The position numbers and the translations under genes are program-made. From Polynucleobacter necessarius (lineage in GTDB: Bacteria; Pseudomonadota; Gammaproteobacteria; Burkholderiales; Burkholderiaceae), in NCBI RefSeq assembly GCF_900095185.1, contig NZ_LT606948.1:558001-622000 (forward strand): a stretch of DNA of 64,000 bases, read 5' to 3'. The notes under the pieces are model-generated. The model was given only the letters and a program-made list of their open reading frames with translations. It was not told the origin of the DNA and searched no databases. This document shows, in pieces, positions 1-64,000 of this stretch; the first letter of the stretch is position 1, and every line of letters starts with the position of its first letter.

Positions 1-367
1 GCTGCCATTCAGAAGTCGTTGCCACCATGGTGGCAACGGTTGCAGGGGGCAATCCCATACTAGCAATAAAATGCTTAATCATGAAAGTCTTGAGTTGATT
101 GAAAGCAAAAATCAAACCCAATAATAAAAATACTCCGCAGAGCATAATAATCATGCGACGTTTTAGCGGCTCCATTGCCATTAACTTCTCATGAGCCTTG
201 GTGCCTCGCCATTTTTGTCCCAAAAGCTCCCAAAAAGCTTTTGCCCTTTCCCAAATGGCAATAACCCTCTCACGCAATTTCCACTCAATTGCTTTACGTT
301 GAGTCCATGCCCATAGGGTAAAGATAAGAGCAATGAGCTGGTTCTTAATTTTTTCCAGAAGTTTCAT
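1..367 (-). CDS. RND efflux periplasmic adaptor (membrane fusion protein), N-terminal part
   Basis: The ORF runs off the left edge, so only about 122 N-terminal residues are visible. It starts at the ATG at 367, overlapping the end of the outer-membrane efflux gene by 23 bp, which implies translational coupling. It has a charged Trp-rich cytoplasmic stretch, then one membrane segment at about residues 74-92 (IIMLCGVFLLLGLIFAF), then the start of the periplasmic part, whose PPATVATMVAT stretch resembles the first beta-strand of MexA/AcrA-type adaptors. Members of the family bridge an inner-membrane RND pump and an outer-membrane channel. The order OMF then adaptor on one strand supports the call. 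The long N-terminal cytoplasmic extension is unusual. The pump gene should lie beyond the edge. Confidence 0.7.
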   Translation of the reverse strand, partial: MKLLEKIKNQLIALIFTLWAWTQRKAIEWKLRERVIAIWERAKAFWELLGQKWRGTKAHEKLMAMEPLKRRMIIMLCGVFLLLGLIFAFNQLKTFMIKHFIASMGLPPATVATMVATTSEWQ

Positions 368-1895
368 TGTGATCTTTCTTCGCTAAGTCTTTTGGTGTAA
401 AAGCAGGGCCTTCACGATTCCACCAACCACCGCCCAGTGCTGCAAATAAAGCTGCGGTATCTGAGAAGCGAGTTGCTTGTGCTGCAACCGATTTCACTTT
501 TGCTTGTTGGTACTGGTTTTGGTAATACAGTACTGCCAAATAACTAACTGCTCCTAACTTGTACTGCTGTTGAACCAAGTCAAGGGTTTCGTAGGCATAA
601 CGCTCAGCATCAGATGCTGACCTCAGAGCTTGTGCACCAATCTCTAATGCACGTAACACATCAGCAACTTCTTGAAATGCATTTAGAACCGTCGCCTGAT
701 ATTGAAAGGCAGCTTGCTCATAATTCGCCAAAGCTCCACGACGTTGCGCCAATAATTGACCACCCTGAAAGAGGGGCTGCAGAATGCCGCCACCCACAGT
801 CCATAAAGAAGAATTAGGGCCAAACAAGTGGGCAGAAGTCAGTGCAGCGGCACCAATCGACCCTGTAATACTAAATTGCGGCAACAGGTTTGCAATAGCA
901 ACCCCGACAAATGCATTTTGTGCCTTGAGCTGCGCTTCAGCTGCACGTACGTCAGGACGTTGCCGAACAAGGCTAGAAGGAACTGATAGCGGCAATTTCT
1001 CCGGCAAATGTAGGTTAGCCAAGTCAAATTTAGCAATATTTGCATTGCTCGGGATCTCACCCACCAATACCGCCAATTGATGACGCGCAAATGCTAGATC
1101 TCTTTCGTAGTTAAAGAGATCAACTTGAGAAGTTGAAACTAAAGTTCGTTGCGATGTGACATCTACTTTTGAGACGGTACCAATCTTCAACTGTTTTTCA
1201 GTGACCTCAGCAAGATTAGTTTGTGCTTTCAGAATTTCTTCAGTGGCTTGCATCTGCGCTCGTAATGCTGCCTCTCTGACTGCACTAGTAACAACATTGG
1301 CAGTCAAAGAAAGATAGGCCCCCTCTAGCTGAAACTGTGCAACTTCTGCCTGAGCACGAGCACCTTCAACCGCACGTCGGGCCCCACCAAATACATCGAA
1401 TTTGTAGGTAACATTTACTGAAGTATTGTAAAGGTTATAAGTATCGGTGCCGTAATTTAAGCCGTATACGGCAGACGGTTGTTTTTGTCTTAATGCGTTT
1501 GCACCAACACCAATCGCAGGCAAGTACTGTCCGCCAATTTGAGCGTTGACATTTGCTTGGGCCGCACGTAAGGCAGCATCAGCGGCGCCTAAATTGGGAT
1601 TTTGTTGCAGCGCTTTTTTAATGAGGGCATCTAACTCGGGAACTTTATAAAACTCCCACCATTGCGCTTCAATATCGGCGCCCTCAACCAACTCTTGATC
1701 ACTGCCACCAGGAACCCCAGCAGCAGTAGCCAGTCTCTTGATCAAGGGCGTTTCTGTATATGAAGAAGTCTTCGGAGGGTCTGGTTGTTTGAAATCCGGA
1801 CCAACTGCACATGCAGAGAGAGCTCCTCCACAAATGAGTGGAAGCAACCTAAAACGTGAGCATAGGGGAATCAACAAAAACATGGCTTGCAACAA
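345..1895 (-). CDS. NodT-family outer-membrane efflux lipoprotein
   Basis: The 516-residue protein has a lipoprotein signal with lipobox LSAC ending at Cys29, then the ACAVGPDF start typical of NodT/OprM lipoproteins. Two repeated TolC-like domains follow; each has the conserved N-L-P type strand region and long helices rich in Ala and Gln (for example LRAAQANVNAQ and LKAQNAFVGVA). Members form trimeric outer-membrane channels for tripartite RND pumps. The adaptor gene follows directly with overlap, so the two are probably co-transcribed. The start could be the first ATG or the ATG five codons on (MFLLIP); the lipobox is kept either way. No break is visible. Confidence 0.88.
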   Translation of the reverse strand: MLQAMFLLIPLCSRFRLLPLICGGALSACAVGPDFKQPDPPKTSSYTETPLIKRLATAAGVPGGSDQELVEGADIEAQWWEFYKVPELDALIKKALQQNPNLGAADAALRAAQANVNAQIGGQYLPAIGVGANALRQKQPSAVYGLNYGTDTYNLYNTSVNVTYKFDVFGGARRAVEGARAQAEVAQFQLEGAYLSLTANVVTSAVREAALRAQMQATEEILKAQTNLAEVTEKQLKIGTVSKVDVTSQRTLVSTSQVDLFNYERDLAFARHQLAVLVGEIPSNANIAKFDLANLHLPEKLPLSVPSSLVRQRPDVRAAEAQLKAQNAFVGVAIANLLPQFSITGSIGAAALTSAHLFGPNSSLWTVGGGILQPLFQGGQLLAQRRGALANYEQAAFQYQATVLNAFQEVADVLRALEIGAQALRSASDAERYAYETLDLVQQQYKLGAVSYLAVLYYQNQYQQAKVKSVAAQATRFSDTAALFAALGGGWWNREGPAFTPKDLAKKDHNETSGKN

Positions 1896-2012
1896 ATATC
1901 TTGTTTACAAGAGTAATTTGAACACAAAAATGCAATCAGGACTCCGTAAAACCCTGATTAATCTACTGAATTTTTGTTCACAACTTTAGGCGGATGTCAA
2001 ACGAGTAAAAAA

Positions 2013-3845
2013 TTATTCGACTGTTACGCTTTTAGCTAAGTTCCGCGGCTTGTCTACATCGGTACCACGTGCACAAGCAGTGTGATATGCCAAAAGCTGT
2101 AGAGGCACTACATGGAGGATGGGTGAAAGATTGCCATAATGCTCTGGCAATCGAATAACGTTAATACCATCGCCGCTAACGATCTCTGTATCTTGATCTG
2201 CAAACACATAAAGCTTACCTCCGCGCGCTTTTACTTCTTGCATATTAGACTTGAGTTTTTCTAGCAGCTCATCTTTAGGTGCTACTGTAACTACGGGCAT
2301 CTTATCGGTAACTAACGCCAAAGGTCCGTGCTTTAACTCGCCAGCTGGATAGGCTTCAGCATGAATATAAGAAATTTCCTTAAGCTTTAATGCGCCTTCA
2401 AGCGCAATTGGATAGTGCAATCCACGGCCCAGGAAAAGTGCATTTTCACATTTCGCGAAAGCTTCGCTCCAAGCGATGATTTGTGGTTCAAGGGCAAGCA
2501 CTGCATGTAGCGCTTTTGGCAAGTGACGCAATGCCCGGAGTAAGTCTTTTTCTCTCTCGGCTGTGATCCCGCCATCTCGCTTAGCAAGCGATATCGCAAG
2601 GAGATACAGTGCTAAAAGCTGAGTAGTAAATGCCTTGGTAGAGGCAACACCAATTTCAGTACCAGCCTTAGTCAGAAAGTGCCAATCAGTCTCGTGAACC
2701 ATGGCGCTACTTGCTACATTACAGATTGTTAATGTGTAACAATGGCCTAAAGCCTTAGCATGACGCAAGGCTGCCAAAGTATCCGCCGTCTCACCTGACT
2801 GAGAAACCACTATGATAAGTGTCTTTGGGTTTGGAACGGTAGTGCGATAACGATACTCACTTGCTATTTCAACTTGCGTTGGAATACCGGCAATATCTTC
2901 CAACCAATACTTCGCTACGCATGCAGAGTAATAACTTGTTCCGCACGCCAATATTAAGATTTGATCAAAAGCCTTCCAATCTTCTGGATTAGCTTCAAAT
3001 AACTCTGGGCCAAATGTAGCTATGTTAGCGAGAGTGTCACCAATCGCCCTAGGTTGCTCAAAAATTTCTTTGTGCATGTAGTGCTGATATGGGCCTACAT
3101 CAACTGAGTCTGCTTGTGTTGGCATCGGCTTAAGCGCTCGCTGCAAAGACTTACCGGTCTGATCAATGACTTCAACTCCGTCCGCCGTAAGGACAGCGAC
3201 ATCGCCCTCTTCTAAATACATCATGGAATGAGCGCGACCAGCCAAGGCTAAAGCATCCGAGGCTAAAAAATTCTCTTTTTCACCTAATGCAACAACCAAA
3301 GGCGATCCCGAACGCGCTCCAACCAGAGTAGTTGGACTATCTTGAGCAATCACACCAATAGCAAATGCACCATGTAATTTTGGCAATACTGTTTTAACTG
3401 ACTGCGCAATATCTTTCTGACCGCCTGCAACATATTGTTGATGAATTAAATGCGCAATGACTTCGGTATCTGTTTCAGAAGTAAACACATATCCAGCTAC
3501 TTTAAGCTCGGCACGAAGCACTTCATAGTTTTCAATAATGCCATTATGAACAACTGCGACCAATCCATTTGATATATGGGGGTGGGCATTTTGCGTATCA
3601 GGTTTGCCATGGGTTGCCCAACGGGTATGTGCAATGCCTAAGGTTCCAAAAAAATCTTTACTCTGTGCGCCTAACTCTGAAACTCGTGCTGTTGTACGAG
3701 CCCTCTCAATTGGATGCTTTGTGTCATTATCATTAATGACTGCAAATCCACATGAGTCATAGCCGCGATATTCCAAACGACGTAACCCCTCAACTAAAGC
3801 ATCAACAATATTTTTCTTGGAGGCCGCACCAACAATACCGCACAT
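2013..3845 (-). CDS. glmS: Glutamine--fructose-6-phosphate aminotransferase
   Basis: The 610-residue protein matches the usual GlmS length. It makes glucosamine-6-phosphate from fructose-6-phosphate and glutamine, the first step towards UDP-GlcNAc for peptidoglycan and LPS. The start MCGIVGA exposes the catalytic Cys2 of the class II amidotransferase domain. The RWATHGKP and HNGIIENY motifs follow, then two SIS sugar-isomerase domains ([32 protein letters not shown]), and a C-terminus in KSVTVE, the usual form. The ATG overlaps the glmU stop by one base, so the two act in one operon for the same pathway. It appears intact. No glmS ribozyme is seen, as expected in Proteobacteria. Confidence 0.96.
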
Positions 3846-5386
3846 TATTTTTTACCCTTTGCAGTATTCTTAATCGCCTTCTTAACCACCTTTTGAACTA
3901 TTTTCTTTGGTGCTACTTTTTTAATCACTTGTTTTGTAAAAGCAGACTTCTTTGTTCCCACTTTTCTTGACGCAGTTTTTTTCTCTTGCTTGATGGGGCG
4001 CTGCCACTGTAATGAAATTTGTTTTGCCCTAGAGACAGTAAGTTGATTTGCTGGAGCATCCTTAGTAAGGGTTGTACCAGCACCTAATGTCGCTCCACGA
4101 CCGACGCGTACTGGAGCAACCAACTGAGTATCGGAGCCAATAAAGACATCATCTTCAATAATGGTCTGGTGTTTATTTACACCATCGTAATTACAAGTAA
4201 TGGTGCCTGCACCAATATTGACTCGTGAGCCAACAATAGAGTCGCCAACGTAGGCTAAATGATTGGCTTTGCTATTTGCTGCAATCTTGCTGTTCTTCAC
4301 TTCCACGAAATTACCAATATGCACATTATTTGATAACTCTGCACCAGGTCTTAAACGAGCATAAGGCCCGATAACGGATTGACTACCAACTTTCGCGCCA
4401 TCAATATAGCTATAAGCATGAATAGAGACGCCTTTACCGATCACGCTATTGCAAATTACACAATAAGGCCCAATCTTTGCACCTGCATCTAAAGTAACGC
4501 AGCCTTCAAATACACAACCAATATCAATTGATACATCTGTGCCGCACTCTAGAGTTCCGCGCACATCAATACGAGCAGGATCAGCGAGTGACACTCCTGA
4601 GTCCATTAATTCATTCGCAATGTTCAGTTGATGAACTCGTTCTAGTGATGCCAATTGATCGCGACTGTTAACGCCAATAGTTTCAAACTCATCATCTGCT
4701 TGTGTCGTACGAATAGGTACGCCATCTTTTACGGCCATAGCAATAACATCAGTTAGGTAATATTCGCCTTGCGCATTGCTTGCACTCAATGCTTTCAGCC
4801 ATTTCTTTAGAGATTTGGTCGGCAGCACCATGATGCCAGTATTAATTTCCTGAATAGTTTTTTGTGCAGGTGTTGCATCTTTTTCTTCAACAATTTCTTT
4901 GACTGATCCATCAGCATCACGCACGATACGACCATAGCCTGTTGGATTACTAAGATTTTGTGTTAATAAAGCCAGTGCAGAGTCTTGGCCTCTCACACCA
5001 TCGGCTAACTTGACTAATTTGCTAAGCGTCTTTTTTGTTGTGAGCGGAACATCACCATATAAAACTAAGGCAGGCTCCTGAATATCAAGCTTAGGTAATG
5101 CCTGCAAAAACGCATGTCCAGTTCCTTTTTGCTCAGATTGCAAGGCGGTGGCAACTTTTCCAAAGCCCGAATCCTCTTGAGAGACTTTTACTAAAAAGTC
5201 TTTTACGTCAGCCGCTCCATGCCCAACAACTACCACTAGGCCATTCTTGGCCTGCTTACCTTGGAGAGAAAGTGCGGTACTCAGAACATGCTGAAGAAGA
5301 GGTTTCCCTGCCAAGGTTTGCAGGACTTTGGGTAGAGCAGATTTCATCCGCTTTCCTTGCCCAGCAGCCAAAATGACGATATTCAT
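3845..5386 (-). CDS. glmU: Bifunctional UDP-GlcNAc pyrophosphorylase / GlcN-1-P acetyltransferase with lysine-rich tail
   Basis: The 513-residue enzyme acetylates glucosamine-1-phosphate and uridylates the product to UDP-GlcNAc. The N-terminal nucleotidyltransferase has the [14 protein letters not shown] signature (residues 6-20). The C-terminal half is a left-handed beta-helix of hexapeptide repeats ending with [11 protein letters not shown]. The ATG overlaps the ttcA stop as ATGA, and glmS follows. The oddity is the last 50 or so residues, after the SLQWQRP end of the acetyltransferase domain: a Lys-rich tail ([20 protein letters not shown] and similar) that makes the protein longer than the usual 455 or so residues. 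Both catalytic domains look intact. Confidence 0.94.
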
Positions 5387-6291
5387 AAAGGAGGATTATA
5401 AGTCCCTTGAATCAAGGTTCCACAGGCTAATTCGTCTAAATTAGCTTCATCAATTGCTCTGTCACCAGTCGATCTAGATGCGATGCCGGTTAGCTGTGTC
5501 GAAATCTCCAGCTTTTTGAAATCAAAGGCTTCGCCATCCATCAAATGGGATGGGACGATATGGTGCATCGAGCGGAATAAGTTTTCCACTCGGCCTGGAT
5601 GCTTCCCCTCCCATTCCCGCAGCATTTCCTTCATCACTTGACGTTGAAGATTGGGCTGACTACCGCATAAATCACACGGAATGATGGGAAAGTTCATATC
5701 GCCAGCATAGCGTTCCAGTAATTTTTCAGGAACATACGCTAATGGGCGAATCACAATATGTTTTCCATCATCTGAACGAAGCTTTGGTGGCATCCCCTTG
5801 AGCTTTCCTGCATAAAACATGTTCAACATCAAGGTCTCAAGAATGTCATCTCGATGGTGACCCAAAGCAATTTTTGTTGCTCCTAATTCATCCGCCACGC
5901 GATACAAAATACCGCGACGTAAACGTGAGCATAACCCACAAGTCGTTTTTCCTTCCGGGATTACTCGCTTCACTATGCTGTAAGTATCTTGTTCTTCAAT
6001 GTGATATTGAACGCCTAAAGCCTTCAAATAATTCGGTAATATTTCAGCGGAGAAATTAGGTTGCTTCTGATCTAGATTCACCGCCACTATTTCAAAATTA
6101 ATTGGCGCACGCTCACGAAGCTTCATCAAAATATCCAACATGGCGTAACTATCTTTACCTCCTGATAGGCAGACCATCACCCTATCGTCACCATCAATCA
6201 TGCCAAAGTCACCAATGGCCTGCCCCACCAAGCGACAGAGTTTTTTTTCTAGCTTGTTTTCTTCAAAGACAACTTTACGAATCTTGCCCAT
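5383..6291 (-). CDS. ttcA: tRNA 2-thiocytidine(32) synthetase
   Basis: An ATP-dependent enzyme that thiolates cytidine 32 of certain tRNAs, using an iron-sulfur cluster. The PP-loop [11 protein letters not shown] is near residue 43. The paired cysteine motifs are [10 protein letters not shown] and CDLCGSQ. I chose the ATG at 6291 (MGKIRKVV); an upstream in-frame ATG at 6369 would run through folB coding sequence and adds no family-like residues. With 6291 the protein is 302 residues, normal for TtcA. Its TGA stop overlaps the glmU ATG (ATGA), which also shows that TGA is a working stop codon here. It appears intact. Confidence 0.92.
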
Positions 6292-6323
6292 CACAATCGA
6301 TTTCTTTTCTAAACTCTTCTCGC

Positions 6324-6671
6324 TCAAGAGGTTTTGATACGAACAACCTCTACGCCCACCGGGTGGCACTCTGGATAGACATCTGGCTTAACGGTACTAA
6401 TTCTTGCGGCTAGTACCTTAGGATAATGCAACATGGCTGTCACCATGTCGTCGCAGAAGGCTTCCTGTAAATGAATATGCCCCTTATTAGCGGCTCTGGC
6501 CTTAATAGTCTCTCTCATGAAGTCGTAGTCGACTACCTCATCCAATTGATCATTGGTTGATGTATTCATTGCCAACGGTATATATAGATCAACATTCAAG
6601 AGCACGCGTTGTTCCGCTTTTTTCTCAAATTCATGAACGCCTATATTGATATAAATCTCGTAGTCACGCAA
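6324..6671 (-). CDS. folB: Dihydroneopterin aldolase, upstream part of frame closed by an in-frame TGA
   Basis: Folate-pathway aldolase that cleaves dihydroneopterin to hydroxymethyl-dihydropterin and glycolaldehyde. The core is present: [34 protein letters not shown] and a C-terminal [15 protein letters not shown]. The reading frame extends upstream to an ATG at 6722 (MHAILSYPALVDYRR), but a TGA at 6675-6677 splits this 15-codon head from the core. The core can still start at TTG 6671, just before the first beta-strand of the fold, so the gene may be functional with a shorter N-terminus. It sits between the SDR remnant and ttcA in a minus-strand operon. It may also be an early pseudogene. 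Confidence 0.72.
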
Positions 6672-6736
6672 AAATCAACGGCGGTAGTCAACAAGAGCTG
6701 GATAAGAAAGGATGGCGTGCATGAATATTTGCTTTA

Positions 6737-7545
6737 TTAAAATACTTCATTGGTTTTGAACATCACATCACGTGATGATGGCGATAAATGTTGTCCGCCA
6801 TCTACATATAGAGTTGTACCAGTAATGGCACCAGCCTCAGCCAAGAAAACGGCTGCTTTAGCAACATCTAAGGGAGTAGATGATTTTCCAAGCAGTGTCA
6901 TTGGGTGCGCTATCGCAAATCCATCATTCATTTGATCACCAGATGGCAAGGAAATACCAGGGGCAAAGCCAAGCACTCGCAGGTATAGTACAAAATCCAT
7001 AGCCAATAATTCGACTGATGAGAGTAATGCAGCTTTCGATAATGTATAAGCCAAATAATCTGGATTTAGATTGATCAGCTTTTGATCTAATAATGGAATG
7101 ATTGCTGATGTGCTTAATTTACTTTTCTGACAATCAAACATCAACTTCAATAACAAAATTGGTGCGGTCAAATTCACCCACATATGCTCTTGCAGACCTT
7201 TCTCGCTCAAAGGAGTTTCTGAGTTTGCACGATCGTATTCGAATATTGAGGCACTGTTTATCAAGCAACTTAAATGTGGAAATATCTGATTAACAGCCAA
7301 GAACAGGTCTTTAGTGGCCGCTTCATTGGCCAAATCTGCTTGGAATGCTTGAGCCTGAACCCCTATAGACCCCGAATTTCTTCTACGGTTTGCGCCGCTT
7401 CTTTGGCTGATCGCCCATAATGAACGGCAACATCCCAGCCCTGACGGGCAAATAGCAAGGCAATTTCACGACCAAGGCGCTTTGTGGCACCAGTCACCAA
7501 CACTGCTTTTACTTGCTGGGATGAAGGGGTTGAACTAGGGTTCAA
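6737..7545 (-). pseudogene. SDR-family oxidoreductase (pteridine reductase/FolM-like), frameshifted
   Basis: The N-terminal 60 residues from the ATG at 7545 carry the dinucleotide-binding TGATKRLGREIA motif and end at a TAG at 7363-7365. The rest continues in another frame from about 7360 (QAQAFQADLANEA) and holds the SDR catalytic YTLSK motif and the C-terminal GTTLYVDGGQHLS. Joining the two frames gives a normal-length SDR of about 265 residues, so one small indel near 7365 broke it. A location directly before folB suggests a pterin/folate role as in FolM, but this is inference. Both halves are otherwise well preserved, so the break looks recent. Confidence 0.82.
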
Positions 7546-7570
7546 TTAAATTCTTTTAGACTAGCGAGCT

Positions 7571-8794
7571 ATGAATATTACCTTGACCAGCCTAGAAACG
7601 GAGCATAGTGCGCTTCTACAGGCAAAAATAGCCTCTCAGATTGCCTCTCAAGGGGATTGGCTACCATTTTCCAAATATATGGAAATGGCGCTTTATGAGC
7701 CCGCTATGGGCTATTACAACGCCGGTGCCCAGAAACTTGGCTCTGGAGGAGACTTCACCACCGCCCCCGAATTGAGCCCCCTCTTTGGCGCCACGATTTG
7801 CTCCACCCTCATGCCAGTCCTTGAAGCACTCAAGCAAACAGGGTTTCCCACGCAAATTCTGGAGTTTGGAGCGGGCACGGGAAAACTAACAACGTCCATA
7901 CTTACCAGACTGAATGATCTCAGTTTTCATTTAGATCGTTACGACATCATTGAAATATCCCCAGACTTAGCGCAACGTCAGCAAGAAAACATTAGTGACG
8001 CTGTTCGACAATTAGGCCTCAAAACGCAATTCAATTGGCTTACAGAGTTGCCTGAAAATTTTAAAGGAGTTATTCTTGCAAACGAGGTCATCGATGCCAT
8101 TCCATGTGATGTCATCATTTATCAAAATGGATTGTGGTACTGGTATGGCGTTGCTTGTCAAAATGGCAAACTTGTTTGGAAAACTGGTTCTCCAGTCGAG
8201 CAAAAATTACTGCCTGAAAGTTTATTGAGCGGTAACCTCTCTGAGGGTTATGTCACTGAACTTCATACAGCCGCAAATGCTTGGATGCAACAAATTGCAA
8301 GTCAACTGGATATGGGTTTGTTTCTCACATTTGACTACGGCTTTCCTGAGAGCGAGTACTACCATCCTCAAAGGCTTGAAGGTACGCTAATGGCGCATCA
8401 TCGCCATCATGCACTTCAAGATCCATTTCATCTACCGGGTCTTTGCGATCTAACAACTCACGTTGATTGGACGCAAATAGCTCGCTGCGCATTAGCTCAA
8501 AATGCTTACGATGTTTACCTTACCAATCAAGCTGCTTATTTATTAGATGCGGGTATCGGAGATATTGCTTTAGAAATTGGGAATCCTAGCGATCCAGAAA
8601 TCTTTTTACCAATTTCTAACTCTTTACAAAAGCTATTATCAGAAGCGGAAATGGGAGAGCTCTTTAAGGCATTTGCATTTTCTAAAAAGTTAGAGACTTT
8701 ATTACCAGGATATGTACTCGAGAATCTACCTGGTCTACGTGGTAGAAATAGACTGGAGATCCAGGCTAATTTCAGGCTTCCAAGGCTTCAATAA
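7571..8794 (+). CDS. MidA/NDUFAF7-type SAM-dependent methyltransferase
   Basis: The 407-residue protein belongs to COG1565. The SAM-binding motif I is [13 protein letters not shown] near residues 97-109. The family-typical N-terminus ([20 protein letters not shown]) and the [11 protein letters not shown] and [15 protein letters not shown] motifs are present. The mitochondrial homologue NDUFAF7 methylates an arginine of a complex I subunit; the bacterial substrate is not settled. It is divergent from the SDR/folB operon, 25 bp apart, and its end overlaps the convergent cca gene by 23 bp. It appears intact. Confidence 0.87.
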
Positions 8795-9902
8795 TCGAGG
8801 CCAGTCTGGCTGACTCAAATGCACTGCCGATCCGCTCACCATTAGAGCGATCTTCGGTAGGAACTCCAGCAATTATTTCTGCAGTGTTGATTGATTGTGC
8901 ATTGCGCATCGCATTGATTAAACGAGAAACATTCCATCCTATTTTTTCCGCTAAATTCAAAATTGTTTGGGCACGGTCTCGTTTTCGCCATACATCGGCA
9001 CGATTGAACCACGCTAAAACATCTACCGCTAAATAGGGTGTATTTCGGTATTGATTTATCAAAACTCTAAGGCTGCTAAAAATCTCGCAGAAGTCTCGAA
9101 CCTCAATCGGCATGCGCACACCTTCGGCCCAAGCACGAATTTCACTGGCAGGTAAATCCATCAAGGCAATAGCACAGCGCTCCTCTAGGCCATCACCACT
9201 TAAAGAAAAATATGCATTCAATTCCTCGCGAAATGCCTCTTCAGTCAACTTGGCGGTTAGGGTAGGGGGCAATATTGCACTTGCTGCACCCGTATTTAAT
9301 AGGGCCTGAAACAAGTGCATAGGCTTTGCAGCAACTAAACCCCTTGCTAACTCTTGCCAAATTCGTTCGGCTGATAAGGCATTGAGTTCGCCTGATTGAA
9401 CAATTGCTTGAAGCGCTACCAGGGTTTCATTGGCTACTGTAAATTGTAGAAAACGTGCTGCGAATCGAGCTATCCGTAATAGACGTAATGGGTCCTCTGC
9501 AAAGGCATCTGATATATGACGGAATATTTTGGCTACTAGGTCTGCTTGTCCGTTATATGGGTCAATAATCGGTCCAAATGGTCTACCATTTTGATCCACC
9601 TCTTGCGCCATCGCATTAATCGTTAAATCACGACGCTCTAAATCTTGCTCTAAGGTAACGGCTGGATCAGCATAGAAATGGAATTCTTTATAGCCTTTGC
9701 CAGTCTTGCGCTCAGTCCGAGCGAGTGCATATTCCGCTTGTGTCTCAGGATGTAAAAACACCGGGAAATCCTTGCCCACAGGACGAAATCCTTTGGCAAG
9801 CATCTCCTCTACGCTGGAGCCAACAACGACATAATCAATATCGTTAATGGGTAGACCCATAAGGGTATCCCTGATGGCACCACCCACTGCATAGATTTTC
9901 AT
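8772..9902 (-). CDS. cca: CCA-adding tRNA nucleotidyltransferase
   Basis: Adds or repairs the 3' CCA end of tRNAs. The nucleotidyltransferase core shows [15 protein letters not shown] with the DID metal-binding pair, [10 protein letters not shown], and the [15 protein letters not shown] helix typical of class II enzymes. At 376 residues it lacks the C-terminal HD phosphohydrolase found in the longer gamma-proteobacterial form. Its ATG abuts the stop of the NDUFA9-like gene (shared base at 9902), so both are probably co-transcribed. It appears intact, as expected for an essential gene when not every tRNA gene encodes CCA. Confidence 0.92.
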
Positions 9903-10783
9903 TACTGCATACCATCAAGTCTGCGACGACTCATCTTAAATACTTCTGATAGCGCATCAGTACTATTTACAGGCAAGATATTTGGCATTTGCATTGAAGC
10001 AATATTGTCGCGTGACATCAAGGTTGGACCTGGCAAAAATTCAAAATCTGGCACAGGAATAATGGCACACGAGGTGTTTGCTTTCCGTGCAGCAAACTCC
10101 ACAATCTCTTGCATTGTGTAAACCGTTGAGCCAACTAAGTCATAAGACTGATGTATCGTTTGCGGCATTAACAAAGATTTCACACATGCAGTCGCAACAT
10201 CATCTACGCTTACTGACTGAAACTGCGCTTGATAATTTGCCAATGGCATGGCCGGGAATAGCTTTGTTAATTTAGCAAACAGATTAATAAACCGGTCCTG
10301 AGCACTAAAGATGACAGACGGCCTAAAAATAGTGCAATCTAAGTTGCTTTCCTTCACTGCAACTTCACCTTCTCCTTTACTACACTGATAAATTGAGGAT
10401 CCTTGAGAATCAGCACCTAAAGCACTCATGTGCAAATAGCGCTTCACGCCATGCAATTGCATCGCTGTAATAATATTTTTCGGCAATTCAACGTGTGCCG
10501 ATTTCAATACTTTTCCATAAGGCTGAGCTGGCTTGTCGTGTAAAACATCAACCAAATTAATCACAGCACCGCCAGACTTAATGCGTCCACAAAGACTTTG
10601 CAGCTCATCAAAATCGTGAATATCCGCTTCTTCAACAGGAATCTTGGGAAGCATGCGTAACTCGCGTGCAGCACTTAGATGACTTGTTGGCACTAATACT
10701 GAATAGCCTGCAAGCTGGAGTTGCGCAGCAATAACGCGCCACACAAATCCATTACCACCGATGAGAAGAATGTCGTATTTCAT
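9902..10783 (-). CDS. NAD(P)-binding protein of the complex I NDUFA9 family
   Basis: The 293-residue extended SDR-like protein starts [17 protein letters not shown]. The usual Rossmann glycine pattern GxxGxxG is altered: the last Gly is Trp here (TGG for GGG would need one base change). Other family features remain, including [25 protein letters not shown] with the YQCSKGEGE motif, and [10 protein letters not shown]. Members bind NADPH and associate with complex I assembly or quinone metabolism. The gene is open from start to stop and overlaps cca by one base. The Gly-to-Trp change in a decaying genome may weaken cofactor binding. Confidence 0.82.
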
Positions 10784-10819
10784 AAAATATTTTGTTTTAT
10801 TTGAGCGATGATGACTTGT

Positions 10820-12775
10820 TTAAGGAAGTTCTGATTGAGTGGCAGCCTTTGGCGAAATTACTCCTAAGCGTTGCTTTAATGATTGGCTCGTACCATTCAT
10901 CACTGAAGAGTAATAATGTGCATTGGAGAGTACATTCTTCACATAAACGCGTGTTTCAGTACATGGAATTGTTTCAGCAAAAATTGCACCCTCGGTTGGA
11001 CCCGTTAATGTTTCACGCCATGCTTTAGAGCGCGAAGGTCCTGCGTTGTAAGCTGCAGAAGCCAAAACCCAAAAGCCATCCAAGTCGATAAGAAGCATCT
11101 TGAGATAATTACTTCCTAATGTCAGATTGGTATTGGTGTCGCTCAATTTGTCATTTGTGTAATTTGTCATTCCGATCTTCTTGGCTACATACTTAGCAGT
11201 GTTAGGCATTATCTGCATTAATCCTGATGCACCGACAGAAGAAGACGCATTTATGATGAAGCGCGACTCTTGGCGTATAAGACCATATGCCCAAGATAGA
11301 TTGAGATCGATCTGACGCGCAATAGGAGATAACACCTCTTTAAAAGGTGTTGGGTAACGCAAACTAAAATCGTGTTCTTGCTTTGTACGGTCGGCAGCAT
11401 TCACTACGCGGTCATATAGATGGATGCGCTTTGCATATTCCGCAGCAGCTAACAGCTGCTTATCAGTCATGTTGCGGAGTTCCCAATTCCACTCGCGATT
11501 ACCCTCAAAGCGAAGATTCATGGCATATAAACGCTCACCGCGAATAAAGCCCTTGCGACTTGCTATCGCATCAATCTCTTGCTCAGTCACTTTTGTTTTT
11601 GCTGGCACTTGATTGGATTTACCGAGCTCTTCACGCGCTAGTTGGCCATAAAAATTATATTGGTCTGCAATGAGCGCAAAACTCTCTGTAGCTTTTGCAT
11701 CTTGGCCTTCGGCTTTAAGTGCACTGCCATACCAATAGGTCCAGGCTGGATCCTTAGAGCGCACCACTGGATTCATGCCATCGATCGCGTTTTTGACTAA
11801 GGCCCAATCTTTCGCACGCAAACCAGCGCGCACCTTCCACTCTTGCGACTCAACAGATAGCAATTCGTTATAACCAAGTTCTTGTTGTAAACGGTATGCA
11901 TCATCGGCATTGGGGTCTAACTTTTTGGCCAAAAATTGCCCGATCACCCCCCAGGCAACCGCTTGATTTTCTTTGCTATAGCGTGAAGCATTTTGCGAAA
12001 AGTCTCTATAAGCTTTGGCTGGATCTGCCTTGGCTGCTTTAACAATGTCTCCAATCGGATCTTCACCTCCTAGATGGCGAGCCATGGTTTCAAAGCCTCT
12101 CTCACTAGCAGCACGGCCTATGGCCTTGGCCTCACTCGGAGTCATGCCCCCAGCCGCAACTAGCGAAGACACCAACTCCTGACAAGCCTGACCAAAGTCA
12201 CTAGGATCGAGGAGTAGTGCGCGAGAATCGATTGCCAACTTCGTTGGATTCTCTCCTTGCGACAACTTGGATAGCAACGAGTAGCACTTAACCTGAGTAT
12301 AGTCATCCAAAACACACTTGGAATACTCAATATCAAAACGCGCCCAATCTTTACGTTTACCTAAAACCAACAGCCAGTCATTGCGCATGCGATCTGCCAA
12401 GGCGGTATCTTGGTATTGATTCAAAAAAGCAATGACTTGTGCATCCGCGCTATAATCGCTACGTGTCCCGCTGCCATCAAATAACTGAGGCTTGATACGA
12501 AAATACGCCACATAATCATCAAACGGATAGTTCACCAAATTGGACGATAGCTGTTGTGCTCTAAACACATCGTTCTTTTTCGCTGCCTCACGCAGATCAA
12601 TAAACATACGATCTGTATCAGCAATTTCGGCAGGAGCGGCTTTACTCTCATAAGACTGCGGAAGATTTGGCTTTTTGATCTTGTCTGCATAGACATTGGA
12701 CGCACCTATTACAAGGCTCAAAACTAAAATTTTGACCCAGTGCAGATGTTTGTGATGCATTATGGCGGACTTCAT
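10820..12775 (-). CDS. slt: Soluble lytic murein transglycosylase
   Basis: The 651-residue exported enzyme cleaves peptidoglycan to 1,6-anhydro muropeptides. A signal peptide is visible (LHWVKILVLSLVIGASNVYA). A long alpha-superhelical domain follows, then a C-terminal catalytic domain with GLIRQESRFI (catalytic Glu), SSVGASGLMQIMPNTAK, LTLGSNYLKMLL and LASAAYNAGPSR, all hallmarks of Slt70-type GH23 enzymes. It is divergent from the cyclo-ligase gene. It appears intact. The recycling permease AmpG elsewhere in the window is broken, so muropeptide recovery may be reduced. Confidence 0.93.
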   Translation of the reverse strand: MKSAIMHHKHLHWVKILVLSLVIGASNVYADKIKKPNLPQSYESKAAPAEIADTDRMFIDLREAAKKNDVFRAQQLSSNLVNYPFDDYVAYFRIKPQLFDGSGTRSDYSADAQVIAFLNQYQDTALADRMRNDWLLVLGKRKDWARFDIEYSKCVLDDYTQVKCYSLLSKLSQGENPTKLAIDSRALLLDPSDFGQACQELVSSLVAAGGMTPSEAKAIGRAASERGFETMARHLGGEDPIGDIVKAAKADPAKAYRDFSQNASRYSKENQAVAWGVIGQFLAKKLDPNADDAYRLQQELGYNELLSVESQEWKVRAGLRAKDWALVKNAIDGMNPVVRSKDPAWTYWYGSALKAEGQDAKATESFALIADQYNFYGQLAREELGKSNQVPAKTKVTEQEIDAIASRKGFIRGERLYAMNLRFEGNREWNWELRNMTDKQLLAAAEYAKRIHLYDRVVNAADRTKQEHDFSLRYPTPFKEVLSPIARQIDLNLSWAYGLIRQESRFIINASSSVGASGLMQIMPNTAKYVAKKIGMTNYTNDKLSDTNTNLTLGSNYLKMLLIDLDGFWVLASAAYNAGPSRSKAWRETLTGPTEGAIFAETIPCTETRVYVKNVLSNAHYYSSVMNGTSQSLKQRLGVISPKAATQSELP

Positions 12776-12859
12776 TTTTACGCTCTAATCCCATTTCTAT
12801 ATACCAGGCTAAACGCCTTGGAATACTTGATTACTATATCCTTTAATTTTCGTCTGATA

Positions 12860-13486
12860 ATGATCAAGATGCACGGTACTTCACCAAAAACTCTCCGTCA
12901 AAATTTACTAAAACAGCGTACTACGTTTGTTGCTGAGGAAAATTACGCTCAAATTCAAGCTTGCTTCATGGATCACGTAAATCAACTGCTGACAGAAGAA
13001 GGTAAATCTTGGCAATCAATTGCCCTTTATTGGCCTATTCAAGATGAAATCGATTTACGCTCCACCCTGCTCACTTGGGCCCAAAATGCCCCCAATCGGA
13101 ATCTTGCATTGCCCTTTGCTCGCGAGGATAAACATCTCGATTTTTATCTTTGGCGACAAGGCAATCAATTACACCCAAGTAAGCATGGAGTGCCAGAGCC
13201 CGTCCCCAATGATCCTAAAAGGCCACCTGTCAATCCTGATTGCATTCTTATTCCTTGTGTTGGCTGGACTAGCTCAACATCTGATGGAAATCGACAATAC
13301 TGGCGCTTAGGCTACGGCGGAGGATACTTTGACCGCACCCTGGCACAACTCAGAAAGCAAAATCCCAAACTTGTCTGCATTGGAATTGGTTTTGATTGGC
13401 AGCAATTAGATGATTCTCAATGGTCTGCTCAAACTCATGATGAGCCCTTAGACATACTCTTAACTGAGTCAGGCCTAAAGCGTTAA
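12860..13486 (+). CDS. 5-formyltetrahydrofolate cyclo-ligase
   Basis: The 208-residue enzyme converts 5-formyl-THF to 5,10-methenyl-THF with ATP, feeding the folate pool used by metF next door. The signature is in the C-terminal half: ILIPCVGW, then RLGYGGGYFDRTL and KLVCIGIGFDWQQ, plus AQTHDEPLDILLTE. I chose the ATG at 12860 (MIKMHGTSPK); three codons later is an alternative. An upstream extension from 12740 would overlap the divergent slt start and has no family similarity. It appears intact. Confidence 0.88.
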   Translation: MIKMHGTSPKTLRQNLLKQRTTFVAEENYAQIQACFMDHVNQLLTEEGKSWQSIALYWPIQDEIDLRSTLLTWAQNAPNRNLALPFAREDKHLDFYLWRQGNQLHPSKHGVPEPVPNDPKRPPVNPDCILIPCVGWTSSTSDGNRQYWRLGYGGGYFDRTLAQLRKQNPKLVCIGIGFDWQQLDDSQWSAQTHDEPLDILLTESGLKR

Positions 13487-13498
13487 CCCATTAATTGT

Positions 13499-14329
13499 TT
13501 ACTTCGTCAGATCTAAATTATCAGCAATGGCCAAAACTGCATCCGCCTGATTGAGCGAGTAGAAATGGATGCCTGGTGCACCTGCAGTTAATAGTTGGTC
13601 ACATAAATCGGTCACTACTTCCTCACCAAATGCACGAATAGAAATAATGTCGTCGCCATAAGCTTGAAGACGCAGGCGAATCCAACGTGGAATCTCCGCA
13701 CCACAAGCATCTGAGAAACGTAATAACTGACTGCTATTAGCGATCGGCATAATACCCGCAATAATAGGCTGCGTTACGCCCTGGTCATAGACATCGTCCA
13801 CAAAACGAAAGTAAGCATCGCTGTTATAAAAATACTGTGTGACGGCAGAGTTCGCTCCCGCCTTCATTTTTTGCACGAAGAAATCAACATCACTCGCGGG
13901 CGACGTTGCCTGTGGATGCGTCTCTGGATAAGCTGCAACATCAATATGAAACCAGTCGCCTGTTTCTGAGCGAATAAATTCCACTAGCTCATTTGCATGG
14001 TGAAACTCACCATACTGACCCATGCCAGACGGCAAATCACCGCGCAAAGCGACAATCCGCTTCACCCCTAAGGTTTGATATTGCTTGAGCATTTCGCGCA
14101 CGCTTTCACGCGAGCTACCAACACAGGATAAATGAGGGGCAACTGCTGCACCTGCTGCATGAATGTTGCTTACTACTTTTAATGTACCTGACTGAGTAGA
14201 GCCGCCGGCCCCAAAAGTCACAGAATAAAACGTGGGCTTGAGTGTTTCAGCAAAACGCTCGCGAACCTGATGCAGGTTACTCTCACCTTCAGGTGTTTTT
14301 GGAGGAAAGAATTCGACGCTTAATTCCAT
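13499..14329 (-). CDS. metF: 5,10-methylenetetrahydrofolate reductase
   Basis: The 276-residue FAD enzyme reduces methylene-THF to methyl-THF, the methyl donor for remethylating homocysteine. It starts with MELSVEFFPPKTPEGE, carrying the conserved active-site Glu region. YSVTFGAGGSTQSGT, RGDLPSG and the GANSAVTQYFYN flavin-contact region follow. It lies downstream of ahcY and metK on the same strand, forming an SAM-cycle cluster. It is convergent with the cyclo-ligase gene, 12 bp apart. It appears intact. Confidence 0.94.
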   Translation of the reverse strand: MELSVEFFPPKTPEGESNLHQVRERFAETLKPTFYSVTFGAGGSTQSGTLKVVSNIHAAGAAVAPHLSCVGSSRESVREMLKQYQTLGVKRIVALRGDLPSGMGQYGEFHHANELVEFIRSETGDWFHIDVAAYPETHPQATSPASDVDFFVQKMKAGANSAVTQYFYNSDAYFRFVDDVYDQGVTQPIIAGIMPIANSSQLLRFSDACGAEIPRWIRLRLQAYGDDIISIRAFGEEVVTDLCDQLLTAGAPGIHFYSLNQADAVLAIADNLDLTK

Positions 14330-14360
14330 GATTTTGAGCCTGGGTATCTATTCTCTTGGA

Positions 14361-15806
14361 TTAATAGCGATAGTGGTCGGCTTTATAAGGGCCTTCCTTC
14401 GTTACACCAATGTAGGCGGCTTGCTGATCAGACAATTCAGTTAACTGCGCGTTGAGAGTCTTGAGCTGCAAGCGCGCAACTTTCTCATCCAAATGCTTAG
14501 GCAATGTGTAAACACCGATTGGATATTTCTTGGTTCCAACAGCATTCCACAATTCAATCTGTGCAATCACCTGATTAGCAAATGAAGAGCTCATAACATA
14601 AGAGGGGTGGCCAGTACCGCAGCCCAAATTTACTAAGCGGCCCTTAGCCAAAATGATGATGCGCTTTTCAGGTTGGCCATTAGCAGCCGGGAAAATGACA
14701 TGGTCAACTTGGGGCTTAATCTCTTCCCATTTATATTTTTCAATACCAGCAACATCAATTTCATTATCAAAGTGGCCGATGTTACATACAATCGCCTGAT
14801 TCTTCATCCTTACCATATGGTCATGTGTGATCACGTGGTAGTTACCAGTTGCGGAAACGAAGATATCTGCTTTATCAGCAGCATAATCCATTGTCACCAC
14901 ACGGAAACCTTCCATTGCTGCCTGCAATGCACAGATTGGATCCACTTCAGTAACCCATACCTGAGCCGACAGGGCACGCAATGCTTGGGCTGAACCCTTG
15001 CCTACGTCGCCGTAACCACACACTACAGCAACCTTGCCAGCCACCATCACATCGGTAGCGCGCTTAATGGCATCTACCAACGACTCGCGGCAACCATAAA
15101 GGTTATCGAATTTACTTTTGGTCACAGAATCATTTACGTTAATTGCAGGGACCTTCAATTCACCCTTAGCAAACATCTGATACAAACGATGCACGCCAGT
15201 AGTCGTCTCTTCTGTAACACCTTTTACTTTTTCCAATCGTGTTGAATACCAAGTTAGATCTTGCGTCAATTTGTTCTTGATTGCAGCAAACAAAATAGTT
15301 TCTTCTTCGCTTGTTGGATGGTTTAAGCAGGCTTGATCTTGCTCAGCACGTGCGCCGAGGTGCAATAACAAAGTAGCATCGCCACCGTCATCCAAAATCA
15401 TGTTGGTGTAGCCACCATCGGCCCACTCAAAAATGCGGTGAGTAAAATCCCAATATTGCTCGAGGGTTTCGCCCTTGATCGCAAATACTGGTGTACCGTT
15501 CGCAGCAATGGCTGCAGCGGCATGATCTTGTGTTGAGAAAATATTGCAAGAAGCCCATTGCACTTCAGCACCGAGTGCTTCAAGCGTCTCAATCAGTACT
15601 GCAGTCTGAATGGTCATGTGTAACGAACCAGTAATACGCGCACCACGCAATGGCTGTTGCGCAGCAAATTCATCGCGAATGGCAATTAAGCCAGGCATCT
15701 CAGTTTCAGCAATCGCAATTTCTTTGCGACCAAAGTCGGCCAAAGTAATATCCGCAATCGCGCAACGAGTTGCTACGAAGTTATTTAAATCAGATACGGT
15801 ATGCAT
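14361..15806 (-). CDS. ahcY: S-adenosylhomocysteine hydrolase
   Basis: Hydrolyses SAH to adenosine and homocysteine, relieving product inhibition of methyltransferases. The start at ATG 15806 (MHTVSDLNN) gives 481 residues and keeps the upstream riboswitch free; an in-frame ATG at 15866 would lie inside the riboswitch and adds non-family sequence. Conserved blocks include [47 protein letters not shown], the NAD-binding [14 protein letters not shown], and the C-terminal KADHYRY. It is regulated by the SAH riboswitch immediately upstream. It appears intact. Confidence 0.95.
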
Positions 15807-15861
15807 TAATGCTCCAGCTAAATACGATCCAATGCTGGAGTAGAAACTCGCTAGCCATTGA

Positions 15862-15976
15862 ATCATGGGTTAGCGAGCGCGGTTGCAATTAGTAAATCCG
15901 GGGGTTACCTCGGAACCTACTCCTTTCAAGCCTGGGGAAGTGCTAGATTTCAGCATTCCTTGCAACGCTCCTCGAA
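15862..15976 (-). promoter_or_regulatory. SAH riboswitch upstream of ahcY
   Basis: On the minus strand the leader contains, in order, GAGGAGCGTTGCA (15973-15961), CCCAGGCTTGAA (15936-15925) and GCAACCGCGCTCGC near 15885-15871. These match my memory of the conserved blocks of the SAH riboswitch (ahcY motif), including the segment that pairs back to form the pseudoknot. It lies directly before ahcY, its classical target in Betaproteobacteria, and would turn expression on when SAH accumulates. The boundaries are approximate. Confidence 0.85.
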
Positions 15977-15978
15977 AG

Positions 15979-16008
15979 TATGGCGTAATTGTAAACAATT
16001 ACGCCATA
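15979..16008. repeat. Perfect 14-bp inverted repeat between metK and the SAH riboswitch
   Basis: Arms TATGGCGTAATTGT and ACAATTACGCCATA are separated by 2 bases. It sits 57 bp after the metK stop and just 5' of the riboswitch. It could be a metK terminator, although the T-run after it is weak, or an operator. Which of these applies cannot be told from sequence. Confidence 0.75.
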
Positions 16009-16065
16009 TGCCGCCTTAATCTATCTACAAACTGCTTTTTAATATCTTTAAATCACTTCTATAGC

Positions 16066-17232
16066 TCACAGACCTGCTGCAGCCCGTAAGGCAGCCGCTT
16101 TGTCTGCTTGCTCCCAAGAAAATTCTGGCTCTTCACGTCCGAAGTGGCCATAAGCAGCAGTTTTACGATAAATAGGGCGTAAGAGGTTCAACATCTTCAC
16201 AATGCCTTTTGGACGTAAGTCAAAGTGCTCAGAGACCAATTGCGCGATCTTCTCATCAGAAATTTTGCCAGTACCGAATGTGCTCACCATCACTGAAGTT
16301 GGCTTAGCAACTCCAATTGCATAAGAGATCTGAATCAAGCACTTGCTTGCTAAGCCGGCAGCAACTACATTCTTTGCAACATAGCGACCAGCGTACGCAG
16401 CAGAGCGGTCAACCTTAGAAGGGTCTTTACCAGAGAATGCACCGCCACCGTGAGGGGCTGCACCGCCATAGGTATCCACAATAATTTTGCGACCAGTTAC
16501 ACCACAATCGCCTTGTGGACCGCCAATTACAAAACGTCCTGTTGGGTTTACCAAGAAATTAATTGCGCCTTTAATCAGATGCTTTGGTAATACCGGTTTG
16601 ATCATCTCTTCGATAACAGCTTCACGCAATTTCTCAAGAGAGATATCTTCATCATGCTGCGTAGATAAAACCACAGTATCAATTGAGTCAGGCTTACCAT
16701 CTACATAGCGCAAGGTGACTTGAGACTTTGCATCTGGGCGTAACCAATTCAAACGACCATCACGGCGCAATTGAGATTGACGTTCAACCAAGCGATGGGA
16801 CAAGTGAATTGGCAAAGGCATGAGCTCTGCTGTCTCATCACAAGCATAACCAAACATTAAGCCTTGATCACCAGCACCTTGATCTAAGCCATCATCATGA
16901 GCTTTATTCACGCCTTGAGCAATATCAGGACTTTGCTTGTCATAAGCGACCAACACCGCACAACCTTTGTAATCAATGCCGTAATCTGTATTGTCGTAAC
17001 CTATTTCACGCAGGGTATTACGCGCTACCTGAATGTAATCAACATTAACGTTAGTTGTAATTTCACCAGCGAGAACCACTAAGCCGGTATTACATAAAGT
17101 TTCTGCTGCAACACGCGCAGTAGGCTCTTGAGCCAAAATGGCGTCCAAGATTGAATCAGAGATTTGGTCCGCTACTTTATCGGGATGACCTTCAGAGACA
17201 GATTCTGAGGTAAAGAAGTAATCATTTGCCAT
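16066..17232 (-). CDS. metK: S-adenosylmethionine synthetase
   Basis: The 388-residue enzyme makes SAM from methionine and ATP. Motifs: [13 protein letters not shown] at the start, [12 protein letters not shown] (ATP-binding), the [19 protein letters not shown] loop, and DLRPKGIV near the end. The gene is intact although metX and metW nearby are broken, so the cell must obtain methionine some other way and still needs SAM. It is divergent from the acyltransferase genes. Its 5' leader can fold (separate entry). Confidence 0.96.
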
Positions 17233-17266
17233 TGCATATTCCTTAAGTTAGTAACACGATCAATCG

Positions 17267-17337
17267 GACAACTCAACGCGCCAGGAACCACAACGGCGAC
17301 GCTTTAGCAACATTTATGAATCGCCCTGCAAGTTGTC
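17267..17337 (-). promoter_or_regulatory. Candidate structured leader of metK
   Basis: On the minus strand, upstream of the metK start, GACAACT (17337-17331) can pair with AGTTGTC (17273-17267). Inside, GGCGA (17325-17321) can pair with TCGCC (17299-17295), closing a 21-base loop. Position and folding suggest a cis-regulatory RNA or attenuator. I do not recognise it as a known SAM riboswitch class. Confidence 0.4.
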
Positions 17338-17466
17338 TTAACTCAGCGATGTTCAAATTTTATCCGAAAAATGCCTAATTCAGCAAGATGGACTGAAATC
17401 CACACTCCCTTATCGGCATGGAATATCATTAGGGGGCGCGAAAACTCATACTAAAGTTATGCCTCA

Positions 17467-18297
17467 ATGCGATTGCAATCGCTCCCACTTGCCATTGTGC
17501 AAGTGTTAAATGCCACCTTGGGCGTAATAATTTATGTTGGCTCAAAACAATATCGTTCGTTGTGTCGAACTCAATATGAAACGGTAATTAAGACCTGAGA
17601 TCGTCCATTCAAGCTTTGGGAGGCAATAAGGTCTGCTGGGATGTTGTTCTCAGATAGTCTATGGATTTGGCGAAACCCTCAAAAAGCACTAAAATTAGTC
17701 GAAGTCCAAAATTGGAATTTAGTAGAAGCTGCTATTGGCGAAGGCCACGGATTAGTCATGCTCACTCCGCATCTTGGCGGCTTTGAAAGCATTCCCCGCG
17801 TTTTGGCTCAATACGTTCCAGCCACCATTCTTTATCGACCTTCACGCCAAACGTGGCTCAATGAGGTAGTAGAAGAAGGTCGCGCTTATCCCAATATGCA
17901 TTTTGCTCCAACCAACCTCCATGGTGTTCGTCAAATGACTGGGGCGCTTACTCGAGGAGAGGCGATAGGTATTCTTCCAGATCAGGCGTCAAGTGGTGGC
18001 GAGAGCGTATGGGTACCATTTTTTGGTCGTTCCGCTTATACAACACCCCTTCCAGCCGGACTTGCTAATCGCAACAATACCCCGGTAATCATGTTTACCG
18101 CTAAACGTAAGTCACTTAGTCGGAACTGGTTAATGCAAGCAGCTCGGCTAAAACCTTTTTCTGAAGAGGCCAGTATTGCCGCTAGAGAACTTAATATAGC
18201 GATTGAAAATGCAGTTCTGATTGCGCCTGAGCAATGCATTTGGTCATACAACCGCTATAAACATCCTGCTGGCGCAGAATTGCCTCCAAGTCACTAG
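17467..18297 (+). pseudogene. Lipid A acyltransferase (LpxL/HtrB type), single in-frame TGA
   Basis: From ATG 17467 the frame is open for 43 codons, meets TGA at 17596-17598, then continues in the same frame to 18297. The second part carries the family motifs: VMLTPHLGGFES (the catalytic H-x4-E region, His at HLGGFE), ILPDQASSGGESVWVPFFG and WSYNRYKHPAG. Members add secondary acyl chains to lipid A at the inner membrane. Residues after the stop, up to the ATG at 17641, still encode family-like sequence (DRPFKLWEAIRSAGM), so only one base change disables it. A product restarted at 17641 would lack the N-terminal membrane anchor. Confidence 0.85.
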
Positions 18298-18312
18298 TTA
18301 TAAAATGTCGAA

Positions 18313-19212
18313 ATGGCCTGGTTACAAAATCTCTTCAATTTCTTGGCGCTCAGTTTTTTGCATCTCTTTGCTTTTCTACCCTATACCATCAGAGTCCATG
18401 TCGGATATGGCCTAGGCTGGCTAACTAGCCATATTCCAAATAGTCGTTCACATGTTGTCAAAGCCAATTTACGCTTGTGCTTTCCTAATTTGAGCGAAAA
18501 AGAAATTGATGCTCTTGCGATTGAGCATTGAAAGTTATTTGGTCGCAGCGTTTTAGAACGAAGTCGTATCTGGCTTGGCAGCGGGAAGCAAATTATCGAT
18601 ATTGTTACGCTTAAGTCTGCGATCACGCTGGGAGATCGCAAGCCACGTTTACTAATTAATCCTCATTTTGTTGGTCTAGAAGGGCGGGTTATGGCACGTT
18701 TAGTCTTGGACAATGAACATAACTGGCCTCGTGGTGCCGGTCTATATCAGAACATGAAGAATCCCTTTTTCAATCAAAAAATGATCGAATGGCAGAATCG
18801 TTTTGGCGGTAAGTCGATTGAAAGACAAAACCGCTTGCGTGATCTTATTCGTGAAATTCAAATAGGAAACTGTATTTTTATTGCGACCGACATTGATTTA
18901 GGTCCGTGTGACTCTATATTTGTTCCTTTTTTTGGCATACAAACAAACACCATCACTTCCGTATCACGTCTAACAAGGCTTAGCGGCGCCGAAGTATGCC
19001 TCATGACAACGACCCTTAACAAGGATCGAAAAGGCTATACCTGCAACATCTCTGAGCCATTACCAAACTTCACCAGTGATGATGTTGAGAAAGATACTGC
19101 TCGACTGAATCAATACATTGAAGAACTTGTTCGCGCAAGACCTGCAGCGTACTATTGGGTACATAAGCGCTTTAAACACAGGCCCGAAGGCGAGCCTAGT
19201 CTTTATGATTAA
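18313..19212 (+). pseudogene. Second LpxL-type acyltransferase, single in-frame TGA
   Basis: The frame from ATG 18313 has an N-terminal membrane segment (FLALSFLHLFAFLPY) and YGLGWLTSHIPNSR. TGA interrupts it at 18529-18531, between IEH and KLFGRS. The related third copy at 41.2 kb has HWRLLG at this place, so a Trp codon TGG probably became TGA. The frame continues to 19212 with NPHFVGLEGR (the H-x4-E motif), DIDLGPCDSIFVPFFG and VHKRFKHRPEG. Total length about 299 codons. It lies between the first acyltransferase and dapF, perhaps in one transcript. Confidence 0.85.
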
Positions 19213-19224
19213 ACGGAAATATTT

Positions 19225-20127
19225 TTGAACACTAATACCAGTAATTCACGCCGTAAATTACGCTTCACCAAAATGCATGGTGCTGGCAATGATTTCATTG
19301 TTTTTAATGGCATTGATCAAGATCTCAGTGACATTTCTAAAGCACAATGGCTAGCATTAGCGCATCGTCAATTTGGAATTGGAGCCGATCAAATTCTTCT
19401 AGTTGAAAATGCAACGCGTCCAGATACCGATTTTCGGTATCGCATATTTAATGCTGATGGCGGTGAGGTTGAGCAGTGCGGCAATGGCTCCCGCTGTTTT
19501 GTTCGTTTCGTGCTGGAAAAAGGACTGTCCAATAAAAATTCCTTACGCGTAGAAGTTGCGCATACTATCCTCACCCTCAAAGCCCATGACGATGGCCAAG
19601 TTGAAGTCGATATGGGTGCACCTATTTTTGAACATAAACTCATTCCATTTCATGCAAGTGGCTTAGCAAGTGTTCAAGAGTTTCGGGAAACGCTTTATGC
19701 GCTACCACTAACTCATCCCGCTAGGCACGATAGCTTGGTTGGAGTGCTTTCAATGGGCAATCCACATGCAGTTCAAGCAGTGGGTGACGTTGATAGCGCC
19801 CCTGTCCTTGAAGAAGGTCCTGAGATTGAAAGTTTTGCAGCCTTCCCAAACAGGGTGAATGTGGGCTATATGCAAGTGATTAGTTGTAATGAAATCAAAT
19901 TGCGTGTATTCGAACGTGGCGCCGGAGAAACTCTAGCTTGCGGCACTGGTGCTTGTGCAGCTGTTGTCTCAGGAGTCCGCAGAGGGTTACTTGATTCGCC
20001 CGTGAGAGTCCACACACGCGGTGGTGACCTGAAGATTGCTTGGGACGGAATCATAGACGATGTTGCTCAACCCGTCATCATGACCGGCCCTGCAGTAACC
20101 CTCTTTGAGGGTGAAATCAGTATTTAA
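19225..20127 (+). CDS. dapF: Diaminopimelate epimerase
   Basis: Interconverts LL- and meso-diaminopimelate for lysine and peptidoglycan. The two active-site cysteines are in QCGNGSRCF and [10 protein letters not shown]. The fold start [17 protein letters not shown] is conserved. A TTG at 19225 gives 300 residues; an internal ATG at MHGAGN would cut the first beta-strand, so TTG (or an unrecognised start close by) is preferred. It is 12 bp downstream of the second acyltransferase and overlaps the convergent pyrE end by 4 bp. It appears intact. Confidence 0.93.
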
Positions 20128-20792
20128 ATTCCGTATTTCTCGCGGTAGGCTTTTACTGCTGGTAAATAATTTGTTAGCTGCAAATCACTGGAAGAGGTTA
20201 AAAAAGACATCAAGCTGGCCAGATTTGCAATTGCAATGACTGGCAACCCAAACTCTTGCTCTACGGCCTGTACAGCAGATTTATCCCCAATCTCCACCGC
20301 ATTACCTGAGCGCTCCATACGATCTAAGGCAATAAGCACCGCTGCGGGCTCTGCACCGGCATTACGAATTAGGTCAACCGACACTCTTACAGATGTGCCC
20401 GCTGAGATCACATCATCCACAATGACTACTCTGCCTTTAACAGGGGCCCCAACCAGCACCCCACCTTCACCATGATCTTTAGCTGTTTTGCGGTTGTAAG
20501 CATAAGGTACGTTACCCCCGTTATCAGCTAAAGCTATAGCGGTAGCTGCTGCAAGCGTGATGCCTTTATAAGCTGGACCATAAAGCATATCGAATTCAAT
20601 ACCTGATGCTTGCAATGCTTTAGCGTAATAACGTCCTAAGGCACTCAAGCGAGCACCGTCATTAAATTCGCCGGCGTTAAAAAAATAAGGAGAGAGTCTT
20701 CCCGCTTTAGTTTTAAACTCACCGAAGGACAAAACCTTTGCCTCCAAGGCAAAACGAATAAAGTTATCTTGATTTGAATTATTTGAGCTCAT
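20124..20792 (-). CDS. pyrE: Orotate phosphoribosyltransferase
   Basis: The 222-residue enzyme transfers PRPP to orotate to give OMP in pyrimidine synthesis. It shows the PRPP-binding [15 protein letters not shown], the flexible-loop region [13 protein letters not shown] and the N-terminal [10 protein letters not shown]-like stretch ([14 protein letters not shown]). A strong GGAGG lies before its ATG. That Shine-Dalgarno overlaps the divergent xthA start, since the two start codons are only 8 bp apart. It appears intact. Confidence 0.94.
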
Positions 20793-20800
20793 AGGCCTCC

Positions 20801-21583
20801 ATGTTACGCATCATTTCCGCGAACCTCAACGGTATCCGTTCAGCAGTCAAAAAGGGCTTTTTGCCTTGGGCCACCCAGCAACAGGCAGACTTCATTTGCA
20901 TGCAAGAGCTCAAAGCTCAACGCGATGATCTAGAAGCTGCCATTCTCAATCCAGAAGGTTTGCAAGCTTTTTTCCACCACGCCGAGAAAAAGGGCTACAG
21001 CGGCTGTGGTGTTTACACGCCCCACAATCCAGATGAAGTTCTTTATGGATATGGCAACGAAGAGTTTGATGCCGAAGGGCGGTATGTAGAGGCACGCTTT
21101 AAAGATCTTTCTGTCATTTCGGTTTATATGCCATCAGGCTCGAGCTCACCTGAAAGGCAAGAGGCAAAATACCGCTATCTTGATAGCTTCCTACCTCATC
21201 TCATATCTCTCAAAAAGTCGGGTCGTGAAATAGTCCTATGTGGTGACGTCAATATTGCCCATCAAGAAATTGATCTCAAAAACTGGAAAGGCAATCTCAA
21301 AAACTCTGGCTTTCTGCCAGAAGAGCGCGCATGGCTTACCAAGCTTTTTGGAAAAGTTGGCTATGTAGACGTTTATCGTCAATTAGAGCCTAATGCAACT
21401 GAAACTTGTTATACCTGGTGGAGTAATCGTGGTCAGGCTTACGCAAATAATCTTGGCTGGCGGATTGACTATCACATCACTACACCGGGCATCGCAGCGA
21501 CCGCTAAAAAAACTGCTGTGTACAAAGATGAGAAATTCTCAGATCATGCACCACTAACCGTGGATTACGACTGGAAAATCTAG
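20801..21583 (+). CDS. xthA: Exodeoxyribonuclease III
   Basis: The 260-residue AP endonuclease/3'-5' exonuclease of base excision repair. Family motifs: NLNGIRSAVKKGFLPW, MQELKAQ (metal-binding Glu), SVYMPSGSS, CGDVNIAHQEIDL, and the C-terminal SDHAPLTVDYD with the catalytic His. Only 8 bp separate its ATG from that of divergent pyrE, so its promoter must lie within pyrE. It has no obvious Shine-Dalgarno. It appears intact. Confidence 0.93.
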   Translation: MLRIISANLNGIRSAVKKGFLPWATQQQADFICMQELKAQRDDLEAAILNPEGLQAFFHHAEKKGYSGCGVYTPHNPDEVLYGYGNEEFDAEGRYVEARFKDLSVISVYMPSGSSSPERQEAKYRYLDSFLPHLISLKKSGREIVLCGDVNIAHQEIDLKNWKGNLKNSGFLPEERAWLTKLFGKVGYVDVYRQLEPNATETCYTWWSNRGQAYANNLGWRIDYHITTPGIAATAKKTAVYKDEKFSDHAPLTVDYDWKI

Positions 21584-21598
21584 GTAACAATCTTCGGC

Positions 21599-22903
21599 TT
21601 ACACGCCTTCTTTTTTGATCTGCACGATCTTAAAGTGAATCGTTACCAAAATACGAAGTAAAACCGAGGCGCCAATACTTGCCGTGCCATAGAAGAATGC
21701 TTCATATCCGAAGTTATCTACGAAGACACCAGAGAAGCCGGCAAGCCATTTAGGTAAAAGCAGCATCATCGAACAGAATAAAGCATACTGGGTAACTGAG
21801 TAACGAATATTGGTAAGTAATAATGCTGCACTAGCGATACCAGAATTTAAATTATCTGCCGAAATTACCCAAATCAAACCATGCAAATCATGGCCTTGTG
21901 TTGCCAACCAAGCAAATAACAAATTGCTGACTGCCGAGAGAACTGCGCCCACAAACAAAATTCGTAAGACACCAAAACGCAGTGTGAGTACGCCCCTACA
22001 AAAGCCACCACTAGAGTCATGATGACACGAAAAACCTTACTGACTACTGAAACCTCATCCTTCGTATAACCCATATCGACATAAAAAGAGTTGGCCATGA
22101 TTCCCATCACAACATCGCTAATACGGTAAACAGCAATCAAAGACAAAATTAAAATAGCATGTCAGCGATAGCGCTTAATAAACTCCGCAAAGGGTTCGAC
22201 AAGCGTTTGATACAACCATGCTTTAGCAGTTCGCACCTTGGTTAATTCATACTGCACCGGCTCTTTGCTTAATAGGGTTGTTATGACACCAATACCAATA
22301 GAAGCAGCCATACATAAATAGGCAAATTGCCAAGCTGTGGCATCGTATCCAGCCCCGTCTCAGCTCTTGCAGCAAGCCAAAGAACGCCAGCACCAGCCCA
22401 AATCAATGCCAGTCGATAACCAGTTTGATAGGTTGCTGCTAAAGCCGCTTGATGATCACTATTAGCCGACTCAATTCGAAATGCATCTAAGGCGATATCT
22501 TGAGTAGCTGATCCGAAGGCTACCAATAAGGCACACCAAACCACGGGATTAAGGGCCTGCTTAGGATCGAGTGATGACATACCAACCAGACCCAACATGA
22601 TGAGCGCTTGTGCAAAGATTAGCCAACTACGACGTCGTCCAAAGTGTCTTATCAGAATCGGAATTTGTACACGATCAACCAAGGGCGACCATACCCATTT
22701 AAAGGCATAGATCAAACCAACCCAAGTTAAATATACAATAGTGCTGCGATCACAATACCAGCCTCACGTAGCCAGAAGCTGAGAGCCCCCAAAATCAGCA
22801 ATAAAGGTAGACCTGCTGAGAAACCCAAAAAGAGCATGCGCAGGCAAGGCCATTCGAGATAAATCCAAAAATCTTTTAACCAGGATTGAACCGCAGTGAA
22901 CAC
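21599..22903 (-). pseudogene. ampG: AmpG-type muropeptide permease (MFS), multiply frameshifted
   Basis: Fragments in different frames together span an AmpG-like transporter. The head starts near a GTG at 22903 and contains LRMLFLGFSAGLPLLLILGALSFWLREAG in pieces. The middle covers WSPLVDR and RRRSWLIFAQ (22281-22715). The end has YSVTQYALFCSMMLLLPK and GVFVDNFGYEAFF (21599-21958). Stops and shifts occur near 22720, 22270-22150 and 21960. Intact AmpG imports anhydromuropeptides for cell-wall recycling. It is last in a run of four pseudogenes that begins with slmA. Confidence 0.85.
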
Positions 22904-22918
22904 CTTTGCATTTTTATT

Positions 22919-23512
22919 TTATGCGCGACGCATGCGAAATAAAGCGAGGCTGCCAAATAGATTTGGCAGAAAAGTTATTTGCCGACATTCATGCAGAATG
23001 CATTGATCGAGAACCTTCAAACCAAGACTTGAAGCCAGCTTCTCAAAGTCGGTAACTGTGAGAACGCGTACGTTCGGAGTGTTGTACCACTGGTCAGGCA
23101 AACTCTTAGAGATTGGCATACGGCCTAATCCTACTGCGAGACGGTGAGACCAGTGTCCAAAATTTGGAAAAGAAATCACCGACTCTTTTCCCACACGAAC
23201 TACTTCACGCAAAATCTTTTCAGTCTGATGAATGGTTTGCAAGGTTTGCGATAACACAACCGTGTCAAAACTGTTATCTTCAAATAGTGCTAATCCGCCC
23301 TCTAAATCCTGCTGAATGACATTTAAACCCTTTTGTACACAGGACAGACACGTACGTCATCGATCTCAACGCCATAGGCATGGACTGGTTTTTGCTGTTG
23401 CAAATACTCTAGGAAGCTATTATCACCACAACCAAGATCGAGTACCTCTTGTATTGGGGGCAATCCAATTGGCTATGGCTGCAAAGTTGCCGCACTGATG
23501 AAAATTTCTCAT
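22919..23512 (-). pseudogene. metW: MetW, methionine biosynthesis protein, frameshifted
   Basis: From ATG 23512 one reads MRNFHQCGNFAAIANWIAP, then after a shift near 23450 the SAM-binding VLDLGCGDNSFLEYL, and after a second shift near 23345 KGLNVIQQDLEGG through to FGSLALFRMRR at 22919. Joined, these give the usual MetW length of about 195 residues. MetW partners MetX in homoserine acetylation in many Proteobacteria. Its ATG lies about 18 bp after the metX stop. Two frameshifts make a full-length product unlikely. Confidence 0.88.
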
Positions 23513-23529
23513 GCTTGAGTCTCGCGCAT

Positions 23530-24653
23530 CTATTTAAAGTAAGCCCTGATTAAGTTATGGTAGCGGAGTTCTTCTAATCAGAACGCATCATGCCCGTCGT
23601 GCGGAGCATCGATCGCAGCATAAGCCAACTCACTCTTATTGCTTAGTAAAGACTGAACGATTTCGCGGCTGCGATTCGGTGGAAAACGCCAATCTGTCGA
23701 AAAGCTGACTACTAGAAACTTAGCTCGAACCTCTGCTCAAGCACGATTCAGACTGCCATCATAGCGACGCGCAGGATCAAAGTAATCCAATGCACGAATA
23801 ATCAATAAATATGTGTTTGCATCAAAGTCAGTCGAGAACTTATCGCCCTGGTGACGGAAATAACTCGTAACCTCAAACTCGACATCAAAGCTAAAGCGGT
23901 AATCATTAGACTCACCATTAAGGCGCTGCAACTCACGCCCAAACTTTTCAGCCATATCGTCATCCGATAAATAAGTGATATGACCAACCATACGTGCTAA
24001 TCGTAAACCCCGTTTTGGCACAACGCCATGCTCATAGTAGTTACCACCATGAAAATCCGGATCGGAAAGAATGGCATTACGCGCTACCTCATTAAAGGCA
24101 ATATTCTGTGCGCTCAACTTTGGAGTCGATGCCACCACCACACAGTGCTCTAAGCGCTTAGGAAGCTGGATAGCCCAAGCCATTGCCTGCATACCACCCA
24201 AACTACCACCCATCACTGCAGCAAACTTGCGAATGCCTAACTTGTCGGCCAGGCGTGCTTGGGTCTTCACCCAATCCTCAACTGTAACAACAGGAAACTC
24301 AGCACCATATGGCTTACCAGTTACTGGATTAATGCTCATCGGCCCAGTAGAACCAAAACATGAGCCTAGATTATTTACCCCAATATCAAAGATATGATCG
24401 GTATCAACTGGCTTACCAGGCCAAACCATATTATCTCCCACCAGCCGATACCCTCCGAATCATCAGGATTTGGACCTGTTATGTGATGGGAAGCATTGAG
24501 TGCATGACAAACTAATACCGCATTACTTTTATCGGCATTGAGCTGGCCGTAAGTTTCAATGACTACATCATAGCCAGATAAAACGGCGCCACCCTGCAAA
24601 GGCAGGGGCTCAGCAAAGTGAATCATATTTCTAGAGAGGTGTAACTCTCTCAT
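23530..24653 (-). pseudogene. metX: Homoserine O-acyltransferase MetX, frameshift plus two in-frame TGAs
   Basis: The head from ATG 24653 includes LPLQGGAVLSGYDVVIETYG and HALNASHH. A one-base shift near 24435 (GIGWW) moves to the frame carrying [11 protein letters not shown] and the nucleophile elbow [10 protein letters not shown]. Then TGA at about 23737 follows LNRA, and the same frame resumes with [14 protein letters not shown] and APHDGHDAF (catalytic Asp and His), with another TGA before LEELRYHNLIRAYF. Intact MetX starts methionine synthesis from homoserine. The start overlaps the slmA stop as ATGA. Multiple lesions show the pathway is lost. Confidence 0.92.
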
Positions 24654-25291
24654 TCTGAGAGACGAAGGCGCAAACTGTCATCGGACGCTTCCGTTGGCAG
24701 CTTCTTAAATGCACTACGAGCAAAGCGATGCCAACGACCTCAAACGAAACTCATCAACATGGCCGCACAAATACTAACCTCTTCTTGGCCCAGTTGCGCC
24801 CAGTTACCCCCTTGGGTGTGAGCAATGCGTAAAGCCTGCTTCAAAGAGGCTTCAACACGATCCAATACTTGAGTAATCCGCTATTGCAAACGATCATCTT
24901 CTTGCAATAGCGCATCACCCAAAAGCACACGGGTCATGCCAGGTTTTTTGTCTGCAAAAAACAAAAGCATTTGTAAAATGCCGCTTGCTTGAGCAAGGCC
25001 TGACTCTTCTTTTTGATTGATCAACCCAAAAACAGTTTGCTCAAGAAATGAAACCAAACCCTCAAACATTTGCGCTTTACTGGCGAAATCACGATATCAA
25101 GCCGCTTCAGAAACTTCAATCTTGGCCACCAAAGCTGCAGTTGTAACGCGTTCACCCTTTGAGTTGTGCAACATTTCTGCAAGCACCTGAAATCTCTGCA
25201 GACGACGCTCACCTGGACGTTGGCGCTTGCGAGCTTTACTCGCGTCAACGCTGCTGTCGATAATTACTGCGGACACTGAGAATTCAGGCAT
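24650..25291 (-). pseudogene. slmA: SlmA-like TetR-family nucleoid occlusion factor, three in-frame stops
   Basis: The whole 214-codon frame stays in register from ATG 25291 to the TGA at 24650, but it is cut by TGA after VSEAA (where Leu-Tyr is expected in the TetR recognition helix region), TAG after DDRLQ and TGA after MSFV. Recognisable parts are LAEMLHNSKGERVTTAALVAKI (in short form), FASKAQMFEGL and GRWHRFARSAFKKLP near the end. SlmA blocks FtsZ assembly over the nucleoid. It sits between argB and metX, as in related genomes by my recollection. The lack of frameshifts suggests a fairly recent loss. Confidence 0.82.
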
Positions 25292-25300
25292 CTTGTCTAC

Positions 25301-26203
25301 TTATCTCGAGCAGATCATCGTACCGAAAGCTTGCTCGGTCAAAATTTCCAACAATAAAGAATGTTCGATACGACCATCAATAATATGTACCGAGTTAACA
25401 CCGCTCTTAGCTGCATCTAATGCCGAAGAAATCTTAGGCAACATACCGCCAGAGATAGTGCCATCAGCAAACAACGCATCTATTTCACGAGCAGTAAGGT
25501 CGGTCAAGAGTGTTCCGTTCTTATCCATCACACCAGGAATATTGGTCATCATGACCAACTTCTCCGCATGCAGAATTTCAGCCATCTTGCCAGCTACCAA
25601 GTCAGCATTAATGTTAAAGGCCTGACCTTCTTGGCTAAATCCAATGGGTGAAATTACTGGAATGAAGGCGTCATCTTGTAAAGCCTTTACAACTGCAGGA
25701 TTGATAGCCTCAATCTCACCAACAAATCCTAAGTCAATTGATCCGCCAGCATTTTTTTCATCGGGGACAAGCATTTTCTTAGCGCGAATTAATCCACCAT
25801 CTTTACCAGTCAAGCCAACTGCTTGGCCCCCAAAATGGTTAATCAACATCACAATATCTTGCTGTACTTCGCCACCAAGAACCAACTCAACCACTTCCAT
25901 GGTCTCTTCGTCAGTGATACGCATTCCTTGAATAAAAGTGCCTGTCTTGCCAATTTTCTTAAGAGCTTCATCAATCTGTGGTCCACCGCCATGAACCACA
26001 ACTGGGTTCATGCCAACCAATTTCAATAGGATGACATCGCGAGCAAAACTTTCTTTCAAGCGCTCCTCAACCATGGCATTTCCACCGCACTTAATCACAA
26101 TAGTTTTGCCGTGATACGAACGAATATAAGGCAATGCCTCTGCCAGAATCTCTGCCTTCAATAAGGGAGAGATGTCGCTAATAGTTGGTAAATACTTAGT
26201 CAT
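25301..26203 (-). CDS. argB: Acetylglutamate kinase
   Basis: The 300-residue enzyme phosphorylates N-acetylglutamate in arginine synthesis. Motifs: VIKCGGNAM (phosphate-binding), [32 protein letters not shown], and [19 protein letters not shown] near the C-terminus. It is intact, with 12 bp to dksA upstream and 9 bp to the slmA pseudogene downstream. Its integrity beside four consecutive pseudogenes suggests that arginine synthesis is still under selection. Confidence 0.95.
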
Positions 26204-26215
26204 TGCTACTTAAAT

Positions 26216-26704
26216 TTATTCGCCAAATAATTTTTGACGGAGTTCGCGACGCTCTTGAGCTTCAAGAGACAGATTAGCTGTAGGCCTTGCAATTAAACGG
26301 TTTAAGCCAATTGGCTCGCCCGTTTCTTCACACCAACCGTAGTCGCCGGACTCAATACGCGCCAATGCTTGCTCAACTTTTTTCAGCAACTTACGCTCAC
26401 GATCACGTGTCCGCAATTCTAGAGCATGCTCCTCTTCAATCGTTGCGCGATCTGCCGGATCAGGAACCAAAATATTTTCACGCAAATGCTCTGTTGTTTC
26501 AGATGCATTTTTCAAAATGTCTTCTTTGAGGGTCCGTAATTTTTGGCGGAAAAAGTCTAGTTGCGCAGCATTCATGTAGTCCTTATCGGACATTTTGAGT
26601 AATTCTGTTTCAGTGAGCGGAGTGCCTTTTGCAACCTTGGCACTCGCTGCTTTACTGCTCGTTTTAGCAGTAGCCACTGATTTTGTTGCTGTTTTTACCG
26701 TCAT
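26216..26704 (-). CDS. dksA: RNA polymerase-binding transcription factor DksA
   Basis: The 162-residue protein acts with ppGpp in the RNA polymerase secondary channel. It has a Ser/Lys/Ala-rich N-terminus, then the coiled coil starting DKDYMNAAQLDFF, the tip region ADRATIEEEHALELRTRDRE, and a C-terminal zinc-finger-like region GDYGWCEETGEPIGLNR. Only one of the usual four zinc cysteines (the Cys in WCEETGE) is visible. The later YCxxC-type pair appears as IARPTANLS, so this is a cysteine-poor DksA. It appears intact. Confidence 0.92.
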   Translation of the reverse strand: MTVKTATKSVATAKTSSKAASAKVAKGTPLTETELLKMSDKDYMNAAQLDFFRQKLRTLKEDILKNASETTEHLRENILVPDPADRATIEEEHALELRTRDRERKLLKKVEQALARIESGDYGWCEETGEPIGLNRLIARPTANLSLEAQERRELRQKLFGE

Positions 26705-26806
26705 CTCATTCTTTCCTAGATTTGAAGCATTATTGCCTCATTCTGCCAAACTCTTTTACAGCCTTAATTAATATTGACCGTGGCGGCGGATTGTACCCGA
26801 ATCTTC

Positions 26807-27859
26807 CTAGGCCAACCAGCCCTCAAGCCCAGTCAATAGGGTGTCCTTAGGTAAATCAATACCTATAAAGAGCATTCGGGTTTGCTTTGGTTCTGTACCC
26901 CATAGACCTGCCAAATCGCTCCCCATCATCTGATGCATCCCCTGAAACACCACTTTCCGGCTGCCTCCCTTTACATAAAGCACTCCTTTGAGCGCAACCT
27001 CTTCTCGCCAAAGCCCTCCAAAATGCCCCCTAGAAGTCCTCCAATTTTTTATGATCAAAGGGTTTATCACTACGAAAAACGAAGGATTGAATGCGGTCTG
27101 TATGGCCTGCATGACCATGGTCATGGCCACACGTACTGTGATCGTGGTCATTGGAATGATCGTGACCACAATTTATGTAATCATGATCATCCTGCTCCAG
27201 GAAGTGTGGATCAATATCCAGCTTGGCATTCAAATTAAAGCCTTTGAGATCCAAAACCGCATTCAAAGGCACAACGCCATTAGAGATACCTGCAATCGGC
27301 GCGCTCAGATTCATATGCATAAGGCGATTGCGCAAAGCCTCAACCTCACCAGGCCTAACTAAGTCAGTCTTGGTGATGAAGATATGATCTACAAAGTCGA
27401 CTTGGCGCTGAGCCTCCTCATGCTCATTCAATTGCTGCTGACCATACTTGACATCCACCAAGGTAACAACAGCCTCTAAAACATAATGATCTGCAACATC
27501 ATCATCCATACAGAAAGTCTGAGCTACGGGTCCAGGATTAGCAACCCCAGTAGCCTCAATTAGCACCCGATCAAAACTGATCTTCTTTTCCTTACGTTGC
27601 TCAAAAAGTTCGTTTGGTGCCTCAACGAGATCGTCACGCATGGTGCAATGCAACCATTACTCATGTGCACGATATTCTCTTGGTTGTCTTGCACCAAGAT
27701 ATCGTTATCAATATTTTCCTCACCAAATTCGTTCTCGATTACAGCAATTTTTTTACCGTGCTCTTCAGTCCGAATATGTTTCAGCAATGTAGTTTTGCCA
27801 CTTCCTAAGAAACCCGTCAAAATCATTACCGGGATTAATGCCATGAATAATCCAATCAA
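26807..27859 (-). pseudogene. CobW/COG0523 GTPase (zinc metallochaperone type), frameshifted
   Basis: The head (from ATG 27859 or 27844) has the P-loop GFLGSGKTTLL and ENEFGEENID, then breaks at the metal-binding motif. Where NGCICC-T is expected, the DNA reads NGCI followed directly by CTMRDD in another frame, consistent with a deletion of about 4 bases that removes cysteines of the CxCC motif. The middle (27030-27653) contains TGVANPGPVAQ, ITKTDL and a His-rich segment (HDHSNDHDHSTCGHDH). A second shift near 27050 leads to the C-terminal domain (LWGTEPKQTRMLFIG). Intact relatives deliver zinc to client enzymes. Confidence 0.87.
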
Positions 27860-27914
27860 AATCTAAAAGCCGTGTTTTCCCAAACTGGGGAAAACTTTTA
27901 TCTTACCGAGTTCC

Positions 27915-28916
27915 TCAACTTTTACCAGCCTTTGCGCGTGGGTGTGCTTTGTCGTATACCTGAGCAAGGTGCTGAAAGTCTAAAGAGGTATAAATCTGAG
28001 TGCTGGCAATACTTGCATGTCCCAACATCTCTTGTACCGCTCGCAGATCCTGCGAGGATTGCAACACATGGCTTGCAAAACTGTGGCGCATCATATGGGG
28101 ATGGACGTGGGCTGGCAAACCGGCGCGCATAGCTAAAGTCCGCAAACGCGCCTGTACCGTTCTCGGAGACAGGCGTTTACCTGTCGCGGATAAAAATAAA
28201 GCCACTGATTGCTCTTCATAAGTTCCGGCATCACGCAGCTCCCTCCAGGCTGCAAGAGATTTCATCGCAGGCGCACCAACTGGCACAGAGCGACGTTTAC
28301 CCCCTTTACCTAAAACCGTTACCTCAGCAGCATCCCAGTCGAGCCAGCCAGCAGATTCATGTTGGCGATCTTTGCTTGGCATGATATCAATACCCAAAAG
28401 CTCAGATAGACGCAAACCAGAGGAATACAGCAAATCAATAATGGCTGCATCTCGGATAGACTCCAAGTCATTTTTTTCTTGAGCCTCTTTAACGGCTTGA
28501 TTTACCAAGGCCAGAGCTTGCTCAACCGATAAGGCCTTTGGCAAAGATTTCAGGCGTTTTGGTGCTTTAACGTCAACGACCGGGTTAGCAATCAGATTGC
28601 GGGCTACCTTACCCGCTCGAGCATCGCGTCTCGCATCCTTCTCAGTCAACCAGTCATACCAACCCCGCCATGCAGAAAGTGTCCTAGCAATGCTTCTTGA
28701 GGATTTACCTTTGGAATGTAACTTACCAGCCCAACGGCGCACATGGCCATTGCTGACTTTTAAAAGCTCGATCGAGTCCTCTAAAGCAAAATTTTGAAGA
28801 TCGCTCAAATCCATGCCATACGCTTTGAGCGTATGCGATGAGAGGTGACGCAATACATGCAACTCATGCAAATACTCTTGCATGAGTGGAGGTAGATCAG
28901 TCGCGTTTAATTTCAT
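27915..28916 (-). CDS. xerC: Tyrosine recombinase XerC
   Basis: Resolves chromosome dimers at dif with XerD. The 333-residue protein has an N-terminal SAM-like core-binding domain (LHELHVLRHLSSHTLKAYGMDL) and a catalytic domain. Catalytic residues visible are the Arg in SSGLRLSELLG, Lys in VLGKGGKRRSVP, HMMRHSFASH (His-x-x-Arg), LGHASIASTQIYT (His and nucleophile Tyr). It overlaps the end of the DUF484 pseudogene by 20 bp, a conserved DUF484-xerC pairing. It appears intact. Confidence 0.93.
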   Translation of the reverse strand: MKLNATDLPPLMQEYLHELHVLRHLSSHTLKAYGMDLSDLQNFALEDSIELLKVSNGHVRRWAGKLHSKGKSSRSIARTLSAWRGWYDWLTEKDARRDARAGKVARNLIANPVVDVKAPKRLKSLPKALSVEQALALVNQAVKEAQEKNDLESIRDAAIIDLLYSSGLRLSELLGIDIMPSKDRQHESAGWLDWDAAEVTVLGKGGKRRSVPVGAPAMKSLAAWRELRDAGTYEEQSVALFLSATGKRLSPRTVQARLRTLAMRAGLPAHVHPHMMRHSFASHVLQSSQDLRAVQEMLGHASIASTQIYTSLDFQHLAQVYDKAHPRAKAGKS

Positions 28917-29538
28917 AAGCCTGGATGCGATCCAAAGCTGCTGCAGTTAATTCAGCGATCTGACGTAAATAAAAGGCACCCATATCTGCTGTAAAACGCG
29001 ACTCGCCTTTGCTAGCCAAAAGTAGAACGGCTGGTGATTGATTAATCCCAATGCTATTTCCTAGAGATAAGCCAATACCTACCATGCTTTGCCAATCAGG
29101 ATCCATCTGCGTTTGACTGGCTAATAGCTCAATACTCACGGGAGCCAATTCTTTTGCTGAGCCACATCAAGGCGTATCCACCCAGGGGCCAAAGGCTGCA
29201 TTAGGTGGCAACAGCTGTGCGGACTCCACCTCACATACTTCTGCTTTGATATTTGCCTTCATTAATCGCAGTAACCAAGCAACTAAACTCTGCTGGGTTT
29301 TATCGTTGTGACTGCCAAAATATAGCATCTCACTTAAGCGGCGATTCAGCTCTTGATTCTGGGTGCGAAGCACTGTCATCCGACGCTCTTGTAAAGAGAT
29401 GGTGCGATCTTCATGTAGGTGCTTAATCCGTATCTCATTCAAGAGATCGGCATAGCGCTCAAAAAAGCCTGGTGTCACACGTCACCACTCGGCAACCAAC
29501 TCTTCTTGCTCGGCCTGCTTAAAATCAATTGCGTTCAT
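28897..29538 (-). pseudogene. DUF484 (GAF-like) protein, two in-frame TGAs
   Basis: The reading frame runs unbroken in register for 214 codons from ATG 29538, but TGA interrupts it after VAEW (codon 19, before RVTPGFFERYADLL) and again after WVDTP (about 29164-29166). The middle has a heptad-rich helix (ERRMTVLRTQNQELNRRL), and the C-terminal GAF-like part ends ELTAAALDRIQAYE. DUF484 proteins are commonly encoded just before xerC; the function is unknown. No indels are seen, so inactivation looks recent. Confidence 0.8.
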
Positions 29539-29560
29539 CTATCTCGTTCTTAAAATACGT

Positions 29561-31045
29561 TTAGCAGCTTAATGAGCTTAATTTTTTGCGCAATAGTTCA
29601 TTCACCTGACCAGGATTGGCTTTGCCTTGCGAGGCTTTCATGATCTGTCCAATCAAGGCATTGAATGCTTTTTCTTTACCAGAGCGGAACTCTTCAACAG
29701 ACTTCTGATTAGCGGCTAAAACTTGATCAATGATGGCTTCAATGGCTCCGCTGTCGCTAATTTGCTTCAAACCCTTGGCATCAATCACTTGATCAACAGT
29801 GCTGAGAGCCTGACCTGCGATCGCTTCCTCCCAAAGAATGGCAAAAATATCTTTGGCAATCTTATTGGAGATAGTTCCATCTGCCACGCGCGTTAATAAT
29901 GACGCTAAGTGCTCTGCTTTTAAAGGTGCGTCTGCTGTTGCAATACCAGCACGATTGAGTGAGGAGGCAAATTCACCGGCAATTAAATTGGCAGCTGCTT
30001 TTGCCAATGGCTTACCCACGATTCCTAATAAGTCTTCAAATACTTTGGCAGTATCACGATCTTGTGTGAGTAACTGCGCATCGTATGCGCTTAAACCAAA
30101 TTCGCTTTGCCACTGTTCGCGCAATTGTGCAGGCAGGGCTGGCATCTTGCTACGCACATCCTCAATCCACGCACTATCAATCACTACCGGCAACAAATCA
30201 GGATCTGGGAAATACCGGTAGTCGTTAGCATCTTCCTTACTGCGCATACTTCGCGTCTCGCCACGATCGGGGTCGTACCAGCGCGTTTCTTGAACAACGG
30301 CTCCACCATCCTCGATGAGCTCAATTTGACGTCGCACTTCATATTGAATCGCTTCCTCCAAAAAGCGAAAGGAATTCAAGTTTTTAATTTCACAACGAGT
30401 ACCAAACTCAGCTTGACCTTTAGGTCGAACGGATACGTTAGCATCACAACGGAAAGAGCCTTCTTGCATATTGCCGTCACATACTCCCAGCCAAACCACC
30501 AAGCTATGCAATGCCTTGGCATAAGCAACCGCCTCTGCAGCACTGCGCATGACGGGCTCAGTCACGATCTCTAAAAGAGGTGTGCCAGCACGATTTAAAT
30601 CAATTCCGCTGGAAGGTTCGCCATGCGGACCAATAAAACCCTCTTCATGAACAGACTTGCCCGCATCTTCTTCCATATGAGCGCGGGTGAGCTGCACTAC
30701 TTTTACCTCATCACCGACCAGAATCTCGACCTGACCACCAACAACTACCGGAATTTCCATCTGACTAATTTGATATCCCTTAGGCAAATCAGGATAGAAA
30801 TAATTCTTACGTGCAAAGATGCTCACTGGTGAAATTTTGGCATGCACCGCTACTCCAAAGCGGATTGCATGCGCAACCGCTTGACGATTGAGTACCGGCA
30901 AAACTCCGGGCAATGCAAGATCCACTGCGCAGGCTTGTGTATTTGGCTCTGCGCCAAAACGCGTACTAGCACCACTAAAAATCTTTGATTGTGTTTGCAA
31001 CTGTGCGTGGGTCTCAAGACCAATAACAATTTCCCAGTGCATCAT
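29561..31045 (-). CDS. gatB: Asp-tRNA(Asn)/Glu-tRNA(Gln) amidotransferase subunit B
   Basis: The 494-residue subunit binds the misacylated tRNA and activates it with ATP. Motifs: [13 protein letters not shown] at the start, the GALPVLN-like stretch [45 protein letters not shown] and [12 protein letters not shown], plus [13 protein letters not shown]-terminal YqeY-like tail ends with [15 protein letters not shown]. Its ATG overlaps the gatA stop (ATGA). It looks complete, in contrast with gatA. Confidence 0.95.
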
Positions 31046-32349
31046 TCCACCTCACTTGCTTGACGCAAATGCCAGTCACTGGCTTGCTGATATTGATGGG
31101 CCACTTGCAACAAACGCGCCTCAGAAAAATAATTACCAATCAATTGCATGCCAATGGGTAAATTGCTTGCATTAAATCCACATGGAACGCTCATTGCAGG
31201 TAGGCCCGCTAAGTTTGTGGAAAGTGTATAAATATCTTCACGATACATTTGCACAGGATCTTTAGATTTTTCCCCTAAGCGCCAGGCTACATCAGGTGCC
31301 ACAGGGCCTAAGATAAGATCACACCGATCAAGAGCTGCTTGCAAATCTGCCGCAATAATGCGGCGAATTTTTTGTGCCTGCAGATAGTAAGCATCATAGT
31401 AACCATGGCAAAGCACATAGGTTCCAATCATGATGCGACGCTTCACTTCAGATCCAAAACCTTCAGTCCGAGATTTCGTATACATATCAGCCACATCTCG
31501 ATATTTATCTGCGCGATAACCATAACGCACACCATCAAAACGACTCAGATTGCTCGAAGCCTCTGCTGGCGCTAAAACGTAATAGACTGGAATCGATAAC
31601 TTTGTTTTAGGCAAACTGACCTCAACCAAAGTTGCGCCCAAGCTTTCTAAAAGCTTAGCAGCCTCATGCACAGACCTTGCAACATCACCTGCCAAACCAT
31701 CTGCAAAAAATTCTTTTGGCAAACCCACGCGCAAACCTTCTAATGGTTTTGCAGGATTCGAATTACTTTCTTGCCAATGTTGATTGAGATAGCGCCCAGA
31801 GCCGCCTGTATCGGTCCCGGTCGCAATTGGCGCTAGGCCGGCAGCAACAGCTGCCGCTGAACCGCCAGAAGATCCTCCAGCAACATGTGCGGCGTTCCAA
31901 GGATTTAAGACGGGTCCAAAAGCAGAATTCTCATTGGAGGAGCCCATCGCAAACTCGTCCATGTTAGTTTTGCCCAGACAAACCATGCCTGCCCCATGGG
32001 GATTGTTTTCATCTGGAATTCCCAAATTTGCAACCACAGCGGCATCAAATGGACTCTGATATCCAGCCAATATTTTCGATGCCGCTGTTGACTTCCAACC
32101 TCGAGTTACAAAAACATCTTTATGGGCCACGGGGATGCCGGTTAATTTACCAGCTTTACCATTCGAAATTAAGTGATCTGCTTTATTTGCTTGCTCTAAA
32201 CTTAAGTGGGCATTCACATCCAAGTAAGCATTCCACTGCTTGCCGGCGTCAATACGATCTAAAAAGTACTGAGTTAACTCGCTGCTGGAAACCTCTTTTG
32301 CAGCTAACGCTTTTGCCATTAAAGCGATAGGTGTGTTGTGCCAACTCAT
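31042..32349 (-). CDS. gatA: Asp-tRNA(Asn)/Glu-tRNA(Gln) amidotransferase subunit A with in-frame internal deletion
   Basis: GatA frees ammonia from glutamine for transamidation. The catalytic parts visible are [10 protein letters not shown] (Lys), [14 protein letters not shown] (cis-Ser) and GTDTGGS (nucleophile Ser). Directly after GTDTGGS the sequence jumps to [14 protein letters not shown] and [13 protein letters not shown]. In normal GatA about 55-60 residues intervene (the IRQPAAFCG...YGRVSRYG...SLDQAGP block). The protein is 435 residues against about 490, and the frame is kept. It sits in a tight gatC-gatA-gatB operon with ATGA overlaps. Loss of this block should damage the amidase fold, yet the frame stays open; function is doubtful. 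Confidence 0.88.
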
Positions 32350-32639
32350 TCGATCACCCTTGGCACTAAGAAGTAGCCCCCCTGCTCCGCAGGGGCTGAT
32401 TGCATATTTTCAGCACGATGGTCCGATTCCGTGACTTGGTCGACACGCATGGGCTGAGCTAAATCACGCAAAAAGAGGATTGGGTGGGCCAAAGACTCAA
32501 GACCAGTTGTATCAACGGCCTGCATTTCCTCAACCAGAGAAAAAATTGCCTGTAATTGAGGCAAAACTGCCTCAGCTTCTGCCTGATTTAACTCAAGCCT
32601 AGAACGGTGCGCAATGCGCTGGACATCATCAAGTTTCAT
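32346..32639 (-). CDS. gatC: Asp-tRNA(Asn)/Glu-tRNA(Gln) amidotransferase subunit C
   Basis: The 97-residue GatC wraps between GatA and GatB and stabilises the complex. Family features: an N-terminal helix [33 protein letters not shown] and a C-terminal [23 protein letters not shown], matching the usual PR-VI/E end. It is first in the operon and divergent from mreB across a 61-bp AT-rich intergenic region that should hold both promoters. It appears intact. Confidence 0.93.
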
Positions 32640-32676
32640 GGGGCGCTAGAGTATCATTCCTATATATTTTTATTAA

Positions 32677-33744
<1,068 letters not shown>

Positions 33745-33768
33745 GCGACATATACGTCGACTGGGGAA

Positions 33769-34704
33769 TTGCAACATAGCGCACCACCACTTTTCAGACA
33801 GGGCATTCCGGCCTTACTTAAACTGATTGTTTGCCTGTCGATCAGCATCGCACTGATGTTGATCGATTTTCGTTTCCAAGCACTCGACCCTATTCGCAAT
33901 AATGTCAACTGGATTTTGCGTCCACTTGAGTATGTGATGATGACACCGCGCAATGCGTTTGAGGCAACGTCTGAATATTTCACGACGCGCGCAACACTAG
34001 ATCAAGAAAATCAAGTGATGAAGGCACGACAAGCAGAACTCTCTCTGCTGGCAAACCAATCTGAATTTTTGATGGTGGAAAACCAAAACTTACGTGAGTT
34101 GATGGACTTGCAAAAACAAGTCCCCTTCAAAACATTGCCAGTAGAGATTTTATTCAACCCACCAAATCCAATTTCTCAACGTATCATTATTAATCGTGGC
34201 AGCAATGATGGGCTCAAGCTTGGCAATCCCATTGCTAACGACTCTGGCATATTAGGCCAAGTGGTCCGTCTTTACGAGCGCTCTGCCGAGGTGTCCTTGC
34301 TTGAAGATCGTGATTTTGCGGTACCTGTCCAAGTAGCCCGCAATGGACTTCGTGCCGCAGTATTTGGGGCAGGTCGTGGCAATCCATTAGACCTTCGATA
34401 TCTTCCCGTCGCAAGTGACCTCGAAGTGGGGGATATTTTATTGACCTCAGGAATTGATGGCGTTTACCCCCCTGGATTTGCAGTGGCCGTTATTAGCAAA
34501 ATTGAGCGCAATGTTGATAAAAACTCATCTAATGTATTTTGTATGCCCGTAGCCGCAGTTAATCGCTATCGTCAAGCTCTAGCCCTTTTATATGACCCTC
34601 AATTCGACGCTAAAGCACCGAGTATTAATAACAAAGCCAACTCTGGTACACCGCTAACCAACACACCGGGTAGACGCCAAACTCGCGGGCGGGGAACGCA
34701 ATGA
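33769..34704 (+). CDS. mreC: Rod-shape-determining protein MreC
   Basis: The 311-residue bitopic protein links MreB/RodZ with PBP2 in the periplasm. It has an N-terminal membrane segment (LLKLIVCLSISIALMLIDF), then a coiled coil (LDQENQVMKARQAELSLLANQ) and the beta-domain with INRGSNDGLKLGNPI and VGDILLTSGIDGVYPPG. TTG at 33769 is chosen because family members begin M-[Q]-[HY]-S-A-P-P-L-F; no ATG lies nearby. Its stop overlaps mreD as ATGA. Confidence 0.9.
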   Translation: MQHSAPPLFRQGIPALLKLIVCLSISIALMLIDFRFQALDPIRNNVNWILRPLEYVMMTPRNAFEATSEYFTTRATLDQENQVMKARQAELSLLANQSEFLMVENQNLRELMDLQKQVPFKTLPVEILFNPPNPISQRIIINRGSNDGLKLGNPIANDSGILGQVVRLYERSAEVSLLEDRDFAVPVQVARNGLRAAVFGAGRGNPLDLRYLPVASDLEVGDILLTSGIDGVYPPGFAVAVISKIERNVDKNSSNVFCMPVAAVNRYRQALALLYDPQFDAKAPSINNKANSGTPLTNTPGRRQTRGRGTQ

Positions 34705-35225
34705 TCGATTTCCAGAGTGGCTATATTCTGCGCCCGGTAGACCCGGTCTTTATTTATTTCAGCCTCTTTTGTGCGTTGCTATTAAATCTCTTGCCAATTG
34801 GCAACTATGGTTGGGTGCCTGATTGGTTAATTTTATGTATTGTATTTTGGAATATTCATCAGCATCGTTATGTCAACGTCATTACCGCCTTCATTCTCGG
34901 TTTATTGATGGATGTTCATAATTCAGATCTTTTGGGTCTGCATGCATTTAGCTATTCTCTGGTTGCTTATGTAGCCATCTCTTGGCATAGACGTATTGTG
35001 GCTTTGACGGTTCTATCTCAAGCACTGCATCTACTTCCTGTTTTTATATTGGTATCACTTTTTCCTGTGCTGGTGCATTGGTTGCTCAGTGGAGAACTTT
35101 ACTGGTGGGCTCTCACAGGAGCCATTCAAGCGCTGATTGAAGCAATGCTTTGGCCATTAGCAACACGTGTACTGCTTGCACCACAGCGCCGCCCAATAGA
35201 CGTTGATCACAATCGACCGCTCTGA
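34701..35225 (+). CDS. mreD: Rod-shape-determining protein MreD
   Basis: A 174-residue integral membrane protein with five or six hydrophobic segments (for example FIYFSLFCALLLNLLPI and VITAFILGLLMDVHNSDLLG). The motif GLLMDVHNSDLLGLHAFSY in short form is typical of MreD. The ATG overlaps the mreC stop and the gene ends 8 bp before mrdA. It is a component of the elongasome. It appears intact. Confidence 0.9.
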   Translation: MIDFQSGYILRPVDPVFIYFSLFCALLLNLLPIGNYGWVPDWLILCIVFWNIHQHRYVNVITAFILGLLMDVHNSDLLGLHAFSYSLVAYVAISWHRRIVALTVLSQALHLLPVFILVSLFPVLVHWLLSGELYWWALTGAIQALIEAMLWPLATRVLLAPQRRPIDVDHNRPL

Positions 35226-35233
35226 GAAGTAAT

Positions 35234-37141
35234 ATGGTTTCTTTTAAAAAGCCAGGCCTCGTCTCATTTCACGAGCGAATTCATATTGCGACTCTCTTTG
35301 TCACATTTTGCTTTTTACTGCTCATTACTCGACTTGTATGGCTGCAACTCATTAGCCATGGAAAATATGCGCTATTGGCAGAGAACAATCGCATCGCATT
35401 AGTACCGGCGCCAGCAAATCGTGGCCTTTTAATTGATCGTAACGGCATTGTGATTGGCAGAAATTATTCGGCCCTCACTTTGGATGTAAATGCCGAAGAA
35501 ATAAAAGGTAATGTAGATCAACTAATCAATGATCTTTCTGAAATCATTGATATTTCTCCTAGAGATCGTCGAAATTTCACAAGATCCTTGGAGGATTCAC
35601 GCAATATGGGCACATTTCCCCTGCGTTCGATGCTTACCGAGACTGAAACAGCCCGTTTTATGGCTAACCGCTACCGTTTTCCGGGCGTAGAAATCCGCGC
35701 TAGAAGTTTCCGAGAGTACCCCTATAACGAATTAGCCTCACATCTTATTGGTTATATCGGACGAGTTTCCAAAAAAGATAAGGAGCGCATGCAGGCCGAA
35801 ATAGAGGGCTCTAAAGCGGATGATCCCAATGCATTGCAGACCTCATTTTTACCCGGCATTCAGCATGTCGGAAAGATTGGCTTAGAACAAAGCTACGAAA
35901 ATGTTTTACGTGGTGTACCTGGATACGACCAAGTAGAAATTACTGCGGGCGGCAAGCCAGTGCGTACGCTTTCCAGCTCTCCATCGATTCCCGGTAAAAA
36001 CGTGGTGCTCTCTGTAGATATCAAGTTGCAATATTTAGTTGAACAACTTTACGGAAATTTTCGTGGTGCATTTGTAGCGATTGAGCCTGAAACTGGTGAT
36101 GTATTGGCATTTGTTTCTAAGCCTACCTTTAATCCCAATGATTTTGTTGAGGGTATTGATTCGGTTACTTGGAAAGAGCTCAATGACTCTCCGCAAAAAC
36201 CCCTCTATAACCGACCACTAAAAGGGATTTACCCTCCTGGCTCTACTTACAAACCATTTATGGCACTGGCTGCTTTAGAAACTAAAAAGCGCACTCCGTC
36301 ACAAACGATCTCGGATCCTGGTTACTTTGATTTTGGCAACCATACATTCCGCGACGATAAAAAAGGAGGTCACGGAATTGTGGACATGCAAAAGTCAATA
36401 GTGGAATCTTGTGATACCTACTATTATCTATTAGCACGCGATATGGGTGTCAACATGATTCATGACTTTATGAAGCCCTTAGGCTTCGGACAGATCACCG
36501 GCATTGATTTGCAAGGAGAGGCTAGAGGGGTTCTACCATCAACCGAGTGGAAGAAAAATACTTTCAAAAAGCCAGAGCACCAAAAATGGTACGAAGGTGA
36601 AACGATTTCTTTGGGAATTGGCCAAGGTTATAACGCTTTCACTATTTTGCAATTAGCGCACGCCATGGCTAATTTTGCTAATAATGGCATCGTGATGAAG
36701 CCTCATCTAGTGAAGGCGATTGAAGATCCATTCACTCGCAATCGTGTACTAACAACTCCAAAAGAAAGCTATCGCATTGATCTGAATCGCGATAATATTG
36801 CGCTTATCAAAAAAGCCATGCTTGAGGTGAATATCACCGGTACATCTGCAGCAACATTCAAAGATGTAGGATATCAAGTTGGCGGAAAGACTGGTACAGC
36901 ACAAGTCTTCAGTTTGAATTCGAAAGAATATAAACATAACGCCACTGCAGAAGTTTTGCGCGACCATGCTTTATATATTGCATTTGCTCCAATAGATAAA
37001 CCCACCATCGTGATTGCTATGGTTGTGGAAAATGCTGGCTTCGGAGCGCAACATGCTGCACCGATTGCACGTAAAGCACTGGACTATTACATTGAGGGCA
37101 AGTGGCCTAAGGAGATTCCCGAATGGAAAAGAGCCCCTTAA
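35234..37141 (+). CDS. mrdA: Penicillin-binding protein 2 (elongation transpeptidase)
   Basis: The 635-residue monofunctional transpeptidase works with RodA. It has an N-terminal membrane anchor (IATLFVTFCFLLLITRLVWL), a dimerisation domain containing RSFREYPYNELASHLIGYIG, and the transpeptidase domain with active-site STYK in YPPGSTYKPFMAL, the SCD motif in VESCDTYYY, and KTG in GGKTGTAQVF. The end overlaps rodA by 19 bp, indicating coupling. It appears intact. Confidence 0.95.
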   Translation: MVSFKKPGLVSFHERIHIATLFVTFCFLLLITRLVWLQLISHGKYALLAENNRIALVPAPANRGLLIDRNGIVIGRNYSALTLDVNAEEIKGNVDQLINDLSEIIDISPRDRRNFTRSLEDSRNMGTFPLRSMLTETETARFMANRYRFPGVEIRARSFREYPYNELASHLIGYIGRVSKKDKERMQAEIEGSKADDPNALQTSFLPGIQHVGKIGLEQSYENVLRGVPGYDQVEITAGGKPVRTLSSSPSIPGKNVVLSVDIKLQYLVEQLYGNFRGAFVAIEPETGDVLAFVSKPTFNPNDFVEGIDSVTWKELNDSPQKPLYNRPLKGIYPPGSTYKPFMALAALETKKRTPSQTISDPGYFDFGNHTFRDDKKGGHGIVDMQKSIVESCDTYYYLLARDMGVNMIHDFMKPLGFGQITGIDLQGEARGVLPSTEWKKNTFKKPEHQKWYEGETISLGIGQGYNAFTILQLAHAMANFANNGIVMKPHLVKAIEDPFTRNRVLTTPKESYRIDLNRDNIALIKKAMLEVNITGTSAATFKDVGYQVGGKTGTAQVFSLNSKEYKHNATAEVLRDHALYIAFAPIDKPTIVIAMVVENAGFGAQHAAPIARKALDYYIEGKWPKEIPEWKRAP

Positions 37142-38274
37142 TCAAAGTTCAAGGATTTTTCTTTGACATTTTTGCTGGACTCGATCGCCAGCTAGGCCTT
37201 ATATTGCTTGGCTTAGCGGCTGTTGGTTTTTTTACCTTCTTGTCTGCAAGACAAAATACTCCCGTGCAAATTGCAGATGAGTTACGTAATCTTGCACTGT
37301 CATTTTTAGTGATGTGGACTGTCTCGCGTATTCCGCCTAAATGGTTAGAGATGGGTGCAGTTTGGATTTATGGATTAGGCGTTGCTCTCTTAATCGCAGT
37401 GGCTGTATTTGGATTAATCAAAAAAGGTGCACGTCGTTGGCTCAATCTTGGTGTCGTGATTCAACCATCAGAAATTATGAAAATTGCGATGCCGCTCATG
37501 CTTGCTTGGTACTTTCAAAAGCGGGAAGGCATTCAAAAATCTTGGGACTATGGTGTTGCCGCCATTATTCTGGCAATCCCTGTTTTTCTGATTGCGCGCC
37601 AGCCCGATCTAGGAACTGCCCTACTAGTATTTGCAGCTGGCTTTTACGTCATCATCTTAGCTGGTCTACCTTGGAAATGGATTTTGCCGTTTGTGGGTCT
37701 TGGTGTTATTGGTATTTTGTTAATTATTATTTTTGGTAGCGCGATCTGTGCCCATGATGTGGTTTGGCCGCTTGTTCATAACTATCAAAAACATCGCGTA
37801 TGTACTTTGCTAGATCCCACCAGTGATCCCTTAGGCAAAGGCTTTCATACCATTCAATCGATGATTGCGATTGGTTCTGGTGGATTCTTTGGCAAAGGAT
37901 GGTTTCACGGAACACAGGCACATCTAGAATTCATTCCAGAAAAACATACTGACTTTATATTTGCCGTTTTCTCAGAAGAGTTTGGCCTTCTGGGCAACAT
38001 CATATTAATTGCATTATTTTTTGACCTCATTAAAAGAGGGCTTGCAATTTCTGCGAGTGCTCCTAATTTGTTCACCCGACTTTTAGGTGCTTCTGTTACC
38101 TTAATTTTCTTCACCTATGCGTTTGTGAATATTGGAATGGTAAGTGGTTTACTACCTGTTGTAGGGGTGCCGCTTCCGTTTATTAGCTACGGTGGCACAG
38201 CATTAGTCACGCTTGGGTTTGGAGCAGGATTATTGATGAGTATTCATCGTCACCGTCGCCTCGTACAAAGTTAG
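37123..38274 (+). CDS. rodA: RodA peptidoglycan glycosyltransferase (SEDS)
   Basis: The 383-residue polytopic SEDS glycosyltransferase polymerises lipid II in partnership with PBP2. Conserved segments: ARRWLNLGVVIQPSEIMKIA, ARQPDLGTALLV, FIPEKHTDFIFAVFSEEFG (in part) and the C-terminal GVPLPFISYGGTALVTLG signature. About ten hydrophobic spans are visible. It is the last gene of the mre operon and is followed by a strong bidirectional terminator. It appears intact. Confidence 0.95.
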   Translation: MEKSPLIKVQGFFFDIFAGLDRQLGLILLGLAAVGFFTFLSARQNTPVQIADELRNLALSFLVMWTVSRIPPKWLEMGAVWIYGLGVALLIAVAVFGLIKKGARRWLNLGVVIQPSEIMKIAMPLMLAWYFQKREGIQKSWDYGVAAIILAIPVFLIARQPDLGTALLVFAAGFYVIILAGLPWKWILPFVGLGVIGILLIIIFGSAICAHDVVWPLVHNYQKHRVCTLLDPTSDPLGKGFHTIQSMIAIGSGGFFGKGWFHGTQAHLEFIPEKHTDFIFAVFSEEFGLLGNIILIALFFDLIKRGLAISASAPNLFTRLLGASVTLIFFTYAFVNIGMVSGLLPVVGVPLPFISYGGTALVTLGFGAGLLMSIHRHRRLVQS

Positions 38275-38322
38275 GCTGCAGTTGCCGCTTAATCTACCTT
38301 AAAAGATCTTGCGAACTCTTAA

Positions 38323-38362
38323 GGTAATAAAAAAGCCCAGCATGCCGGGCTTTTTTATTACC
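38323..38362. terminator. Bidirectional rho-independent terminator between rodA and HU
   Basis: A 16-bp perfect inverted repeat, GGTAATAAAAAAGCCC against GGGCTTTTTTATTACC, with an 8-base loop. A-run and T-run flank a GC stem, so it can stop the mre operon on the plus strand and the HU gene on the minus strand. Confidence 0.9.
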
Positions 38363-38371
38363 AAGAAAAAA

Positions 38372-38656
38372 TTACTTCTTACGCTTGTTAACTGAATCTT
38401 TAAATGCTTTACCAGCAGAAAACTTAACAGTTTTAGTAGCAGCGATTTTGAGCGGTTCGCCAGATTTTGGGTTACGACCCATACGTGCAGCACGCTTTCC
38501 AGCTGCAAAAGTACCAAAGCCGATCAGTTGTAATGAGTCACCTTTAGTAACAGCTTTGATGATATTTGCGATAGCAGAATTCAATGCAAATTCAGCTTTG
38601 GCTTTAGAGATCTCCGCATCGTCAGCAATCGCTGCGATTAGTTCGGCTTTGTTCAA
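38372..38656 (-). CDS. HU-family DNA-binding protein
   Basis: A 94-residue nucleoid protein. It starts [20 protein letters not shown], and the DNA-binding arm region is [22 protein letters not shown] with [17 protein letters not shown] after it. The start is TTG at 38656, preceded at normal spacing by GGAGC; the longer frame from 38692 adds residues that do not match HU. Terminator read-in from rodA is blocked by the hairpin after its stop. It appears intact. Confidence 0.93.
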
Positions 38657-38769
38657 GTGAAGCTCCTTATAGATATTGATGTCAGCGCACATTACGCTTA
38701 TATGATTTTAACTACAAAAACTTACAAAAATAAAGTTGCGTTACAGCAATTTTTTACTACCCCTACAAA

Positions 38770-39129
38770 TTACCCATCCAAAACTACGATATCAGAAACG
38801 AAATACTCCGTATCGCCAAAACAAGTAGTTGGTCAACCTATGTGCTGCTCATACTTCAAAGCTACTTTTTTGACTAAGTTAGCATTTATTTTTTGCGCCA
38901 CAGCATTATCACGCACCGTCAAGAAAGATTTTTCTGACATTGTCCCTGGCATGGAAACCATCGCTCTAATGCACCCTCCCAAGCTTTGCATAAATAGCCG
39001 CGATTTGAGAGTTTCTGTACATATCCTGAGCACTCTCCACTTCTGTAGCTCCAAGTGAGCATTGCCCAGGTGTAGACTGAAATACTCACTAACTTAATTA
39101 AAACAAAGCTTAAGAGCCATTTTTTATAA
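38770..39129 (-). pseudogene. Small membrane-anchored conserved protein, frameshift plus TGA
   Basis: On the minus strand KKWLLSFVLIKLVSISVYTW looks like an N-terminal membrane anchor, followed by GYVQKLSNRGYLCKAWEGAL. A frameshift near 38960 moves to MVSMPGTMSEKSFLTVRD and VALKYEQHIG. A TGA then interrupts before PTTCFGDTEYFVSDIVVLDG, which ends at TAA 38770. The pattern matches a family of about 120-residue betaproteobacterial proteins (sometimes mislabelled 6-phosphogluconate dehydrogenase), recalled from memory; function unknown. No start codon in the first frame is evident. Confidence 0.6.
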
Positions 39130-39258
39130 AGCTATTCATCAGCATTTCCTCGGTAACTCTCCACGCAAACCGTTAACGGGTCCTTACATCTTCTATGTCG
39201 AGTATATGAGCTTCCACGCCCAAGCAATAGTCTAGTTAGCGCTGTCATCCAAATTAAA

Positions 39259-40195
39259 ATGGAGTTCATTACCTTAATTAGACCAATCCCCATGGAAATT
39301 CGGCACATTATCTTTTTTGTTTTTGTAGCATCTGCGGTTTATGTCTATTTCAGAGGCAAGGTTCGTTTTGGAGTTGTCAGATCACTGACCGACTACCAGG
39401 TGCTTTTGGCGCCAGTAAATACGCTTTTATATTTATTTTCAAAGGTTAAGCCCAGCGCCTTTATTTCAGTCTCCCAATTTCCTACGATAAAAGTAATCCA
39501 AGACAGCTGGGAAATGATTCGACAAGAAGCCCTTTCTTTGCAAGAGGGTGGTTCGATTGCTGCGGCTACCGGATATAACGATATTGGCTTCAACTCTTTT
39601 TTCGAACTGGCTGGAAGCGTTTGCACCTATGTTGGCATAGAAAGAAGGTGCCCTCAGCTCAGGCAAACTGTCCAAAGACAGTGGCGCTCTTGAAATCAAT
39701 CCCTTCAGTCAAGGCAGCGATGTTTGCCTCACTACTAACCCCCCGGGAACAACTCTAGTACGTCATCGCAATCCGTATGCGGGATCTCTGCGATATCACA
39801 TCGGCCTATTCACGCCAAACAATCCCAAATGCTTTATTGATGTTGATAATGAGCGCTACTTTTGGAAAGATGGTGAGGCGGTCATATTTGATGAAACCTA
39901 CATTCACTATGCCGCTAATGAAACTGATCAACAAAGAATCATTTGATTTTTCGATGTCGAGCGTCCTGTATACACAAAAGTAGTGCAGCTCTTTAATCGC
40001 CGGTTTGCGCGATATGTGATGAGCGCAGCAACATCTCAAAACGTTGAAGGTGAAAAAATTGGTTTTGTTAATATTCTGTTTACCTAGTTTTACCAGCTAC
40101 GCGCTCAAGCTAAAAAGTTAAAGGCAAAACATCGCTCCATATATTACATTGGTAAATGGGTTCTTATTCTAGGGATTTTGTGGGCCATTTTTTGA
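39259..40195 (+). pseudogene. LpxO-like lipid A / aspartyl beta-hydroxylase, decayed
   Basis: From ATG 39259 the N-terminal membrane span (IIFFVFVASAVYVYF) and GYNDIGFNSFF are read before a shift near 39605. Later parts in other frames include SIPSVKAAMFASL, RHRNPYAGSLRYHIGLFTP, FDETYIHYAANETDQQRII, a TGA, FFDVERPVYTK, and a TAG near 40086. The iron-ligand motif normally HRDPYAG reads HRNPYAG, a further lesion. LpxO hydroxylates a lipid A acyl chain. At least two frameshifts and two stops rule out function. Confidence 0.82.
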
Positions 40196-40207
40196 TAGAC
40201 TGACCCC

Positions 40208-40504
40208 TCACGGAATCAATAACTGAACAATGTGCTCCGGACTAATAGTGCCCCATATTTCCACTCGCTTCTTGCGGCTATTTTGTCCAGATACGAATTG
40301 AATTTGCTTCTGCGGCACTCTTAATTGCTTGGAAAGCCAGGTCAACAAAAGTTCATTAGCCTTGTTTTCAAGAGCTTGGGCTTGCAGGGAACTCTTTAAA
40401 CAGCCGTCATGCAGTCCAACAACTTTGGTTAGTTTTGCACCCGGCTAGCAATGCAAATTGAGAATGGTTCCATGAGGAGTTTTTGTTACCCAAATAGGCG
40501 TCAT
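40208..40504 (-). pseudogene. DUF167 (YggU family) protein, one in-frame TAG
   Basis: From ATG 40504 the frame reads MTPIWVTKTPHGTILNLHC, then TAG at 40445-40447 where a Gln (CAG) probably stood, then PGAKLTKVVGLHDGCLKSS through to HIVQLLIP and TGA at 40208. The total of 98 sense codons plus one stop codon matches the DUF167 fold size, with the conserved PGAK and the C-terminal SRKKRVEI region. Function in the family is unknown. One transition explains the loss. Confidence 0.75.
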
Positions 40505-40526
40505 CAAAGTACTTTAAACTGCAACC

Positions 40527-41198
40527 ATGACAACGAATAATTCTCAAGCCCTTGAACAACTATTTACCAACAATCGGACATGGGCCGAAAGTATGGTTTC
40601 TAAAGATGCCGACTTCTTTAAGCGCTTAGTTTCTCAACAAGCCCCTGAATATCTTTGGATAGGCTGCTCTGACAGTCGCGTTCCAGCAAATGACATTGTG
40701 AATTTATTGCCCGGCGAGCTATTCGTTCATCGAAATGTTGCTAACGTAGTAGTTCATACAGACTTAAATTGCTTGTCCGTCATACAATTTGCAATTGACC
40801 TTTTAAAGGTGAAACATATATTAGTTGTAGGTCACTACGGCTGCTCTGGCGTGCATGCAGCTCTCGCAGATAAACGCGTGGGGCTCGCCGATAACTGGTT
40901 ACGCCATGTTAAAGATGTTCACCAAAAACATGAACGATATTTGGGCGAATTACTCCCTACCGCTAAACGACAAGATCGTTTATGCGAGCTCAACGTGATT
41001 GAGCAAGTTGTCAATGTTTGCGAAACAACCATCGTGCAAGATGCATGGTCCCGGGGACAAGAGCTAACAGTGCATGGTTGGGCATACGGACTAGACACTG
41101 GTTTAGTAAATGACTTAGGAATGTCGTGTAGCTCGATCGAGGAAATGACTGAACGCTATGCAAAGTCAACTAAGCGTTACGAATCAGAGCACAACTAG
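40527..41198 (+). CDS. can: Beta-class carbonic anhydrase
   Basis: The 223-residue zinc enzyme hydrates CO2 to bicarbonate, needed for carboxylations in air. Zinc ligands are in WIGCSDSRVPAND (Cys and the Asp-Arg dyad) and VGHYGCSGV (His and Cys). PGELFVHRNVANVV lies between. Its last 41 bases overlap the start region of the third acyltransferase pseudogene. It appears intact, surrounded on both sides by pseudogenes, so it is probably essential here. Confidence 0.94.
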   Translation: MTTNNSQALEQLFTNNRTWAESMVSKDADFFKRLVSQQAPEYLWIGCSDSRVPANDIVNLLPGELFVHRNVANVVVHTDLNCLSVIQFAIDLLKVKHILVVGHYGCSGVHAALADKRVGLADNWLRHVKDVHQKHERYLGELLPTAKRQDRLCELNVIEQVVNVCETTIVQDAWSRGQELTVHGWAYGLDTGLVNDLGMSCSSIEEMTERYAKSTKRYESEHN

Positions 41199-42103
41199 TT
41201 TGCTACAAACCATTTCTAATCAAGCTGGCGTTGTTCTACTTCGACTCCTAGCGATTTTGCCCTATGAGTTATTAGTAGTCGCTATTGGCTATGGCCTGGG
41301 ATTTATTGCTGCCCGCATTCCGAGTGATAGAAATCGAGTAGTTAAGACAAATCTGCACTTATGCTTTCCTAAATTCAACCCAGATGAAATTGACTCTCTA
41401 AGCAAACAGCACTGGAGGTTACTAGGTTGAAGTCTTGTTGAAACAAGCATCATTTTGTGTGGTAGTTCACATCAATTAAGCAAAGTGATTGAGGTGAAAT
41501 CTGCTGTTGACCTCTCGAGTAAAACACCTCGAATCTTGGTCAATATGCACTTCACCAGCATTGAGAGCAGCATTATATTGAGCGCCCTCCTCTCCAAAGA
41601 AAAACATTGGCCGCGTACTTCAGGGTTGTTTCAAAGAATAAAAAATCCTTTTTTCAATAAAAAATTGTTGAGTGGCGCAATCGCTTTGGCGGAAATTCTA
41701 TTGATCGACAGGGCAATACAAAGGAGATTATTCGTGAAATGGGTAATGGTGATTTCATCATCATCGCCGCTGACATTGATTTGGGACTCAAAGAGTCTGA
41801 GTTTGTTCCTTTTTTAGAATTCAAACCAACACTATCACCACGATTTCTCGTTTAGCAAAGATTACGGGTGCAGACGTATGCCTCATGACAACCACTCTGA
41901 AGTCAGATGAATCGGGGTATCTTGGCGAAATTGAGAAACCTTTAGAGAACTTTCCTGGGTCTGATCCAAAATCAGATACAGCGCGCTTAAATCAATATTT
42001 TGAGCAAGAAATTCGACTGCGACCGACAGAGTCCTCCTGGGTTCATAAGTGTTTCAAAAATCGACCCGATAGCGCTCCTAGCCCCTATAACCCTTCTATA
42101 TAA
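41158..42103 (+). pseudogene. Third LpxL-type acyltransferase, TGA plus frameshifts
   Basis: The head from about 41158-41203 reads PYELLVVAIGYGLGF and ARIPSDRNRVVKTNLHLCFP, then TGA at 41428-41430 after HWRLLG. The frame resumes with ILVNMHFTSIESS (the HX4E motif) and RTSGLFQRIKNPFFNKK. Shifts near 41675 and 41815 lead to RFGGNSIDRQGNTKEIIRE, AADIDLGLKESEFVPF and VHKCFKNRPDS, ending TAA 42103. It is a close paralogue of the copy at 18313-19212 and more degraded. It begins inside the 3' end of can. Confidence 0.83.
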
Positions 42104-42126
42104 AGGTCTTTTACCCTATTATTGAG

Positions 42127-42734
42127 GGATGACTGAACGCATTGGGCTCTTCGCCGATCTAGTGGAGAAAAAAGGCGATTACCATACTCGGCAATCATGA
42201 TGAGGCTTTTTTTAAAAATAGTCGCAGTCAAATGAATGCTAGCAGCTAATGCTGCCATTGAGTGGACTAAATCTCAGTTAAATCATGATCATTTAGAGTT
42301 CCTACAAAATCTACCGCCAATGATTCAGGAAGAAAAAAATTTGCTTTGTCCATTCATCTGCGTACAATCCTGCCGACTAGAATTACATTACCAATAGCAT
42401 GAGTGCATGGCGATGCGTCCAAAGCTCTGGAAAAAGTTATACCTTCGTAGGCCTTGCTCATGAGCAAGCCCTGTTTTCTCAAAGTGCTGTTGGTAAATTA
42501 ATTCGCTTTACGCCACATCCTGGCGATGAAATTCCAGTACTACAACATCATCAGCGGGTCGGCGTGGTAGACCCTCTTTGGCAACCAAGAGATGGCAATC
42601 CAGAAGCATGCTTTGCTATTTTTGAACCGGGATCTGAAATGCTCACATTTCATCGCGTACCCTACGACCACTTCACTGCCGCAGAGAAAGTGCGACGCGC
42701 TGGACTTCCAGAAGATTGGCCAAATAAGAATTAA
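42127..42734 (+). pseudogene. Calcineurin-like metallophosphoesterase, truncated and shifted
   Basis: Only part of the N-terminal metal site survives: ILGNHDEA (42188-42212). The C-terminal half is an open frame from 42399, with MSAWRCVQSSGKSYTFVG, the QPRDGNPEACFAIFE motif, and FHRVPYDHFTAAEKVRRAGLPED. The expected first 60 or so residues with the DxH motif are not found. Several stops lie between 42170 and 42400. The TAA overlaps the start of the following kinase gene (TAATG), showing an ancestral operon. Confidence 0.75.
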
Positions 42735-44059
42735 TGGCGATCAATTCTGATATCGAAGCCCTAGACAATATATTCCACGAAGGTAAAGTAGTAGATGGTT
42801 TTGTCTGAGGAAAAGAAGTTCATCGCGGCGGTATGGCCAGTCTTTTTTCAGCAACGAAAGAAGGTGTTAATGCTCCCATTCTGCTGAAGATACCGCGTGT
42901 GGGCAAAGATCAGCCGGTAGAGAGTTTGATTGGCTTTGAAACTGCACTCACAATCTTACGCTCATTAAAGAGGGTAAGCAATGTACGATCGATGAAGTCG
43001 TTCGTATTGGCGCAGATCTTGCACAAGCCGTACAGTCGTTGCACTCACAAAATGCCATTCATCTGGACATCAACCCAGAAAATATTTTGATCGACGATAA
43101 GGGTAATTTTGGCTTATCGCATCATGCTCGATACCCGGATTTACTTGCAGAAGAAATGCGCAAGGGCGTAGGTTCTGCGCCCTAGATTTCTCCCGAACAA
43201 GTAGCCGGCATTCGATCTGACTCACGCAGCGATATTTATTCCATTGCCGCAAAATAATGTACGCATTTCTCACTGGTGAGTTGCCCTATGGTAATCCTCA
43301 AACAATGAGTGGTTTACGCAGAAGAATGTGGGCTAAACCCCTTCCTCCGCGCGCCATTCGCAGAGAAATCCAACGATGGTTGCAAGAAGTTGTGCTCCGC
43401 TGTTTATGGCCTCGAGCTGCAGCTCGTTATCAAAGTGCTGCACGCTTACGACAAGTATTACGCGATCCAGAGGGAGGGGGTAGCCCTCACACAGAACGGG
43501 CTGACCGTATTGAGCCGCTGAGCTGTTGGCAAAATCTCAAAGGCATGTTTAAGGCTCATAGTTAAGGCTCATAGCCTGCAGCCTTAAACATGCCTACGCC
43601 CAAACATGGGTCACTTTGATGCGCCGCTCATGATTACTGCAATTGAGACGCGCCAATCTGATGAAGACTTATGAGGGGCGTATGCAAGTTACTGCCAAGA
43701 ATCTTTTACATGCCTACCCTGAAAGTCGACTTGCCTGCTTAAGCACGATAAGCAGTACCCCTACGTTTAAGGGTAGCCAGGAAAATGAAACGGCGAGCGG
43801 CATTGTGCGCGGCCATTTAGTGCAAGTCATGGAATGGGCCAAACCGTTAAAGCTGCTACCTGAAAGAATTTCTTATCACGTACTAGAGGCTCTCGACCCC
43901 GCCACTAGAATTTTTGAATTCGCAAAAGATAATGATACGTCACTTATTTTGAGTGGAGCCTCACACAAGCTTTCCAATAAAGTCACGCCCTGGAGCACCT
44001 CGATGACCAAGATTGTTGAAGAGGCTCCCTGCAGTGAGCAACATATTGTCAGAACGTAG
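42734..44059 (+). pseudogene. Ser/Thr protein kinase fused to a universal stress protein domain, decayed
   Basis: From ATG 42734: a TGA after VDGFV, then GKEVHRGGMASLFSA (glycine-rich loop) and ILLKIPRVGKDQ (Lys). A shift near 42970 leads to QAVQSLHSQNAIHLDINPEN (catalytic loop). The DFG Asp is missing (NFGLSHH), a TAG follows GVGSAP before ISPEQVAGIRSDSRSDIYS, then more shifts. The last part (43643-44059) is a Usp domain: SGIVRGHLVQVMEWA, ISYHVLEALDPATRIFEFAKD and SLILSGASHK. The order implies an original kinase-Usp fusion that may have sensed stress. It ends one base before the convergent dctA. Confidence 0.75.
43542..43594. repeat. 15-bp perfect inverted repeat with internal direct repeat
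   Basis: Arms GGCATGTTTAAGGCT (43542-43556) and AGCCTTAAACATGCC (43580-43594) are separated by 23 bases. The motif TTAAGGCTCATAG occurs twice in tandem at 43549-43561 and 43562-43574, overlapping the left arm. It lies inside the kinase-Usp pseudogene, so it probably formed or inserted after the gene decayed. Confidence 0.8.
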
Positions 44060-45388
44060 TTAACGCATCTTATCCTGTTTTTGATCTAGCAAGATTTCTG
44101 GTTCCCGGGCTTCCATCAAATTATCTTTATTGAGAACCCTCGTTAATTGTTTTTGATCTAACTCTCCAGTCCATCGCGCCACCACTATCGTGGCAACACC
44201 ATTACCAACTAAGTTGGTTAATGCTCGCGCCTCAGACATAAAGCGATCGATACCCAGAATGATGGCAAGCCCCGCAACAGGAACATGACCCACCGCAGAT
44301 AGGGTTGCGGCAAGAACAATGAATCCGCTACCAGTAATACCTGCAGCACCTTTAGATGTCAAAAGTAAAACCAACAAAAGCGTGATCTGCTGCGTAATGG
44401 TCATTGGGGTATCTGTTGCTTGAGCAATAAATACTGCGGCCATGGTTAGGTAAATAGACGTTCCATCCAGGTTGAATGAATAACCCGTTGGTATTACTAG
44501 CCCCACGCAGCTTTTCTTGGCACCCAAAAGCTCCATTTTTTCCATCATGTGTGGCAAAACAGATTCGGATGATGAGGTTCCTAAAACAATTAATAACTCT
44601 TCTTTAATGTAGCGGACAAATTTAAAAATACTAAATCCGTTAAAGCGGGCAATTAAACCTAGCACAATAAATACAAAAAGTAGGCAAGTGATATAAAACG
44701 CCCCCATTAACTTTCCTAAAGAAAATAATGAACCAACGCCATACTTACCAATCGTGAATGCCATGGCACCAAATGCTCCCAGCGGGGCAAACTTCATGAT
44801 GATTCCGATGATGTCAAAAAGCACATGGGAAAATTTCTCGATTAAATCAAAAACCAATGTTCCCCTGCCTCCAAATTTATGCAATACAAAACCAAATAGC
44901 ACCGCAATAAATAGCACTTGTAATATCTCGCCTTTTGCGAAGGCATCTATCGCAGTGTTGGGGATAATATTGAGCAAAAACTCAGTGGTGCTAGCCATCT
45001 TTCCAGGGCCTGTATAAGCGTTAATGCCTTTGGTATCCAAACTAGCAGGATCGATATTCATTCCTGCGCCAGGTTGCAAAACATTCACCACTATTAGACC
45101 GACTATCAGAGCAAGTGAACTCACCACCTCAAAATACACAAGCGCCAATCCGCCTGTTTTTCCAACCTTCTTCATATCCTCCATCCCGGCAATACCTACC
45201 ACTACCGTACAGAAGATGATTGGTGCAATCAACATCTTGATGCCTTTAATAAAAGCATCTCCAAGGGGTTTCATATCAACCCCTATAGAGGGATAGAAGT
45301 TCCCCAATAAAACTCCTAGAACAACAGCTGCAAGTACTTGAAAATAAAGAATTTTATAGAATGGTGGTTTTTTTAATGTAGTCGTCAT
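44060..45388 (-). CDS. dctA: C4-dicarboxylate/H+ symporter DctA
   Basis: The 442-residue transporter of the DAACS family imports succinate, fumarate or malate. It has eight or so hydrophobic spans, starting [19 protein letters not shown]. Signature regions are [39 protein letters not shown] (the SSS hairpin), [17 protein letters not shown] and the [14 protein letters not shown] motif. I chose the ATG at 45388 (MTTTLKK), preceded by AAGGACG; a further in-frame ATG at 45406 lacks this. It appears intact. C4 acids are a plausible carbon source inside a host cell (inference). Confidence 0.9.
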
Positions 45389-45409
45389 TTGGGCGTCCTT
45401 TATCAACTA

Positions 45410-46228
45410 ATGAGCGAGCAAAAACGCGATTGCTTTAATGAGATGGTACATCGACTCAATAAAAACTCTTTGATCACGGATAATGTGAGCATGGAAGAAA
45501 AGGTACGTGTCTCAAAACTACTCTCTGAGCTTGGACTTTGCTCACGTCGTGAGGCTGATTCATATATTGAACAGGGCCTAGTGACGGTAGCTGGAGAAGT
45601 AGTAAATGAATTAGGTGTTCGGGCATATCGCCATCAGAAAATTGAGTTGCAGTCTGGTGCTAGAGCACAACAAGCCTCCCGCATTACCGTCATCCTCAAT
45701 AAACCTGTGGGATATATTTCCCACTATGACGATGAGCAAGAGTATCAACCTGCGGCATCCTTAATTACTCCAGAAAACTACTTCGCCAGTCCTCTAGATA
45801 AAGGCAGGAGTCCTCGTTTTCATACGAAAGGACTGGCCCCTGCGGGAAGACTGGATATAGACTCTACAGGTATGCTGGTACTCACCCAAGATGGACGTAT
45901 GGCTAAATTATTGATTGGTGAAAACAGTCCGATTGAGAAAGAATACTTAGTACGTGTTGAAGGAAGGCTTTCATTTGAAGAGTTAGATCGTCTAAGACAC
46001 GGTCTGTCGCTTGACGGAGTGGTACTTAAACCAGCTCAAGTTAGCTGGCAGAATGCAGATCAACTTCGCTTCGTTTTACGCGAAGGGCGCAAACGTCAAA
46101 TTCGGCGAATGTGTGAAATGGTTGGACTTAAAGTATTAGGACTTAAAAGGGTCAGAATGGGACGAATCTCTCTAGGTCCGCTTCCAGCAGGCCAGTGGCG
46201 TTATGTCAGGCCGGAAGAGCAATTCTAG
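45410..46228 (+). CDS. RsuA/RluF-family rRNA pseudouridine synthase
   Basis: Isomerises uridine in rRNA. An S4 RNA-binding domain (VRVSKLLSELGLCSRREADSY) is followed by VILNKPVGYISHYDDE. The catalytic Asp is in GRLDIDSTGMLVLTQDG, and GRKRQIRRMCEMVGLKVLGL is near the end, as in RluF. ATG 45410 or 45491 (MEEKVRVS) are both possible; the latter starts at the S4 domain. It is divergent from dctA. The target base cannot be told from sequence. It appears intact. Confidence 0.87.
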   Translation: MSEQKRDCFNEMVHRLNKNSLITDNVSMEEKVRVSKLLSELGLCSRREADSYIEQGLVTVAGEVVNELGVRAYRHQKIELQSGARAQQASRITVILNKPVGYISHYDDEQEYQPAASLITPENYFASPLDKGRSPRFHTKGLAPAGRLDIDSTGMLVLTQDGRMAKLLIGENSPIEKEYLVRVEGRLSFEELDRLRHGLSLDGVVLKPAQVSWQNADQLRFVLREGRKRQIRRMCEMVGLKVLGLKRVRMGRISLGPLPAGQWRYVRPEEQF

Positions 46229-46278
46229 ACGCCCCACCCGCTTATAATTTCGTCCAGTCCTAGATTAATCAACGCAAA

Positions 46279-47913
46279 ATTACCATCGAAACCCCCACCT
46301 CCAGCTCCCCGGGCGCAGAAGTCTTAAGACGTCGCAGCTTTGCTATCATCTCTCACCCAGATGCCGGCAAAACTACGCTCACTGAAAAATTATTACTTTA
46401 TGCAGGCGCCATTCAAATTGCAGGAAGTGTCAAGGCACGTAAAGCAAGTCGTCATGCTACATCCGACTGGATGGAAATTGAGAAGCAGCGCGGCATTTCT
46501 GTAGCAAGTTCTGTAATGCAAATGGAATATCGCGATTGCATCATTAATCTATTAGATACACCAGGCCACCAAGATTTTGCTGAAGATACTTATCGGGTAT
46601 TAACTGCGGTTGATTCAGCCCTCATGGTGATTGATGCAGCAAACGGTGTCGAATCGCAAACCTTGCGTTTGCTCGAGGTTTGTCGCGCTCGACATACACC
46701 TATCGTTACCTTTATTAATAAAATGGATCGCGAAGTCAAGCCTCCCATGGAATTAATGGATGAAATTGAAACTGCCCTTGGTATTGAAGTGGTTCCTTTC
46801 ACTTGGCCAGTTGGGATGGGCAAATCTTTTGCTGGAGTAATTGATATTGCCAACTCTCGCATGCGGATGTTCAAAGCGGGTGAAGACCGTGTCACTGAAG
46901 ACTCACATGCGGTAATGGATATCAATGATCCAGCTCCAAAAAAGCGTCTTGGCGCCGATCTTGAAAACGCCTTAGCCGAAGTTGAATTAATCCAAGAGGC
47001 CATGCCTGCTTTTGACTTAGACGCTTTTCTAGCAGGACATCAATCACCCGTCTTCTTTGGCTCTGCGATTAATAATTTTGGCGTACGCGAGATTCTGAAT
47101 ACATTAGTTGAACTGGCGCCATCGCCGGGTTCACGAAAAGCATTACAGCGGGAAGTTAGTCCTGCGGAAAACAAATTCTCTGCAGTAATTTTTAAAATAC
47201 AAGCCAACATGGATCCAGCACATCGTGACCGTGTCGCATTTTTGCGCATATGCTCTGGACGCTTTCAACGCGGCATGAAATTAAACATTTGCCGCAATAA
47301 TAAAGAGGTTCGCACCAATAATGCGCTCTCCTTCTTATCGCAACGTCGTGATATTTTAGATGAGGCGTTTCCGGGCGATATCATTGGCTTACCTAATCAT
47401 GGCTTGCTGCGTTTAGGGGACACACTTACCGAAGGCGAGCAGTTGCAATTTACCGGCTTACCTTTCTTTGCCCCAGAAATTTTTCGTATGGTTGAATCTG
47501 CCGATCCATTGCGCTCAAAACAATTGCGCACTGGACTCATGCAACTTGGTGAAGAGGGTGCTATTCAGGTCTTTAGGCCAATGGCGGGGGGTACCATGCT
47601 GTTAGGTGCATTTGGACAACTGCAATTTGAGGTAGTTAGCCATCGACTCCAGACGGAATATGGCGCAGAAGTCAGGCTTTTGCCAGCACGCTATAACCTA
47701 GCTCGCTGGGTTAGCGCAGATGATTCTATAGCCCTGAAGAAATTTATTCAAGAAAACATTCACCGTATGGCAGAAGATGTTGTTGGAGCCTCAGTATTTT
47801 TAGCCTCACATAAATCAGAGCTTGTTGTTACACAACAACGCTGGCAATCAATCCAATTCCATGCACTACGAGAGCATGCAAGCTTGATTTATCAGTCTGA
47901 TCTATCAGGTTAA
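46279..47913 (+). CDS. prfC: Peptide chain release factor 3, apparent ATT start
   Basis: RF3 recycles RF1/RF2 after termination. The frame is open from a TAG at 46261 to the stop at 47913 and encodes RRRSFAIISHPDAGKTTLTEK (in parts), RHATSDWMEIEKQRGISV, LLDTPGHQDFAEDTYR and INKMDRE. The first ATG is at 46471, after the P-loop, so starting there would destroy GTP binding. No ATG, GTG or TTG precedes the P-loop in frame. ATT at 46279 (followed by ACC ATC GAA) sits where an ATG would give 544 residues, the normal length. Either ATT is used, as in infC, or the gene has just lost its start. The rest is intact. Confidence 0.85.
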   Translation: MTIETPTSSSPGAEVLRRRSFAIISHPDAGKTTLTEKLLLYAGAIQIAGSVKARKASRHATSDWMEIEKQRGISVASSVMQMEYRDCIINLLDTPGHQDFAEDTYRVLTAVDSALMVIDAANGVESQTLRLLEVCRARHTPIVTFINKMDREVKPPMELMDEIETALGIEVVPFTWPVGMGKSFAGVIDIANSRMRMFKAGEDRVTEDSHAVMDINDPAPKKRLGADLENALAEVELIQEAMPAFDLDAFLAGHQSPVFFGSAINNFGVREILNTLVELAPSPGSRKALQREVSPAENKFSAVIFKIQANMDPAHRDRVAFLRICSGRFQRGMKLNICRNNKEVRTNNALSFLSQRRDILDEAFPGDIIGLPNHGLLRLGDTLTEGEQLQFTGLPFFAPEIFRMVESADPLRSKQLRTGLMQLGEEGAIQVFRPMAGGTMLLGAFGQLQFEVVSHRLQTEYGAEVRLLPARYNLARWVSADDSIALKKFIQENIHRMAEDVVGASVFLASHKSELVVTQQRWQSIQFHALREHASLIYQSDLSG

Positions 47914-48148
47914 TTAGCGTATCGGCTTGCAATCCAATACAACAATCACTACCTTTAAAAGAAGGTGCTTTACCGTATTGCTCACAATACGAGCTTGCCT
48001 TTATGGTTAACTGTTCAATCGATTCACCACTACTATTTAAAATAGTAACATGATGAGGGTCTGAGGCATCGGTATATAGGGCCGCACAAGCACCAAAAAA
48101 GAATGCACATCTTCTTCCTAGCAGAGAAGATTGCATTAATGTCCTCAT
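47828..48148 (-). CDS. Small cysteine-containing putative lipoprotein, function unknown
   Basis: A 106-residue ORF with a short N-terminal export-like region and a possible lipobox FFGAC, then DPHHVTILNSSGESIEQL and Cys-containing YCEQYGKAPSF. The C-terminal third runs 86 bp into the 3' end of prfC on the opposite strand, which suggests the original stop was lost or a shift extended it. I do not recognise the family. The first 70 or so residues look protein-like; the tail probably is not. Confidence 0.5.
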   Translation of the reverse strand: MRTLMQSSLLGRRCAFFFGACAALYTDASDPHHVTILNSSGESIEQLTIKASSYCEQYGKAPSFKGSDCCIGLQADTLINLIDQTDKSSLHALVVHGIGLIASVVV

Positions 48149-48170
48149 TGTTAAATCTCTCTTATGTACT

Positions 48171-48413
48171 TTAATCTTGTTTTAATTCCAAAGATTTCAG
48201 AATTTTTAAGGTGATTTTGGTGGCAAACGGCCTATAAAGCAAAATACAAATAATCGCGACCGGATAGGCCACCATCCAAACTTCAAGCCATACCCAGAGA
48301 AAATTTTCTTTGAGACCAACACGAACTAATGTGATGGCTAATGTAATACTCAATGACATGAGAAGGCCCATTACAAGGGCAAATATAAGATTTGGTAGAT
48401 TCATCATGATCAC
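48171..48413 (-). CDS. DUF2798 small membrane protein
   Basis: An 80-residue protein with two membrane spans: IFALVMGLLMSLSITLAITL and VWLEVWMVAYPVAIICILL. The spacing and the VGLKENFLWVW linker match the DUF2798 family, whose function is unknown. It is probably co-transcribed with the following small lipoprotein on the minus strand. It appears intact. Confidence 0.65.
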   Translation of the reverse strand: MIMMNLPNLIFALVMGLLMSLSITLAITLVRVGLKENFLWVWLEVWMVAYPVAIICILLYRPFATKITLKILKSLELKQD

Positions 48414-48535
48414 ATCATAGCTCCCCGAGCCTGTTAACTGTTATTCTGAATTATGATCACTATTGTGCACCCGAGATAGGTGAGCCCTTTCAGCCATTCT
48501 GAGGGGCCCATCACTCCATAACTCTAGGAAATTCC

Positions 48536-48718
48536 ATGGCTGTAGGCCAAAATCAAAGAACCAGAAAAAATGACTCCATGCTCACCAAAACAGGAAAGGC
48601 ACGCTTAGGACCGCTTAATTCAGCTCAGTTAACCAAATTATTGGAAGCAAGCACCAAACCAAAAGACAGAAGGAAAATTTTACGAGCTCTTAATAATCGT
48701 CAAATCATTACAAAATAA
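48536..48718 (+). CDS. Small basic conserved protein
   Basis: A 60-residue Lys/Arg-rich protein, MAVGQNQRTRKNDSM then GKARLGPLNSAQLTKLLEAS and RRKILRALNNRQI. Similar short proteins occur in Betaproteobacteria in my memory, without known function. A rho-independent terminator follows its stop within 10 bp, which supports that it is a real gene. Confidence 0.6.
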   Translation: MAVGQNQRTRKNDSMLTKTGKARLGPLNSAQLTKLLEASTKPKDRRKILRALNNRQIITK

Positions 48719-48723
48719 TACAA

Positions 48724-48745
48724 AACCCCTTAAACGGGGCTTTTG
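48724..48745 (+). terminator. Rho-independent terminator after the small basic protein
   Basis: AACCCC and GGGGCTTTT flank the short loop TTAAAC, giving a GC stem followed by T-rich DNA directly after the stop at 48718. Confidence 0.75.
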
Positions 48746-48781
48746 ATTTTCCTGCTTCAACAAAATTTATTCAGAGGGCTA

Positions 48782-49514
48782 TTAATTTCTTTTTATTAAC
48801 ATTCTGCTCCCAAGCATCACCGTTGAAACAACCAAGACTGCACACATTAAGTTCCTTAATGTGAGTGAGTCGCCCAATAAAATGCTGGCTGCAACTAGTG
48901 TGCAAAAGGGTTGGATAAGCTGGACTTGACTCACTCGAGCAATACCCCCATTGCAAGACCCTCATACCAAAAAAATCCCAGAAACATTGGGAAGAAGCGC
49001 AAGTAGATAAAACTAGTCCATGCAACTGCGCCTGCATCAATATATTCAGAGTTGTAGGTTAACCAAGTCATCGCCACATTAAACGGCAGGGAAATAATTA
49101 ACGTCCATGACATGACGGTGCGAGGATTCATCCTTCTAGAAAGTTCGCCGCCTTCTACATATCCAATACAAGCGCTAATACCACCCAATACCAGAAGACC
49201 ATCTATATAAGTAAAGTTTCCTGAGCTCTTTAAAAGCGCATATAACACTACGAAACCCGCCCCTAATACAGATAGAAACCAAAAACCACGTCCAAGGCAA
49301 TCACTATATATTTCACAAAATCGACTTTTGAGGGGGCGGGTTCTTTTTTATCAACAAGATAGGCTAGTGCAACTACGCCAGCCAGAAAGGCTCTGCCAAA
49401 TGCAATGACATAGGGATTGAAGCTTAAAACGGCTATCTTACTTACTGGTAACGTTAGGCTAAAGATCAGAATTCCTATCAAGCCAATTAGCATTTCTTTG
49501 CTTTCTTTATTCAC
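48782..49514 (-). pseudogene. EamA/DMT-family permease, internally deleted and shifted
   Basis: The head (MNKESKEMLIGLIGILIFSLTLP in short, ATG 49514) and FGRAFLAGVVALAYLVD match the first spans of an EamA drug/metabolite permease. A stop at 49263 is followed, in another frame, by DGLLVLGGISACIGYVEGG and MFLGFFWYEGLAMG. A last shift near 48945 gives SILLGDSLTLRNLMCA and TAA at 48782. The sum is about 240 codons against about 290, so part of the middle is missing. It is non-functional. Confidence 0.75.
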
Positions 49515-49591
49515 TATTGCCCTTGTTGTATTATTGGATTAATTGTATTAACCACAACACTAATGTGGGGCTGTAATATATCTGCAACCCC

Positions 49592-50104
49592 ATGAAAACC
49601 AACGTTCAAATTCACGCAATTTATCTTGCACACCTTGCAGATGTAGTCAAGCAACCGATAGGTAAGGCCAAGGTCACCGTGGCCTCTGGAATTGAGGGTG
49701 ATAGATTTGCCTTGGGAACAGGCAAATATTCAGCGGTCGAGCCAAGTAAGGTGCGTCATAGCACCCTGATTGCATTATCGGGCATTGAAGTGGCAAATGA
49801 GTGGCTTCAAGCAAGGGGGTGAGCCCACTTTCGATGGGAGCGAAACACGTCGAAATGTCGTGTTAAGTGGAATTACAGCCAATCAACTCAATACTTTTTA
49901 GTGGGTCAGCAAGTTTGGCTAGGAAGTATTAACCTGCTAGGGACAGAGCTTTGTACCCCCTGCGAAAGACCTGCACAGCTTCTGAATAGGCCAAGCTTTA
50001 TGGAAGTTTTTGAGGGGCGCGGCGATCTTAGAGCAAAAGTTCTCGGTTCCGGAGTGCTTGCTATTGATGACACACTCATTTTGGGGGATGAAAAAATCTC
50101 ATGA
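49592..50104 (+). pseudogene. MOSC-domain protein, frameshifted
   Basis: The head (MKTNVQIHAIYLAH, GIEGDRFALGTGKYS) ends at a TGA after QARG. The next frame carries EPTFDGSETRRNVVLSGI and stops at TAG, and a third frame gives VGQQVWLGSINLLGTELCTPCERPAQ and RGDLRAKVLGSGVL to 50104. MOSC domains bind Moco-related sulfur; TELCTPCERP keeps the cysteine region. Two shifts disable it. Its end overlaps the GNAT gene start (ATGA), showing a former operon. Confidence 0.8.
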
Positions 50105-50499
50105 TTGAGTATCGCGATAACACTGTTATTACAGCAGAACAAGCAATCGATCTTTACAAGCGCCCTACACTAGGTGAACGACGCCCTATTCATAGCCTAC
50201 AAACTTTTAAGGCCATGCTCCAGAATGCTAACCTCGTCATAACCGCTTGGGATGGAGAGCACTTAGTTGGCATTTCCCGATCATTAACTGACTTTTCCTA
50301 TGTAGCCCGTCTTGCAGACTTAGCAGTTGATGAAATCTATCAACGCCCAGGTATTGGTAAACGCCTTATTGAAGAAACCAAAATTCGCCTCGGCCCCGAA
50401 TGCATGATTATTCTACTAGCAGCGCCTAAAGCGAACGAAGACTATGCGCACATTGGCTTTGAACACAACCCTCGTGCATGGGTTCTGAAAAGCAATTAA
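50101..50499 (+). CDS. GNAT-family N-acetyltransferase
   Basis: A 132-residue protein with the acetyl-CoA binding motif A region ADLAVDEIYQRPGIGKRLIEE, where the usual Q/R-x-x-G-x-G/A reads RPGIGK, and IILLAAPKANEDYAHIGF. It overlaps the broken MOSC gene and is followed by a broken histidine phosphatase gene. It is open throughout. Substrate unknown. It may be a survivor of a decaying operon. Confidence 0.78.
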   Translation: MIEYRDNTVITAEQAIDLYKRPTLGERRPIHSLQTFKAMLQNANLVITAWDGEHLVGISRSLTDFSYVARLADLAVDEIYQRPGIGKRLIEETKIRLGPECMIILLAAPKANEDYAHIGFEHNPRAWVLKSN

Positions 50500-50517
50500 A
50501 TCTTTATGATTGCACTA

Positions 50518-51123
50518 TGAATATCACTCGATTTTGCTTGGTTCGCCATGGAGAAACCGACTGGAATGCTGCGCGTCGCCTACGCGGTCATACCGCGATA
50601 TTGATTTAAGTACTCGTGGATATGCACAAGCTATCCAAATGGCTCGGGCTCTCAAACACATCGATCTTCAACGAGTAGCAAAAACTGCTGAAGCAATCGA
50701 GCGGGTATTTGAAACTGATGCTATCCAAAACGCCGCACTAAGAGAACGCCATCTTGGCATGCTACAAGGACTTACCATGGATGAGACTCCCAAGCAAGAG
50801 CCTGAACTTTGGAAATCGCATCTCAACAGCAATCTAGATGAAAATTTGCGTAATGGAGAAAGCATGCAGCAATTTGCAGATTGCATCAAAATCGTTCTCG
50901 AGCAAATCCGCAAACAACATATTGGCAAAACCATCTTGCTTGTCAGCCATGGTGGTGCATTAGATATGATGTACAGAATTGCCAGCAATCAAGCCTGGGA
51001 TGCCGAAAAGGCTGTTGCAGTTCTCAATGCCTCTCTCAACTGGATCAGTCATGATGGGCTTGGATGAAAGGTCGATGGGTGGGCTGATACTAGCCATTTG
51101 AACGTGCTAGCTCTTGATAATTT
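50518..51123 (+). pseudogene. Histidine phosphatase (phosphoglycerate mutase family), broken
   Basis: ATG 50518 starts MNITRFCLVRHGETDWNAAR with the catalytic RHGET, then stops at a TAA after a shift near 50593. The next frame has RDIDLSTRGYAQAIQMARAL, a small internal loss before RVAKTAEAIERVF, and the second catalytic His in LLVSHGGALDMMYR. A TGA follows GLG before KVDGWADTSHLNVL. Several lesions rule out full function. Confidence 0.83.
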
Positions 51124-51180
51124 AGATCTTGAGTGCCTCAACAAAATACGGACCAAAACAATAACCTACCAGAAGGTGGT

Positions 51181-51375
51181 TTATGTTCTGACTGTCTGCA
51201 ATTTATTTTGCTCTGAAATACAAAAATCTACAACTACATCAGCAAAGTCTAAATAACGCGAGTTACTTTTTCTAAAACTGTCGATCTCAGCAGACAAAGG
51301 AGAGACTGAACTCTTAAATGCAGCGTCTTCGTAGCCAGGGTGATATGGAGCCTCTTCAACAAATTGATTAGTCAT
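51181..51375 (-). CDS. Short ORF downstream of the glycine riboswitch, unknown
   Basis: From ATG 51375, with GAAGG eight bases upstream, it encodes 64 residues: MTNQFVEEAPYHPGYEDAAF, later LSAEIDSFRKSNSRYLDFAD. The frame is open upstream for a few codons beyond ATG but meets stops before the riboswitch. It is the only open frame after the tandem glycine riboswitch on this strand. I recognise no family; it may be a gene remnant rather than a gene. Confidence 0.35.
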   Translation of the reverse strand: MTNQFVEEAPYHPGYEDAAFKSSVSPLSAEIDSFRKSNSRYLDFADVVVDFCISEQNKLQTVRT

Positions 51376-51506
51376 ACATTTACCTTCATTAGTTGGTGCC
51401 AAAAATGAATACTCATTCTGGAATACAGCATTGAATTGAAACCGCGTGAACGGTAATTAAAAGCGAGCAGGCTATTGAATTGGAATTTGCATCGTGACTC
51501 TCCTAA

Positions 51507-51747
51507 AGCAGCCCATCCTTGACATGAATAGACCATGCTGATGGGATGCTGCTCCCCCTGGCCCTGAGCCCTGAGAAATTCACCCTAAGCTCTGCTGAGG
51601 GCTTGCTCCTTCGGTGCACCATGAAAATTGTGACTCTCCAGATGACTATTTAGGATAAGCAGCACCTTCCTGGTGGATACCTGAGCGTTCATGGGAGTTT
51701 GTGCGCCTTCGGTGGAGAAATTTATCTCACTCTCCTGCTTGAGAAAA
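51507..51747 (-). promoter_or_regulatory. Tandem glycine riboswitch with 3' hairpin
   Basis: On the minus strand two aptamers follow each other. The first (about 51736-51660) has GGAGAG, CCACCGAAGGCGCA, and CGCTCAGGTATCC. The second (about 51618-51553, led by CTGGAGAGTCAC near 51640) has GCACCGAAGGAGCAAGC and TCTCAGGGCTCAGGG. These are the GGAGAG / CCGAAGG-GCA / CUCAGG blocks of the glycine riboswitch. A stem of AGCAGCATCCCATC against GGATGGGCTGCT (51553-51507) follows and may be the expression platform; GGAG and an ATG at 51492 come next, with a stop six codons on. The usual target (gcv operon or a glycine permease) is not recognisable. Confidence 0.85.
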
Positions 51748-51774
51748 TTATAGCCCGGGACACACTGCATCAAA
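51747..51774 (-). promoter_or_regulatory. Promoter of the glycine riboswitch transcript
   Basis: A consensus TATAAT at 51752-51747 lies just before the riboswitch, with TTTGAT at 51774-51769 as a -35 candidate at 16-base spacing. The -10 overlaps the stop of the dehalogenase remnant. Confidence 0.6.
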
Positions 51775-51873
51775 TGCTTGCCCATGACCTGGAAATAGCT
51801 CTTCTGCCAATTCTCCCATTGAATGCACATCAAACAATGTTCCATAGGCATCGAATGCTATGAGCTTATACAT
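51748..51873 (-). pseudogene. N-terminal remnant of a type II haloacid dehalogenase
   Basis: ATG 51873 opens MYKLIAFDAYGTLFDVHSM, the DxYGT nucleophile motif of HAD-family 2-haloacid dehalogenases, continuing LAEELFPGHGQAF to a TAA at 51748. Only 41 of about 225 codons remain. The rest has been replaced by the riboswitch region, pointing to a deletion whose 3' junction lies near 51760. Confidence 0.65.
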
Positions 51874-51966
51874 ACTGTCTCCGGTTTATGAAATTCTATC
51901 GATGTTTAAAACAATACTCTGAAGAGTTAGAAACTAAATTAGACCGCCCGAAAGCGAGCTAATTTA

Positions 51967-52581
51967 TCAGTGGGTGTGGCTCTGATTATTCATTGGCATA
52001 TTTTGCTTCATTTGTTGATACATCTTCTGATGATCCACCATCATTTGTTGATGCATCACGGGATCGCAATGCACATCATCTTTTACACCGTTCATTTGAT
52101 GATTATTTGCCACCTTATAACCAAGAATACTTGGATCGACCATGCCAGCAATCATGGCGATATGTCCAAAGACTAAGAACAAAGCAACACAGATCGCATG
52201 AATTTTTAGCTTGCCCATGTGATCTAGTGCTTTATTCACCAGACCTAACTCTTGAAGAGCAATCCAAATCAAAGGTAATCCAGCGCTTACATATGTGCTA
52301 ACAGCAATAATGTCAATTACTGTTCTCCATGCACCTGCTTTAGCAATTGGAATGACAGCATTGGTGATGATGTAATAAATGATGCCAATAAAGTAAATGC
52401 CTACAGCAATTCCAGCAAAGCGATTAAGGTAATACACAGCCCCATCAAACTTGCGGGTGAACAGCATATATAACTCTGTAATAGCCAAAGTCTCACCCAA
52501 GATTACTGGAATGGCCATAAAAATAATTAAGTTCCAAGACTGGTTGACAGCCAGCAACTCCATGTAGTGAGTCATTCTCAT
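51967..52581 (-). CDS. Integral membrane protein with His/Met-rich C-terminal tail
   Basis: ATG 52581, preceded by GGAGAA, gives a 204-residue protein with about five membrane spans (for example IIFMAIPVILGETLAITELYM, FAGIAVGIYFIGIIYYIIT). The C-terminal 45 residues are rich in His and Met (HQQMMVDHQKMYQQMKQNMP and SHTH), typical of copper or other metal binding. The family is one I know only as hypothetical permeases. With the next upstream gene, also His/Cys-rich and exported, it suggests a metal-handling pair (inference). Frame intact. Confidence 0.65.
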   Translation of the reverse strand: MRMTHYMELLAVNQSWNLIIFMAIPVILGETLAITELYMLFTRKFDGAVYYLNRFAGIAVGIYFIGIIYYIITNAVIPIAKAGAWRTVIDIIAVSTYVSAGLPLIWIALQELGLVNKALDHMGKLKIHAICVALFLVFGHIAMIAGMVDPSILGYKVANNHQMNGVKDDVHCDPVMHQQMMVDHQKMYQQMKQNMPMNNQSHTH

Positions 52582-52627
52582 GAGATTTCTCCAAAAAATT
52601 GCAGTGGCTGGAAGCCACAAAAATTAG

Positions 52628-52966
52628 TTAATGCGTATTAACTAATCTGTCTTGGAGGCTTAAAGATAAAACTTGGAATTGCCTCAATAATGAGTTGAAG
52701 CACCTGAGAAATAAAGTGGTTTGAGAAATCTGGTTGTATGTATTGTGGCCTGTAGATAAGTCAGCCACAAAGCCCAAACAACATTGGCGGTGTGTGTGAT
52801 GGTTAGTTGATTGTGGTGACGTCTCAACATTTACATCACTTTTTGTATGGCAATCATGCTGAGCTACCTGGCCTGCATGGGCCTGTGTCAAGACATTAAT
52901 AGACACAGGCAAGCCACCAGCATGAATCCAGCTGGTAAACAAACTAAAACATAGGGCGATACACAT
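52628..52966 (-). CDS. Exported His/Cys-rich small protein
   Basis: The 112-residue protein has a signal-like start (MCIALCFSLFTSWIHAGGLP) and then a His/Cys-rich part (AQHDCHTKSDV, NHHTHRQCCLGF), resembling DUF2946-like copper-associated proteins. It lies 46 bp before the membrane protein on the same strand. Metal binding is inferred from residue content only. It appears open and complete. Confidence 0.5.
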   Translation of the reverse strand: MCIALCFSLFTSWIHAGGLPVSINVLTQAHAGQVAQHDCHTKSDVNVETSPQSTNHHTHRQCCLGFVADLSTGHNTYNQISQTTLFLRCFNSLLRQFQVLSLSLQDRLVNTH

Positions 52967-53031
52967 GCTTCTTATTATTGCATTCTATGCCCGTTTACTA
53001 GATTTGTCGCTCTAAGAGGTAGCGCCATCAA

Positions 53032-53056
53032 GAAAAACCACCCGAAGGTAGTTTTC
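53032..53056. terminator. Hairpin of the CCACCCGAAGG type
   Basis: AAAAACCACCCGAAGGTAGTTTT is a copy of the CCACC-CGAA-GGTGG hairpin seen after tRNA-Phe, with one mismatch in the stem. It separates the exported His/Cys protein from the lipoprotein remnant. Confidence 0.6.
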
Positions 53057-53095
53057 ATGTTTTTTGTAATTCAGAGTTTTTAAAACTTGCTTAAG

Positions 53096-53394
53096 TTACA
53101 TCTTAATAATCTGCCAAGCACCATCTGAGCGACCGTCTCCAGTCTTATCGCCTGGTTTTGTGTCTTTGGCAGAAAAATATAAAGGCATGCCATTGAAGGC
53201 CAATTGCTTTTTGCCATCATCGCGCGTGATGATTGAGTAGCCACTAGAGACAGCAGGATTACCATCAACCAATAAGGAGGGCTAATTCGTTCCGCACATG
53301 CCATTACAAACTGACTTTCCTGATCCAGCCACATCTTTGCTGAACATATAAAGAGTCATATTATTGTTTCCAGCTACAACACCGTCATTAGACC
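53096..53394 (-). pseudogene. COG4315-type secreted repeat lipoprotein, 5'-truncated with TAG
   Basis: The frame reads GVVAGNNNMTLYMFSKDVAG, VCNGMCGTN, then TAG near 53283, then VDGNPAVSSGYSIITRDDG, FNGMPLYFSAKDTKPGD and GAWQIIKM with TAA at 53096. The YxF-x2-D repeats (LYMFSKD, LYFSAKD) identify the family of predicted secreted proteins with unknown function. The signal peptide is gone; the 5' end is fused to the redoxin remnant at about 53394. Confidence 0.7.
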
Positions 53395-53760
53395 AGGAAC
53401 AGCAGACGCAGTCTTTCTGCCATCTCTTTTTGAGAATCGGTAGTTTGTACACTCAAACCCACAACCTGAGCACTCAATGCTTAAAGCTCTTGAAAGTGAT
53501 CTCTAAAAGAACAGCTCTGAGGGGTACAGCCTCTTGCTCCCGGAATTTGATCCCAGCCCATCGGGAAGTACAACATTGGACTGCCCCGTCATGGGGTAAC
53601 AATAGATTACCAATTTACCTTTGATACCACCAAAATTGATAGTCTGGCCATTGGTAGCTTTTACAGAAACATTGGGCAGTGTCATTCCGCGCAAATGATT
53701 GGTTGAACTATCATCTTGAGGAATTGGCAAGTCTGTTGGGGGCTGGTTTAGATTTGTCAT
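53388..53760 (-). pseudogene. Peroxiredoxin-like (redoxin) gene, truncated and shifted
   Basis: ATG 53760 opens with DSSTNHLRGMTLPNVSVKA and LVIYCYPMTGQ, then a shift near 53570 and a stop. A second frame gives CSFRDHFQEL, TAA, ALSAQVVGLSVQTTDSQKEM before it ends in TAA at 53388. The order matches AhpC/TSA-type redoxins. The catalytic Cys region would fall near the shift. The 3' end is lost at the junction with the lipoprotein remnant. Confidence 0.7.
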
Positions 53761-54321
53761 GGATGAATTCTATCCAAAGTCCGTATAAGCTGCGAGATAA
53801 ATAAAAACACCCACAGGCGGCTTCTTCCTCGTTAGAACTGAGGAGCGAAATCAATAAAGCCAGGGCACTCAAACCCTGCTTTCTGGATTTATATTTTTGT
53901 ATAACCTCTTTTAAATCTGAGTATTCTTCGCACCAAAAGAAACATGCTTTATCGAGTCTTGCTAATAACGCCTCAGCCCCTGGCAAATCATTATTCATTA
54001 ACTTAAGCTCTCCGTAATACTCGAGAGCACCACGATAATCTGGGTCTATTTTCAGCGCAGCTTGATAATATTTTTCCGCACCAGCCAAGTCAGGGGGCTG
54101 TTTTTTACGCGGACAGTATCCAAACAAATTATTCCAATCAGCAGAGTTAGTTTCATTAACGGACCGCAATTGCTGTATTGCTTGATCATATTTTTTATCT
54201 TTAATGCTGACTCTCGCTTCTGTGAGTCATGCTGGCGCTAACGTGGGTGGAACCACATCTGCTGCATATGATGTAGCAATGGTTAAAAGGAACAGCAGAA
54301 CTGCTGGAAGTATTGTTTCAT
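53711..54321 (-). pseudogene. Exported TPR protein, TGA plus 5' shift
   Basis: A signal-like head ILPAVLLFLLTIATSYAADV (54310-54250) leads to TGA at about 54229, then SIKDKKYDQAIQQLRSV and two TPR-like repeats (AEKYYQAALKIDPDYRGALE and GELKLMNNDLPGAEALLARL). An ATG at 54321 is in another frame from the head. The tail from about 53870 to 53711 runs over a terminator-like hairpin and the redoxin start, so the natural stop is probably lost. Confidence 0.65.
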
Positions 54322-54447
54322 TTGACTATCTTTATATGAATCATTTTTTATCTACTGAGCATTCAGTTTATGCTCAAGTGAGACAAATAAAAACTTTCTA
54401 GGCGTTTTATTATTTCAAGTCAACTCAGCACCGCCTCAACTGAAACA

Positions 54448-54816
54448 TCATTCATGCTCTTTAGCCATATTAATGCGACTAATAATCCAGCAAGCTCCCG
54501 CAATCAAAATAATAGCTCCGCTCTCATAGAGCAGTATCGAGGGGTTTCCATTTTTGCCCTGAAGGATAATCAATCTACTCATTGCAGTCATTGCAATAAA
54601 TAAAGGTATTGTTATTGGAATACGATGACTGGCATAAAATGCTGCCAGCATTCCAAGCACCTCAGCATAAATAAACATCAGCAAAAGGTCTTATAACTCA
54701 ACGCGACGATTGCTCATCAGGGAATGAATTTCTTGTCCCATAGCTGCAATAGTAAAAATTGCAATGATGATTAGAAATCATTTTTCGACTAGGCCAATCA
54801 TATTTTTAACGTTCAT
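54448..54816 (-). pseudogene. PsiE-family membrane protein, two in-frame stops
   Basis: ATG 54816 reads MNVKNMIGLVEK, then TGA where Trp is likely, then FLIIIAIFTIAAMGQEIHSL, TAA after RRVEL, then LLLMFIYAEVLGMLAAFYAS and HRIPITIPLFIAMTAMSRL to 54448. All parts remain in one frame of 122 sense or stop codons. PsiE (phosphate-starvation-inducible E) proteins are four-span membrane proteins of uncertain role. Confidence 0.75.
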
Positions 54817-54870
54817 ATATTGACCTTTTAATTTTTGCATTCAACTTGTTGCCCCCTCACTTAAGACGGC

Positions 54871-55011
54871 TTATAACAATGATTGATCGTTGCGATACGT
54901 CCCTTGATGCTCATGATCCTCAAGAAGCTCTTCCTCTAAGGCTCGTCCGGCCTGAGTCCGCTTATATTCTTCGGCAAGATTTTCATTGGGTTGCCCTGGA
55001 TTGTTTTGCAT
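54871..55011 (-). CDS. Possible small hydrophilic protein
   Basis: An open frame of 46 residues, MQNNPGQPNENLAEEYKR and RALEEELLEDHEHQGTY, in an otherwise empty stretch. Its polar, Glu/Gln-rich composition is protein-like, but there is no clear Shine-Dalgarno and I recognise no family. Confidence 0.3.
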   Translation of the reverse strand: MQNNPGQPNENLAEEYKRTQAGRALEEELLEDHEHQGTYRNDQSLL

Positions 55012-55188
55012 TATCCCGGGCTATCGAATAGCCACTGAAGTGTCTATTTATTTAGCGCTTGAGTGGCCTGGAGAGGGCTAATTGATTTATTCTTTAAAAG
55101 GTCATTAATAGAAAGATCATATGAATATAGTGTTTATGTTTCTTCGCGGCAGCATCCAAATTGACCAGAACCAAGTATGCGAAATCTT

Positions 55189-55213
55189 CTTGAATCTATA
55201 GAATAGATTCAAG
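55189..55213. repeat. 11-bp perfect inverted repeat upstream of the cupin gene
   Basis: CTTGAATCTAT and ATAGATTCAAG with loop AGA, ending 31 bp before the cupin ATG. The position fits an operator or a 5' hairpin. The rest of 55032-55188 shows nothing recognisable. Confidence 0.7.
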
Positions 55214-55244
55214 CCAATTAACACGCAAAGAATAAAGCGCCCTC

Positions 55245-55772
55245 ATGCAAGACATTCACTCTATCATCGCCACCCTGGATCTTGAGCCACACCCAGAGGG
55301 AGGCTTCTACCAAGAAATGTATCGATCGAAAACAAGGATTGAGGATTTGTTGGGCGCTAGCAATACAAGTGCCAACACCAGTATTTACTATCTTCTTTCG
55401 GGAAAAGATTTTTCGGCTTGGCATCGTATTACATCCGATGAAACCTGGTGCTTTCACCTTGGGTGTGATGTTCTTATTTATTTTTTTGATAAAAATAAAT
55501 TGCTGCGCACTATGCCAATTGGCACGGCATCAAAGAATTTACAGGTCACGATTCCTGCTCGAACTTGGTTTGCCGCAAAGCCACTAAGTGCAAATGACCT
55601 CTGCTTAGTCAGCTGTGCAGTAGCCCCGGGGTTCGAATTTGATGACTTTGAAATTGCAAAGCGTGAAGAACTCATAAAAGAATTTGGGGCTCGGACGAGA
55701 ACACTCAAATTATTCAAGCCTTCACAAGGACATAGCCTAGCCTCTAAACATAGAATACACTACGCCCAATAA
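55245..55772 (+). CDS. DUF985 cupin-fold protein
   Basis: The 175-residue protein has LEPHPEGGFYQEMYRS at the start, IYYLLSGKDFSAWHRI, and WCFHLGCDVLIYFF, the DUF985/Cupin_5 pattern of a small double-stranded beta-helix. Reaction unknown. The C-terminal 20 or so residues (SQGHSLASKHRIHYAQ) overlap the convergent DMT gene end and extend past the usual family end, so the stop may have shifted. Otherwise intact. Confidence 0.8.
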   Translation: MQDIHSIIATLDLEPHPEGGFYQEMYRSKTRIEDLLGASNTSANTSIYYLLSGKDFSAWHRITSDETWCFHLGCDVLIYFFDKNKLLRTMPIGTASKNLQVTIPARTWFAAKPLSANDLCLVSCAVAPGFEFDDFEIAKREELIKEFGARTRTLKLFKPSQGHSLASKHRIHYAQ

Positions 55773-56096
55773 GCAGAGGCCGGCCCACATGTAATCCGTC
55801 TTAAATGATTCGCCCATATAAAAAACAGCGAATGGCACAAATACACTCAGTGTGATTACTTCTTGCGTACTCTTTAACTGACCCAAGGAAAAGTATTGAA
55901 ATCCAATGCGATTGGCTGGAACCTGAAAAGCATATTCAAATAATGTAATTACCCAACTTGCGAATACGGCAATCCACCAAGGATTAGATGATACATTCTT
56001 CAGATGGGCATACCAAGCAAATGTCATAAAGATATTACAAAGCATCAAACGACCAATAAAAGAGCGTGGGTCAACGAGTTTAGAGAGGGTGATCAT
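55737..56096 (-). CDS. DMT-family small membrane protein (DUF486)
   Basis: A 119-residue, four-span protein: LMLCNIFMTFAWYAHL, WWIAVFASWVITLFEYAFQVP, ANRIGFQYFSLGQLKSTQE and TLSVFVPFAVFYMGE, matching DUF486. The substrate is unknown. It is convergent with the cupin gene (36-bp overlap). It appears intact. Confidence 0.8.
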   Translation of the reverse strand: MITLSKLVDPRSFIGRLMLCNIFMTFAWYAHLKNVSSNPWWIAVFASWVITLFEYAFQVPANRIGFQYFSLGQLKSTQEVITLSVFVPFAVFYMGESFKTDYMWAGLCLLGVVYSMFRG

Positions 56097-56129
56097 TGAT
56101 CAAGACTAACAACTTACCAAAAAAAATAA

Positions 56130-56151
56130 AAAACCACCCGAAGGCGGTTTT
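56130..56151. terminator. CCACCCGAAGG-type hairpin
   Basis: AAAACCACCCGAAGGCGGTTTT, a near-perfect copy of the hairpin downstream of tRNA-Phe, followed 12 bases later by a degenerate tRNA-Phe 3' end. Confidence 0.7.
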
Positions 56152-56163
56152 GGTATTTATAAA

Positions 56164-56187
56164 TGGCCCAGGGCTGAATTGACACGG
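56164..56187 (-). repeat. Degenerate tRNA-Phe 3'-end copy
   Basis: TGGCCCAGGGCTGAATTGACAC aligns with TGGCCCGGGGCGGAATCGAACC at the intact tRNA-Phe 3' end (T-arm and acceptor) and follows the same hairpin in the same order. No other tRNA parts remain. Confidence 0.55.
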
Positions 56188-56216
56188 ATCTGAGAGCGCT
56201 CAAACCTTGAGCTATC

Positions 56217-57322
56217 TTAATAAAAAGCACAAACTGGCAAAAGAATATTGACTGCTATAAACCCAACTCCAATATATCTGAAAGATGCCTTGTCAAGCCT
56301 CAAGGGAAAGTCTGAATCTTTTGTCTGCTGATAACAATAAACCGAAATTAATGATGCAAGCACGCACATGGTGATGGTAAATAAACCTATTGCAGTCACC
56401 ACAAATCTGCCCATCCAAAATACCCGGAGGAGAGCAATAAAGAGTGAGTCATATAAGCATTTGCTACCACACCAAAATATGATGCTGATGGAAAAGCATA
56501 GCGCGATCCGGTCTCAGATAGGTGAATATAAAAACTACAGAAGGTAAGTAATACACCGGCATAAAGCCCAATAAACAGTTGTAAATAAACACCGACACTA
56601 TTGCGCTTAATTATCATTGCATAGTTCTATTCACTATATGTAGTACGTTTGCCCTCCGCAACTTTAGGGTCTCCAGCGCTTGTTTTATAAGTATGTGGCT
56701 TAACTACCGCGCTCATACCAATAATGTCATAACCTGAAATCTTTACGCGAGAGCTGATACCAGACGCTGGATCGGCGATATAGCGCATATGCCTGACATC
56801 ATTTGTTGAGTCCTCAATATCAATATTGAGCATATGGTCATCCAAAGGGACTCGCATTGTATTAAAAACTTTAGTAATTCGGGCAACTACCTTATAAAGC
56901 TCGTAATTGGTACCATCGGGAGCAAAGTAACTATCTTAAAGAGCTTGTTTTTCAATTTTTCCGTCAACAATTCTGAAATATTTTCCAGGGTTAAGGGACT
57001 TTTCGCCCTTCCAGCGAAACCAAAGATAAAAAGTTGGGGTCTAGTAAAAATCTTTGATAGAAAAGGTTTCTATTCCATCTAAGTAAATTCCAACATTAAC
57101 AGACTTAAAGTCTGCGTTGTTAATTGGCAGAGGATCCGGAGGCGTGTTACCAGACTCCACAACATCAGGACTCATCCTTAAAGCATGGTTTCTATTTGAA
57201 ATGTTTTTCTCACCCTGAATAATGTAGATAACTAATATGGCGATCAAGATGTATGTTATGGAAATTCCGAGAGCCCACTTTCTATGAAAGGACTTTTTAT
57301 CAAAGGAACGCAATGCTGACAT
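56217..57322 (-). pseudogene. Pentameric ligand-gated ion channel-like protein, decayed
   Basis: The fragments read in order: N-terminal span WALGISITYILIAILVIYI, beta-rich part NVGIYLDGIETFSIKD, MRVPLDDHMLNIDIEDST and GISSRVKISGYDI, then after a TAG YAMIIKRNSVGVYLQLFIG and three more hydrophobic segments to 56217. An extracellular beta-domain with a (F/V)P-x-D-x-H/Q-type loop, then a pre-M1 IKRNS stretch and four spans, is the layout of Cys-loop/ELIC-type channels. Stops or shifts occur near 57040, 56860, 56627 and 56420. The family call is inference from topology and short motifs. Confidence 0.55.
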
Positions 57323-57473
57323 ATTTATCAGTCTCCAAGTAAGCCGGCTTATATCTGTGCTCTATGTTGAAAGTAGTTTAACTATTTTCAAAATAAGAAC
57401 AATAAACAAGACAGCCAAGCTCATACATCAGGCCACATATTAAAAAATACTCAGAGGTGGTTTTTAATATTTC

Positions 57474-57507
57474 TTGCTGGCCCGGCCGGTGGCGGAATCG
57501 ACCAGGA
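57474..57507 (-). repeat. Degenerate tRNA-Phe 3'-end copy
   Basis: TGGCCCGG, a 5-base insertion (CCGGT), then GGCGGAATCGACCAGG. It follows a partial hairpin (AGAGGTGGTTTTTAAT) and TTTCTTG, exactly as at tRNA-Phe. The rest of the tRNA is absent. Confidence 0.65.
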
Positions 57508-57536
57508 CAGAAGGGGCGCGCTATCCAACTTCAGCT

Positions 57537-57974
57537 TCATGAAAAGTCTCTTATGTATACCGGCAGATCTATTGATGGAGGCCTATAGCCAGACTGGTAA
57601 AACATATCCCTTATATGGCCGCGATGAAGCACTTTGTGATTGAAGACATGAATCAGAATGTCGCCTCTTGTCATTTCACCAGCCCCACCATCAACGAAGC
57701 AAAATTGAATCTTTTCATTGAGCAGTGACTCACTCATAGTGTCGGCATACTGACTATACCAACCGCCTATTTGATTTAACTTATGCGTCAGCAACACTAG
57801 AGAATCTGGCGACTCAGTAGTACGAGACTTAAATCCGTGATCTATTCCAAGTAAATGAGCTCGCCATATTTGGTCAACAATGACAATTTGAGCCAAAGCG
57901 AATGACATTCCCCCAAATGCAGCAGCACGCTGTTTAGCCACCTCGTCAGGTGGCAAAGTAGCAATGGCCCCCAA
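57537..57974 (-). pseudogene. DinB-family protein lacking its N-terminus
   Basis: An open frame of about 145 codons carries VDQIWRAHLLGIDHGFKS, SLLNEKIQFCFVDGGAGEMT and the metal-binding HVFNHKVLHRGHIRDM with RPPSIDLPVYIRD, as in DinB/YfiT-like four-helix proteins. The normal first 30 or so residues with the HxxWAN helix are missing. Upstream in the same frame a TGA joins it to the end of the small membrane protein (IEAINKREK), so a deletion fused two genes. Confidence 0.65.
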
Positions 57975-57989
57975 ACGCAGGTAGTCTGT

Positions 57990-58196
57990 TCACTTTTCCC
58001 GCTTATTAATTGCCTCAATCAATTTGTCATGACGCTTATCAACGTGATCGGCATTTAGAGCTGATACAGCCCAAATAGCAGCTGACATCCATCCAATAAG
58101 CATGAGTTGCAGAGCCACACAAAGGCTTCCAGAAAAAATCTTTTCTCTAAGAAACAAGGAAAGCCAAAACAAAAACATAGCGATAAATATCATCAA
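57990..58196 (-). CDS. Small membrane protein, YqaE/Pmp3-like layout
   Basis: A 68-residue protein with two hydrophobic segments (IFIAMFLFWLSLFL and LQLMLIGWMSAAIWAVSAL) and a charged tail (NADHVDKRHDKLIEAINKRE). It is open from ATG 58196. The family is uncertain; the WMSAAIWA region recalls Pmp3-like proteins only loosely. It ends at the junction with the DinB remnant. Confidence 0.5.
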   Translation of the reverse strand: MMIFIAMFLFWLSLFLREKIFSGSLCVALQLMLIGWMSAAIWAVSALNADHVDKRHDKLIEAINKREK

Positions 58197-58252
58197 TACT
58201 ACTTACATTAATATAGAACTCATAACAATTTAAGCACATTTACTGATTTATT

Positions 58253-58281
58253 GTTGGCCCGAGGCGAAATCGACCAGGGCC
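58253..58281 (-). repeat. Degenerate tRNA-Phe 3'-end copy
   Basis: TTGGCCCGAGGCGAAATCGACCAGG resembles TGGCCCGGGGCGGAATCGAACC at the intact gene and shares the changed ATCGACCAGG ending with the copy at 57474. No hairpin is left beside it. Confidence 0.55.
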
Positions 58282-58351
58282 TGAGGATGTCTGACTCTAC
58301 TCACATGTTCCCCAATACTGTTAAATTATTCATACAAATAAGTGGGGATAT

Positions 58352-58941
58352 ATGCGCCTTTTTGTTGATTCGAAATTCGTTTCACCCTATGCGATGTCGG
58401 CATTCGTAGCCCTCAGAGTTAAGGGGGTGAATATTGAATTAGAAACTATTGATCTGGCTATTTAACAGAACCTCACTGATGACTTTTTTCAAGCCTCAAC
58501 GACAAGCAGAGCGCCCACATTGGTAGATAGTAATTTTTCAATTTCAGAATCTTCGGCAATTGTTGAGCATTTAGAAGATCTACAGCCCGCCCCCAATCTA
58601 TATCCAAAAAGCATTCGAGATCTAGCCAAAGCTCTCAAATACAAGCGTGGTTGAGAAGCGACTTGCTGACTTTGCGACAAGACCGACCGACTGAAGTTAT
58701 CTTCTATAAACCAACTGCCTCAGGGCTTACGCAATCAGGAAAAGTGGCCTCAGAGAAATTAATCAAAATTGCCGACCTGCTATTGAGCGATAAAAGAGCT
58801 AACGTATTTTGGTCTGGGACAATCGCTCATGTTGATCTTGCTTTAATGCTCCATCGCTTAATTTTTAATGGCGATCCAGTCCCGGAGTCATTAAAAACTT
58901 ATGTCGCCCACCATTGGCAATATCCAGCGATTCAAGAATGA
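58352..58941 (+). pseudogene. Glutathione S-transferase, TAA and frameshift
   Basis: ATG 58352 reads MRLFVDSKFVSPYAMSAFVAL and NIELETIDLAI, then TAA, then APTLVDSNFSISESSAIVEHL, which keeps the glutathione-contacting SES/A motif. A shift near 58630 gives AWLRSDLLTLRQDRPTE to a normal end YVAHHWQYPAIQE at 58941. About 197 codons, a normal GST length, so the losses are a stop and an indel. Confidence 0.82.
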
Positions 58942-58977
58942 ATGGCTTTTAAAAGGCCTGTCGAAAATTAGGCAAAT

Positions 58978-59001
58978 AAAAAACCACCCGAAGGTGGTTT
59001 T
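58978..59001 (-). terminator. Terminator of tRNA-Phe
   Basis: AAAACCACC-CGAA-GGTGGTTTT gives a perfect stem downstream of the tRNA 3' end. It is the parent of the similar hairpins at 53032 and 56130. Confidence 0.8.
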
Positions 59002-59010
59002 AGTGTTTCT

Positions 59011-59086
59011 TGGTGGCCCGGGGCGGAATCGAACCACCGACACAAGGATTTTCAATCCTCTGCTCTACCGACTGAGCTACCAGGCC
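59011..59086 (-). tRNA. tRNA-Phe (GAA)
   Basis: The 76-base cloverleaf starts GGCCTGGTAGCTCAGTCGG, has the D-loop GTCGGTAGA, an anticodon stem-loop GAGGATTGAAAATCCTT with anticodon GAA, the T-arm GGTGGTTCGATTCCGCC, and ends with encoded ACCA. Three degenerate copies of its 3' end occur at lower coordinates, on the side where elements integrating at this site would lie. Confidence 0.95.
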
Positions 59087-59492
59087 AAGAAAGAAGATTA
59101 TAAATGCAACTGTCTTGAGGTCACAAAAAGCGTCCTTCAGCACGCTCCGCCTAATTGTTATTAGCTTTTCTAATATGCCCATTTTGACCGGCTTTAATTG
59201 CCAGGCCATTACTTAATCCCCATCCTAATAGCCTTCAAAGCTGATAAAAAGTATTGTCCTTACACTCTTATGACGCTCAGCTATAAAAATTAATTTTCCG
59301 TTTGCACCCCATCACCCGGCACAATCAACACAAGCCTTGTTTCACGCCTATCCCACATTGAGGCCGACAGAACGTAGCGTGAAGAATTCGCCATCTAGGT
59401 AGATAAACAAACGTGAGGGTTATAAAGTGCTTGCAAGACATTACAGCATGCTTATAGTAATTATCACGGCAAATAAACAGGCCTGAAACGGA
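59087..59492. other. Non-coding stretch between tRNA-Phe and the GT25 remnant
   Basis: I see no gene here. It should hold the promoter of tRNA-Phe on the minus strand. No repeat or RNA could be recognised. Confidence 0.5.
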
Positions 59493-60281
59493 ATGTCAAT
59501 GAAATGCTTTTACATCAATTTAGAAAAAGCCACAAACCGTAACTTCAAGATTGAGTACGTTGAGAGCAACAAGATCCTGGGAAACCTAAGAAGCAATGAG
59601 AAAGCTTGTTTTCTGAGCCATAAATTTGTTATTAAACAAAATTTAAATGCTACTGAGCCTATATTACTCATGGATGATGACACAGTAATTGGAAAAAGTA
59701 CTTGTGAAATTTGGGATAACTTTATAAAGATTAGTAATAAATTTGAGTGGGATATATTGTTTACAGCTATTTGTGTTCCCTGGCCAACCACAATGATTGA
59801 ATGTATGGAGTGAAGAAAAAATTTATGTAAAAGCAATTAATCTAAAAGATTAGACTTAGCAAGTGATATATTTGCTGGAGCAACTTCTTATATTTTGAAC
59901 CCAAACTCTTTAGAGAAAATTTTTCACTTTATTGACGAAAAAAATTCTTTAGATATTCCATATGACGTATATTTACGACAATTGATTTCGGAAAATAAAT
60001 TGAAAGGTTTTGTAATTTTTCCATTTGTAACTACGCTATCAAACGAATCTGAGGCCTCTCAAATACAAGTGAACGAAACGGCAAAGACTGAATTCGTATG
60101 GAATACATTTAGAAAAATGCTTTGGATAGACAGAAAAATCAAAGATTCTCAGTTGTTTTTGGAAAAAATAAACCGTGCATTATGTGACGAAGAATCTAAA
60201 CAGTTCGGAACAATTATCTCCGCATGCATTTCAAACAAATTTATAGTGCTAAAGCCGAAGAAAGCTCTACGAATATATTAG
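59493..60281 (+). pseudogene. Glycosyltransferase family 25 (LPS biosynthesis), frameshifted, AT-rich
   Basis: Starts MSMKCFYINLEKATNRN, with EKACFLSHKFVIKQN and the metal-binding acidic ILLMDDDTVIG. A shift before 59811 is needed to read EEKIYVKAINLKD, and a one-base loss in GATTAGAC near 59850 returns to LDLASDIFAGATSYIL and NSLEKIFHFIDE. The last part to 60281 is an unusual C-terminus. The DNA is clearly more AT-rich than its neighbours, suggesting an acquired LPS gene. Members transfer galactose or similar sugars to LPS. Confidence 0.78.
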
Positions 60282-60593
60282 GAAATTACTTTGCGGGGAA
60301 GGTAATGCTGTGGCATTATTGTGTACAAGTGGATAAGGTCAGTTAGCCACTCAACTGTTACCCGATGAGTAGTATCCACTATGACAGCTGCCTTTTCCAG
60401 GATGAGCAAAAGCTGATGCGCGAGATGATTACAAGCTGCATAGGCTAGACAAGACAATCCGATTAATGAAATATCTCATACAACTTTTTGTATTAGATAT
60501 TTGGATTGCATTGATAACTCCTAAGATTGTTTCGTAAGAAACGAAGTGACTTAGAGCATGACTCATTTTGCCACATCCATTTCTTTTACTCGG
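60282..60593. other. Non-coding stretch
   Basis: No open frame of note and no recognisable RNA. It is probably relic DNA left between the GT25 remnant and the NtrX-like gene. Confidence 0.4.
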
Positions 60594-61277
60594 CTAGCTT
60601 TCGCCTTTGTTACGCGAAGTGTCGATTCCGAGTGCCTTAAGCTTACGATACAAATGGGTACGCTCTAAGCCTGTGTACTTAGAAATTTTGGTCATGCTCC
60701 CACCCATACTTTGCATCTGATGTTCAAAGTACGCTTTTTCAAATAAGTCCCTTGCTTCTCTTAAGGGAAGATCAAAGTAGGTCTTAGCAATTCCACTAAT
60801 GAATTCACCCTCAAGAGGGGTGGGAACCGATTCAGTAACAGCCTGCTTTGGTGCGGCCAATGTGCTTACGTTAGATTGAACTGCGCGCTCTTGTTCCAGT
60901 TCAACATATTTAGGCGATATCTCTAAAGCCTTGGTAACTGTCTTCAAAAGCTTTTGTAAAGCAATCGGCTTTTCTAAAAAGTTTAAGGCGCCAATACGAG
61001 TGGCCTCAACTGCAGTATCAATCGTTGCATGACCTGACATCATCACAACAGGCATAGTGAGTTGACCAGAATTAGACCACTCCTTTAACAAGGTAATGCC
61101 ATCTGTATCGGGCATCCAAATGTCTAGCAATACTAGATCGGGGCGCATTTGCTCACGAATAGTTCGTGCCTGTTCCGCGCTTTCTGCGGAATACACGGTA
61201 TGGCCCTCATCCGTCAGAATCTCATTGAGAAGCTCACGAATTCCCATCTCATCATCAACAACCAAAATACTAGCCAT
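60594..61277 (-). CDS. NtrX-like response regulator (receiver plus Fis-type HTH)
   Basis: The 227-residue regulator has a receiver domain with DDE near residues 7-9, the phosphoacceptor Asp in LVLLDIWMPDTDG, VVMMSGHATID and the Lys in FLEKPI. A variable linker follows, then a Fis-type helix-turn-helix (SMTKISKYTGLERTHLYRKLKALG). The sigma-54 AAA+ domain of typical NtrX is absent. It lies 2 bp after the NtrY-type kinase gene, so they form a two-component pair. It appears intact. Confidence 0.9.
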   Translation of the reverse strand: MASILVVDDEMGIRELLNEILTDEGHTVYSAESAEQARTIREQMRPDLVLLDIWMPDTDGITLLKEWSNSGQLTMPVVMMSGHATIDTAVEATRIGALNFLEKPIALQKLLKTVTKALEISPKYVELEQERAVQSNVSTLAAPKQAVTESVPTPLEGEFISGIAKTYFDLPLREARDLFEKAYFEHQMQSMGGSMTKISKYTGLERTHLYRKLKALGIDTSRNKGES

Positions 61278-61279
61278 GC

Positions 61280-63586
61280 TTAGATTGCCTCTTTTGCTAG
61301 TTTCATAAACAATATTGACACTTGCGCACCAATCACCTCCTCACCCCGCATCCGATTGCGGATTTCAATTTTGGCAGAGTGGTCATCAATAATTTTTTTC
61401 ACAACCGCCAAACCAAGCCCAGTGCCCTTACTCTTGGTTGTTATGTAAGGTTCAAATGCTCTTGCCAATATCTTAACTGGAAATCCAATGCCGCAATCAC
61501 TTATTGTTAATCGCACCGCATTTTGCGCTATGCCATTATGCTCACCATACGGCACCAGCTCAGTTTTAACCTCTACTGGGCTAGTAGGATGACTTCCCTC
61601 AAGAGTGGTGTCTTGAGCATTTTGTAACAAATTATGAATAACCTGCCTGATTTGAGTGGGGTCACCCATAATATTTGGGCAATGCGGATCTAACTGAGTA
61701 CGCAAAGAGCTTCCATCATAAAGACCCAAAATTTCTGTAGTCAGCGTATTGATCGAAACTGGCTTTAGTTGTGGCGTAGGCGTCTTCGCAAAATCCCTAA
61801 AGTCATTCACCATTTTTTTCATGGCCTGCACCTGACCAATGATGGTTTCCGTGCTGCGATTAATCATTTCCTCTTGCTCTAGACTCAACTTACCTGCAAG
61901 CTTGTGTTGCAATCTTTCGGCTGATAGCTGAATTGGTGTCAGAGGATTTTTAATCTCATGCGCAAGGCGTCTCGCAACCTCGCTCCAGGCAATAGATCTT
62001 TGTGCGCTCACCACATCAGTAATATCATCAAATACAATCATTCGTAGGTCACCAGTCAACTCGGTACCGCGCACAAATAATGTAACGCCTAATTCATTAT
62101 CGAATTCATTTGTACTGTGCAGCTGGATCTGTTTTTGCCATACCGGAGCATTAGTCGGTGTATTTTGTTCTGTTCCGCCCTCACTAAGTACTGCGAGCTT
62201 CATGGTAGCAAAACCTTCCTGGAAGGCCTGCTCAAATTCAATCAATGCTGGGCTACTACTCAGTGGTTTGCCATCTAATTGCGTAAGATCTTGGCCAAAG
62301 ATTCGGTCTGCACCAGGATTGCTAGATACAACGTTATAGTTTTTATCAAAAATGCAGACGCCTGCAGTTAGACTGCCCAATACGCGCTCTAGAAATGCTT
62401 TGGACTCCTGCAAAGAAGTGCGGGTATCGGCCAACTGTCTTGTCATCACATTAAATTGCCTTGTAAGCATTCCGAGCTCATCGCCTGTATCCAACTCAGG
62501 TTTAGGAGATAGATCACCTTGTGCTACCGCTTGTGTACCCCTCAAAAGCATCAACAGGGGGCGTGCTAGCTGTCGACCCAACAAAAGAGCCAAAGTAATT
62601 GCCACAAATACTGCGAAGAAAAGAGTAAGGGTCAAGGTGCCAACAAACATCTTGCGTAAACCTGTTCGCCCCAGTGCTTTCTCTTGATACTCACTGCAAG
62701 CAGATTCCACTGCAAAAATATTTTTAGCCAATGGAGTTGGAATATAGCGCACCAGCTGCAAGAAATACTTATCCTCAGCTTCTTTTCCTGAATCTAATTT
62801 GCTATGGATTGGTTTTTTTCGAACCACGGGAACTATCGCTCTGATTCGATAGCCTCGCTGTCCGTCTTCCATCTCAATTTGATCTAAAAAGGCGACCCCC
62901 TTCTTTTTAAATGCATCATCAACTACATCAACTGGAGACGCAGGAAGATATTTTTTAGCTTTTAACTCACTAGTGAATATTAAATTGCGCCGTATATTAA
63001 AAAGGCTAACCTCTTGAATCCCAAATTGATTGCGCATCTTCATAACCGCCGTAGCCACCTGCTCTGTCGAAGTGCCAGAGGGCATCCGCACTATCTGCTC
63101 GGCAATATAGTTGCCTTCACCCAAAATCTCTTCCTGAGCAACTCGCAAAGTTACTCGTCCTAGCTCTAGGCCTGAGTTCAAGGCTGACTCAACTTTTACA
63201 TCAAACCAAGTTTCAATACTGCGAGAGACGAACTGTAAGGAAACTCCATACAAAATCAAGCCTGGAACAATGCCGACTAGAGCAAAGATCATGGCCAGCT
63301 TTGCAATCAGGCGGGTACCAAAGTGACCTCGATACCAGCGTACCGCAATCACTGCGATGAGAATCAAAATAACCAAAGTAAGACAAATACCAATCACTAC
63401 ATTTGCGGCATACAACCAAATAAAGTAATTATCAAAAAATTCGGTGTTGGATGATGCGATTGCCAATAAAACCAAAAGTAGCAAAGCAAATATCCCAATT
63501 ATCCCGATCGTGATGGGAATTACTTTTTTACCCCAAATCTTTGAAGTAAAACAACTACCGTCTAATAGCGCTTGTACTGGTCTCAT
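61280..63586 (-). CDS. NtrY-type membrane sensor histidine kinase
   Basis: The 768-residue kinase has several N-terminal spans (IPITIGIIGIFALLLLVLLAI, WLYAANVVIGICLTLVILILI, LIAKLAMIFALVGIVPGLILY), a periplasmic part, a further span before a HAMP domain (RPLLMLLRGTQAVAQGDLS), a PAS domain (GVCIFDKNYNVVSSNPGA), the HisKA H-box SEVARRLAHEIKNPLTPI, and an ATPase domain with QVIHNLLQNAQD and TKSKGTGLGLAVVKKI. It overlaps the DUF4390 gene by 4 bp. Probably senses nitrogen or redox status (family inference). It appears intact. Confidence 0.92.
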   Translation of the reverse strand: MRPVQALLDGSCFTSKIWGKKVIPITIGIIGIFALLLLVLLAIASSNTEFFDNYFIWLYAANVVIGICLTLVILILIAVIAVRWYRGHFGTRLIAKLAMIFALVGIVPGLILYGVSLQFVSRSIETWFDVKVESALNSGLELGRVTLRVAQEEILGEGNYIAEQIVRMPSGTSTEQVATAVMKMRNQFGIQEVSLFNIRRNLIFTSELKAKKYLPASPVDVVDDAFKKKGVAFLDQIEMEDGQRGYRIRAIVPVVRKKPIHSKLDSGKEAEDKYFLQLVRYIPTPLAKNIFAVESACSEYQEKALGRTGLRKMFVGTLTLTLFFAVFVAITLALLLGRQLARPLLMLLRGTQAVAQGDLSPKPELDTGDELGMLTRQFNVMTRQLADTRTSLQESKAFLERVLGSLTAGVCIFDKNYNVVSSNPGADRIFGQDLTQLDGKPLSSSPALIEFEQAFQEGFATMKLAVLSEGGTEQNTPTNAPVWQKQIQLHSTNEFDNELGVTLFVRGTELTGDLRMIVFDDITDVVSAQRSIAWSEVARRLAHEIKNPLTPIQLSAERLQHKLAGKLSLEQEEMINRSTETIIGQVQAMKKMVNDFRDFAKTPTPQLKPVSINTLTTEILGLYDGSSLRTQLDPHCPNIMGDPTQIRQVIHNLLQNAQDTTLEGSHPTSPVEVKTELVPYGEHNGIAQNAVRLTISDCGIGFPVKILARAFEPYITTKSKGTGLGLAVVKKIIDDHSAKIEIRNRMRGEEVIGAQVSILFMKLAKEAI

Positions 63587-64000
63587 CGCTTAATGAGGTT
63601 GGGGCCATTTGATGAAAATGGGAATCGATACCAATCGCTCGAAACACTCCAATCGCGATTATTGAGAGCGTTTACCTGAAAAGGTTTTGGCAACTTATTA
63701 AGATCGAGCGACATGCGCATGCTTGCTATATAGGACTTGTTCGAGTCAAGTTGAGCGCCATCTATTACTCGCCATCCACCAATACTGCCTACTGCCTGTA
63801 ATGCCTCAGACATCGATTTTGCAGAGAAAGTAAATCCTTCTGAGGCTATTCGGTACTGCTGCGTCAGCGGTTGATATGACAAACGAGTTTGCCTTTGAAC
63901 AACGGCAAGCTTCTCATCAAACCAGTACCAACGCGATCTAGTTAAATCAAACTCAGTTTGAAAATATAAAACTACGCCCTTCTGAACCGCATCCTCTAGG
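63583..64000 (-). CDS. DUF4390 protein, 5' part beyond the window
   Basis: The frame enters from the right edge with LEDAVQKGVVLYFQTEFDL and SRWYWFDEKLAVVQRQTRLS, then YQPLTQQYRIASEGFTF and SEALQAVGSIGGWRVIDGA, ending in a short basic tail at 63583. DUF4390 proteins are usually encoded just before the NtrY-type kinase in Betaproteobacteria; function unknown. An internal TTG at 63882 is not the true start, because the family sequence continues upstream. Partial. Confidence 0.85.
   Translation of the reverse strand, partial: LEDAVQKGVVLYFQTEFDLTRSRWYWFDEKLAVVQRQTRLSYQPLTQQYRIASEGFTFSAKSMSEALQAVGSIGGWRVIDGAQLDSNKSYIASMRMSLDLNKLPKPFQVNALNNRDWSVSSDWYRFPFSSNGPNLIKR

Follow-up and report, generated by a model that had tools for sequence, protein, structure and literature searches.

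A tandem glycine riboswitch paired with a minimal upstream reading frame and a genus-restricted small protein in Polynucleobacter

The locus and its tandem glycine riboswitch

We examined a 64,000-nucleotide stretch of a Polynucleobacter necessarius contig (hereafter, the window). The original prediction had recognized two glycine aptamers in tandem and had proposed a search with the Rfam glycine model (RF00504) as a check. This search returned two covariance-model matches, both above the gathering score of 32 and separated by a short linker, indicating the tandem arrangement of RF00504. They constitute the sole glycine riboswitch of the 1.66 Mb genome. The other landmarks described earlier, namely TATAAT directly upstream (51752–51747), a downstream hairpin (51555–51505), a dehalogenase remnant of 41 codons upstream, and a 64-residue open reading frame (ORF) downstream (51375–51181), were likewise present. 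The features of the locus, from upstream to downstream, were as follows:

51748..51873, minus strand: remnant (5′ part) of a gene resembling type II haloacid dehalogenases, which a deletion has apparently joined to the riboswitch promoter
51769..51774, minus strand: -35 element TTTGAT, 16 nt from the -10 element and bordering the upstream deletion; TTTGAT-16-TATAAT also occurs in L118 and L174–L177
51747..51752, minus strand: -10 element TATAAT, three positions of which are among the alignment columns invariant in relatives
51655..51747, minus strand: glycine aptamer 1 (RF00504, 35.5 bits), with 2 nt inserted near 51701–51704 and A replaced by G in the GGTAC core
51548..51651, minus strand: glycine aptamer 2 (RF00504, 38.8 bits), with positions substituted that relatives hold constant, GGAC to GGCC among them
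51505..51555, minus strand: H1, a predicted expression-platform hairpin, from folds of the window and most relatives tested
51500..51503, minus strand: putative Shine-Dalgarno sequence GGAG of the upstream ORF (uORF); (G)GGAG lies 5–8 nt before the ATG in 52 of 53 distinct leaders, and GAGAG is found in L138
51472..51492, minus strand: six-codon uORF, MQIPIQ plus stop, whose start and stop are held while the internal codons vary
51385..51479, minus strand: H2, a predicted long-range stem UUCAAUAG/CUAAUGAA that spans the uORF stop and reaches the small-ORF Shine-Dalgarno sequence (fold of L112)
51383..51387, minus strand: putative Shine-Dalgarno sequence GAAGG of the small ORF, read from the sequence; AAGG or similar is found there in most leaders
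51181..51375, minus strand: conserved small protein of 64 aa, with the motif EAPYHPGYED followed by a predicted long helix; 61 of 151 Polynucleobacter genomes carry a homologue

Scanning the relatives for glycine riboswitches distinguished two classes. The first is associated with gcvT (L008, L009, L011, and L019) or with dadA-like oxidoreductase genes; the second, to which the window belongs, occurs in varied genomic places with no long gene directly behind it; when this class was aligned, all members proved to have the same small frame downstream. Both contain the same RF00504 tandem, whereas members of the gcvT/dadA class sit close to their enzyme gene and not to a uORF and small ORF. In L003, L005, L006, L010, and L026, the tandem lies near a dadA-like FAD oxidoreductase gene, an association that perhaps reflects a glycine-oxidation route in some Polynucleobacter. 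A further tandem, in L004 (G001), stands directly before a ketopantoate-reductase-like gene. The window also holds an SAH riboswitch (RF01057; 15868–15979, minus strand; 47.7 bits, above its gathering score).

RF00504 riboswitches of the gcvT type in Bacillus and the transporter type in Vibrio resemble the window in having two consecutive aptamers in a 5′ leader, their own promoter, and a competing expression-platform hairpin, and a survey of glycine riboswitches deals with glycine cleavage (GCV) and transport (TP) as their contexts (PMC6944388). The window differs from these types in its target, apparently a genus-restricted small protein rather than glycine cleavage or transport, and the Polynucleobacter unit adds a conserved six-codon uORF and a bridging hairpin. 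Among the papers searched, none dealt with a glycine riboswitch in Polynucleobacter.

The small ORF and the uORF

The original prediction had seen no recognizable intact target and had suggested that relatives be compared to identify the gene that followed the riboswitch; this comparison led to the 64-residue ORF itself. Using the window ORF as the query, we found homologues in 61 of 151 Polynucleobacter genomes (62 loci). Glycine aptamer motifs were located upstream in 54 of these loci, belonging to 53 genomes, in which the tandem riboswitch stands ~130–340 nt ahead of the small ORF, and the pairing holds across several unrelated gene neighborhoods; as the sequences are related, locus and leader counts are not independent events. 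Purifying selection on the small ORF was strong, with pairwise dN/dS of 0.01–0.10 overall (0.01–0.08 within the window's clade, 0.05–0.10 for the window against relatives, and dS often >1), and the motif E8-A-P-x-H-P-G-Y-E-D17 was invariant among homologues. Because the ORF is conserved and follows the riboswitch in 53 genomes, the riboswitch appears to have a target, namely the frame previously called unrecognized, and across the genus the small ORF is the conserved partner of this riboswitch. Among the options considered earlier, control of the small ORF thus gained support, although not as a recent re-assignment.

The eight loci without upstream aptamer motifs form one subclade (L166–L173) with a conserved GGAGG close to the small-ORF ATG in those loci that were read out; in the five of them that were scanned, no glycine aptamer was found within about 2.5 kb of the small ORF. 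G161 holds two riboswitch–uORF–small ORF units (L142 and L161) in different places and with different proteins. In a profile search of 300 Burkholderiales genomes from 134 genera, the small protein was found in Polynucleobacter alone. Searches of Pfam and NCBIfam and a tblastn search against plasmids and phages gave no match, a PDB profile search returned nothing usable, and PHROGs gave weak matches, the best having an E of 0.008 over 29 residues to a family of unknown function. AlphaFold2 predicted one long helix (residues 26–63) and a low-confidence N-terminus.

We then considered glycine metabolism. The glycine cleavage P protein (PF02347) was above the cut-off in 25 of 151 genomes, and the small ORF was present in none of these 25; the chance of finding no overlap is 5e-7 if genomes are independent, but the lineages are related. 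This mutual exclusion suggests a place for the small protein in a different route of glycine handling. In the window genome, neither PF02347 (gcvP) nor PF01235 (Na/Ala-Gly symporter) was found, serine hydroxymethyltransferase is present, and the gene behind the riboswitch is the small ORF, not a glycine cleavage gene or an Na/Ala-Gly symporter.

The ATG at 51492, which follows GGAG and is closed after six codons, had been regarded as a broken start. The frame is indeed there; however, it corresponds to a conserved uORF, which is 5–6 codons long in 51 of 53 distinct leaders and retains its Shine-Dalgarno sequence, start, and stop in 52. Its length is six codons in 47 leaders, five in four, and sixteen in one (L140); L158, with 81 nt between riboswitch and small ORF, is the sole riboswitch-bearing leader lacking it. 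The 47 six-codon uORFs start with ATG (46) or GTG (1) and stop with TAA (32), TAG (14), or TGA (1), and the fifteen internal bases are variable. When changes were counted by parsimony on the tree of the ORF, the start positions showed 1, 0, and 0 and the stop positions 0, 1, and 5, against an internal mean of 8.2; every change in the stop codon yielded another stop codon. As start and stop are held while the internal codons are free, the uORF appears to be selected for starting and stopping translation, not for its peptide sequence. It neither overlaps nor adjoins the small ORF, the distance usually being 55–108 nt.

Hairpins and proposed mechanism

The 5′ strand of H1, GGAGCGGC, overlaps the 3′ strand of aptamer-2 P1, CAGGGGG, and the 3′ end of H1 adjoins the uORF Shine-Dalgarno sequence. 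Folding of L142, L146, L154, and L156 yielded no clean H1. An intrinsic terminator after H1 was set aside, as the stem is followed by just 3–5 U and the window had no terminator flagged at this place. In H2, a TTCAGTAAG-like arm directly after the uORF stop pairs with a CTTACTGAA-like arm just before the small-ORF Shine-Dalgarno sequence. Across 42 leaders from outside the clade of the window, in-register pairing holds for 73% of cells, compared with 19–49% when the arms are slid by 1–4 columns, and compensatory changes, such as C-G to T-A, were seen. When the arms were reshuffled among genomes, the observed level was reached in 1 of 2000 cases; relatedness inflates this figure, and the shuffled mean of 0.695 comes close to the observed level. 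The in-register test failed in the window's clade (40%), where folds predict another H2 register that includes the UAG stop. Comparison thus argues for H2 pairing outside the window's own clade.

Conservation of the riboswitch–uORF–ORF linkage and coding selection on the ORF are well supported by the sequence comparisons. We consider it probable that the locus is a self-contained glycine-responsive unit consisting of a promoter, tandem aptamers, H1, a coupled uORF, H2, and a genus-restricted protein of ~62 residues, and that its sensor is weakened in the window. We infer the coupling between the uORF and ORF and the glycine-driven switching step as follows. Glycine binding would stabilize aptamer-2 P1; as P1 and the base of H1 would both draw on the GGGGGAG strand, H1 would be shortened, and ribosome access to the uORF would change. 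Ribosomes ending the uORF at the foot of H2 would stand beside the small-ORF Shine-Dalgarno sequence, where they may reinitiate or displace H2, such that output of the small protein would follow translation of the uORF. As to the sign, our guess is an ON switch in strains that lack glycine cleavage. When leaders folded with P1 forced were compared with free leaders, Shine-Dalgarno access showed no change consistent between sequences, and folding did not decide between ON and OFF; the switching step and its direction are therefore put forward as proposals. The 16-codon uORF of L140 and the H2 register of the window's clade also count against the coupling model.

The nearest precedent is the B12 riboswitch of Mycobacterium tuberculosis ppe2, the leader of which also contains a uORF; there, translation of the downstream gene proceeds mainly by termination-reinitiation from that uORF (PMC11260477), whereas in Polynucleobacter dependence on reinitiation is a proposal. 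In ppe2, the stop of the uORF and the downstream start overlap in AUGA, and the uORF encodes a product of ~6 kDa (PMC11260477), whereas the Polynucleobacter uORF comprises 5–6 codons, lies usually 55–108 nt from the small ORF, and is bridged to it by H2 in most clades. The ligand is B12 in ppe2, whereas the Polynucleobacter unit is of the glycine class.

Decay of the window copy and competing explanations

Although the tandem had been described as intact-looking, alignment revealed nine substitutions at 139 positions invariant in relatives and a 2-nt insertion in aptamer 1, and the RF00504 scores were ~36–39 bits compared with ~45–60 bits in relatives. The relatives showed 0–1 changes at the 139 positions, except L138 (7), L158 (13), and L141 (37); this comparison sets aside L158, whose leader is atypical, and L141, whose aptamer 1 is unrecognizable. 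Core nucleotides conserved in close relatives were retained in free-living relatives and not in the window copy, and these core changes point to an RF00504 member in decay without calling its descent from that family into question. Both the uORF and the small ORF are open in the window. As the aptamers have mutated while these two frames stay open, the sensor appears to be decaying ahead of its target. Glycine control in the window genome is probably weakened or lost, and expression from the retained promoter may continue. A second reduced genome of 1.7 Mb (L138 and L179, G121) has decayed in parallel: detection of its aptamer 1 is lost, the Shine-Dalgarno sequence is altered, and the ORF has a stop at 55 codons.

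The surroundings have also changed. In L174, L175, and L177, a full-length dehalogenase-like gene (227–232 aa) is located about 1.8–2.1 kb upstream of the riboswitch; in the window, 51 bases stand in place of this distance, joined at TTTG, a microhomology common to the dehalogenase gene and the promoter -35 region. Compared with relatives, ~1.8–2.1 kb up to the riboswitch promoter appears to have been deleted, which would explain the remnant. A histidine phosphatase-like gene (50510–51067, plus strand), convergent with the small ORF, has a frame that breaks after RGHT where relatives continue. From the genome size of 1.66 Mb and the broken genes, we take the lineage to be reduced and probably a ciliate symbiont.

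Several other explanations were weighed against the coupled unit. The small ORF has its own Shine-Dalgarno sequence and L158 has a riboswitch without a uORF, as would be expected under direct riboswitch control of the small ORF, with the six-codon uORF an uncoupled by-product of a conserved ribosome-binding or standby site. We regard this as unlikely, albeit credible, because the uORF start and stop are held (GTG and TGA/TAG substitutes included) at a length of 5–6 codons with variable internal codons, and the stop falls at the foot of H2. It is also rather improbable that the window riboswitch is still fully functional and its changes are tolerated variants: both aptamers pass the gathering score; however, 9 of 139 invariant positions are changed, with the 2-nt insertion, compared with 0–1 in nearly all relatives, and the GGAC motif of aptamer 2 is among the changes.

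The original prediction had also raised another use of the RNA, for which no positive evidence was found. A mainly trans-acting, glycine-sensing small RNA, to which the ORF would be secondary, would suit the monocistronic organization of the unit and the presence of its own promoter at varied locations, yet the amino-acid-level constraint on the small ORF and its persistence without a riboswitch in L166–L173 make this very unlikely. The remaining option, an orphan riboswitch that outlived its gene with downstream frames arising by chance, agrees with the frameshifted histidine phosphatase, the truncated dehalogenase, and the aptamer mutations. However, the downstream ORF is kept in 61 genomes with pairwise dN/dS ≤0.1 and has the same riboswitch partner in 53, and the reverse was seen, i.e., the gene is preserved and the sensor mutated; we consider this option extremely improbable.

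Returning to the coupled unit, we tentatively propose in its fullest form that a glycine riboswitch acts through a minimal, sequence-indifferent uORF of 5–6 codons and a ribosome-carrying hairpin to control a genus-restricted glycine-homeostasis protein in gcv-less Polynucleobacter, and that the sensor is being lost before its target in the window genome; this full version may well not hold in every part. The glycine riboswitch itself is of a known kind; what is new here is the small-protein target, previously unrecognized, and the conserved minimal uORF. In a genus described as abundant in fresh water (PMC5069759), the riboswitch flags a new glycine-linked small protein, the link to glycine resting on the riboswitch. 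The unit is a compact natural system in which to study riboswitch action through a minimal uORF, and the window copy is a testable case of a regulatory RNA decaying before its target.
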